Shown: positions 1 through 32,816 of the stretch, one piece after another
Position numbering within the stretch: position 1 is the stretch's first letter
Layout: every line of letters begins with the position of its first letter
From: a virus
DNA: 32,816 bases
IMG/VR virus record: IMGVR_UViG_3300048836_000751
Location: 1-32,816 of that record
Direction: 5' to 3' (one strand)
The notes under the pieces: model-generated
What the model was told of the DNA's origin: nothing
What the model saw: only the letters and a program-made list of their open reading frames with translations
Database searches by the model: none
Translations under genes and position numbers: made by a program

Positions 1-2
1 AG

Positions 3-395
3 GACGGCTTGACCCCGGTGTTTCCCGCCGGGTTCGTCCATCTGCCGAAGATCGACGCCGAGTTCATCCAGCAGCTCTGCGCGGAGCAACTGATCACCCG
101 CCGCGACCGCAACGGGTTCCCCGTGCGGGAGTGGCAAAAGATGCGCGAGCGCAACGAGGCCCTGGACTGCTACGTCTACGCCCGCGCGGCCGCATCCAGC
201 GCGGGACTGGATCGCTTCGAGGATCGCCACTGGCGCGAACTGGAGCGGCAACTGGGGGTAGCACCCCCACCGGATGAGCCGCCGCCCATCCACGACATCG
301 AATTGAACGAGGCCACCCCCAGCGGTGGCCTCGCTGTTTCTGGCAACCGCAACACCGGCAGGCGCGTGATCAAGAGCCGCTGGCTGACGAGATGA
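3..395 (+). CDS. Phage terminase large subunit, C-terminal end (5' partial)
   Basis: The reading frame is open to the left edge, so this is the 3' end of a gene that starts outside the window. About 130 residues are visible. They include a segment of the type W-Q-K-M-R-E-R-N-E-A-L-D followed by Y-A-R-A-A-A, characteristic of the C-terminus of GpA-type terminase large subunits, the nuclease end of the DNA-packaging motor. The ATPase motifs lie upstream and cannot be seen. Immediate succession by gpW-like and portal genes agrees with lambda order (A-W-B). The last 30 codons contain a strong inverted repeat at 309-332. The apparent TTG start at 9 is only an in-frame codon, not a real start. Confidence 0.88.
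   Translation, partial: DGLTPVFPAGFVHLPKIDAEFIQQLCAEQLITRRDRNGFPVREWQKMRERNEALDCYVYARAAASSAGLDRFEDRHWRELERQLGVAPPPDEPPPIHDIELNEATPSGGLAVSGNRNTGRRVIKSRWLTR
309..332 (+). other. Terminator-like hairpin inside the terminase 3' end
   Basis: A perfect 9-bp stem GAGGCCACC / GGTGGCCTC with a 6-base loop is followed by GCTGTTTC, a weak T-run. Similar hairpins often end phage transcription units, but this one lies in the coding frame, where it encodes ...EATPSGGLAV.... It may cause partial attenuation or an RNA structure, or it may be a former intergenic hairpin absorbed by the open frame. Confidence 0.4.
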
Positions 396-402
396 GGACA
401 CC

Positions 403-609
403 GTGAGCTACACCACAACTCAACTTGATGCGCTGAAACGTGCCCTCGCCACTGGCGAGCGGCGCGTGAGCTTCAGCGACAAGACGGTCGAGTACCGCAG
501 CATCGAAGAACTGCAGGCCGCCATCCGCACGGTCGAAGCCGAGATCGCGCGCAGCACCGGTGCGCCTGCGAAGCGCCAGATCCGCGTCACGACCGCGAAG
601 GGCTTCTGA
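403..609 (+). CDS. gpW-like head-tail joining protein
   Basis: This 68-residue protein has exactly the length of lambda gpW. It starts at GTG 8 bases after the terminase stop. The sequence is an N-terminal helix (LDALKRALATGE), a short beta-hairpin (RRVSFSDKTVEYRS) and a second helix (IEELQAAIRTVEAEIA) with a basic tail, matching the compact alpha/beta fold of the gpW family. In lambda, gpW binds under the portal after packaging and is needed before the connector protein and tail attach. Its stop overlaps the portal start (TGATG), which indicates translational coupling. Confidence 0.9.
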   Translation: MSYTTTQLDALKRALATGERRVSFSDKTVEYRSIEELQAAIRTVEAEIARSTGAPAKRQIRVTTAKGF

Positions 610-2120
610 TGGCCTGGTACTCGAAGATTCGTGGCCTGTTTGGCCAGCCGCCTGTTCACGAAGCTGGAGGCCGTGGCCGTCGTTCGCTGGCGTGGATGCC
701 CGGCAACCCCGGCGCGGTGGCGGCGATGCTGGCTACCAGCACCGAACTGCGCATCAAGAGCCGCGATCTCGTTCGCCGCAATGCTTGGGCGCAGGCGGGC
801 ATCGAAGCCTTCGTGGCCAACGCGGTCGGCACCGGCATCAAGCCGCAGAGCCTGTCGCCTGACGAGGCGTTCAAGGCCGAAGTGCAGGCGCTGTGGCGCG
901 ACTGGACGGCGGAAGCCGACGCCGACGGTCAGACCGACTTCTACGGTCTGCAGGCGCTGGCCTGCCGCGCAATGCTTGAAGGCGGCGAATGCCTGATCCG
1001 CCTGCGGCCGCGACGCCCGGAGGACGGGCTGGTCGTGCCGTTGCAGCTTCAGTTGCTGGAGCCCGAGCACCTGCCGATCAATCTGAACAACGATCTGCCT
1101 TCGGGCAACGTCGTGCGCTCCGGCATCGAGTTCGACAGCCTGGGGCGGCGCGTGGCCTACCACCTGTACCGCTCGCATCCCGAGGACGGGCGTCTTACGC
1201 CGATGTCCGGCCAGGGCGGGATGGACACGGTGCGCATCGATGCGAAGGAAATCATCCATCTGTTCCGCGTGTTGCGCCCGGGCCAGATCCGGGGCGAACC
1301 GTGGCTGTCACGGGCTCTGGTCAAGCTCAACGAGCTCGATCAGTACGACGACGCCGAACTGGTGCGTAAGAAAACCGCCGCGATGTTCGCGGGCTTCGTT
1401 ACGCGCGCCAACCCGGAAGACAACCTGATGGGCGAAGGCGCAGCGGACGCTGACGGAATTTCGCTCGCCGGGCTGGAGCCTGGAACGCTGCAGATTCTGG
1501 AGCCCGGCGAGGACATCAAGTTCTCCGATCCCGCCGACGTGGGTGGTTCGTACTCCGAGTTCCTGCGCACGCAGTTCCGCGCAGTCGCCGCCGCCATCGG
1601 CATTACCTACGAGCAGTTGACCGGCGATCTGACCGGCGTGAACTACTCGTCCATCCGCGCCGGGATGCTGGAGTTCCGGCGTCGCTGCGAGATGGTGCAG
1701 CACGGCGTGCTGGTGCATCAGCTGTGCCGCCCGGTGTGGGCGGCGTGGATGAAGCAGGCCGTGCTCGCCGGGGCGCTCGACGCGCCGGGCTTCGCGCGTG
1801 GCGGGGCTGCCCGCCGCCGCCAGTACCTCGCCGTGAAGTGGATTCCGCAGGGCTGGCAGTGGGTCGATCCCGAGAAGGAATTCAAGGCGATGTTGCTGGC
1901 CATCCGCGCGGGCTTGATGTCGCGCTCGGAAGCCATCTCGGCCTTCGGCTACGACGCCGAGGACGTCGACCGCGAGATCGCCGCCGACAACCAGCGCGCC
2001 GACGACCTCGGCCTGATCTTCGATTCCGACGCTCGCTACACGTCCAAGGACGGCGGCAGCGCGGAACCCAACCGCAACGCCGTCACCACCGACGCATCCG
2101 GCAGCACTTCGACTGCCTGA
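609..2120 (+). CDS. Phage portal protein, lambda gpB-like
   Basis: The 503-residue protein has the length and position of lambda-type portal proteins (lambda gpB is slightly longer). The N-terminal region has the typical segment on re-numbering and capturing residues (RSRDLVRRNAWAQAGI-like helix, then VANAVGTGIKP). The middle contains KEIIHLFRVLRPGQIRGEPWL and a late segment TYEQLTGDLTGVNYSSIRAG, both typical of this family. The product would form the dodecameric ring at one capsid vertex through which DNA is packaged and to which the connector binds. It starts on the ATG overlapping the gpW stop. The last 30 residues are polar and low-complexity. Confidence 0.95.
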   Translation: MAWYSKIRGLFGQPPVHEAGGRGRRSLAWMPGNPGAVAAMLATSTELRIKSRDLVRRNAWAQAGIEAFVANAVGTGIKPQSLSPDEAFKAEVQALWRDWTAEADADGQTDFYGLQALACRAMLEGGECLIRLRPRRPEDGLVVPLQLQLLEPEHLPINLNNDLPSGNVVRSGIEFDSLGRRVAYHLYRSHPEDGRLTPMSGQGGMDTVRIDAKEIIHLFRVLRPGQIRGEPWLSRALVKLNELDQYDDAELVRKKTAAMFAGFVTRANPEDNLMGEGAADADGISLAGLEPGTLQILEPGEDIKFSDPADVGGSYSEFLRTQFRAVAAAIGITYEQLTGDLTGVNYSSIRAGMLEFRRRCEMVQHGVLVHQLCRPVWAAWMKQAVLAGALDAPGFARGGAARRRQYLAVKWIPQGWQWVDPEKEFKAMLLAIRAGLMSRSEAISAFGYDAEDVDREIAADNQRADDLGLIFDSDARYTSKDGGSAEPNRNAVTTDASGSTSTA

Positions 2121-2130
2121 AGGACTTCCC

Positions 2131-3375
2131 ATGACCTTGCTGCCGCATCTGGCGGCGCGCCTCTTTGGCGTGCCGCTGGCGATCCATCGCCCAAAACTTG
2201 ACGTGATCCTGGCCGTGCTCGGCCCCCGGGTCGGCCTTGCCGATCTGGCCGTCACTCCTGGCTACACGCCGCCCCAACGTCAATCCAGCGCCAACTCCGG
2301 ATCGCCACCCGGCGTGGACGTCATCCCGATCCACGGCACGCTGGTGCGCCGCACCGTGGGGCTGGAAGCCGAATCGGGACTGACCAGCTACACGGGCCTC
2401 GCCGCGCAACTGGACGCCGCCATCGGCAATCCGGCGGTGTCGGCCATCCTGCTCGACATCGATTCGCCCGGTGGCGAGTCTGGCGGTGTGTTCGATCTGG
2501 CCGACCGCATCCGCGCAGCCAGCCAGATCAAGCCGGTCTGGGCCGTGGCCAACGACATGGCCTTCTCGGCCGCCTACGCGCTGGCGTCCGCCGCCAGCCG
2601 GGTGTTCGTCTCGCGCACCGGCGGTGTTGGCTCGATTGGCGTGATCGCAATGCACGTCGACCAGTCCGAGAAGGACGCGCAGGACGGCGTTCATTACACC
2701 GCCGTGTTCGCGGGCGACCGCAAGAACGACCTCAACCCGCACGAGCCGATCTCCAGCGAGGCCCACGCCTTCCTGAAGGTCGAGGTCAATCGCATCTACG
2801 GCCTGTTCGTCGAAACGGTGGCTCGTCACCGGGGCATCGAGGCGTCCGCTGTCCGCGACACCGAAGCCGGTCTGTTCTTCGGGCAGGCCGCCGTCGCCAT
2901 GGGCCTTGCTGACGCCATCGGCACCTTCGACGAGGCGCTGGCGCAATTGCTCGCATCCCTTTCCCCCAACCCGACTCCGGTGGCTCTGGCCACGCGGGCG
3001 GGCTCTTTCAGCAACCACCCCAAGGAGTCATTGATGAATGATCGAACCGACCCCGCTGCTCTTGATCGGCCTCTTGTTGATCCTGCTGGCAGTCCTGCTC
3101 AACCGCCCGCCGCCACGCTAAGCGTGGCCGACGCCGTCGAGATCGCGCAGACCTGCACGCTTGCCGGTCGCACCGACCTGATCGCGGGCTTTCTCGAAGC
3201 CAACACAGCACCCGCCACGGTGCGCAGCCGTCTGCTCTCGGCCAAGGCCGAGGCCAGTCCGGAAATCGTCAGCCGCATCGCGCCTGACGCCTCCCGTCCC
3301 GCACCCGCCAATCCGCTGATCGACGCTGCGAGGAACCTCGCGGCGCAGTCGTCCGCACTGAAGAAGGAGATCTGA
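2131..3375 (+). CDS. S49-family capsid maturation protease with C-terminal scaffold domain (gpC-like)
   Basis: The 414-residue protein carries a ClpP-fold S49 (SppA-like) protease domain at about residues 60-290. The oxyanion-region motif DSPGGE is at 111-116, the likely nucleophile Ser146 is in NDMAFSAAYA, and the likely general base Lys198 is in AGDRKND. The Ser-Lys spacing of 52 is the same as in the lambda gpC dyad. Residues after about 300 are Ala/Pro-rich and acidic and correspond to the scaffold (Nu3) portion. The protein should process procapsid components and itself during head maturation. It lies 10 bases after portal. An internal start at 3034 makes the scaffold alone (separate entry). 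Confidence 0.93.
   Translation: MTLLPHLAARLFGVPLAIHRPKLDVILAVLGPRVGLADLAVTPGYTPPQRQSSANSGSPPGVDVIPIHGTLVRRTVGLEAESGLTSYTGLAAQLDAAIGNPAVSAILLDIDSPGGESGGVFDLADRIRAASQIKPVWAVANDMAFSAAYALASAASRVFVSRTGGVGSIGVIAMHVDQSEKDAQDGVHYTAVFAGDRKNDLNPHEPISSEAHAFLKVEVNRIYGLFVETVARHRGIEASAVRDTEAGLFFGQAAVAMGLADAIGTFDEALAQLLASLSPNPTPVALATRAGSFSNHPKESLMNDRTDPAALDRPLVDPAGSPAQPPAATLSVADAVEIAQTCTLAGRTDLIAGFLEANTAPATVRSRLLSAKAEASPEIVSRIAPDASRPAPANPLIDAARNLAAQSSALKKEI
3034..3375 (+). CDS. Nested scaffold protein (Nu3-like) made from an internal start
   Basis: An ATG at 3034, in frame with the protease gene (codon 302), is preceded by AAGGAG at 3022-3027, 6 bases away. It would give a 113-residue protein consisting only of the C-terminal part of the protease polypeptide. 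Its content (Ala-rich, acidic and helical, ending in a basic KKEI) suits an assembly scaffold. Lambda makes Nu3 from the 3' part of gene C in the same way. The ribosome site is visible; use of this start is inferred from position and precedent. Confidence 0.8.
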   Translation: MNDRTDPAALDRPLVDPAGSPAQPPAATLSVADAVEIAQTCTLAGRTDLIAGFLEANTAPATVRSRLLSAKAEASPEIVSRIAPDASRPAPANPLIDAARNLAAQSSALKKEI

Positions 3376-3376
3376 A

Positions 3377-3757
3377 ATGCCGACCGTTTTCACCGAGGCC
3401 ATGAACCTGGGCGACCTGCTCAAGTTCGAAGCGCCCAACCTGTACTCGCGCGACCGTGTCACCGTGGCCGCAGGCCAGAACCTGCCGCTGGGTACGGTGC
3501 TCGGCATCGTCACCGCCAGTGGCAAATACAAGCAGATCGATCCGTCCGCCGAAGACGGCACGCAGGTCGCCGCAGGCGTGCTGCTGCAGAACTGCGACGC
3601 CACGCTGGCCGACCGTGACAACGGCCTCGTCGTCGCGCGTCACGCCATCGTGTCCGACCACGCACTGCAGTGGCCCGAAGCCATCACCGCCGCCGAGAAA
3701 GCCTCGGCCATTGCCCAGCTCAAGGCGCTGGGCGTCCTCGTCCGTCAAGGAGTCTGA
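3377..3757 (+). CDS. Capsid decoration protein, gpD-like
   Basis: The 126-residue protein has the HDPD-type pattern. An N-terminal extension (EAMNLGDLLKFE) is followed by a beta-rich core containing LPLGTVLGIVTASGKYKQIDP, then AAGVLLQNCDAT and VVARHAIVSD. It ends in a helical stretch (AITAAEKASAIAQLKALG). Proteins of this family trimerise on the expanded capsid and stabilise it against DNA pressure. AAGAAGGAGA just upstream gives a strong ribosome site for high expression, as expected for a protein needed in hundreds of copies. It lies between protease and major capsid genes, as in lambda (C-Nu3-D-E). Confidence 0.92.
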   Translation: MPTVFTEAMNLGDLLKFEAPNLYSRDRVTVAAGQNLPLGTVLGIVTASGKYKQIDPSAEDGTQVAAGVLLQNCDATLADRDNGLVVARHAIVSDHALQWPEAITAAEKASAIAQLKALGVLVRQGV

Positions 3758-3759
3758 CC

Positions 3760-4770
3760 ATGCAGAACATCTTCGAGAACCCGGCGTTTTCGATGTCGGC
3801 GCTGACCGCCGCTATCAACATCCTGCCCAACAACTACGACCGTCTGGCCCAGATGGGGCTGTTCGTCGACCGCCCGCAGCGCTTCCGCTCGATCATCGTC
3901 GAGCAGCAGAACGGCGTGCTGACCTTGCTGCCGACGATGCCCGTGGGCTCGCCCGGCACGGTCGGCATGCGCGGCCAGCGCAACGTGCGCTCGTTCCACA
4001 TCCCGCACATCCCGCACGATGACGTCGTGCTGCCCGAGGAAGTGCAAGGCATCCGCGCCTTCGGTTCGGAGACGGAACTGCAGACGGTGGCGGGCGTGAT
4101 GGCGCAGCACCTGCAGACAATGCGCAACAAGCACGCGATCACCCTGGAGCACCTGCGCTTCGGTGCGCTCAAGGGGCTGATCCTCGATGCCGACGGCAGC
4201 GTGATCTACAACCTCTTCACCGAGTTCGGCATCACGCCGCAGACCTTCGCTTGGGACATCGCCGCGCACGACAGCGCTTTCGACGTCGGCAAGGCCTGCC
4301 GCGACCTGCTTCGCTACGTCGAGGACAACCTGCAGGGCGAGCGGATGACCGGCATCCACGTCCTGGTCGGCAAGGACTTCTTCGAAGCGCTCACGACGCA
4401 CGACGACGTCGTCGCGGCCTACGAGCGCTGGCAGGACGGTCAGGCGTTGCGCACCGATATGCGCTCCGGCTTCACCTTCTGCGGCATCACCTTCGAGGAG
4501 CATCGCGGCCGCGCGACCGCGCCCGGTGGCACGGTGCGCCGCTTCGTCGAGGAGGACGAAGGCCACGCCTTCCCGCTGGGCACGATGGACACCTTCGCCA
4601 CCTACTACGCGCCCGCAGACTTCAACGAGACGGCCAACACGGTGGCGCTGCCGCTCTACGCCAAGCAGGAACCGCGCAAGTTCGACCGGGGCACCGACTT
4701 GCACACGCAGGCCAACCCGCTGCCGCTGTGCCACCGCCCACAGTTGCTGGTGAAGCTGGAGATCGCGTGA
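3760..4770 (+). CDS. Major capsid protein, gpE-like
   Basis: The 336-residue protein is nearly identical in length to lambda gpE (341). The start chosen is ATG 3760, preceded by AAGGAG at 3747-3752. An upstream in-frame ATG at 3670 lies inside the decoration gene and is not credible. Family hallmarks include an N-terminal AINILPNNYDRLAQMGLF segment, FRSIIVEQQNGVLTLLPT, and a C-terminal region with HAFPLGTMDTFATYYAPAD. The product would build the icosahedral head with an HK97-type fold. The stop overlaps the next start (GTGATGG). Confidence 0.95.
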   Translation: MQNIFENPAFSMSALTAAINILPNNYDRLAQMGLFVDRPQRFRSIIVEQQNGVLTLLPTMPVGSPGTVGMRGQRNVRSFHIPHIPHDDVVLPEEVQGIRAFGSETELQTVAGVMAQHLQTMRNKHAITLEHLRFGALKGLILDADGSVIYNLFTEFGITPQTFAWDIAAHDSAFDVGKACRDLLRYVEDNLQGERMTGIHVLVGKDFFEALTTHDDVVAAYERWQDGQALRTDMRSGFTFCGITFEEHRGRATAPGGTVRRFVEEDEGHAFPLGTMDTFATYYAPADFNETANTVALPLYAKQEPRKFDRGTDLHTQANPLPLCHRPQLLVKLEIA

Positions 4771-5072
4771 TGGGCCTCGTCGAACAGGTCTATGCCGCCG
4801 CCACCAACGCGGGCCTGTTGCGCGATTGCCGGTGGCAGCCTGCCGATGGCTCGCCGATGCAGACGCACGCGGTCGGCTTCGCCGCGCCGGACGACACCGT
4901 GTTCGATGGGCTGGCCTCGACCACCGACCACCAGATGTCGTATCCGGCGTCGGTGTTCGTGGGTCTGGCCCTGCGCGACACGGTCGAGATCGGCAGCGTG
5001 CTCTATCAGGTGCGCGACATCCGGGCCGTGGGCGATGGCTCGGAGATGCGCGCCAAGCTCACAAGGCTCTGA
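4770..5072 (+). CDS. Head-tail connector, probably gpFII-like
   Basis: The 100-residue protein starts at the ATG overlapping the capsid gene stop. An earlier in-frame opening inside the capsid gene is a shadow and was not used. The C-terminus (ALRDTVEIGSVLYQVRDIRAVGDGSEMRAKLTRL pattern, beta-strands ending in a Leu) fits small head-tail attachment proteins of the FII type, which cap the portal-gpW complex and dock the tail terminator. Position directly after the major capsid gene supports this. No separate lambda FI homologue is visible between them. Assignment rests on size, order and pattern, without a diagnostic motif. Confidence 0.72.
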   Translation: MGLVEQVYAAATNAGLLRDCRWQPADGSPMQTHAVGFAAPDDTVFDGLASTTDHQMSYPASVFVGLALRDTVEIGSVLYQVRDIRAVGDGSEMRAKLTRL

Positions 5073-5075
5073 CCC

Positions 5076-5522
5076 GTGTCCGGCAACTCGATCCGCGAAC
5101 AGATTCTGCTCGCGGTGATGGCGGCTGTCCGCACGCCGGTGGCATCGCTCGGGGCCACGCTGCACCGCTCGCCCACGGTGGCCATCAGCCGGGAGCAATG
5201 CCCGGCGCTGGTGGTGTTCCCCGAGTCCGAATCCATCACCGAGCGAGCCAACGACCGCGTCACGCGTGAACTGATCGTGCGCCTCGTCGCGCTGGCCCGC
5301 GCGGTACCGCCCGCCATTCCTGAAACCGAAGCCGACCGGCTGCTCACTGCTGCCCACGCCGCGCTGCTGGCCGACCGGAATCTGGGCGGCTTGTGCCTGG
5401 GTATCCGCGAGCAGGAATGCGAATGGGACGTCGAGGACGCCGATGCGGTGGCCGCCACGATCCCGGCGCGTTACGCGATCACCTACCGGACGCTCGACAC
5501 CGACCTTTCAACCAAGGGATGA
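5076..5522 (+). CDS. Tail terminator/completion protein, gpU-like
   Basis: The 148-residue protein starts at GTG 5076, a few bases after the connector stop. It reads IREQILLAVMAAV, then PALVVFPESESI, then a strand-helix RVTRELIVRLVALARA, and finishes with a beta-rich AITYRTLDTDLS. This alternation is typical of siphovirus tail terminators and minor tail protein U, which cap the tube at the correct length and face the head connector. Lambda gpU has a similar length (131). It lies between connector and tail tube genes, where Z and U occur in lambda; no separate Z-like gene is present here, but the 214-residue protein at 7074 might fill that role. Confidence 0.68.
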   Translation: MSGNSIREQILLAVMAAVRTPVASLGATLHRSPTVAISREQCPALVVFPESESITERANDRVTRELIVRLVALARAVPPAIPETEADRLLTAAHAALLADRNLGGLCLGIREQECEWDVEDADAVAATIPARYAITYRTLDTDLSTKG

Positions 5523-5527
5523 CACCC

Positions 5528-5740
5528 ATGACTTCCATCGTTCTGACTCACCCGCATACCCACGCGGGCCAAGCCCACAAAGCGGGCGAACGACTCGATG
5601 TGGATGGCAGCACCGCCGACTGGCTCATCGCCAACGGCATCGCCCGCCACGACCGTCAGCCCGCACCCGTGCCGCAGCCGGAAGGCGACGGCACCCCCAT
5701 CGAACCCAAAACCACCCACCGCAAGGAATCCAAATCATGA
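5528..5740 (+). CDS. Small phage protein of unknown function before the tail tube gene
   Basis: The 70-residue protein begins IVLTHPHTHAGQAHKAGERLDVDGSTADWLIANGIA. It looks like a small beta-grasp or RBS-like module often found in phages at this position, followed by a disordered Pro/Glu/Lys-rich tail. An ATG at 5519 in the same frame would overlap the preceding stop, but the AAGG at 5514-5517 is only one base from it. The ATG at 5528 has proper spacing and was chosen. The stop overlaps the tail tube start (ATGA). Function is unknown; co-translation with the tube suggests a role in tail assembly. Confidence 0.72.
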   Translation: MTSIVLTHPHTHAGQAHKAGERLDVDGSTADWLIANGIARHDRQPAPVPQPEGDGTPIEPKTTHRKESKS

Positions 5741-6489
5741 GCACCTACGCCAGTTTTCAGGGCCGCGTCTTCCTCGGCAAGCGCGACATCGACGGCCTTC
5801 CCATCGAAGTGCGCTCGCCCGGCAACGTCGCCGAGCTCAAGCTCTCGCTCAAGACCGATGTGCTGGAGCACTACGAGAGCCAGACCGGCCAGCGTTCGCT
5901 GGATCACCGGATGGTCAAGCAGAAATCGGCCACCGTGAACCTCACCATCGAGGAGTTCACCAAGGAAAACCTCGCCCTGGCCCTCTACGGCAACCACGTC
6001 ACCGGCAGCACGGGTTCGGTGACCGCCGAACCCATCGGCGGCGCGACGCCCGTCGTCGGCGACCGCTACTTCTTCGCTCACCCGAAGGTGTCGGCGCTGG
6101 TGGTGACCGACTCGGCGGGCACGCCCGCGACGCTGACCGCAGGCACGCACTACACGGCAGACACCGACTTCGGTGCCCTCCAGTTTTTGGATACCACCGG
6201 CTTCACCGCGCCGTTCAATGCCGCCTACAGCTACGGCGTCGCCACCGAGATCGGCATCTTCACGCAGGCGCTGCCCGAGCGGTTCCTGCGCCTGGAAGGC
6301 GTCAACACCGCGCAGGGCAACGCCAAGGTGCTGGTGGAGCTGTACCGCGTGGCCTTCGACCCCTTGAAGGAGATCTCTTTCATCTCGGACGAGTACAACA
6401 AGTTCGAGCTGGAAGGCTCGCTCCTGGCCGACACCACCAAACCCTATGACGCGGTGCTCGGCCAGTTCGGCCGCATCGTGCAGCTGTGA
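5737..6489 (+). CDS. Major tail tube protein, gpV-like
   Basis: The 250-residue protein is close to lambda gpV in length (246). It starts at the ATG overlapping the previous stop, preceded by AAGGAA. It begins with a beta-rich segment (YASFQGRVFLGKRDIDGLPIEV), has VKQKSATVNLTIEEF and a C-terminal section with the repeated strand pattern RVAFDPLKEISFISDEYNKFELEGSLLADTTKP, typical of tail tube proteins. It would polymerise as stacked rings around the tape measure. Its position just before the chaperone pair and tape measure is the usual one. No Ig-like C-terminal domain is visible, unlike lambda gpV. Confidence 0.85.
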   Translation: MSTYASFQGRVFLGKRDIDGLPIEVRSPGNVAELKLSLKTDVLEHYESQTGQRSLDHRMVKQKSATVNLTIEEFTKENLALALYGNHVTGSTGSVTAEPIGGATPVVGDRYFFAHPKVSALVVTDSAGTPATLTAGTHYTADTDFGALQFLDTTGFTAPFNAAYSYGVATEIGIFTQALPERFLRLEGVNTAQGNAKVLVELYRVAFDPLKEISFISDEYNKFELEGSLLADTTKPYDAVLGQFGRIVQL

Positions 6490-6500
6490 GGGGGACTGCC

Positions 6501-6893
6501 ATGAGCGATCTGGAAACCCTCATCCCGCAGGCGGTTGACCTGGTCATCGACGGCGAGCCGCTGGCGATCAAGCCGCTGAAGGTCGGCCAGATGCCCGCCT
6601 TCCTGCGCGCCATCACCCCGGTGATGCAGCAGATCGGCGGCGATGGCATCGACTGGCTGGCGCTGTTCGGCGAGCGCGGCGACGATCTGCTGACGGCGGT
6701 GTCGATTGCTGTCGGCAAACCGCGCGCGTGGGTCGATGAGTTGGCCGCCGACGAGGCGATTCTGTTGGCGGCCAAGGTGATCGAGGTCAACGCCGATTTT
6801 TTTACCCGGACGGTGATGCCTCGGCTCGACAGCCTGATCGTGCAAACGAGCGCAGCGGTGGCCACGGCTGGTTCGACACCGTCCAGCACCTGA
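6501..6893 (+). CDS. Tail assembly chaperone, gpG-like (zero-frame product)
   Basis: The 130-residue protein starts at ATG 6501, after GAGGGGG at 6488-6494; a GTG at 6486 overlapping the tube stop is less likely. It is predominantly helical (VGQMPAFLRAITPVMQQI, DDLLTAVSIAVGKP, DEAILLAAKVIEVNADFF) and acidic, like gpG chaperones that coat the tape measure during tail assembly and are absent from virions. The slippery heptamer at 6797-6803 lies 90 bases before its stop, and a -1 shift there would produce the longer GT form. Located between tail tube and tape measure, with only one minor tail gene in between. Confidence 0.85.
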   Translation: MSDLETLIPQAVDLVIDGEPLAIKPLKVGQMPAFLRAITPVMQQIGGDGIDWLALFGERGDDLLTAVSIAVGKPRAWVDELAADEAILLAAKVIEVNADFFTRTVMPRLDSLIVQTSAAVATAGSTPSST

Positions 6894-7099
6894 TCGCCCA
6901 CGGCCACCGGCTGCCGGACATCCTCGACTACACCCTGGCGCAGGTGCGCGGCTTCGCCGCCGCCACCGCGCGGGAGGACGCCGCACGCGATGCGCGGCTG
7001 CTCTCGCTGATCGCCATTGGCGCACGGGGCGACGCCCGCCACCTCGATCAGACCCTCGACAGGCTACAAGACCATGCGCATCTCGGTTCGCATCGATAG
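6501..7099 (+). CDS. Tail assembly chaperone, gpGT-like -1 frameshift product
   Basis: The -1 frame is open from the slippery site to a TAG at 7097-7099. Reading codon 101 of G and then shifting gives about 199 residues, of which 98 come from the T frame. The T part starts with a polar linker and continues WFDTVQHLIAHGHRLPDI, then DYTLAQVRGFAAATARED, a helix pattern typical of T extensions (a Trp/Phe, a GH, a YTL-x-Q-x-x-x-F). No start codon or ribosome site precedes it, so it can only be made by frameshifting. In lambda the T domain binds the tail tube protein while G binds the tape measure. The end overlaps the next gene by 26 bases. Confidence 0.82.
6797..6803 (+). promoter_or_regulatory. 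Slippery heptamer for programmed -1 frameshift
   Basis: Seven T residues read T_TTT_TTT in the zero frame, followed by ACC. This is the canonical X_XXY_YYZ form for simultaneous -1 slippage of two phenylalanine tRNAs. The run is conspicuous in GC-rich sequence where long T runs are avoided. The -1 frame beyond it has no stop for 98 codons. Confidence 0.85.
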
Positions 7100-7718
7100 C
7101 AAGGCCGCGCAGGCGCAACTGCGCCGCTGGGGCGGCGAGTTCCGCGACAAGGTCAAGCAGGCGGTCGCGCGCGGCATCGCCAGCGAGGCCGCCGAACTCA
7201 AGCAGGACGTGCGTAGCCACGTCGCGGGCCAGATGACGGTGGTCAAAAAGTCCTTCGTCAAGGGTTTCACCGCCAAGGTGCTCGACAAGGACAAGAACCG
7301 ACTGCCCGCGCTCTACGTCGGCTCGCGCATCCCGTGGTCAGGTATCCATGAGCGTGGCGGTGTCATTGGCGGCCGGATGCTGATCCCGCTGCACGGGCGT
7401 GTGGGCCGCAAACGCTTCAAGGCGCAGATCGCCGAGCTGATGCGCGGCGGCAACGCCTACTTCATCAAGAACGCCAAGGGGAACATCGTGCTGATGGCCG
7501 AAAACATCAAGGAACACGACCGGCCACTGTCGGGCTTCAAACGCCGCTACCGCAAGGCCGAGGGCGTCAAGCGCCTCAAGCGCGGTGCGGACATCCCGAT
7601 TGCGGTGCTGGTGCCGCGCGTGCAGCTCAAGAAGCGTCTGAACGTCGAACGCATCGTCGCCGCTCGCATCCCGCGCCTTTCCGCCCGGATCGAGAAGCAA
7701 TTACGGCTGGTGGACTGA
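7074..7718 (+). CDS. Minor tail protein (function uncertain)
   Basis: The 214-residue, strongly basic protein starts at ATG 7074, inside the T-frame extension; in-frame codons further upstream belong to that extension. It has an N-terminal amphipathic helix set (AAQAQLRRWGGEFRDKVKQAVARGI), then TVVKKSFVKGFTAKV, a short motif RIPWSGIHERGG typical of gp10/Z-like tail completion proteins, and a C-terminal PIAVLVPRVQLKKRLNVERI. The last pattern recalls a phage minor tail family annotated as DUF6441, but I cannot verify that. A role in tail completion or tail tip assembly is inferred from position before the tape measure. Confidence 0.6.
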   Translation: MRISVRIDSKAAQAQLRRWGGEFRDKVKQAVARGIASEAAELKQDVRSHVAGQMTVVKKSFVKGFTAKVLDKDKNRLPALYVGSRIPWSGIHERGGVIGGRMLIPLHGRVGRKRFKAQIAELMRGGNAYFIKNAKGNIVLMAENIKEHDRPLSGFKRRYRKAEGVKRLKRGADIPIAVLVPRVQLKKRLNVERIVAARIPRLSARIEKQLRLVD

Positions 7719-7719
7719 A

Positions 7720-10700
7720 ATGGCGAACCGCATTTCCATCCTCGTCGCGCTCGAAGGGGCCGACGAGGGGCTCAAGCGCGCCATCACCTCGGCCGAGCGC
7801 AGCCTCGGCGGGTTCGGCTCCAGCGCCAAGACCGCAGGTGACAAGGCCGCTGCAGGGGTGGCCGAAGTCAAGGCCGGGATGAACGCCTTCGGCGATCAGG
7901 TCGCTAAGGCCAAGACGCAGTTGCTGGCCTTCCTGTCGATCAACTGGGCGGCAGGCAAGGTGCAGGAGATCGTCCAGATCGCCGACGCCTGGAACATGAT
8001 GTCCGCGCGCCTCAAGCTCGCCACCGCAGGCCAGCGCGAATACGCGGTCGCGCAGAAGGAGCTCTTCGCCATCGCGCAGCGCATCGGCGTACCGATCCAG
8101 GAAACCGCCACGCTCTACGGCAAGCTCCAGCAGGCCGTGCGGATGCTGGGTGGCGAGCAGAAGGATGCGCTATTGCTCACCGAGAGCATCTCGCAGGCGC
8201 TGCGCATCTCCGGCGCATCGGCCACCGAAGCGCAGTCGTCCCTGCTGCAGTTCGGTCAGGCCTTGGCCTCGGGCGTGCTGCGCGGCGAAGAATTCAACTC
8301 CGTCGTCGAGAACAGCCCGCGTCTGGCCAAGGCACTGGCCGACGGCCTGAACGTGCCCATCGGACGGCTGAGGAAGCTCGCCGAGGAAGGCCGCCTGACC
8401 GCCGACGTGGTGGTGAACGCCTTGATGAGCCAGAAGGACAAGCTGGCCGCCGAGTACGCGCAGTTGCCGGTGACCGTCAGCCAGGCCTTTACGCGCCTGT
8501 CGAACGCCTTCGGCCAGTGGATCAGCAAACTTGACGAATCGACCGGCTTCACCAAGAAGCTCGCCGAGGCGCTGACGTGGCTGTCGGAAAACCTGGACAC
8601 GGTGATGAAGTGGCTGGGGCGCATCGCCGAGGTCGGCCTCGCGGTGCTGGTCTACCGCCTGATCCCGGCGCTGATCATCGCGTGGCAGACGGCGGGCGCT
8701 GCGGCAGTGACGGCGGCCAGCACCACGGCGGCGGCGTGGGCGACGGCCAACCTGTCGCTCTCCAACGTCATCGCTACGGTCGGCAAGCTGCGCGTCGCCT
8801 TCGCCGTGCTCGGCGCGGCCATCATCGGCTGGGAGATCGGGACGTGGCTGTCCGAGAAGTTCGAGATCGTCCGCAAGGCGGGCATCTTCATGGTGCAGGT
8901 GCTGATGACAGGCATCGAGCAGCTGCGCTTCCGGTGGGAAGTGTTCTCCGCCATCTTCAGCTCCGACACCATCGCGGAAGCCACCAAGCGCCACGAGCAG
9001 CGGCTCGCGGAGATGAATCGCATCTTCGCCGAGATGTACGCCGACGCCGCCGAAGGCGCGAACGCGGCCAAGGGCGCGATGAACACCGCCGCGACCGCCG
9101 CCGAGGAGATCGCCAAGCGGCTCGAAGCCGTGCGCCAGGGCACGCAGGAAGCGGTCGGGCGCGGCATCGAGGCCGTTCACGCCGCGCTGGAAAAGCTCAA
9201 GTCGCGGCTGGGCGAGGTCGAACAGGCAGTGGGCAAGGCCCAAGGCGTGGTCAATGACGCCACCGCCAAGATGGCCGAGGCCTTCAAGGGGCTGACCTCC
9301 ATCGTCGAGGCCAGTCTCGCGCAGCAGGTGCAGGCGGTGAAGAACCGCTACGAGCAGGAGAAGGCGGAACTGGAACGCACCCAGCAGTCCGAAATCGCCA
9401 AGATCACCAAATCCACCCAGCTGCTCACCGAGGCGCTGACCCAGCAGGCGACCCTGCGCCGTCAGGCCACGACCGAGACGCTCGGCCTGATCGATCAGGA
9501 AACACAGGCACGCAAGGACGCCGCCGCCCGGCAAGGCCAGACCGAGGAAGAGCGACGCGCCAATGTGCAGCGGGTCGAGAACGACATCCTCGCCACCAAG
9601 CGTCAGACCTTGACGCAGGCGCTTTCCGAGTACCGCCAGCACATCGACGCGCTCAACGCCGAAGCCAACCGGCATCTGGCCGAAGTGCAGCGCATCGAGG
9701 AAGCCAAGCGCCAGTTGTCGATGTCCACGGAGGAGCGCATCCGCGACATCCGCCGTCAGGGCATGTCGGAGTATGAGGCCACCGAGGATCGCAAGCGCCA
9801 GATCACTGAGATGCAGGAGCAGGCGCGCCGGGCGCTGGCCAACGGCGAGTTGGAACTTGCCCGCCAGCTCGCGCAGAAGGCGATGGACATGGCCGCGCAG
9901 GTGGCCACCAACCAGACCAACGAGGCCAAGCGCGGCGAGGAAGCGCGCAAGCAGTCCGAACAGGCGGTGTCACAGGTCACGCAACTGGAAGCGCAGTCGC
10001 GTGAGGCCTACCGCAGGCAGGAATACCAGCAGGCCACCGATCTGATGCGGCAGGCCGATCAGTTGCGCGCCGAACTGGCGCAGAAGGCCAAGGACGCCGA
10101 TGCGCAGGCCGTGCAAGGCAAACAGGGCGTGCGCGACGCCATCGACCGCATCCGCCAGTCCGAGGAGATCCTCAACCAGACGCTGGACGCCGAAGCGAAG
10201 GCGCACCAGACGGCGGCACGCTCGGCGATCACCGCACGCGATGAGATTCAGCGCACGCTGACCGAGACCACACGCCAGATCGACGGCATCACCGCCAAGC
10301 TCAAGGACGGCTTGAAGGTCACGCTCGACGCCGACACCACGCGCTTCGACAAGGCCATCGCCGATCTGGACAAGGCCCTGGCGGAAAAGGAGTACCTGCT
10401 CCAGATCCAGGCCGACCTGCAGGAAGCGGAGAAGAAGCTCAAGGAATACGAGGCGCTGCTCAAGGAAGGCAAGACGCTGCCAGTCGAGGCCGATGTGTCC
10501 AAGGCGAAGGAAGCGCTGGACAAGCTCAAGGCCTACGCCGACCAGAACGCACAGTTCGAGCTGAAGGTGGCAACCGAGAAGGCGCAGGCGGCGATCACCA
10601 ATGTCGAGGGAATGATCAAGGCGCTGGATCGCATCCAGACCGAATCTCAGCATCAGGTGGCCAGCAACGTCGGCGCGGTTCGCGGGGAGATCGACAGCCT

Positions 10701-11769
10701 CAACGGGCGCAATACCTCCAGCACCCACACCATCTATGTGACCAAGGTGGAAACCAATGCCACGGGCGGACTGGTCGGTGGCGCGGGTGGTGGTGTCCGT
10801 CGCTTTGCCGACGGCGGCGCGGTGGCTCCGGCCTTTCCCCGGATGAGCGGTGGCTCGGTACCCGGCTCCGGCCACCACGACACCGTGCCGCGCACCTTGG
10901 ATGCCGGTGCCTTCGTGATCCGCAAGGCAGCCGTGCAGAAGTACGGCAGCGGCGCGCTCTCGCGGTTGGCCAGCGGGATCGCCCACTTTGCACGCGGCGG
11001 CCCGGTGGCAATGTTCGGTGGCGGCAAAACGCGCGATGCCGACCCGAACGACAAGCCGAGCAGACCCAAGAAGAACCGCGAGGCGTTCGAGGCGCTGAAG
11101 ATGATCGACCTCGGTCTGCAGGGTATGAACGAGTACACGAGCTGGCTGCAGTGGAACTACGGCGCATCGGTCAGCCTGGATATGCGCAGCAAGACGATGG
11201 ACAACTACGGCAAGCAGGCGCAGCAGGATCGCCGCACGCTGGAAGAGTTCATGAGCCGCAAGACGCTCACCGGCAACGAGCGCCAGAACCTCGAACGGAT
11301 CAAGCAAACGTGGCGCTCGGCGATGGCGCAGCCGCTGCTCTGGGGCAAAGACCTGGAGCGCGAGCTGATCGACTACATGGAGCAGAACCAGGGCGAGTAC
11401 TACCGGCGCGGCGGTTTGGCGAAATCCGACACCGTCCCGGCGATGCTCACCCCGGGTGAGTTCGTCGTGAACCGGCAGGCTGTCTCTCGCTACGGCACGG
11501 GCTTCTTCGAGTCCATCAACAACCTGAGCGCTCCGGCGCAGGCACTGGCCGGACGCGCGCTGGCAGGCATTCAGGGCTTTGCCTCGGGCGGTCTGGTGCA
11601 GCCCGCCAGCCGCAGCCTGCCGCGTCCGTCGCTGCCCGACAGCGCGCCGACGCGCACCGTACGCGTGGAGCTGTCCTCGGGGCAGCAGAAGGTCAACGCC
11701 ACCGTCGATGCACGAGACGAGTCTCGTCTGCTGCAACTGCTGGACGCTGCCCGCGCCCGCACTGCCTGA
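7720..11769 (+). CDS. Tail tape measure protein
   Basis: The 1349-residue protein is the longest in the window, as expected. Residues about 85-235 match the N-terminal tape-measure domain (ARLKLATAG, ETATLYGKLQQAV, ASGVLRGEEFNSVVEN, GLNVPIGRLRKLAEEG). Residues about 307-380 hold hydrophobic Ala-rich segments, probable membrane-inserting helices for DNA ejection. Residues about 430-1010 are a long Gln/Ala/Glu/Lys coiled coil. The C-terminus holds two copies of a Gly-rich module with DTVP-x-x-L-x-x-G-x-F-V (about 1038-1090 and 1227-1290). The protein sets tail length; at about 1.5 angstrom per residue the tail would be near 200 nm. No peptidase domain is visible. Confidence 0.95.
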   Translation: MANRISILVALEGADEGLKRAITSAERSLGGFGSSAKTAGDKAAAGVAEVKAGMNAFGDQVAKAKTQLLAFLSINWAAGKVQEIVQIADAWNMMSARLKLATAGQREYAVAQKELFAIAQRIGVPIQETATLYGKLQQAVRMLGGEQKDALLLTESISQALRISGASATEAQSSLLQFGQALASGVLRGEEFNSVVENSPRLAKALADGLNVPIGRLRKLAEEGRLTADVVVNALMSQKDKLAAEYAQLPVTVSQAFTRLSNAFGQWISKLDESTGFTKKLAEALTWLSENLDTVMKWLGRIAEVGLAVLVYRLIPALIIAWQTAGAAAVTAASTTAAAWATANLSLSNVIATVGKLRVAFAVLGAAIIGWEIGTWLSEKFEIVRKAGIFMVQVLMTGIEQLRFRWEVFSAIFSSDTIAEATKRHEQRLAEMNRIFAEMYADAAEGANAAKGAMNTAATAAEEIAKRLEAVRQGTQEAVGRGIEAVHAALEKLKSRLGEVEQAVGKAQGVVNDATAKMAEAFKGLTSIVEASLAQQVQAVKNRYEQEKAELERTQQSEIAKITKSTQLLTEALTQQATLRRQATTETLGLIDQETQARKDAAARQGQTEEERRANVQRVENDILATKRQTLTQALSEYRQHIDALNAEANRHLAEVQRIEEAKRQLSMSTEERIRDIRRQGMSEYEATEDRKRQITEMQEQARRALANGELELARQLAQKAMDMAAQVATNQTNEAKRGEEARKQSEQAVSQVTQLEAQSREAYRRQEYQQATDLMRQADQLRAELAQKAKDADAQAVQGKQGVRDAIDRIRQSEEILNQTLDAEAKAHQTAARSAITARDEIQRTLTETTRQIDGITAKLKDGLKVTLDADTTRFDKAIADLDKALAEKEYLLQIQADLQEAEKKLKEYEALLKEGKTLPVEADVSKAKEALDKLKAYADQNAQFELKVATEKAQAAITNVEGMIKALDRIQTESQHQVASNVGAVRGEIDSLNGRNTSSTHTIYVTKVETNATGGLVGGAGGGVRRFADGGAVAPAFPRMSGGSVPGSGHHDTVPRTLDAGAFVIRKAAVQKYGSGALSRLASGIAHFARGGPVAMFGGGKTRDADPNDKPSRPKKNREAFEALKMIDLGLQGMNEYTSWLQWNYGASVSLDMRSKTMDNYGKQAQQDRRTLEEFMSRKTLTGNERQNLERIKQTWRSAMAQPLLWGKDLERELIDYMEQNQGEYYRRGGLAKSDTVPAMLTPGEFVVNRQAVSRYGTGFFESINNLSAPAQALAGRALAGIQGFASGGLVQPASRSLPRPSLPDSAPTRTVRVELSSGQQKVNATVDARDESRLLQLLDAARARTA

Positions 11770-11779
11770 AGGTTTCCCG

Positions 11780-12187
11780 ATGCAACTGACGAACCTCGAA
11801 ACCGGGGTGGCTTCGCCATTGCCCGACGACTTGCTGTGGAGCGACGAGCACGCGTGGTCGCCCGCCGTGGCGGCCATGTCCTACCTCATCACGGGTGCCT
11901 TGTTGATCCAGTCCGCCACCCGGCAGGCCGGTCGCCCGATCACCCTGGTGGGCGCACCCGACATGGCGTGGGTGACGCGCGCCACGGTCGAGCAGTTGCG
12001 TGCGTGGGCGGCGATCCCGGTGGGCGGCACCACGGGCCGCTTCGAACTGAGCTTCACCGATGGCCGCGTCTTCACGGTCGCCTTCCGCCATCAGGAGGCC
12101 GCCATCGAAGCCGAACCCGTGCTGGGCATCCCGGCGCGATCCGGCTCCGACTTCTACCGCCTGACCCTTCGATTCCTGGAGATTTGA
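11780..12187 (+). CDS. Conserved tail-tip-region protein, unknown function (gpM-position)
   Basis: The 135-residue protein starts at ATG 11780, ten bases after the tape measure stop. The N-terminal half contains hydrophobic SYLITGALLIQS and PITLVGAPDMAWVTRATVEQL. The C-terminal half is beta-rich with ELSFTDGRVFTVAFRHQE and ends in LTLRFLEI. Its size and position directly after the tape measure parallel lambda gpM, a distal tail protein, but I see no diagnostic similarity. It probably sits at the tail tip, contacting the tape measure end or the tube. Confidence 0.6.
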   Translation: MQLTNLETGVASPLPDDLLWSDEHAWSPAVAAMSYLITGALLIQSATRQAGRPITLVGAPDMAWVTRATVEQLRAWAAIPVGGTTGRFELSFTDGRVFTVAFRHQEAAIEAEPVLGIPARSGSDFYRLTLRFLEI

Positions 12188-12188
12188 G

Positions 12189-15100
12189 ATGCCGATTCAA
12201 TCCGGCGATGTGAAGCTGCTGAAGTCCGCCGTGATGGCGGACGTGCCCGAAGGCGGCGGCGCACCCATGGGCCTCGTGATCCCCGATGGCGTGTCGAACG
12301 CGATCTTTCCGGACATCTCCGAGCTGGATCGCGCCGGAGGCCGCGTCAACCTGCGGAAGAGCTTCGTGCAGGTGGCCACCGACGACACCGACACCTACTT
12401 CGGGGCCAACGTCATCGTGGCCGAGCCGCCGCAGGACGCGCGCGTCAGCGTCACGCTGTTCTCCACCAAGAAGACCTTCGACACCCGCGAGCAGGCGCAG
12501 ACCCGCATCGAGGCCTACCTCAACAAGGGCCCCGAGTGGGCGGGCTATCTGTTCGAGAACCACATCGCGGGCCAGCGCGTCGTGCAGTTGTTCCAGCGCC
12601 CGAGCGACGCCGTGCCCAACGTCGGTCAGACCCTCGTCCTGATCGAGAACGAAGGCCTGCCGACGCAGAAGGAGCAGTACATCCGCGCCACCGCCGTTTC
12701 GGTGGTCGAGCGCAGCTTCACCTATAACACCGACCAGGACTACAAGGCAGCGGTGGTCACCGTCGCCATCAGCGACGCGCTGCGCTTCGACTTCACTGGT
12801 TCACCTGCGACTCGCACCTTCACGCGCGCCAACAACAGCACCAAGGTACGCGACACGGTGGTGGCCGACGCGGGCACCTACGTCGGCGTGGTGCCGCTCA
12901 CCCAAGCCGCCAATGTGGGCGACTTCACCCTCAAGGGCGCGTCCATCTACACGCAGCTCGTGCCCAGCGCGCAGACCGAGACGCCGATCTCGTTCGTGCC
13001 ACCCTACGCCGCAGCGGGGTTGCCGGTGCCGGGTGCGGCACCCGTGAGTTACACGGCCAGCCACGCCTGGAACACCACCCTCAAGTTCAACTTGCCGGGC
13101 GGCTGCCTGCCGGGGTCGCTGTCCATCGTCACTGACGGCGTCACGATCTTCGACGACGCGGGCTTGCTCAAGACCGCCAGCGGCACGCTGGGCACCATCG
13201 ACTACGCCAACGGCATCCTGAGCCTGAACTCCGGCGCGATGTCCAACAGCAAGGCCATCACCTACACGCCCGCCGCGCAGTTGCAGCGCGCGCCACAAAG
13301 CTCGGAGATCGCGGTCACGCCGGAGTCGCGCAGCCAGTCCTACGTCGGCAGCGTGAACCCGGTACCGCAGCCCGGCACGTTGTCGATCAGCTACATGGCG
13401 CAGGGCCGCTGGTACGTGCTGTCGGATGGCGGCAACGGCTCGCTCAAGGGGCTGGACGCCAGCTACGGCGCGGGCACCTTCAACAAGAACACCGGGGCCT
13501 TCGTGGTGACGCTGGGCGCTCTGCCCGACGTGGGCTCGTCCCTGATCCTGACCTGGAACGTGCCGACGCAGGAAACGCAGCAGCCGACCGCCGCCCTGAA
13601 GGCGTCCCAGGCCTTGCTGCTAGCTCCGCCCGAAGGCAAGAGTGTGCAGCCGGGAACGCTCACCATCACCTGGCCGCACGAGAGCGGCACCGGCACGCGC
13701 ACGGCATCTGCCACCACGTCTGGCGAGCTCAGTGGAGCCGCCACCGGCAATCTGAACGTCGCGCAGAACCTCCTGAGCTTCGCACCCAACGTTCTGCCGC
13801 CGGTCGGCGCGCTACTTACGGTGGACTACGTCGCGGGCCCCAAGCAGGAAGACAGCTTCGCGCACCCCTCGCGCGACGGTCAGGGCAAGGTGCCGGTGAC
13901 CGCGACCCTGAGCTCCATCGAGCCGGGTTCACTCGAAGTCGAGTGGAACACCCTGACCGACACCGCTGTGCTCGGGGTCTACACGCTGCAACAGATCCAG
14001 GCGATGGGGCTGGGCCTGTGGAACCTCGTCGATCCCACGCAATACGCCCGAGACGATGGTGCGGGCAACGTTCTGCGCTCCGGCATCGTCATCGGCACCG
14101 TCGACTACGCCACCGGGGCGGTGCAGTTCCAGCCCGACGTCACCCTCAAGATTCCAAGCCCGGTTTATGGCGCTCAGCGCCTGGGCTGGGCGACGGGCGT
14201 GGGCCAGATGTTCCGCCTCAACTACGGCGGCATCAACTACGTGGACGCGCCGTCGATGTATCCCAACGACGAGTCCGGCTACGTCAAGCTGCGCTACAAC
14301 AGCGCGGGCTCGACCAGCAACCACAGCGAGACGTTCGCGTTCAGCCCCTCGTTCCGGCTGGTGCCGGGCGTGAACGCTCAGGTGGTGACTGGCACGGTGC
14401 TGCTGGCCATCGCAGGCAGCCAGCCCTGGGGTGACAACGGTCAGGGCACGCTGCGCGAATTCACGCCCAGCGGCTGGGTCACGCGCGGCAGCATCAACTA
14501 CCTCTCGGGCGCGGTCACGCTCAGCTCGTGGTCGGCGGGCGCGGCCAACAGCATCACACGCGCCAGTTGCGTGACCACCGTGGGCGAGAACATCTCCAGC
14601 GAGTACGTATTCCGCACCGGTGCCGCGCCACTGCGCCCGGGTTCGATGTCGATCCAGTTCGCCCGTGCCGTGGGTGGCACGCAGACCGTGACGGCAGGTA
14701 TCGACGGCGCGATCAGCGCGTCCGGCGTCAGCGGCAACGTCGACTACGACACTGGTCTCGTGCGGGTGCGCTTTGGGACCGTGGTCACGGCGGCGGGCAA
14801 TGAGAGCGAACCGTGGTTCGACGCCGAGAACGTTCGCCAAGATGGCACGATCTTCCGGCCGGAGCCGGTGGCAGCAAGCAGCCTGCGTTACAGCGCGGTG
14901 GCCTACAGCTATCTGCCCCTGGACGCGGCGCTGCTGGGCATCGACCCCGTGCGCCTGCCAAGCGACGGTCGGGTGCCGATCTTCCGACCGGGCGGCTTTG
15001 CGGTGGTGGGCCATACCGGACGCATCACGGCGTCGGTCAGCAACGGCCAGACCATCGATGCGGGCCGCGTGCGCCTGTCGCGCATTCGCGTGGTCGGCAA

Positions 15101-15797
15101 CGACGGCGTGGTGATCCACACCGGCTACGTCACCGATCTGGAAGCGGGCACCGTCACCTTCACCGACGTGACCGGCTACAGCCAGCCCGTGACCGTGGAG
15201 CACCGCATCGAGGACATGGCCGTGGTGCGCGATGTTCAGATCAACGGCGAGATCAGCTTCACGCGCCCGCTCACGCACGCCTATCCGCTGGCCAGTCCCG
15301 GCGATCCCGTCTCCGGCAGCTTCGTTTCCAGCGCGCTGGTGGCCGGAGATCTGTTCGCCCGCGTGAACATCGTGTTCGACCAGAGCACCTGGAACGGCGG
15401 CTGGTCGGATGAGATGGTGGGCAGCGCCGCGACGGCCACCTTCAACCACACGCAGTACCCGATCACGGTCACCAATCGCGGGGCGCTCACCGAACGCTGG
15501 GTGGTGCGGATGACCAACAGCACCTCGTTCGAGGTCATCGGCGAGAACGTCGGCGTGATCGCCACTGGCAACACCAGCGCCGATTGCGCCCCCAACAACC
15601 CGGCGACCGGCGTGCCGTACTTCGTCCTTCCTGCGCTCGGATGGGGCAATGGCTGGGCCACCGGCAACGTGCTGCGCTTCAACACCATCGGCAGTCAGTT
15701 TCCGGTGTGGGTGGTGCGCACCGTCCAGCAGGGCCCGGAGTCCGTACCCGACGACCACTTCACGTTGCTGATTCGCGGCGACGTCGACACCCCTTGA
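12189..15797 (+). CDS. Large tail-tip/virion structural protein with tandem beta-sandwich repeats
   Basis: The 1202-residue protein is of unknown exact role. The N-terminal 250 residues are a mixed domain (GGRVNLRKSFVQVATDDTDTYFGANVIV). From about 305 to 860 there are about six repeating units built on P-G-S/T-L/M-S/T-I ... G-x-L/V-G-x-x-D-Y-x-T/N-G-x-V/L, starting near residues 305, 393, 487, 577, 736 and 815. The C-terminal part continues as beta-rich domains ending WVVRTVQQGPESVPDDHFTLLIRGD. There is no catalytic motif, and no signal or membrane segment. Such tandem folds suit an extended tail fibre or tip stalk. It is compact in the late operon, two bases after the previous stop. Confidence 0.7.
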   Translation: MPIQSGDVKLLKSAVMADVPEGGGAPMGLVIPDGVSNAIFPDISELDRAGGRVNLRKSFVQVATDDTDTYFGANVIVAEPPQDARVSVTLFSTKKTFDTREQAQTRIEAYLNKGPEWAGYLFENHIAGQRVVQLFQRPSDAVPNVGQTLVLIENEGLPTQKEQYIRATAVSVVERSFTYNTDQDYKAAVVTVAISDALRFDFTGSPATRTFTRANNSTKVRDTVVADAGTYVGVVPLTQAANVGDFTLKGASIYTQLVPSAQTETPISFVPPYAAAGLPVPGAAPVSYTASHAWNTTLKFNLPGGCLPGSLSIVTDGVTIFDDAGLLKTASGTLGTIDYANGILSLNSGAMSNSKAITYTPAAQLQRAPQSSEIAVTPESRSQSYVGSVNPVPQPGTLSISYMAQGRWYVLSDGGNGSLKGLDASYGAGTFNKNTGAFVVTLGALPDVGSSLILTWNVPTQETQQPTAALKASQALLLAPPEGKSVQPGTLTITWPHESGTGTRTASATTSGELSGAATGNLNVAQNLLSFAPNVLPPVGALLTVDYVAGPKQEDSFAHPSRDGQGKVPVTATLSSIEPGSLEVEWNTLTDTAVLGVYTLQQIQAMGLGLWNLVDPTQYARDDGAGNVLRSGIVIGTVDYATGAVQFQPDVTLKIPSPVYGAQRLGWATGVGQMFRLNYGGINYVDAPSMYPNDESGYVKLRYNSAGSTSNHSETFAFSPSFRLVPGVNAQVVTGTVLLAIAGSQPWGDNGQGTLREFTPSGWVTRGSINYLSGAVTLSSWSAGAANSITRASCVTTVGENISSEYVFRTGAAPLRPGSMSIQFARAVGGTQTVTAGIDGAISASGVSGNVDYDTGLVRVRFGTVVTAAGNESEPWFDAENVRQDGTIFRPEPVAASSLRYSAVAYSYLPLDAALLGIDPVRLPSDGRVPIFRPGGFAVVGHTGRITASVSNGQTIDAGRVRLSRIRVVGNDGVVIHTGYVTDLEAGTVTFTDVTGYSQPVTVEHRIEDMAVVRDVQINGEISFTRPLTHAYPLASPGDPVSGSFVSSALVAGDLFARVNIVFDQSTWNGGWSDEMVGSAATATFNHTQYPITVTNRGALTERWVVRMTNSTSFEVIGENVGVIATGNTSADCAPNNPATGVPYFVLPALGWGNGWATGNVLRFNTIGSQFPVWVVRTVQQGPESVPDDHFTLLIRGDVDTP

Positions 15798-15815
15798 CCA
15801 GAAGGAATCAATTCA

Positions 15816-17087
15816 ATGGCTGACCTCACCGTCAAATACTTCAACAGCGGCATGACCGGCGCGCCGCAGATCTCCAACAACTGGGGCGATCTGGTGACGA
15901 TGCTCGATGCCTGCCTCGTCAACGGCTTCGCCCTCAAGGCCATCGATACGCTGACCTGTGTCGATGGCGTGGCGACCGCCACCATCAGCGCGGGCCACGC
16001 CTACCGGCCCGAGCAGGTGGTCGAGATCGCCGGGGCCGACCAGCCCGAGTACAACGGCGAGGTGAGGGTCATCGCCGCCACCGCGACCAGCTTCACGTTT
16101 GCGGTGACCGGCACGCCCCTGTCGCCCGCGACCAGCGCCGCCAGCCTCTCGGCAAAGGTCGCACCGCTGGGCTGGGTGAAGGCGTTCGCGGGAACGAACA
16201 AGGCCGCGTACCGCAGTCAGAACCCGGCATCGCCGCAGAACCTGCTGCTGATCGACGACAGCCTCAAGACTCCCGGCTACACGACGACGTGGGCGAAGTG
16301 GGCCAACGTTGGCATCGTCGAAGAGCTGTCGGACATCGACACCATCGTCGGCGCGCAGGCCCCGTTTGATCCGAGCAGCCCGACGAAGAACTGGGTACAA
16401 GTGCAGGCCAACCAGTGGGGTTGGTACAAGTGGTACCGAGCCCGCACCAGCGGTTACGACAACTCAGGCGATGGGGGTGGAGGCAACCGCAACTGGGTAC
16501 TGATCGGCGATGACCGCCTGTTCTACCTGTTCTGCACCAATCAAGCTGGATACAACTGGTACGGGCGCAACGGCTACTGCTTTGGCGACATCACGAGCTT
16601 CAAGCCAGCCGACGACTACGCCACGGTGCTCGCCGCCGACGACATCTACTGGAGCAACAACAGCGCGGGTCACATGAGCTATCCAGGGCAGTACAACGGC
16701 TACGGTCTGACCCAGTCTCTCGAATTCACCGCCAAGGTGCTCTTACGCAATCACACTCAGCTCGGCAACCCGGTGCGCTTCGGGCTGACTTCCCTGAACA
16801 CCAACAACAGCCAGCAGGTCTGCGGACGCGGGCCGATGCCGTTTCCGAACGGACCGGACTACAGCCTTTGGCTGCTGCCGACCTATGTGCGCGAGGAATC
16901 TGGCCATATGCGTGGCCTGATGCCAGGGATGTTGTGGATGCCGCAGGATCGTCCGTATTCCGATCAGACCATCGTCGACAACGTCGTCGGGCAGACGGGC
17001 AGGAAATTCCTGCTGGTCAGGACGCAGTACAGCTCGGAAACCGAAGGCGCACAGATCGCATTTGACATCACCGGGCCGTGGAGGTGA
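15816..17087 (+). CDS. Tail-tip/receptor-interaction protein, unknown family
   Basis: The 423-residue protein starts at ATG 15816 after GAAGGAA. Residues 1-130 are a beta-rich attachment domain (TVKYFNSGMTG at the start, ISAGHAYRPEQVVEIAG, SFTFAVTGTPLS). Residues about 180-423 are rich in Trp, Tyr and Asn (KNWVQVQANQWGWYKWYRART, GYNWYGRNGYCFGD) with cysteines near 240, 256 and 330, and end DITGPWR. This aromatic-rich, secreted-lectin-like composition suits an outward-facing receptor-binding or fibre-tip protein, but the family is not recognised. No reverse transcriptase is nearby, so a retroelement-diversified protein is not supported. Confidence 0.55.
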   Translation: MADLTVKYFNSGMTGAPQISNNWGDLVTMLDACLVNGFALKAIDTLTCVDGVATATISAGHAYRPEQVVEIAGADQPEYNGEVRVIAATATSFTFAVTGTPLSPATSAASLSAKVAPLGWVKAFAGTNKAAYRSQNPASPQNLLLIDDSLKTPGYTTTWAKWANVGIVEELSDIDTIVGAQAPFDPSSPTKNWVQVQANQWGWYKWYRARTSGYDNSGDGGGGNRNWVLIGDDRLFYLFCTNQAGYNWYGRNGYCFGDITSFKPADDYATVLAADDIYWSNNSAGHMSYPGQYNGYGLTQSLEFTAKVLLRNHTQLGNPVRFGLTSLNTNNSQQVCGRGPMPFPNGPDYSLWLLPTYVREESGHMRGLMPGMLWMPQDRPYSDQTIVDNVVGQTGRKFLLVRTQYSSETEGAQIAFDITGPWR

Positions 17088-17090
17088 GCC

Positions 17091-17483
17091 GTGGCAGACG
17101 AGAACGTGTTTGTCGCGCCGCTGCAGCGATTCCACAGCCCAAACTCCGAGCAATGGAGCCAGCCGGGCAGCCACCCGCGCCAGTATCGAGGCCTGGCCAG
17201 CGCACGCCGGGACATCCATTTCGGCGGCAACGGTCAGATCACCGGCACCGTCAAGGAGAAGGGCCAGCCCGACCAGCCCCTCGTGCGGGAAGTGCTGCTC
17301 TACAGCGAGAACACCCACGCCCTGGTGGCGAGTACGTGGTCACAGGCCGACGGTACGTACCGCTTCGAGCACATCGACCCTCAGCAGCGCTACACCGTGA
17401 TCAGCACCGACTACCTGCAGCTGTACCGCGCGGTGATCGCGGACAACCTCCGGCCGCTCATTCCAGAGGACTTGATGCCATGA
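17091..17483 (+). CDS. Small tail protein with carboxypeptidase-regulatory-like beta-sandwich
   Basis: The 130-residue protein starts at GTG 17091, three bases after the previous stop. Residues about 48-105 read GQITGTVKEKG, then VREVLLYSENTHALVASTWSQADGTYRFEHI, then RYTVIST: the pattern of a CarboxypepD_reg/Cna-B-type prealbumin-like fold (G-x-V, then S-x-x-D-G-x-Y-x-F). Such domains occur on phage tail proteins and bind surface glycans or strengthen fibres. Stop overlaps the next start (ATGA). Confidence 0.6.
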   Translation: MADENVFVAPLQRFHSPNSEQWSQPGSHPRQYRGLASARRDIHFGGNGQITGTVKEKGQPDQPLVREVLLYSENTHALVASTWSQADGTYRFEHIDPQQRYTVISTDYLQLYRAVIADNLRPLIPEDLMP

Positions 17484-17875
17484 CCGTCGCCATCACGCAG
17501 GAGCACAACGAGGCGCGCTTGACGGGCACGCTGTCCTTCCTCGACGCAGGCAGCAGCCCCGCTCGGTTGCGCATCTACGGTGGCACCCGGCCACCCAATC
17601 CAGCGGCGACGCCCACGAGCGCGATGCTGGTCGAGATCGCGCTCACCAAACCCGCAGGCACGATTGCGGGCGGGCTGCTGACGCTCACCCAGCAAGAGGA
17701 TGGCCTCATCACCGCGACCGGCATCGCCACGTGGGCGCGGCTGGTCAACGGCGAAGAGGTGACCGCGCTCGATCTTGATTGCAGCGGCACCGATGGTGCT
17801 GGCGACGTGAAGCTCGCCAGCACCAACCTCTATCTGGGCGGCGACGCCCGGATGGTGTCGGCCATCCTGGGCTGA
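17480..17875 (+). CDS. Small beta-rich tail protein, unknown function
   Basis: The 131-residue protein starts at ATG 17480, overlapping the previous stop; an in-frame start further upstream would run through the previous gene. It has beta-strand patterns ARLTGTLSFLDAG, ARLRIYGGTRPPNP, MLVEIALTKPAG, and ITATGIATWARLVNGEEVTALDLD. This could be a single immunoglobulin or lectin-like sandwich. No catalytic signature. Its place in the tail-tip block and ATGA coupling suggest a structural partner of the neighbouring 130- and 651-residue proteins. Confidence 0.62.
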   Translation: MTVAITQEHNEARLTGTLSFLDAGSSPARLRIYGGTRPPNPAATPTSAMLVEIALTKPAGTIAGGLLTLTQQEDGLITATGIATWARLVNGEEVTALDLDCSGTDGAGDVKLASTNLYLGGDARMVSAILG

Positions 17876-17892
17876 AGGATCGGGAGTGAACG

Positions 17893-19848
17893 ATGCCTTC
17901 GAACTCTGGCCAGAACGTCGACTTGCTGTTCGACCGACCCGCCGCCACCGATGCCGATCTGATCTTCGGCGCGGACTACGTGCCGCCGCGCAACGATGTG
18001 GTGGTACAGGTCACGCTGCCGCTGCCGGTGGCCAGCATTGCCTTCATCCCGCCTGCGCGGCTGGAGGTGCTGGCCGATCTACCGGGCTTGATGGTCAGCA
18101 CGCTCATCCTGCGCCCGAGCGTGCCGGTCAACGTCGGCGTGGCCAATCTGCCCGGCGTGGTGTTCACCGGCGAGGTGCGCTACGCCTCGCGCACGCAGCG
18201 CCCGACGGTGGGCCAAACGGCGCACGAGTGGCAGCAGGCTGTGCAGTGCGAGGACGGCGCAGCGCAGCGCCAGCAGGATGCGACGGCCACACCGGCAGGC
18301 TGGGGTGCTGCGTGGCAGCGTGGCGCTGTGTCGGTTCACGGCATCGCGCACCGCCTGCCGCCAATCTTGGTGGCTGCGCCGCTGCTGCGGCGCACCGGCC
18401 AGCAGCAGGCGACGCGCTTACACGGCGCAACCGGCTTCACCCACGAGAACGCGACACCCATCGCGCAGATTCGGACGGGCGTTTTCCAGAACGCCACCCG
18501 TTTGCGCGACGCCACGCGCTTCGCGCATCAGGACGGTGACCGCCGCAAGCGCGCCGGTCGGGTTGCGCACTGGCAGAACGCCCGGCCGCTGACGCAGCGC
18601 CAGGGCACGGACTTCCAGAGCGCAAGCCGCCGACCGGCAGGCTGGCGCGGTCGCTACCAGGAGGCGGTGCCGCCACCGACCGGCATCAGCGTGTGGGTGA
18701 TTCCCGAGCCGCCGGAGCCGCCGCGCTGCTACACGCCCAATGGCCATCTGCTGTTCGCTGCGCTGGCTCCCGCCGGTGCTCACCTGCTGTTCGTCTGCGA
18801 AAACCACATTGAGCCGCCCGATGGCGAGCCGGTGGTCGTTCCCATCCGGAGGGTCTACTTCGTGATCAACAACGTGACCCTGCACCGGCTGCCCGATGGC
18901 TTGCCCGTGCTGGTGTTCAATCTCTCGCTGTCCCTCGACGCCGCGTCCTGGACGTGGGGCTTCGAGGCACTGCTCCCCGCCGCCGCAGAAAGTCTGGTCG
19001 CGCCCGGTAGCAACGGCGGCCCGGTCGAACTGGTGGCCAGCGTCAACGGCACAGCCTTCCGGGTGCTGGCCGAGAGCATCAGCCGCGAGCGGGTGTTTGG
19101 CGATGCGAGCATCCGCATCTCGGGCCGTGGGCGCAACGCCGTGCTGGCCGCCCCCTACGCGCCGGTGATGAACTTCCAGCAGCCGCAGGTGCGCACGGCG
19201 CGGCAGCTGATGGACGACGTGCTCACGCTCAACGGCATCCCGTTGGGCTGGAACATTGATTGGGGCCTGACTGACTGGATCGTCCCAGCCGGGGTGTTCA
19301 CCCAGCAGGGTACGTGGATGGAAGCGCTCGTTGCCATTGCCAGCGCGGCCGGGGGTTATCTGATCCCGCACACGTCCGACCAGAGTATCCGCGTGCGCCA
19401 TCGCTATCCCGTCGCGCCGTGGGAATGGAGCACCGTCACGCCCGACTTCGTTCTGCCCGTCGATGCCGTTGCCCGCGAATCGCTGCGCTGGGTGGAGAAG
19501 CCCGCCTACAACCGCGTGTTCGTGTCCGGGCAGGACGTCGGTGTGTTGGGTCAGGTCACTCGTGCAGGCACGGCGGGCGATGTGCTGGCCCCGATGGTGG
19601 TCGATGCGCTCATCACCGAAGCCGCTGTGGCGCGTCAGCGGGGCATCGCCGTGCTGGCCGACACCGGGCAGCAGATCGAGGTGAGCCTGCGCCTGCCGGT
19701 GCTGGCCGAGACGGGAATCATCGAACCTGGTGCTTTTGTCGAGTACCAGGACGGCAGCAGCACCCGGCTTGGCCTCGTGCGCTCGACGCAGATCGAGGCC
19801 GGGATGCCCGAGGTCTGGCAGACGCTGGGAGTGCAGAGCCATGCATAA
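17893..19848 (+). CDS. Baseplate/tail-hub-like protein
   Basis: The 651-residue protein has three zones. Residues 1-90 are beta-rich with many Val/Leu/Pro. Residues about 90-230 are Arg/Gln/His-rich and look like degenerate tandem repeats around W/F-Q-x-A (for example HEWQQAVQ, AAWQRGAV, VFQNATRL, AHWQNARPL). Residues about 270-651 resemble a phage hub domain, with VASVNGTAFRVLAESISRERVFGDASIRISGRGRNAVLA, TARQLMDDVLTLN, and a region QSIRVRHRYP that recalls gp27/gpD-type hubs. It probably forms the central hub under the tail tube. Its stop overlaps the following start. Precise family is not certain. Confidence 0.62.
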   Translation: MPSNSGQNVDLLFDRPAATDADLIFGADYVPPRNDVVVQVTLPLPVASIAFIPPARLEVLADLPGLMVSTLILRPSVPVNVGVANLPGVVFTGEVRYASRTQRPTVGQTAHEWQQAVQCEDGAAQRQQDATATPAGWGAAWQRGAVSVHGIAHRLPPILVAAPLLRRTGQQQATRLHGATGFTHENATPIAQIRTGVFQNATRLRDATRFAHQDGDRRKRAGRVAHWQNARPLTQRQGTDFQSASRRPAGWRGRYQEAVPPPTGISVWVIPEPPEPPRCYTPNGHLLFAALAPAGAHLLFVCENHIEPPDGEPVVVPIRRVYFVINNVTLHRLPDGLPVLVFNLSLSLDAASWTWGFEALLPAAAESLVAPGSNGGPVELVASVNGTAFRVLAESISRERVFGDASIRISGRGRNAVLAAPYAPVMNFQQPQVRTARQLMDDVLTLNGIPLGWNIDWGLTDWIVPAGVFTQQGTWMEALVAIASAAGGYLIPHTSDQSIRVRHRYPVAPWEWSTVTPDFVLPVDAVARESLRWVEKPAYNRVFVSGQDVGVLGQVTRAGTAGDVLAPMVVDALITEAAVARQRGIAVLADTGQQIEVSLRLPVLAETGIIEPGAFVEYQDGSSTRLGLVRSTQIEAGMPEVWQTLGVQSHA

Positions 19849-20062
19849 CCTCTACGAACAGTTCCGCCAGCTCATTCCCGACCCGCCGTTGCAGGCGGGC
19901 ACGGTAGTAGGCGTCGGCGCAGGCGTCGTGACTGTCGCCTTGCCCGGTGGCGGCCTGATCCGCGCACGCGGCAGCGCCGCCGTCGGCCAGAAGGTGTTCG
20001 TGCGCGATGGCGTCATCGAAGGCGTCGCGCCCAGCCTGACGCTGGAAATCATCGAAATCTGA
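19841..20062 (+). CDS. Small OB-like tail tip protein
   Basis: The 73-residue protein starts at ATG 19841, overlapping the hub gene stop by eight bases. An alternative opening further upstream is only the overlapping frame of the hub gene. After a short helix (NLYEQFRQLIPDP), it is all beta (QAGTVVGVGAGVVTVALPGGGLIRARGSAAVGQKVFVRDGVIEGVAP), matching a small beta-barrel of the type appended to hub or spike proteins. It probably plugs or extends the hub. Confidence 0.7.
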   Translation: MHNLYEQFRQLIPDPPLQAGTVVGVGAGVVTVALPGGGLIRARGSAAVGQKVFVRDGVIEGVAPSLTLEIIEI

Positions 20063-20085
20063 AACCCAACTTTCCGATCAACCCC

Positions 20086-20108
20086 GAACCCGCCCACGAG
20101 GCGGGTTC
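20086..20108 (+). terminator. Hairpin after the tail operon, weak intrinsic terminator
   Basis: A perfect 9-bp stem GAACCCGCC / GGCGGGTTC with a 5-base loop (CACGA) lies between the tail and lysis genes. It is followed by TGCATTTCT rather than a run of T, so termination would be weak or need antitermination. It may lower lysis expression relative to tail expression. Confidence 0.5.
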
Positions 20109-20128
20109 TGCATTTCTGGAGACCTGCA

Positions 20129-20437
20129 GTGACTGAACCCGAACAACAAGCGCCCGCCGCCCTGGTGGAGAACATGCTGCTTCTGCGCAAGGAGGACTTC
20201 GACGAACTTCTCGACCGTGCCGCCGAGCGTGGAGCCGAGCGCGCGCTCGCCCATCTCGGCTTGGAGAACGGCCACGCGGCGAAGGACATCCGCGAACTGC
20301 GCGACCTGCTAGAAGCGTGGCGCGATGCCCGTCGTACCGCTTGGCAAACCACGGTGAAGGTCATCACCACCGGCATCCTGGCCGCGCTGCTGGTCGGTGC
20401 GGCCATCAAACTGAAGCTGCTGGGAGGGCCGCAATGA
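20129..20437 (+). CDS. Small membrane-anchored phage protein, DUF6127-like
   Basis: The 102-residue protein starts at GTG 20129 after TGGAGA. It has a charged helical N-terminal part (LLLRKEDFDELLDRAAERGAERALAHLG, then KDIRELRDLLEAWRDARRTAW) and one C-terminal transmembrane helix at about 76-95 (VKVITTGILAALLVGAAIKL). The pattern fits a phage family that I recall as DUF6127, found next to lysis genes. A holin-like or lysis-regulating role is inferred only from membrane topology and the place before lysozyme. Confidence 0.65.
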   Translation: MTEPEQQAPAALVENMLLLRKEDFDELLDRAAERGAERALAHLGLENGHAAKDIRELRDLLEAWRDARRTAWQTTVKVITTGILAALLVGAAIKLKLLGGPQ

Positions 20438-20661
20438 GCGCCAATCCCGACCTCTGCCTGCTCGACGACTGGCGGCGCGTGCTGCGCCGTGCCTGGAGCA
20501 TCCGCTTTTCGCTGTTGGCGGCGACCTTCACGGCGGCAGAAGTGGTGGTGCCGCTGTTCGGGGACGTGCTGCCGCGTGGCGCGTTCGTGCTGCTGGCCTT
20601 CGCCGCCAGCATCGGCGCGACCATTGCCCGCATCGTGGCGCAGCCGGAGATGCGCCAATGA
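20434..20661 (+). CDS. Probable holin-like membrane protein
   Basis: The 75-residue protein starts at ATG 20434 overlapping the previous stop. After a short basic amphipathic region (DDWRRVLRRAWSIR) there are two hydrophobic segments at about 22-41 and 50-68, separated by PLFGDVLPRG, and a short basic tail. Two TM segments before a signal-anchor lysozyme fit a class II or pinholin-like role, which would depolarise the membrane and release the endolysin. Similar proteins (LDDWRRVL... start) are seen in other prophages. The holin role is inferred. Confidence 0.68.
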   Translation: MSANPDLCLLDDWRRVLRRAWSIRFSLLAATFTAAEVVVPLFGDVLPRGAFVLLAFAASIGATIARIVAQPEMRQ

Positions 20662-21158
20662 TCCGGCCATCGCAAAGACGCACCGTGGCCGCGTTGACCC
20701 TGTCTGCCGCTGCGCTGGTCGGCATCGTGCTGCACGAGGGCTACACCGACCGCGCGGTGATCCCGGTCAAGGGTGATGTGCCGACCATCGGGTTCGGCAC
20801 CACATCCGACGTGAAGCTGGGCGACACCACCACGCCGCCAAAGGCGCTGGCTCGGGCGCTCACGGACGTGCAGCAGTTCGAGGGGGCGCTCAAGCAATGC
20901 GTGACCGTGCCGCTGGCCCAGCACGAGTACGACGCACTGATCAGCTTCTCCTACAACGTTGGCAGTCGTGCGTTCTGCCAGTCCACGCTGGTGATGAAAC
21001 TCAACGCCGAAGACTACGCCGGGGCCTGTGCCGAGCTGCTGCGCTGGCGCTTCTTTCAGGGCAAGGACTGCGCGCTGCCCGCTAATGCGCAACTGTGCGG
21101 CGGGCTGGCCAAACGCCGCGAGGCCGAGTACCGCCAGTGCATCGGGGAAGCGTCATGA
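20658..21158 (+). CDS. Signal-anchor (SAR) lysozyme, GH24 endolysin
   Basis: The 166-residue protein begins at ATG 20658 overlapping the holin stop. Residues about 10-25 form a weakly hydrophobic Ala/Leu/Gly-rich anchor without a cleavage site, the SAR type. The catalytic Glu is probably Glu27 in HEGYTDR, followed by Asp40 and Thr43 in GDVPTIGFGTT; SFSYNVG and GLAKRREAE motifs downstream are typical of T4-lysozyme-like GH24 enzymes. It cleaves peptidoglycan beta-1,4 bonds. The enzyme is exported by Sec, held inactive in the membrane, and released when the membrane is depolarised. Confidence 0.92.
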   Translation: MIRPSQRRTVAALTLSAAALVGIVLHEGYTDRAVIPVKGDVPTIGFGTTSDVKLGDTTTPPKALARALTDVQQFEGALKQCVTVPLAQHEYDALISFSYNVGSRAFCQSTLVMKLNAEDYAGACAELLRWRFFQGKDCALPANAQLCGGLAKRREAEYRQCIGEAS

Positions 21159-21655
21159 GCCTTGTCTCTTGGCCGTACCGCTGGCTGGCCCTCGTCCTGC
21201 TCGCAGCTGCCCTGGTCGGCTTCGGCTGGGTCAAGGGCGCTGGCCACGTTCAAGTGCAGTGGGACGCCGCCGTCCAGAAGCAGACCCTGGAGGTGGCCGC
21301 CATCCGTGAGCGGCAGGCGCAAGCCACTGTCAAGGTCGTCACGCAGTACGTCGACCGCGTCCGCGTCGTCCGCGAGAAGGGCGACACCATCATCAAGGAG
21401 GTTCCCGTCTATGTGCCCGTTCAAGCCGATGCTGCTTGCACTATCAACCGTGGCTTTGTGCGCCTGCACGACGCTGCCGCCGCCGGTGAGTTGCCCGAGC
21501 CCGCCCGAGATGCTGATGCGGCCGCCACAGACCTTTCGCTCTCTGCCGTCGCCGGAACCGTTGCCGCCAACTACCAGACCTGCCACGAGAACGCCGAGCA
21601 ACTGAGGGCGTTGCAGGTGTGGGTCACTGAAACGAATGCAGCCGCCAAACAATGA
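21155..21655 (+). CDS. Inner-membrane spanin, Rz-like
   Basis: The 166-residue protein starts at ATG 21155 overlapping the lysozyme stop. It has one N-terminal transmembrane helix (about 8-25) and a periplasmic Gln/Ala/Glu-rich coiled coil (about 32-75, VQWDAAVQKQTLEVAAIRERQAQATVKVV). The C-terminal part is Ala-rich and contains two cysteines. Together with the nested lipoprotein it should span the periplasm and disrupt the outer membrane in the last lysis step. It is longer than some Rz proteins; no other anchor is visible. Confidence 0.85.
   Translation: MSLVSWPYRWLALVLLAAALVGFGWVKGAGHVQVQWDAAVQKQTLEVAAIRERQAQATVKVVTQYVDRVRVVREKGDTIIKEVPVYVPVQADAACTINRGFVRLHDAAAAGELPEPARDADAAATDLSLSAVAGTVAANYQTCHENAEQLRALQVWVTETNAAAKQ
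21411..21605 (+). CDS. Outer-membrane lipoprotein spanin, Rz1-like (nested in Rz)
   Basis: An embedded gene in a second frame starts at ATG 21411, with a perfect AAGGAGG at 21395-21401 nine bases before it. The 64-residue product has a lipoprotein signal with lipobox L16-C17-A18-C19 after a hydrophobic MLLALSTVA core. The mature part is Pro-rich (TTLPPPVSCPSPPEM...). That is the classical Rz1 pattern, entirely contained in the Rz gene as in lambda. It would be lipidated, localise to the outer membrane and bind Rz. Confidence 0.87.
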   Translation: MCPFKPMLLALSTVALCACTTLPPPVSCPSPPEMLMRPPQTFRSLPSPEPLPPTTRPATRTPSN

Positions 21656-21697
21656 CTTGGTGGTGGCCAAATTCTGCCCGCCCGACGCACCTTGCCC

Positions 21698-22588
21698 TTA
21701 GGCCCAAACCTCATCCAGATTCTTCGCCGCCAGCAGCTTTTCCCGAAGCGCGTAGCGGGACGACTGCATATTGACCTCGCTGTTTTCCGGGCGCGGGATC
21801 GGGACAATCGCAGTCGCGGGCCCTTTGAACTTGATCATGTACTTGCCAGTGTCGTTGTAAGGCAGGATGGCGTCGATCTCGGCTATATGGGTAATGGCAG
21901 CTACTGGGGCGACCTGATAGGCAGCGATGAACTTCAGCTTGGAAATGTGCTTCGCGTTGATTCTCACGGCGAACCAGCAGTTCTCATTCAGGAAGCGTTG
22001 CTTGAAACCTTCCTCTCGTGCAGGGACGACGATGGTGTCGAACTTGTCGCTCTCCGACCCCACGGGCTGCACCTGATCGCTCGGGTCTTCCTGCTTCTGC
22101 GGCGTGAACGCGTTGATGCCGAGCATCGGCAGGATCAGCAACATATCGGCCAAAAACGCCTGCGCTGTGGCCTTCGCTGCCGGGGCCATCGTCGGAGCCG
22201 TCGGGTTGTTCTTGTTGAGCAGAATGGCCCGGTCATGCTTCTTGGCCAACGCAACCAGCGCCGACTCCAGGTACTGAACTTCAGTCTTGCCGATTTTGTG
22301 GTTACGGTCGAAGAAGTAGACGCCCCACACCCAACCTTCCTTGTTGGAGACGTGGTTCTTCAGCCGGTCGCCGACGGGGTCGGCCTCGCCGATGTAGATC
22401 GTCTCTTCAGCGGCGTTGCCGACAAGGATGTAGATGCCGGCTTGCGAGAAGCCCGGCTCCTGCCTCAGCAGATGGAAAAGCTCCTTGTTGAAGACGACGC
22501 CGTAGCCCGACCAATTCGATTTGTCGAGGTGGCGAATCGCCTCCGGATCACCGGTCGTAGCGAATAGCGTGATTGAAAATGGCTGCAT
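21698..22588 (-). CDS. GIY-YIG nuclease family protein
   Basis: The 296-residue protein is the last gene of the - strand operon and converges with Rz (42 bases apart). It has an N-terminal extension (NWSGYGVVF...) and then a GIY-YIG domain: G51-I-Y53, Y65-I-G67, Arg75 in DRLKNH, Glu108 in YLES and Asn125 in LLNK, the complete set of catalytic residues. The C-terminal 165 residues are an uncharacterised domain, with a helix near 132-155 and beta-rich stretches (CWFAVRINAKHISKLKFIAAY, HIAEIDAILPY, KYMIKFKGPA) that may bind DNA or protein. A GGGGAG ribosome site precedes the start. The domain cuts DNA in repair, homing and restriction; here a role in cleavage or specificity of the operon is inferred. 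Confidence 0.82.
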   Translation of the reverse strand: MQPFSITLFATTGDPEAIRHLDKSNWSGYGVVFNKELFHLLRQEPGFSQAGIYILVGNAAEETIYIGEADPVGDRLKNHVSNKEGWVWGVYFFDRNHKIGKTEVQYLESALVALAKKHDRAILLNKNNPTAPTMAPAAKATAQAFLADMLLILPMLGINAFTPQKQEDPSDQVQPVGSESDKFDTIVVPAREEGFKQRFLNENCWFAVRINAKHISKLKFIAAYQVAPVAAITHIAEIDAILPYNDTGKYMIKFKGPATAIVPIPRPENSEVNMQSSRYALREKLLAAKNLDEVWA

Positions 22589-22623
22589 GAAATTCTCCCC
22601 CGACTGTTCGTTTTCCGTGGCGA

Positions 22624-25600
22624 CTACTTCACCACTTCCATCAATTTCCCGAAGCTGTCGACCACGTCGTACTTGACGTTCTCCGGGGCGAATCGGCGGT
22701 TCATCTCATCAAAGAACTTGCGGGCGCATTTGATCTTCGTTCGCTCGATCTCGCGCAGATCCATCGACGACATTGATCCCTTGGTTTCCGCCACGAAGTA
22801 GATGTGCTTGACCGAGCCATCCTTGAAGGAAATGGCCCAGTCGGGGTTGTAGTCGCCGACCGGGGTCGGGATCAGGAAGCCGCGCGGCAACTTCGCGTAC
22901 ACCACTACTTCGGCGCTGGCCTCAAGCGCCTCGGCAAAATCACGCTCCGGCTTCGACCCTGAGTCCGGCAGCACGAAATCGTAGATGTGGTGCTTGGGCG
23001 TCTTGACTGCGTTGCTGAAGTCTTGCTTGGTTTGCCCGGCGGTAAAGATGTCCAGGTCGAACCTGTCCTCGACTGGGTCGTATGCCAAATGCTCGATGAT
23101 GACGGTGGCCTTCTGCTCGTTGATCAGGCGCACCGCCTCCGCAATGAAACTCTCCGGGTTGGTCTTGAATTGTGCGAATACGGCAGCGTTGAGCCCCTTG
23201 AGAATCTCGACCACCGTGCGCCGCGTCAGTTGGGTGCCTTCGCTCAGCTTGCCGATCACGTCGTACTTGACAGCCGAGTGGATTGAGACGCGGTTGGTTT
23301 CTGTCTCCGTGTCCTTCAATTCGAACGCATTGCCGCCCTTGATGCCGTCGTAGGTCACGGCGGCTGCCTGTTCGCCGTGCTGGATGGTGTACTGCAGCGG
23401 CGTCACTCGAAGCCCAGCATCCTTGTCGTTGAGGGTGTTGACCGCCTTTCGCACCAGTTCGTCGGAGTCGAATGCGACGCTGTACGCCGCCTTGCGATTG
23501 ATTCGACTCCAGAGTTCCTTGAACTCTTGCTTCTCGAAGTTCGTGTTGAGCGGGTTTTTCTTCGGTTTTCGGTCGTCACCAATTTCCGGCAACTGGCCTT
23601 CACTGAAGACACTGTCAATCAGCTTGAAAACCTCCTCGGCGTGCGGCACAAGCTCGGGGGGCAGCGCAGCCAGCGCATCGTCCTTCTTGGCTTCGTGATA
23701 GGCGCTGGTGATGCGATCTGCGTCGTCGGTGTAGTCGTGCTTGAGCAGGTACTTGTAGATCTGCTTCGCAAGCTGCGGCGTGACCTCGACATCGCCAGTC
23801 GCCGTCTTCAGCACCTTGCCGGTGAAGTAGGCCTCGTCCGCTACGCGCGGACGCGCCGACAGCGACTCGCTGATGTCCTTCTGCAGCGCCGCGACAAAGT
23901 CCTTGTAACTCTCGCTGGCCACCACGGTCAGCACATTCACATCGTGTACCGTGGCTGGGTGATCCATACGGTCACCACTCTGGTTCACGGACAGCCGCAT
24001 GCCGCGCCCCACCTCCTGGCGGCGTGAGATGGTGTTGTCGCTGTGCTTGAGCGCGCAGATCACGAAGACGTTCGGGTTGTCCCAGCCTTCGCGCAGGGCT
24101 GAGTGCGAGAAGATGAAACGCACCGGCTCGGCCAGCGACAGCAGGCGCTCCTTGTCCTTCAGGATCAGGTCGTAAGCGTCCACGTCGTCGGACAGCCCGG
24201 CGTTCTCGCCACGCGCGGCAACAGTCGGGTCAACGTCACGCTTGCTCTTCTTGTCGATGGAGAAGTAGCCGCTGTGGGTCTTGTTGGCGGGAATGCCTTT
24301 GAGGTACTTGATGTATGGCGTCTCGTCCAGATCCAGCACCTCGTTGAGGTAGAGCTGGTACTCCTCCTCGAAGATGCGGGCGTACTCGCCCTTCTCGTCT
24401 GGCGAGGCGTAGTCGCGGTACTTGACCACTTCGTCGATGAAGTAGAGCGTCAGCACCTTCACGCCTTGCTGGAACAGCGCCTGTTCTTTGTCGAAGTGCG
24501 CCTTGATCGCCTCACGGATCTGGATGCGGCGCAGCGCGGCTTCGGTCACATCACCAGTCGCATCGCCCACGGTGAGCTCGACCCCATTGGTAAAGCTCAG
24601 GGTGTCGGAGTTGGCGTTGATGTCGGCCACGACAAAGCCATCGCGGTACTGATCGAGCCCGTTGGACAGATCAAACAGGTTATCGCCCTTGGAGAGCTTC
24701 CTCACCGCGCGTTTGATGTTGCCACCCGCCAGCTTCTGCTCGAACTCGACGCGCGCCTCGGGCGGCTTCCTGCTCGAAATCTCGATGGATTGCAGATACA
24801 GATAGCCCGCCGTGCCCGCCAGCCCCTTAACGGCAATGCCGCGCACCGCGATCTTCTTCACCAGTTTTTCGTTGTAGGCGTCCAGCGCGTCCAGACGGTG
24901 AATCTTGTTGTGCGTAGTCTTGTGGGTGGCCGAGTAGCGCAGCACCGTCAAGGCCTTGAACTCCTCCAGCGACCTCAGCGTTGCCGTGCCTTCCATCTTC
25001 TGCGGTTCATCCAGGATCAGGATGGGCCGGTTAGCGCTGATCACGTCGATGGGCTTGCGCGACTGAAAGTCGTCCAACACGTCGTAGATGCGGCGGTTGT
25101 CTGCTCCCCGCGCGGCGAAGGCCTGCACGTTGATCACCATCACGTTGATGCCTGCGTCAGACGAGAAGCTCTCCAGGTTGTGCAGCTGCTTGGAGTTGTA
25201 GATGAAGAAGCGCGCCTTCTTGTGGTACGTCTCCAGGAAGTGCTCGGCCGTGATCTGCAGCGATTTGGCCACGCCTTCACGGATGGCGATGCTGGGCACG
25301 ACGATGATGAACTTACTCCAGCCGTACTGCTTGTTCAGCTCGAAGATCGTCTTGATGTAGCAGTAAGTCTTGCCCGTACCGGTTTCCATCTCGATATCGA
25401 GATTGACCTTTGCAACCCTGGTCTTGACTAGCAGGTCCGACAGCGGCAGGTTTTGCGCCCGTTGCACGTCATGGATGTTGGCAAGCAGGGTCGCATCGGA
25501 CAGCGAAAGGTCGGCGTTCTTGAAGCCAGCCTCGGAAAAGAGGCTGTCCATCCCCGCCTTGGCTTTGCCCGGGTCGACGCGATAACTCATGGCTTCGACG

Positions 25601-25686
25601 GAAGCCGGCGGCTGCCCCTTGAAGCAGTCCACCACTGCTTGAACCGCAGCTGTCTGGTAGGCCTGCGTCTTAAATTTGAATTTCAT
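22624..25686 (-). CDS. Type III restriction-modification Res subunit (DEAD/DEAH helicase-nuclease)
   Basis: About 1020 residues, the usual length of Res. The start is taken at ATG 25686 (MKFKFKTQ...); a GTG at 25689 is an alternative, with AGAGGA upstream. N-terminal SF2 helicase: Walker A ETGTGKT (about 101-107), DEPQ (225-228), SAT (about 251-253), and motif [12 protein letters not shown]. The C-terminal endonuclease has a PD-(D/E)xK-type core with Asp949 (NPDW) and Glu967-Thr-Lys969 (VAETKG). Type III Res translocates along DNA and cuts only with Mod and with two inversely oriented sites. Composition is GC-rich like the flanking genes. Confidence 0.92.
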
Positions 25687-25717
25687 CACTGCATTCCTCT
25701 CAGCACGCCCCTGCTAC

Positions 25718-26389
25718 TCACTGATTGACCTTCATCAACAGGTGCTTCCTAAAATGTTCCATGGACATGACTTCTTGATCAGAGTCGGAAAACTCGACGT
25801 ACAGCTCAACTGATCCTCTGATCTCCTTCTTGGAGATGGCATATCGCTTTTGTGAGTTTGGCTTAATAAAGACGAATTTTTCGACTGGCTTCAAAAAATG
25901 AAGCACGAGCCATACGTCTTCTGTCGGATGATTCTCAGAATATTTAAGCTTGTCAGGCCTCACCCAGTACGTTGTGCCGCGCATGAACTCTGTGCCGGTA
26001 ACTTCAACGAGCAATAGAATTCGCCCGCCTTCTTGAAGTTTCACCTCAAGATCTGGTTTCCCAGCTTCCGTCGGATGCCCTGAAATAAATTGATTCGTGT
26101 CAGCACCAAATCCGACTATCTCAACGAGAACGCGGCCGTCAAAACTCTCGATCAGTTCCTTCACTTTTTGTAATCGAATCTTTTCTTTGTCCCATGCATT
26201 CTGACCATATGCATGCTTCCAATGATGACTTTCAAGCTCCTTTATTTGCTCACAGGAAATCGTTTTGCCGACCTCTAGATCAAGAGCGGGAAACGTCCTT
26301 GCTCGGATACTTGTGCAGTATTCGCCATCAACAAATATCCAGTAGCGTTCGCGATCAGCTTTGAATTCAATACGCGTAATTTTCGGCAT
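25718..26389 (-). CDS. Small protein, possible PD-(D/E)xK-type nuclease, unknown function
   Basis: The 223-residue protein has no clear family. The start is ATG 26389, because GAGGGG lies 6 bases upstream; the ATG at 26395 directly abuts it. The N-terminal 50 residues (MPKITRIEFKADRERYWIFVDGEY, then LEVGKTISCEQIKELE) resemble the N-terminal winged helix of RecX-like proteins. The central region has a beta-strand array VLVEIVGFGAD, PDLEVKL (Asp near 113), ILLLVEVTG (Glu near 129), and two conserved-looking Trp/Lys patches. This could be a divergent PD-(D/E)xK core with Thr where Lys is usual. It is AT-richer than its neighbours and lies between mod and res. Confidence 0.55.
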   Translation of the reverse strand: MPKITRIEFKADRERYWIFVDGEYCTSIRARTFPALDLEVGKTISCEQIKELESHHWKHAYGQNAWDKEKIRLQKVKELIESFDGRVLVEIVGFGADTNQFISGHPTEAGKPDLEVKLQEGGRILLLVEVTGTEFMRGTTYWVRPDKLKYSENHPTEDVWLVLHFLKPVEKFVFIKPNSQKRYAISKKEIRGSVELYVEFSDSDQEVMSMEHFRKHLLMKVNQ

Positions 26390-26405
26390 AATCATCCCCT
26401 CGTCT

Positions 26406-28301
26406 TCATATCACTTTGACTTCGGTTTCTGGGGAGATCACCTTTAAGATTTGCTCGGCGTTAATCTTGGCGGCATCATCCTTAAAGCCTCGATCTCGGA
26501 AGACAACTCTGAGCGGGTGGCCTTTACCGAGCTCCTTGATAAACGCTTCGTCGATTCTTCCGTCGTAATCAAAGCATGCTACTAGTGCATTTTCATCTAC
26601 GAAAAAACACTCTGCCCCACTAATTAATTTCTTGGTGATTGGCAATCCAAGATCAATGCCCCAATCGAGCATCACTTGGAAAAGTAGATCCTCTGCAGTC
26701 CTATCAGACTTGATGTTCTCTACAAATAGGTCGAGGCTGCTGGTTTGAATTGCATCAGGCGAGTAGTAGACATCGGCCATATTTGTTGAATCTACTTTCA
26801 ATACTCGGAATCCGATGTCTTTATTCCATCCCTTGTTTGAGTTGTTTTTTAGAATTTTCTCTCCGGCGCGGCGAATTCTTTCCTTGCTTATGTCCGCAAT
26901 GGTCTGGAATCCATCTTTTTTGGCCTGGCTTGCTGCTTCACAATCCTCGGGAATTTGAATCAGGATGAATCGCACATTAGAGCCGTTGTTTGCATTCATC
27001 GCAAAAACTGCGTGTGCGGTTGTTGCTGATCCGGCAAAGAAATCAAGAACGATGTCCCCATCTTCCAATTGACATTGGGATGCCAGTGAGGAAACAAGCT
27101 GCGTAGACTTGGGGTGCGGGAACAGTTTCGCACCGAAAATGTCTTGAAGTTCTCGCGTTCCTTGTGTGTTCGCTGGTGCCACCAATGAATTCGAGATCTT
27201 ATCTTCTGGTCGAGAAACGATCCAGGTTGAAACAGGAACAGTGTCAAACTTTGCTTCATTTTTGAAGCGCTTGAGCATAGGTCTACCATTCGACGTGGCA
27301 GGGAAAATTACTCTGCCTTCAGCGATTTTTTCAGCCATTGTTTTTCGACTGTACGGCCAGTACCTTCCTTCTGGGGGAAGAAACTGATTACCGGTTTTCG
27401 GGTCAGTTATTGGATAGTGCACATCCCCGCCAGCCTTTCCCGCACTTAAATTATCTGCTTTCCAAGGGCCGCGAGGATCGTTGTCCGGATTGGTGTATCC
27501 ATCGTAGGTGCGCTCTATTCCCGCAAGCCGCCCCTTCGATTTTCCGTAACACAATACGTACTCATGATCAACGCTGGTGTTGTCTACGGAATCCATTGCT
27601 CCGCTCCTTCTTTTCCAGACGAAGGTGCAGTAGAAATTCTGTGATCCAAATATCTCGTCGCAGAGCTCTCTTAAGTTGGCGGCCTCAAAATCGTCTATTG
27701 AGATAAAGATAACCCCGTCATCTCGCAGTAGATTTTTTGCTAATCGAAGCCTTGCAAACATCATGCTTAGCCAGTCAGAATGAAATCGACCGTTAGATTC
27801 TGTATTGGCAACGAGTCGATTTCCGGCTTGATCGATTTGCTTTGAGTTCTCAAAATAGGTGGCGCTGTCTTCTGCGAAATCATCCTCATAAATGAAATCG
27901 CTGCCCGTGTTGTATGGGGGATCGATATAGATCATCTTGACCTTGCCGAGGTAGTTTTCCTGCAGCAACTTCAATGCATCAAGGTTGTCGCCTTCGACGA
28001 AAAGGTTCTTGGTTGTATCGAAGTCCACGCTCTCAGCGCGGGAGGGTCTCAGTGTTTTTGCAATGGGCGCATTGGCCGTGAGGAGTGCCTCGCGCTTGCC
28101 TGGCCAGTTCAGGTGGTAGCGTTCCTGCGGCCCCTCGACAATCGACTCGGCCAGTTCCTGCCGCAACTGGTCAAAATCGACTGCCAGTTTCACGCTACCG
28201 TTTTCACCCTTGGCTTCCCTAACGCAGCCCGGAAACATCTCGCGAATGCGGGCGATGTTTTCCCGCGTGAGATTGGGTGAGTGCATTTTCATTTTTTCCA
28301 T
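26406..28301 (-). CDS. Type III restriction-modification Mod subunit (N6-adenine methyltransferase)
   Basis: The 631-residue protein starts at ATG 28301 after AGAGGA. The beta-class order is seen: catalytic DPPY at 127-130, followed by YNTGSDFIYEDDF, then the AdoMet-binding FFAGSATTAH at 421-430 (second Gly of FxGxG replaced by Ala, which also occurs in other type III Mods). The target recognition domain would lie between, at about 230-400. Residues 1-90 are GC-rich, while the rest is AT-rich, which suggests an exchanged specificity part. It recognises an asymmetric site and methylates one strand, and forms the complex with Res. Confidence 0.93.
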   Translation of the reverse strand: MEKMKMHSPNLTRENIARIREMFPGCVREAKGENGSVKLAVDFDQLRQELAESIVEGPQERYHLNWPGKREALLTANAPIAKTLRPSRAESVDFDTTKNLFVEGDNLDALKLLQENYLGKVKMIYIDPPYNTGSDFIYEDDFAEDSATYFENSKQIDQAGNRLVANTESNGRFHSDWLSMMFARLRLAKNLLRDDGVIFISIDDFEAANLRELCDEIFGSQNFYCTFVWKRRSGAMDSVDNTSVDHEYVLCYGKSKGRLAGIERTYDGYTNPDNDPRGPWKADNLSAGKAGGDVHYPITDPKTGNQFLPPEGRYWPYSRKTMAEKIAEGRVIFPATSNGRPMLKRFKNEAKFDTVPVSTWIVSRPEDKISNSLVAPANTQGTRELQDIFGAKLFPHPKSTQLVSSLASQCQLEDGDIVLDFFAGSATTAHAVFAMNANNGSNVRFILIQIPEDCEAASQAKKDGFQTIADISKERIRRAGEKILKNNSNKGWNKDIGFRVLKVDSTNMADVYYSPDAIQTSSLDLFVENIKSDRTAEDLLFQVMLDWGIDLGLPITKKLISGAECFFVDENALVACFDYDGRIDEAFIKELGKGHPLRVVFRDRGFKDDAAKINAEQILKVISPETEVKVI

Positions 28302-28338
28302 ATTTTTTCCTCTAGTCGCTGTGATCCCGATGTCGGGT

Positions 28339-29040
28339 TTAGCGGCTCAATTGTTCAAGTTCGGTTTTCAGTTGCCGCAAGGTCGTATTGATCTCGACCT
28401 TGCGGTTGAATTGTTTTTCTTTGGCTAGTCGTGCCTGGGTTTTCTCGACCTCAAGGCGCTTGGCCGCTGCCATCTCGACGCGCGCGATCCAAGCGGGCAA
28501 GGCTTCCTGCGGGCGCGCTGACATCGGCAACAGGCCTTGCAGCAAGGCCGCGTACAGGTGGGCCATGTCGAGAGCCAGCGGCAGGGCGGTCCGAGCGGTG
28601 GCCGCAGGCATCCAGTCGGTGGCGAAGTAGCTGGAAAGCACCCAGCGACCGGCGTCGGCCTCGCTCGGGCGCTTGTAAGCCGCCACCACCTGCGTTCTCG
28701 CCTGATCGCCCTGACCTTGGTTCAATTCGAACAGGATCGGGAACTGCACCGCGCCGTCGATGCAGCGCAGCACGTCTTCGTGCAGTTCGGTGGACTTGAG
28801 CTGCACGCTGAAGATCTGGATCTCTGGTACGCCGGGCCGTGCGGACAGGTTAATGGTCTCCGGGGCGAGCTTGTACTGCCAGACGATCTGCTCCACCTGC
28901 TCCACGAACAGATCCTTCAGCCGAGTGTTGGCCCCGCTGTGCTCGTAGATCTTGTTCTTGGGTATAACGCGCCCAAAGGCTGCCTGCTTGGGGTAGGCAA
29001 TCAGCGCTGCTTGTTGTTGTGTGGTCGCCCCTTGACTCAT
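28339..29040 (-). CDS. DUF4391-like protein
   Basis: The 233-residue protein starts at ATG 29040; the ATGA overlaps the helicase stop, so the longer upstream opening is rejected. It contains IPKNKIYEHSGANTRLKDLFVEQVEQIVWQYKLAPETINL and VQLKSTELHEDVLRCIDGAVQFPILFEL, which match my recollection of DUF4391, a family that is found next to SNF2 helicases and type III-like mod/res genes. The C-terminal 40 residues form a Lys/Glu/Gln coiled coil (EKTQARLAKEKQFNRKVEI...). A partner or coupling role for the helicase is inferred. GC-rich like the helicase. Confidence 0.78.
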   Translation of the reverse strand: MSQGATTQQQAALIAYPKQAAFGRVIPKNKIYEHSGANTRLKDLFVEQVEQIVWQYKLAPETINLSARPGVPEIQIFSVQLKSTELHEDVLRCIDGAVQFPILFELNQGQGDQARTQVVAAYKRPSEADAGRWVLSSYFATDWMPAATARTALPLALDMAHLYAALLQGLLPMSARPQEALPAWIARVEMAAAKRLEVEKTQARLAKEKQFNRKVEINTTLRQLKTELEQLSR

Positions 29041-32000
29041 CCCGCCCCCTGAATCACGAGGAAGCTGATGAGCTCGAAGTCGTCCAGGCCACTGATGGTG
29101 TCGGTCAGCGCGGTGGTCTTGCCGCCGGAGAACAGGCTGTCTAGATCCCTTTCTTCCTTCACCTCGATCATCGAGCGAATGGATTTGCCCAGCAGATCGG
29201 AGTACGGCTGCATCCTGCGGCCATCCGCCGTTTCCTGATTGAAGCGCTGGCACACGTCGACAATGGCCTTGTTCTGGCCTTTACAGCAGGTGCGTACCAG
29301 ATCGAGCAGCCGCTTGACCTCGGTGTGGTCGTGGATGATCTCGCCCTCGCGGTTGATGTAGACGAGGTAGTACGGGTGCAGGCGGTTGTGCTGGTTGAGG
29401 TTGACGCCGGAATTGCGGTTGCGCAACGTGAAGATCGCCCCTGGCCGCAGCCCCATCTCGGGTCTGGCGGGAACGACGGCGTGCATCCCATTGGGCAAAT
29501 TGCTCAGCTCGCCGTGGGCTTTGACGTAGTTGAGCAAGTCCATGCGGAAGTCGTTGAGGCCCAAGTCGGTGATGGAGACACCGGTCTTTAAGTCCTCCAA
29601 CTCGATGACCTCATCCTGCAGCCGACGCAGTTGCTCCTTGCGGTACGACACGTCGTTGGCTTGCGCGGACAGCACGTTGTCATCGCCTGTGGCGGTAACG
29701 TCGGCGATCATCATTCGGCTCTCGACGCGCTCCTTGAGGTTGATGTACTCGTCGAGCGAGATGTCGGGCCAATAGTTGACCAGCTGGATGCTGCTGTTGG
29801 GCGAGCCGATGCGATCCACCCGGCCAAAGCGCTGGATGATGCGTACCGGGTTCCAATGGATGTCGTAGTTGACGACGTAGTCGCAGTCCTGCAGGTTCTG
29901 GCCTTCGGAGATGCAGTCGGTGCCGATCAGTAGATCGACCTCGTGCGGCTCGTCCGGCAGGACCACTGCCTTCTCTTTCGAGCGGGGGGAGAACAGGGTG
30001 AGCAGTTCTTGGAAGTCATAACTGCGCTTCTGCGAGCCGCTCTTGATGGTGGACTGCGGCGCACCCTTGCCGGTGACCTTGGCGGTGTGGATGGCGAGCT
30101 TGGCCTGCAACTCCGGCGCAAGGTTGGCGTACAGGTAATCGGCGGTGTCGGCAAAGGCGGTGAAGATCAGTACCTTCCTGTTGCCGGGGTTGATGGGCTT
30201 TTCAATCTTGCCGAGCAGTTGCGCCTTGAGATGCTGCAACTTGGCATCGTCCTGCGGCGTGATTTTGTTCATCGAGGCCAGCAGCGCATCGATGACCTGC
30301 AAGTCCACCTTGAGTTCGTGCTCCCAGGACGGCAAGTCCATGTCGGCGAGGCTGATCTTGATCTTGCTGCCGATCTCGCCGCCCTCGTCGCCGGGCATGG
30401 GCAGCTCATCGTCCTCTGCATCCAGCCCTTCCAGCACTTCCGTGAGGTCGCCCACCGTGACCGTGCCACCGGATTGATTGAACGCGGCGATCTTTGCGAG
30501 GGTGGCTTCGTTGTTGGCCCGCAGCGATTGCAGCGTTAGCCGGAACGACTGCACCGAACTTTCAAGCCGTTTGAGCAGGTTGACCGTCATCAGGGCCTGC
30601 AGGCTCTTTTCGCGATCGGCTTGGCGCAGCGTGCCCTTGCCGCCTACCTTGGTGTCGTAGATCTCCTCGTACTTCTTTAGACGGCTGGGCAGGATGTAGC
30701 TGATGGGCGCATACACGGCCAGCTTGAGCAGGGAGAGTTGCTCGAAAATTTCGTTGAAGCCCAACACGTCCGACCGCTCGGTCAACGGGCAGTGAAACGA
30801 CAGCGGTTTGCGGCGCTCCGGAAATTGACCGATGTCCTTGGTGTCGTAGAAGGTCTGGATGTGCTTACGCGAGCGTGCGATGGTGACGCTGTCGAGCAGC
30901 TCGAAGAAGTCGAAGTCCAGTGAGTCGAGGATCGCACGCGCGGTACGTTCTTCCGGGGGGAGCTTCGACCACGCATTGAAGGCTGCTTGTGCGCCTCGGA
31001 AAATCTCCTCGACGCTTCTGTCCGTGCGCAGCTTTTTTGTGAGGTTTTCGGAGTCGCCTTCGTAGGCCAGGGCCAGTTGGTTGCGCAAGTCGGTAAAGCG
31101 GTTGTTGACTGGCGTGGCCGACAACATCAGCACCTTGGTCTTGACCCCTTCCTGGATCACCTTGCGCATCAGCTTCTGGTATCGGGTTTCCTTATCCTTG
31201 TAGGCGTCGTTGTTGCGGAAGTTGTGCGACTCGTCGATGACGACGAGGTCGTAGTTGCCCCAGTTGATGCGGTTTAGCGGTGTACCGAAGGACTCGCCGC
31301 TGGTGCGGGACAGATCCGTGTGGCAGAGAACGTCGTAGTTGAACCGGTCGCGGGCGAAGATGTTGGTCTTGAGGTTGCGGTTGTAGTTCAGCCAGTTGTC
31401 CGCCAGCTTCTTGGGGCAGAGCACCAGCACTGACCGGTTTCGCAGCTCGTAATACTTGATGACGGCCAGTGCGGTGAAGGTCTTACCCAAGCCGACGCTG
31501 TCTGCAAGGATGCAACCGCTGTAGGTTTCCAGCTTGTTGATGATCCCGGTGGCAGCATCCTTCTGGTAGTTGAAGAGCTTGTTCCAGATCAGGGTGTCCT
31601 GGTAGCCGGTGCGGTCGTTGGGCAGGACGTCTTCGTCGATCTCGTCTAGGAACTCGTTGAAGATGTTGTAGAGCATCAGGAAGTAGATGCTTTCGGGAGA
31701 GTTCTCTTGGTAGACCGAGGCGATGTGCTCGCAAATCTGCGCTGTCACATCCTCCAGCTTTTCGGGGTCGTTCCAGATCTGATCGAACAGGCTCAGGTAC
31801 GTGGCGGCAAATGGTGCCTCGTCCATCTTGTTGACGAGGTTGGATACCGCATTGCCTTGCTGGTAACCGAGATCGACAGCCGTGAACCCGTGCAGGGGCA
31901 TGTAAGCCGTGTCGGTACCGCCAGCCTGCACGCAGGCGAACTGCTGCATCGGCGCTTTGGTGCGGTTGCTCTTGAACTTGGCCTTGCGCTGTATCCAGTC

Positions 32001-32327
32001 GGCGCATTCCTTGGCCACCGCCCGCTGGGTGAGCTTGTTGCGCAACTGGATTTCAAACTCGCTGCCGTAGAGGCTGCGCTCCCGGTCGAGTTTGGGAATG
32101 TGGAATTCCTTACGCTCCTTGCGAATCTTGTCGGCGACCTCGTTGGCAACAAAGGTGGGCGAGGTGAAGATGAAGTTCAGCTCGTCGATTTTTTCCAGCT
32201 CGGCTTTCAACGCCTCGAAGGCGTACATCGAAAAGCACGAGGCCGCTACCTTGAGCCGCGCCCCTGGCCGGAGGGTTTGCTTGAGGTCGTCGCCCAACAG
32301 GCGGCTGATGTTGTCGATCAGTTCCAT
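29037..32327 (-). CDS. SNF2-family helicase with degenerate PLD-like N-terminus
   Basis: The 1096-residue protein starts at ATG 32327, overlapping the stop of the HTH gene (TGATG); a longer in-frame opening inside that gene is not used. Residues about 1-200 follow the PLD-like pattern seen on this helicase type, but the site at 145-148 reads L-H146-G-F instead of HxK. SF2 helicase: Walker A ADSVGLGKT (275-283), DESH (365-368), LSATP, and, in the second lobe, LIFTAFADTADYLY, DLLIGTDCISEGQNLQ and IIQRFGRVDRIGS. The C-terminal 250 residues carry GLRPGAIFTLRNR and HPYYLVYINREGEI. It should remodel DNA or displaced nucleoproteins; partnership with DUF4391 is inferred. Confidence 0.88.
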   Translation of the reverse strand: MELIDNISRLLGDDLKQTLRPGARLKVAASCFSMYAFEALKAELEKIDELNFIFTSPTFVANEVADKIRKERKEFHIPKLDRERSLYGSEFEIQLRNKLTQRAVAKECADWIQRKAKFKSNRTKAPMQQFACVQAGGTDTAYMPLHGFTAVDLGYQQGNAVSNLVNKMDEAPFAATYLSLFDQIWNDPEKLEDVTAQICEHIASVYQENSPESIYFLMLYNIFNEFLDEIDEDVLPNDRTGYQDTLIWNKLFNYQKDAATGIINKLETYSGCILADSVGLGKTFTALAVIKYYELRNRSVLVLCPKKLADNWLNYNRNLKTNIFARDRFNYDVLCHTDLSRTSGESFGTPLNRINWGNYDLVVIDESHNFRNNDAYKDKETRYQKLMRKVIQEGVKTKVLMLSATPVNNRFTDLRNQLALAYEGDSENLTKKLRTDRSVEEIFRGAQAAFNAWSKLPPEERTARAILDSLDFDFFELLDSVTIARSRKHIQTFYDTKDIGQFPERRKPLSFHCPLTERSDVLGFNEIFEQLSLLKLAVYAPISYILPSRLKKYEEIYDTKVGGKGTLRQADREKSLQALMTVNLLKRLESSVQSFRLTLQSLRANNEATLAKIAAFNQSGGTVTVGDLTEVLEGLDAEDDELPMPGDEGGEIGSKIKISLADMDLPSWEHELKVDLQVIDALLASMNKITPQDDAKLQHLKAQLLGKIEKPINPGNRKVLIFTAFADTADYLYANLAPELQAKLAIHTAKVTGKGAPQSTIKSGSQKRSYDFQELLTLFSPRSKEKAVVLPDEPHEVDLLIGTDCISEGQNLQDCDYVVNYDIHWNPVRIIQRFGRVDRIGSPNSSIQLVNYWPDISLDEYINLKERVESRMMIADVTATGDDNVLSAQANDVSYRKEQLRRLQDEVIELEDLKTGVSITDLGLNDFRMDLLNYVKAHGELSNLPNGMHAVVPARPEMGLRPGAIFTLRNRNSGVNLNQHNRLHPYYLVYINREGEIIHDHTEVKRLLDLVRTCCKGQNKAIVDVCQRFNQETADGRRMQPYSDLLGKSIRSMIEVKEERDLDSLFSGGKTTALTDTISGLDDFELISFLVIQGAG

Positions 32328-32530
32328 CAGTCGCTTGCCCCCGAATCCTTGTTGGTCAGATTGGCGGCAATCCATTCGTCCAGATCGCTGCGGCGAAAGC
32401 GCCACGTACCCCCCAGCTTGAACGCGGGGAGCTTGCCTTCGGCCGCGAGGCGGTAGACGGTGCGCTTGCCAGCCTTCAAGTAGGCGGCCACCTCGTCCAG
32501 GGTCAGGATTTCACCTTCCGGGTCTGCCAT
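32327..32530 (-). CDS. Excisionase-type helix-turn-helix DNA-binding protein
   Basis: The 67-residue protein is a single MerR/excisionase-like HTH_17 domain: LTLDEVAAYLKAGKRTVYRLAAEGKLPAFKLGGTWRFRRSDLDEWI (about residues 9-54), with the wing after GGTWRF. It is the first gene of the operon, with TGATG coupling to the helicase. Such proteins bind DNA through a winged HTH, often at direct repeats, and may act as regulator or recombination directionality factor. Here the 10-bp-spaced TTGCCAA repeats in the leader are attractive operators. A longer in-frame extension to the right is not supported. Confidence 0.85.
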   Translation of the reverse strand: MADPEGEILTLDEVAAYLKAGKRTVYRLAAEGKLPAFKLGGTWRFRRSDLDEWIAANLTNKDSGASD

Positions 32531-32540
32531 CGTCTCGCCT

Positions 32541-32577
32541 TTGCCGATGATGAATAGGGATTGCCAAGAGTTGCCAA
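32541..32577 (-). promoter_or_regulatory. TTGCCAA direct repeats in the operon leader, candidate operator
   Basis: TTGCCAA occurs at 32561-32567 and 32571-32577, exactly one helical turn apart, and a near copy TTGCCGA is at 32541-32547, in the same 10-bp phase. On the - strand they read TTGGCAA, just upstream of the HTH gene start (32530). Candidate binding site for the HTH protein. No clear -35/-10 pair with good spacing was found. Confidence 0.5.
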
Positions 32578-32686
32578 TTTTCCCATATGACGGCGAACTA
32601 GGCCAGAGGCTAGGCGAAGAAAAGAACGGCCAAATCGTTGAATCCACGCCCTCAAGGCCAAGGCGTTACCATCTGGCTTGGGTTAC

Positions 32687-32718
32687 GGACGCGGGTTCGG
32701 TTCCGTGTTCCACCACCA
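32687..32718 (+). other. tRNA/tmRNA-like 3' end; candidate attachment site
   Basis: The segment begins GGACGCGGGTTCG, as in the T-arm of many proteobacterial tmRNAs, and ends in ACCACCA. It folds as a T-arm-like stem CGCGG / CCGTG (32690-32694, 32703-32707) with an 8-base loop GTTCGGTT, followed by a 7-base acceptor-like strand, A and CCA at 32715. No complementary 5' acceptor or D/anticodon arms are found upstream in the window, so this is not a complete tRNA. Prophage integration at such 3' ends is common, which supports a prophage att core. Confidence 0.4.
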
Positions 32719-32725
32719 TCTACAA

Positions 32726-32753
32726 GGGCTCGGATGATCTCCGGGCCCTTTTT
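32726..32753 (+). terminator. Rho-independent terminator
   Basis: An 8-bp stem GGGCTCGG / CCGGGCCC (one G-T pair) with a 7-base loop ATGATCT is followed by TTTTT. It directly follows the tRNA/tmRNA-like 3' end, as the natural terminator of a stable RNA gene would, and supports reading that segment as the 3' end of an RNA gene. Confidence 0.82.
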
Positions 32754-32816
32754 CTTGGTCGCTTCCCCCGCGTGGCGCGGGGTTCCGGCCCCCTGTGCTG
32801 CGGGCGCGGGCGCGCT
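32754..32816. other. Non-coding GC-rich right edge
   Basis: After the terminator the sequence reads CTTGGTCGCTTCCCCCGCGTGGCGCGGGGTTCC and ends in repeated GGGCGCGGGCGCG. A short inverted repeat CCCCGCG / CGCGGGG (about 32766-32783) is visible. No open frame or known motif is seen. It may be host DNA beyond the prophage end. Confidence 0.4.

Follow-up and report, generated by a model that had tools for sequence, protein, structure and literature searches.

In an extended type III R-M operon carried by a phage, an open reading frame between mod and res was found to encode a 223-residue protein, which we lean towards reading, on its predicted structure, as an accessory DNA nuclease carried in a cargo slot between the two genes. 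The protein, named X here (26389-25718, minus strand), combines a RecX-type head with a predicted PD-(D/E)xK-like domain. The window is the entire 32,816-nucleotide stretch that was analyzed, and its source record, IMGVR_UViG_3300048836_000751, is a virus contig. No match to X was obtained in the copies of Pfam, PADLOC, and PHROGs used in this study. Its domain architecture, with the RecX-type head placed on an Hjc-shaped domain that carries an E-x-T/S motif, is best read from the model as new. Loci compared with the window are referred to by L numbers.

The operon follows the order MAD1-like HTH, SNF2 helicase, DUF4391, Mod, X, Res, and GIY-YIG-like protein (Table 1). Its type III membership was indicated by full-length matches to the PADLOC MTase_III and REase_III models, with X lying between the two matched genes. 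The rest of the window encodes phage portal, capsid, tail, and lysis proteins, as read from the ORF translations, and the core operon order was also found on plasmids and in the genomes of many bacteria.

Table 1. Features of the operon and of X in the window.
Feature	Coordinates	Strand	Remarks
HTH_17 / MAD1-like regulator, operon head	32327..32647	-	
SNF2-like helicase	29037..32327	-	ORF open to 32405; homology starts at 32327
DUF4391 protein	28339..29040	-	
mod, type III methyltransferase	26406..28301	-	TRD about 27042-27626 (residues 226-420)
X, RecX-N-like and PD-(D/E)xK-like, 223 aa	25718..26389	-	ATG at 26389, stop 25718-25720
X residues 1-56, RecX-type N-terminal domain	26222..26389	-	NCBIfam RecX E 4.2e-6; 3d5l Z 7.7
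X residues 63-223, PD-(D/E)xK-like domain, Hjc/D212-like in model	25721..26203	-	pLDDT 82; Z 9-11
K111-P112-D113-L114, 'PD' metal-ligand motif	26048..26059	-	Invariant in six homologues
E129-V130-T131, E-x-T/S replacing E-x-K	25997..26005	-	
Y141-W142-V-R144-P-D146-K147, largely invariant block at start of next helix	25949..25969	-	
res, type III helicase-endonuclease	22624..25689	-	
GIY-YIG-like protein (PADLOC PDC-S14), operon end	21698..22588	-	

X is a genuine gene under strong purifying selection. It is separated from mod by 16 bp and from res by about 30 bp, and each start has a plausible Shine-Dalgarno stretch. Between the window and the homologous locus L002, X showed a pN of 0.063 and a pS of 0.58, and its dN/dS of 0.06 is comparable to that of res (0.045). 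The GC content was 44.8% for X, 47.9% for mod, and 59.0% for res, in agreement with the AT-rich cassette described in a first-pass annotation of this DNA, which had taken the shared composition as a hint that X is tied to Mod specificity. That hint did not hold: mod is likewise low in GC relative to res in loci L005, L033, and L034, which contain no X, and shared AT-richness therefore cannot be taken as evidence for a joint movement of X and the TRD.

The N-terminal region of X is homologous to the N-terminal domain of RecX, as profile comparisons show. NCBIfam RecX models matched residues 1-55, with an E-value of 4.2e-6 for residues 1-83. The top PDB profile match was RecX 3d5l, the sole match of one X profile and the best of five for another, with E-values that are weak when taken alone. 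An HMM built from residues 1-60 of six homologues matched 15 proteins of Bacteroidota genomes, and all three of those checked were RecX proteins with all of their repeats. The structural model of X also superposed on 3d5l over 56 residues (Z 7.7, rmsd 2.4 A), and the identity to this Firmicutes/Bacteroidota-type domain is 25% over residues 1-56. The resemblance to RecX proposed in the first-pass annotation was thus borne out, but its description as a winged helix was ruled out by the AlphaFold2 model, where residues 1-56 form a beta-rich arrangement of three strands followed by a helix.

The remainder of RecX consists of three tandem three-helix repeats, which were searched for in X (PF21982, PF02631, and PF21981) and not found, although the RecX proteins with the same head contain them. 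X is therefore not a RecX. That X might serve the phage as a RecX-like regulator of RecA or the SOS response, as its N-terminal domain could suggest, is very improbable given the missing repeats and the nuclease shape predicted for the rest of the protein.

A PD-(D/E)xK alpha/beta core with a central sheet, also suspected in the first-pass annotation, is supported for the C-terminal domain by the predicted structure. A first AlphaFold2 model from four close sequences reached a pLDDT of 48 and was usable only for residues 1-50; with the L113 and L140 homologues added, a second model, built with five homologues, reached a pLDDT of 82.3 and a pTM of 0.73. Its best structural matches were fuselloviral D212 (Z 10.9), the archaeal Holliday-junction resolvases Hjc and Hje (Z 9-10.4), and the SPARDA nuclease (Z 8.5-9.7), followed by a weaker match to RecU (Z 7.0). 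According to the VIA-align tool itself, models without a clear match typically reach a best Z of 7-8, so that the D212, Hjc, Hje, and SPARDA matches stand above background. A Z of 8 was set as the lower limit for using a match; exceptions were made for RecX, which has sequence support, and for RecU, which is quoted only as a weaker match. Phage and archaeal virus proteins of Hjc/D212-like shape matched the model as well, while Foldseek gave an E-value of only 8e-4 against Hjc. Comparison of the X profile with Pyrococcus furiosus Hjc by hhalign revealed no sequence similarity (probability 1.2%, 16 columns), and no Pfam match placed X in the Hjc/Hje sequence family. Hence, the likeness to Hjc would reflect a shared fold and not family membership.

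The predicted active site retains two of the expected residues. Asp113, in KPDL (within PDLEV), and Glu129, in E-V-T/S-G-T-E (within VEVTG), had been singled out in the sequence of X and were found to be invariant in all six sequences compared, the five homologues being 40-87% identical to X. Residue 131 is Thr or Ser in all six and never Lys, which indicates a loss of the motif lysine. Lys111, Lys147, Tyr141, Arg144, Asp146, Tyr150, His105, and Glu108 are also invariant, and Lys147 lies in the model at the start of the helix that follows the Glu129 strand. In the PD-(D/E)xK nuclease of influenza PA, the catalytic Lys134 is located on a helix, and the superfamily shows no fixed position for this lysine (PMC3893164). 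By analogy, Lys147 may be the displaced catalytic lysine of X.

A catalytically dead PD-(D/E)xK protein, acting as an adaptor that serves Mod or Res in DNA binding or assembly, would also lack the ExK lysine. Moreover, the equivalent of the catalytic helix Glu of Hjc appears to fall at about residue 73, which is Leu or Ile; this register was derived from the starts of four resolvase alignments and from the residue numbers of the catalytic Glu in these enzymes. In the same register, the invariant Glu69 is one turn before residue 73. We consider the loss of activity to be quite unlikely, as invariance of Asp113, Glu129, and several charged site residues down to 40% identity is unusual for a dead site, and homologues exist without an adjacent Mod or Res.

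Homologues of X were few and occurred in three different settings. The closest, in L002 and L003 (87% identical) and L004 (71%), occupy the corresponding position in this operon on other phage contigs. More distant homologues were found in L113 (55%), L140 (51%), and L136 (40-41%). Those in L113 and L140 came from motif-steered scans of viral contigs, in which artificial rows served only to choose search patterns, and the one in L136 was the single find of a profile search in a class-level sample of 360 genomes. In L136, the X homologue is preceded by an MT-A70 methylase gene, at a distance of 1 bp. In L140 (2880-5957), a phage family-B DNA polymerase carries the X domain at its N-terminus and is encoded behind an SNF2 helicase gene. 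A type III Mod was not present beside either of these two homologues in the contigs seen. The family thus occurs as cargo of type III R-M operons, next to an MT-A70 methylase, and as part of a phage DNA polymerase.

Searches of other collections yielded no further members. Nothing relevant was obtained by tblastn with X and the L136 and L140 homologues against phages and plasmids, and profile searches with X were negative in 399 genomes of Burkholderiales, in 398 other genomes of the same phylum, and in another class-level sample of 194 genomes. An initial scan of genome contigs found no relative, and further motif-steered scans of viral contigs added none to L113 and L140. Two candidate matches were rejected, one for its broken reading frame (L139) and the other as an unrelated protein (L154).

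The polymerase fusion points to replication and not to restriction, which favors a general DNA-processing role and keeps a further explanation alive. X might be a Hjc- or RecU-like nuclease that processes junctions or ends in replication or recombination, is mobile among phages, and entered the slot by gene traffic only. The nearest folds, namely Hjc, Hje, and RecU, as well as the RecX-type head, would suit such a function. However, X lacks the lysine of the Hjc motif, Holliday junctions were not cut by the full-length form of D212, its closest structural match (PMC4187194), and in all four type III loci that carry it X lies in this slot together with one and the same TRD family. In L136, moreover, the homologue follows a methylase gene. 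This explanation appears possible but fairly unlikely. For an accessory nuclease, the same methylase gene was counted as favorable evidence.

The slot itself was also found to hold other genes. The first-pass annotation had regarded the order of mod and res as normally uninterrupted. This is only partly true: although most loci have a gap of 1-46 bp, other genes fill it in at least 13 loci that lack X, and a separation of mod and res is common rather than rare in operons of this kind. The varied content marks the gap as a cargo slot. YhcG/DUF1016 nucleases were found in L033, L066, and L085, as well as in L165 by inspection of the sequence, and RhuM was found in L074, while L086 and L101 hold sequences that look like it. 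Other cargo included Abi_C (L105), a PLD-like protein (L027), an AAA protein with DUF4276 (L006 and L012), and a Schlafen-AlbA_2 protein (L009 and L010, with a look-alike in L162). A sample of 11 complete operons from Burkholderiales contained nine without cargo, two with other cargo, and none with X. The presence of YhcG nucleases of the PD-(D/E)xK type and of abortive-infection type genes in the same slot was counted in favor of X being an accessory nuclease.

A second slot was observed between DUF4391 and Mod in L008, L012, L165, and L167-L169, which in L008 contains an annotated ATP-dependent endonuclease and a DUF2130 protein. In addition, a 263-aa ORF in the mod-res gap of L096 (6244-7035) has a possible nuclease-like motif and is unrelated to X.

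The type III loci that carry X (the window, L002, L004, and L113) all belong to one TRD family. TRD identity to the window was 97% in L002, 88% in L004, and 58% in the second Mod (Mod2) of L113, and all other TRDs compared were 16-37% identical, with the exception of two loci without X. In Polynucleobacter sinensis (L034), the TRD is 86% identical and the slot is empty, and in Pusillimonas minor (L033) the TRD is 83% identical and the slot holds a YhcG nuclease. Since the window, L002, and L004 share nearly the whole operon, they are not independent, and L113 provides the independent case: of its two mod genes, the one encoding Mod2 stands directly ahead of X, with Res coming next, and the TRD of Mod1 is unrelated (24%).

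As judged from these comparisons, the association is one-sided, in that X implies the TRD family in type III loci but the TRD does not need X. The earlier suggestion that X is tied to Mod specificity is thus half supported; an obligate link is ruled out by L033 and L034, whose TRDs are closer than that of L113, and X does not always travel with the same Mod, as some homologues have no type III Mod beside them in the contigs seen. In L113, the placement of X after the Mod copy with the shared TRD, and not after the other copy, was counted for an accessory nuclease. The lost motif lysine, a fold taken from a model of five sequences and unmatched by sequence similarity to P. furiosus Hjc, the polymerase fusion, and the loci with closer TRDs but no X were counted against it. 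So was the fact that type III Mod enzymes mark one strand: host DNA that has just been replicated would be at risk from a simple enzyme that cuts the same sequence wherever it is unmarked.

If X is an accessory nuclease, its metal ligands would be Asp113 and Glu129, and one of two invariant lysines, Lys147 or Lys111 beside the PD motif, would probably take the place of the lost ExK lysine. The RecX-type domain would probably help X to engage DNA or a partner. Most likely, X would cut invading DNA that is unmarked by Mod, or would act as a second-line effector upon failure of restriction. If X were safe only in cells whose DNA carries the mark of that particular Mod, the one-sided link between X and the TRD would follow.

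A stricter version of this dependence, in which X would be a restriction endonuclease and would share the mark that it reads with the adjacent type III Mod, is unlikely. A single Mod would then guard against both Res and X, and the MT-A70 methylase with its X homologue would represent a stand-alone version.

As an accessory nuclease, X would differ from the known systems that it most resembles. It shares a predicted core fold (Z 9-10.9) and the order of the PD and Glu motifs with Hjc/Hje and D212, but it has Thr or Ser for the catalytic Lys, the RecX-type head, and an insertion of about 20 residues ahead of the PD motif. The nuclease domain of SPARDA, a short Argonaute system in which it is an anti-phage effector, belongs to the same fold class, but X has no Argonaute or APAZ part and its gene context differs. 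The YhcG/DUF1016 cargo, a predicted nuclease, shares the slot and the kind of operon with X but is unrelated in sequence and domain architecture. R-M operons are already known to carry accessory effectors, PrrC/RloC and RhuM among them (Anantharaman et al. 2013, PMC3710099); these are RNA- or protein-directed toxins, in contrast to the DNA nuclease that X is predicted to resemble.

X adds a nuclease-like family that occurs in three unlike settings. An active X would illustrate how effectors are added to R-M operons, and whether it is possible for a cargo nuclease to be dependent on one particular Mod specificity. The mod-res slot is also a practical place to search for further accessory genes.

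Several other rearrangements were observed in these operons. In L113 (3589-6675), and also in L157, an orphan protein, Mod2, and X are located between Mod1 and Res. The orphan of L113 is a 160-aa ORF conserved over about 111 aa, and a relative of it precedes Mod in L033 (6989-7324). In the same L033 operon (3049-6956), the SNF2 helicase is shortened after about 155 residues, and an AAA ATPase and a subtilisin-like protease replace the rest of the helicase and DUF4391. Finally, the GIY-YIG-like protein of the window is 96% identical to its copy in L004, compared with 83% for Res, which suggests that the two were exchanged separately.
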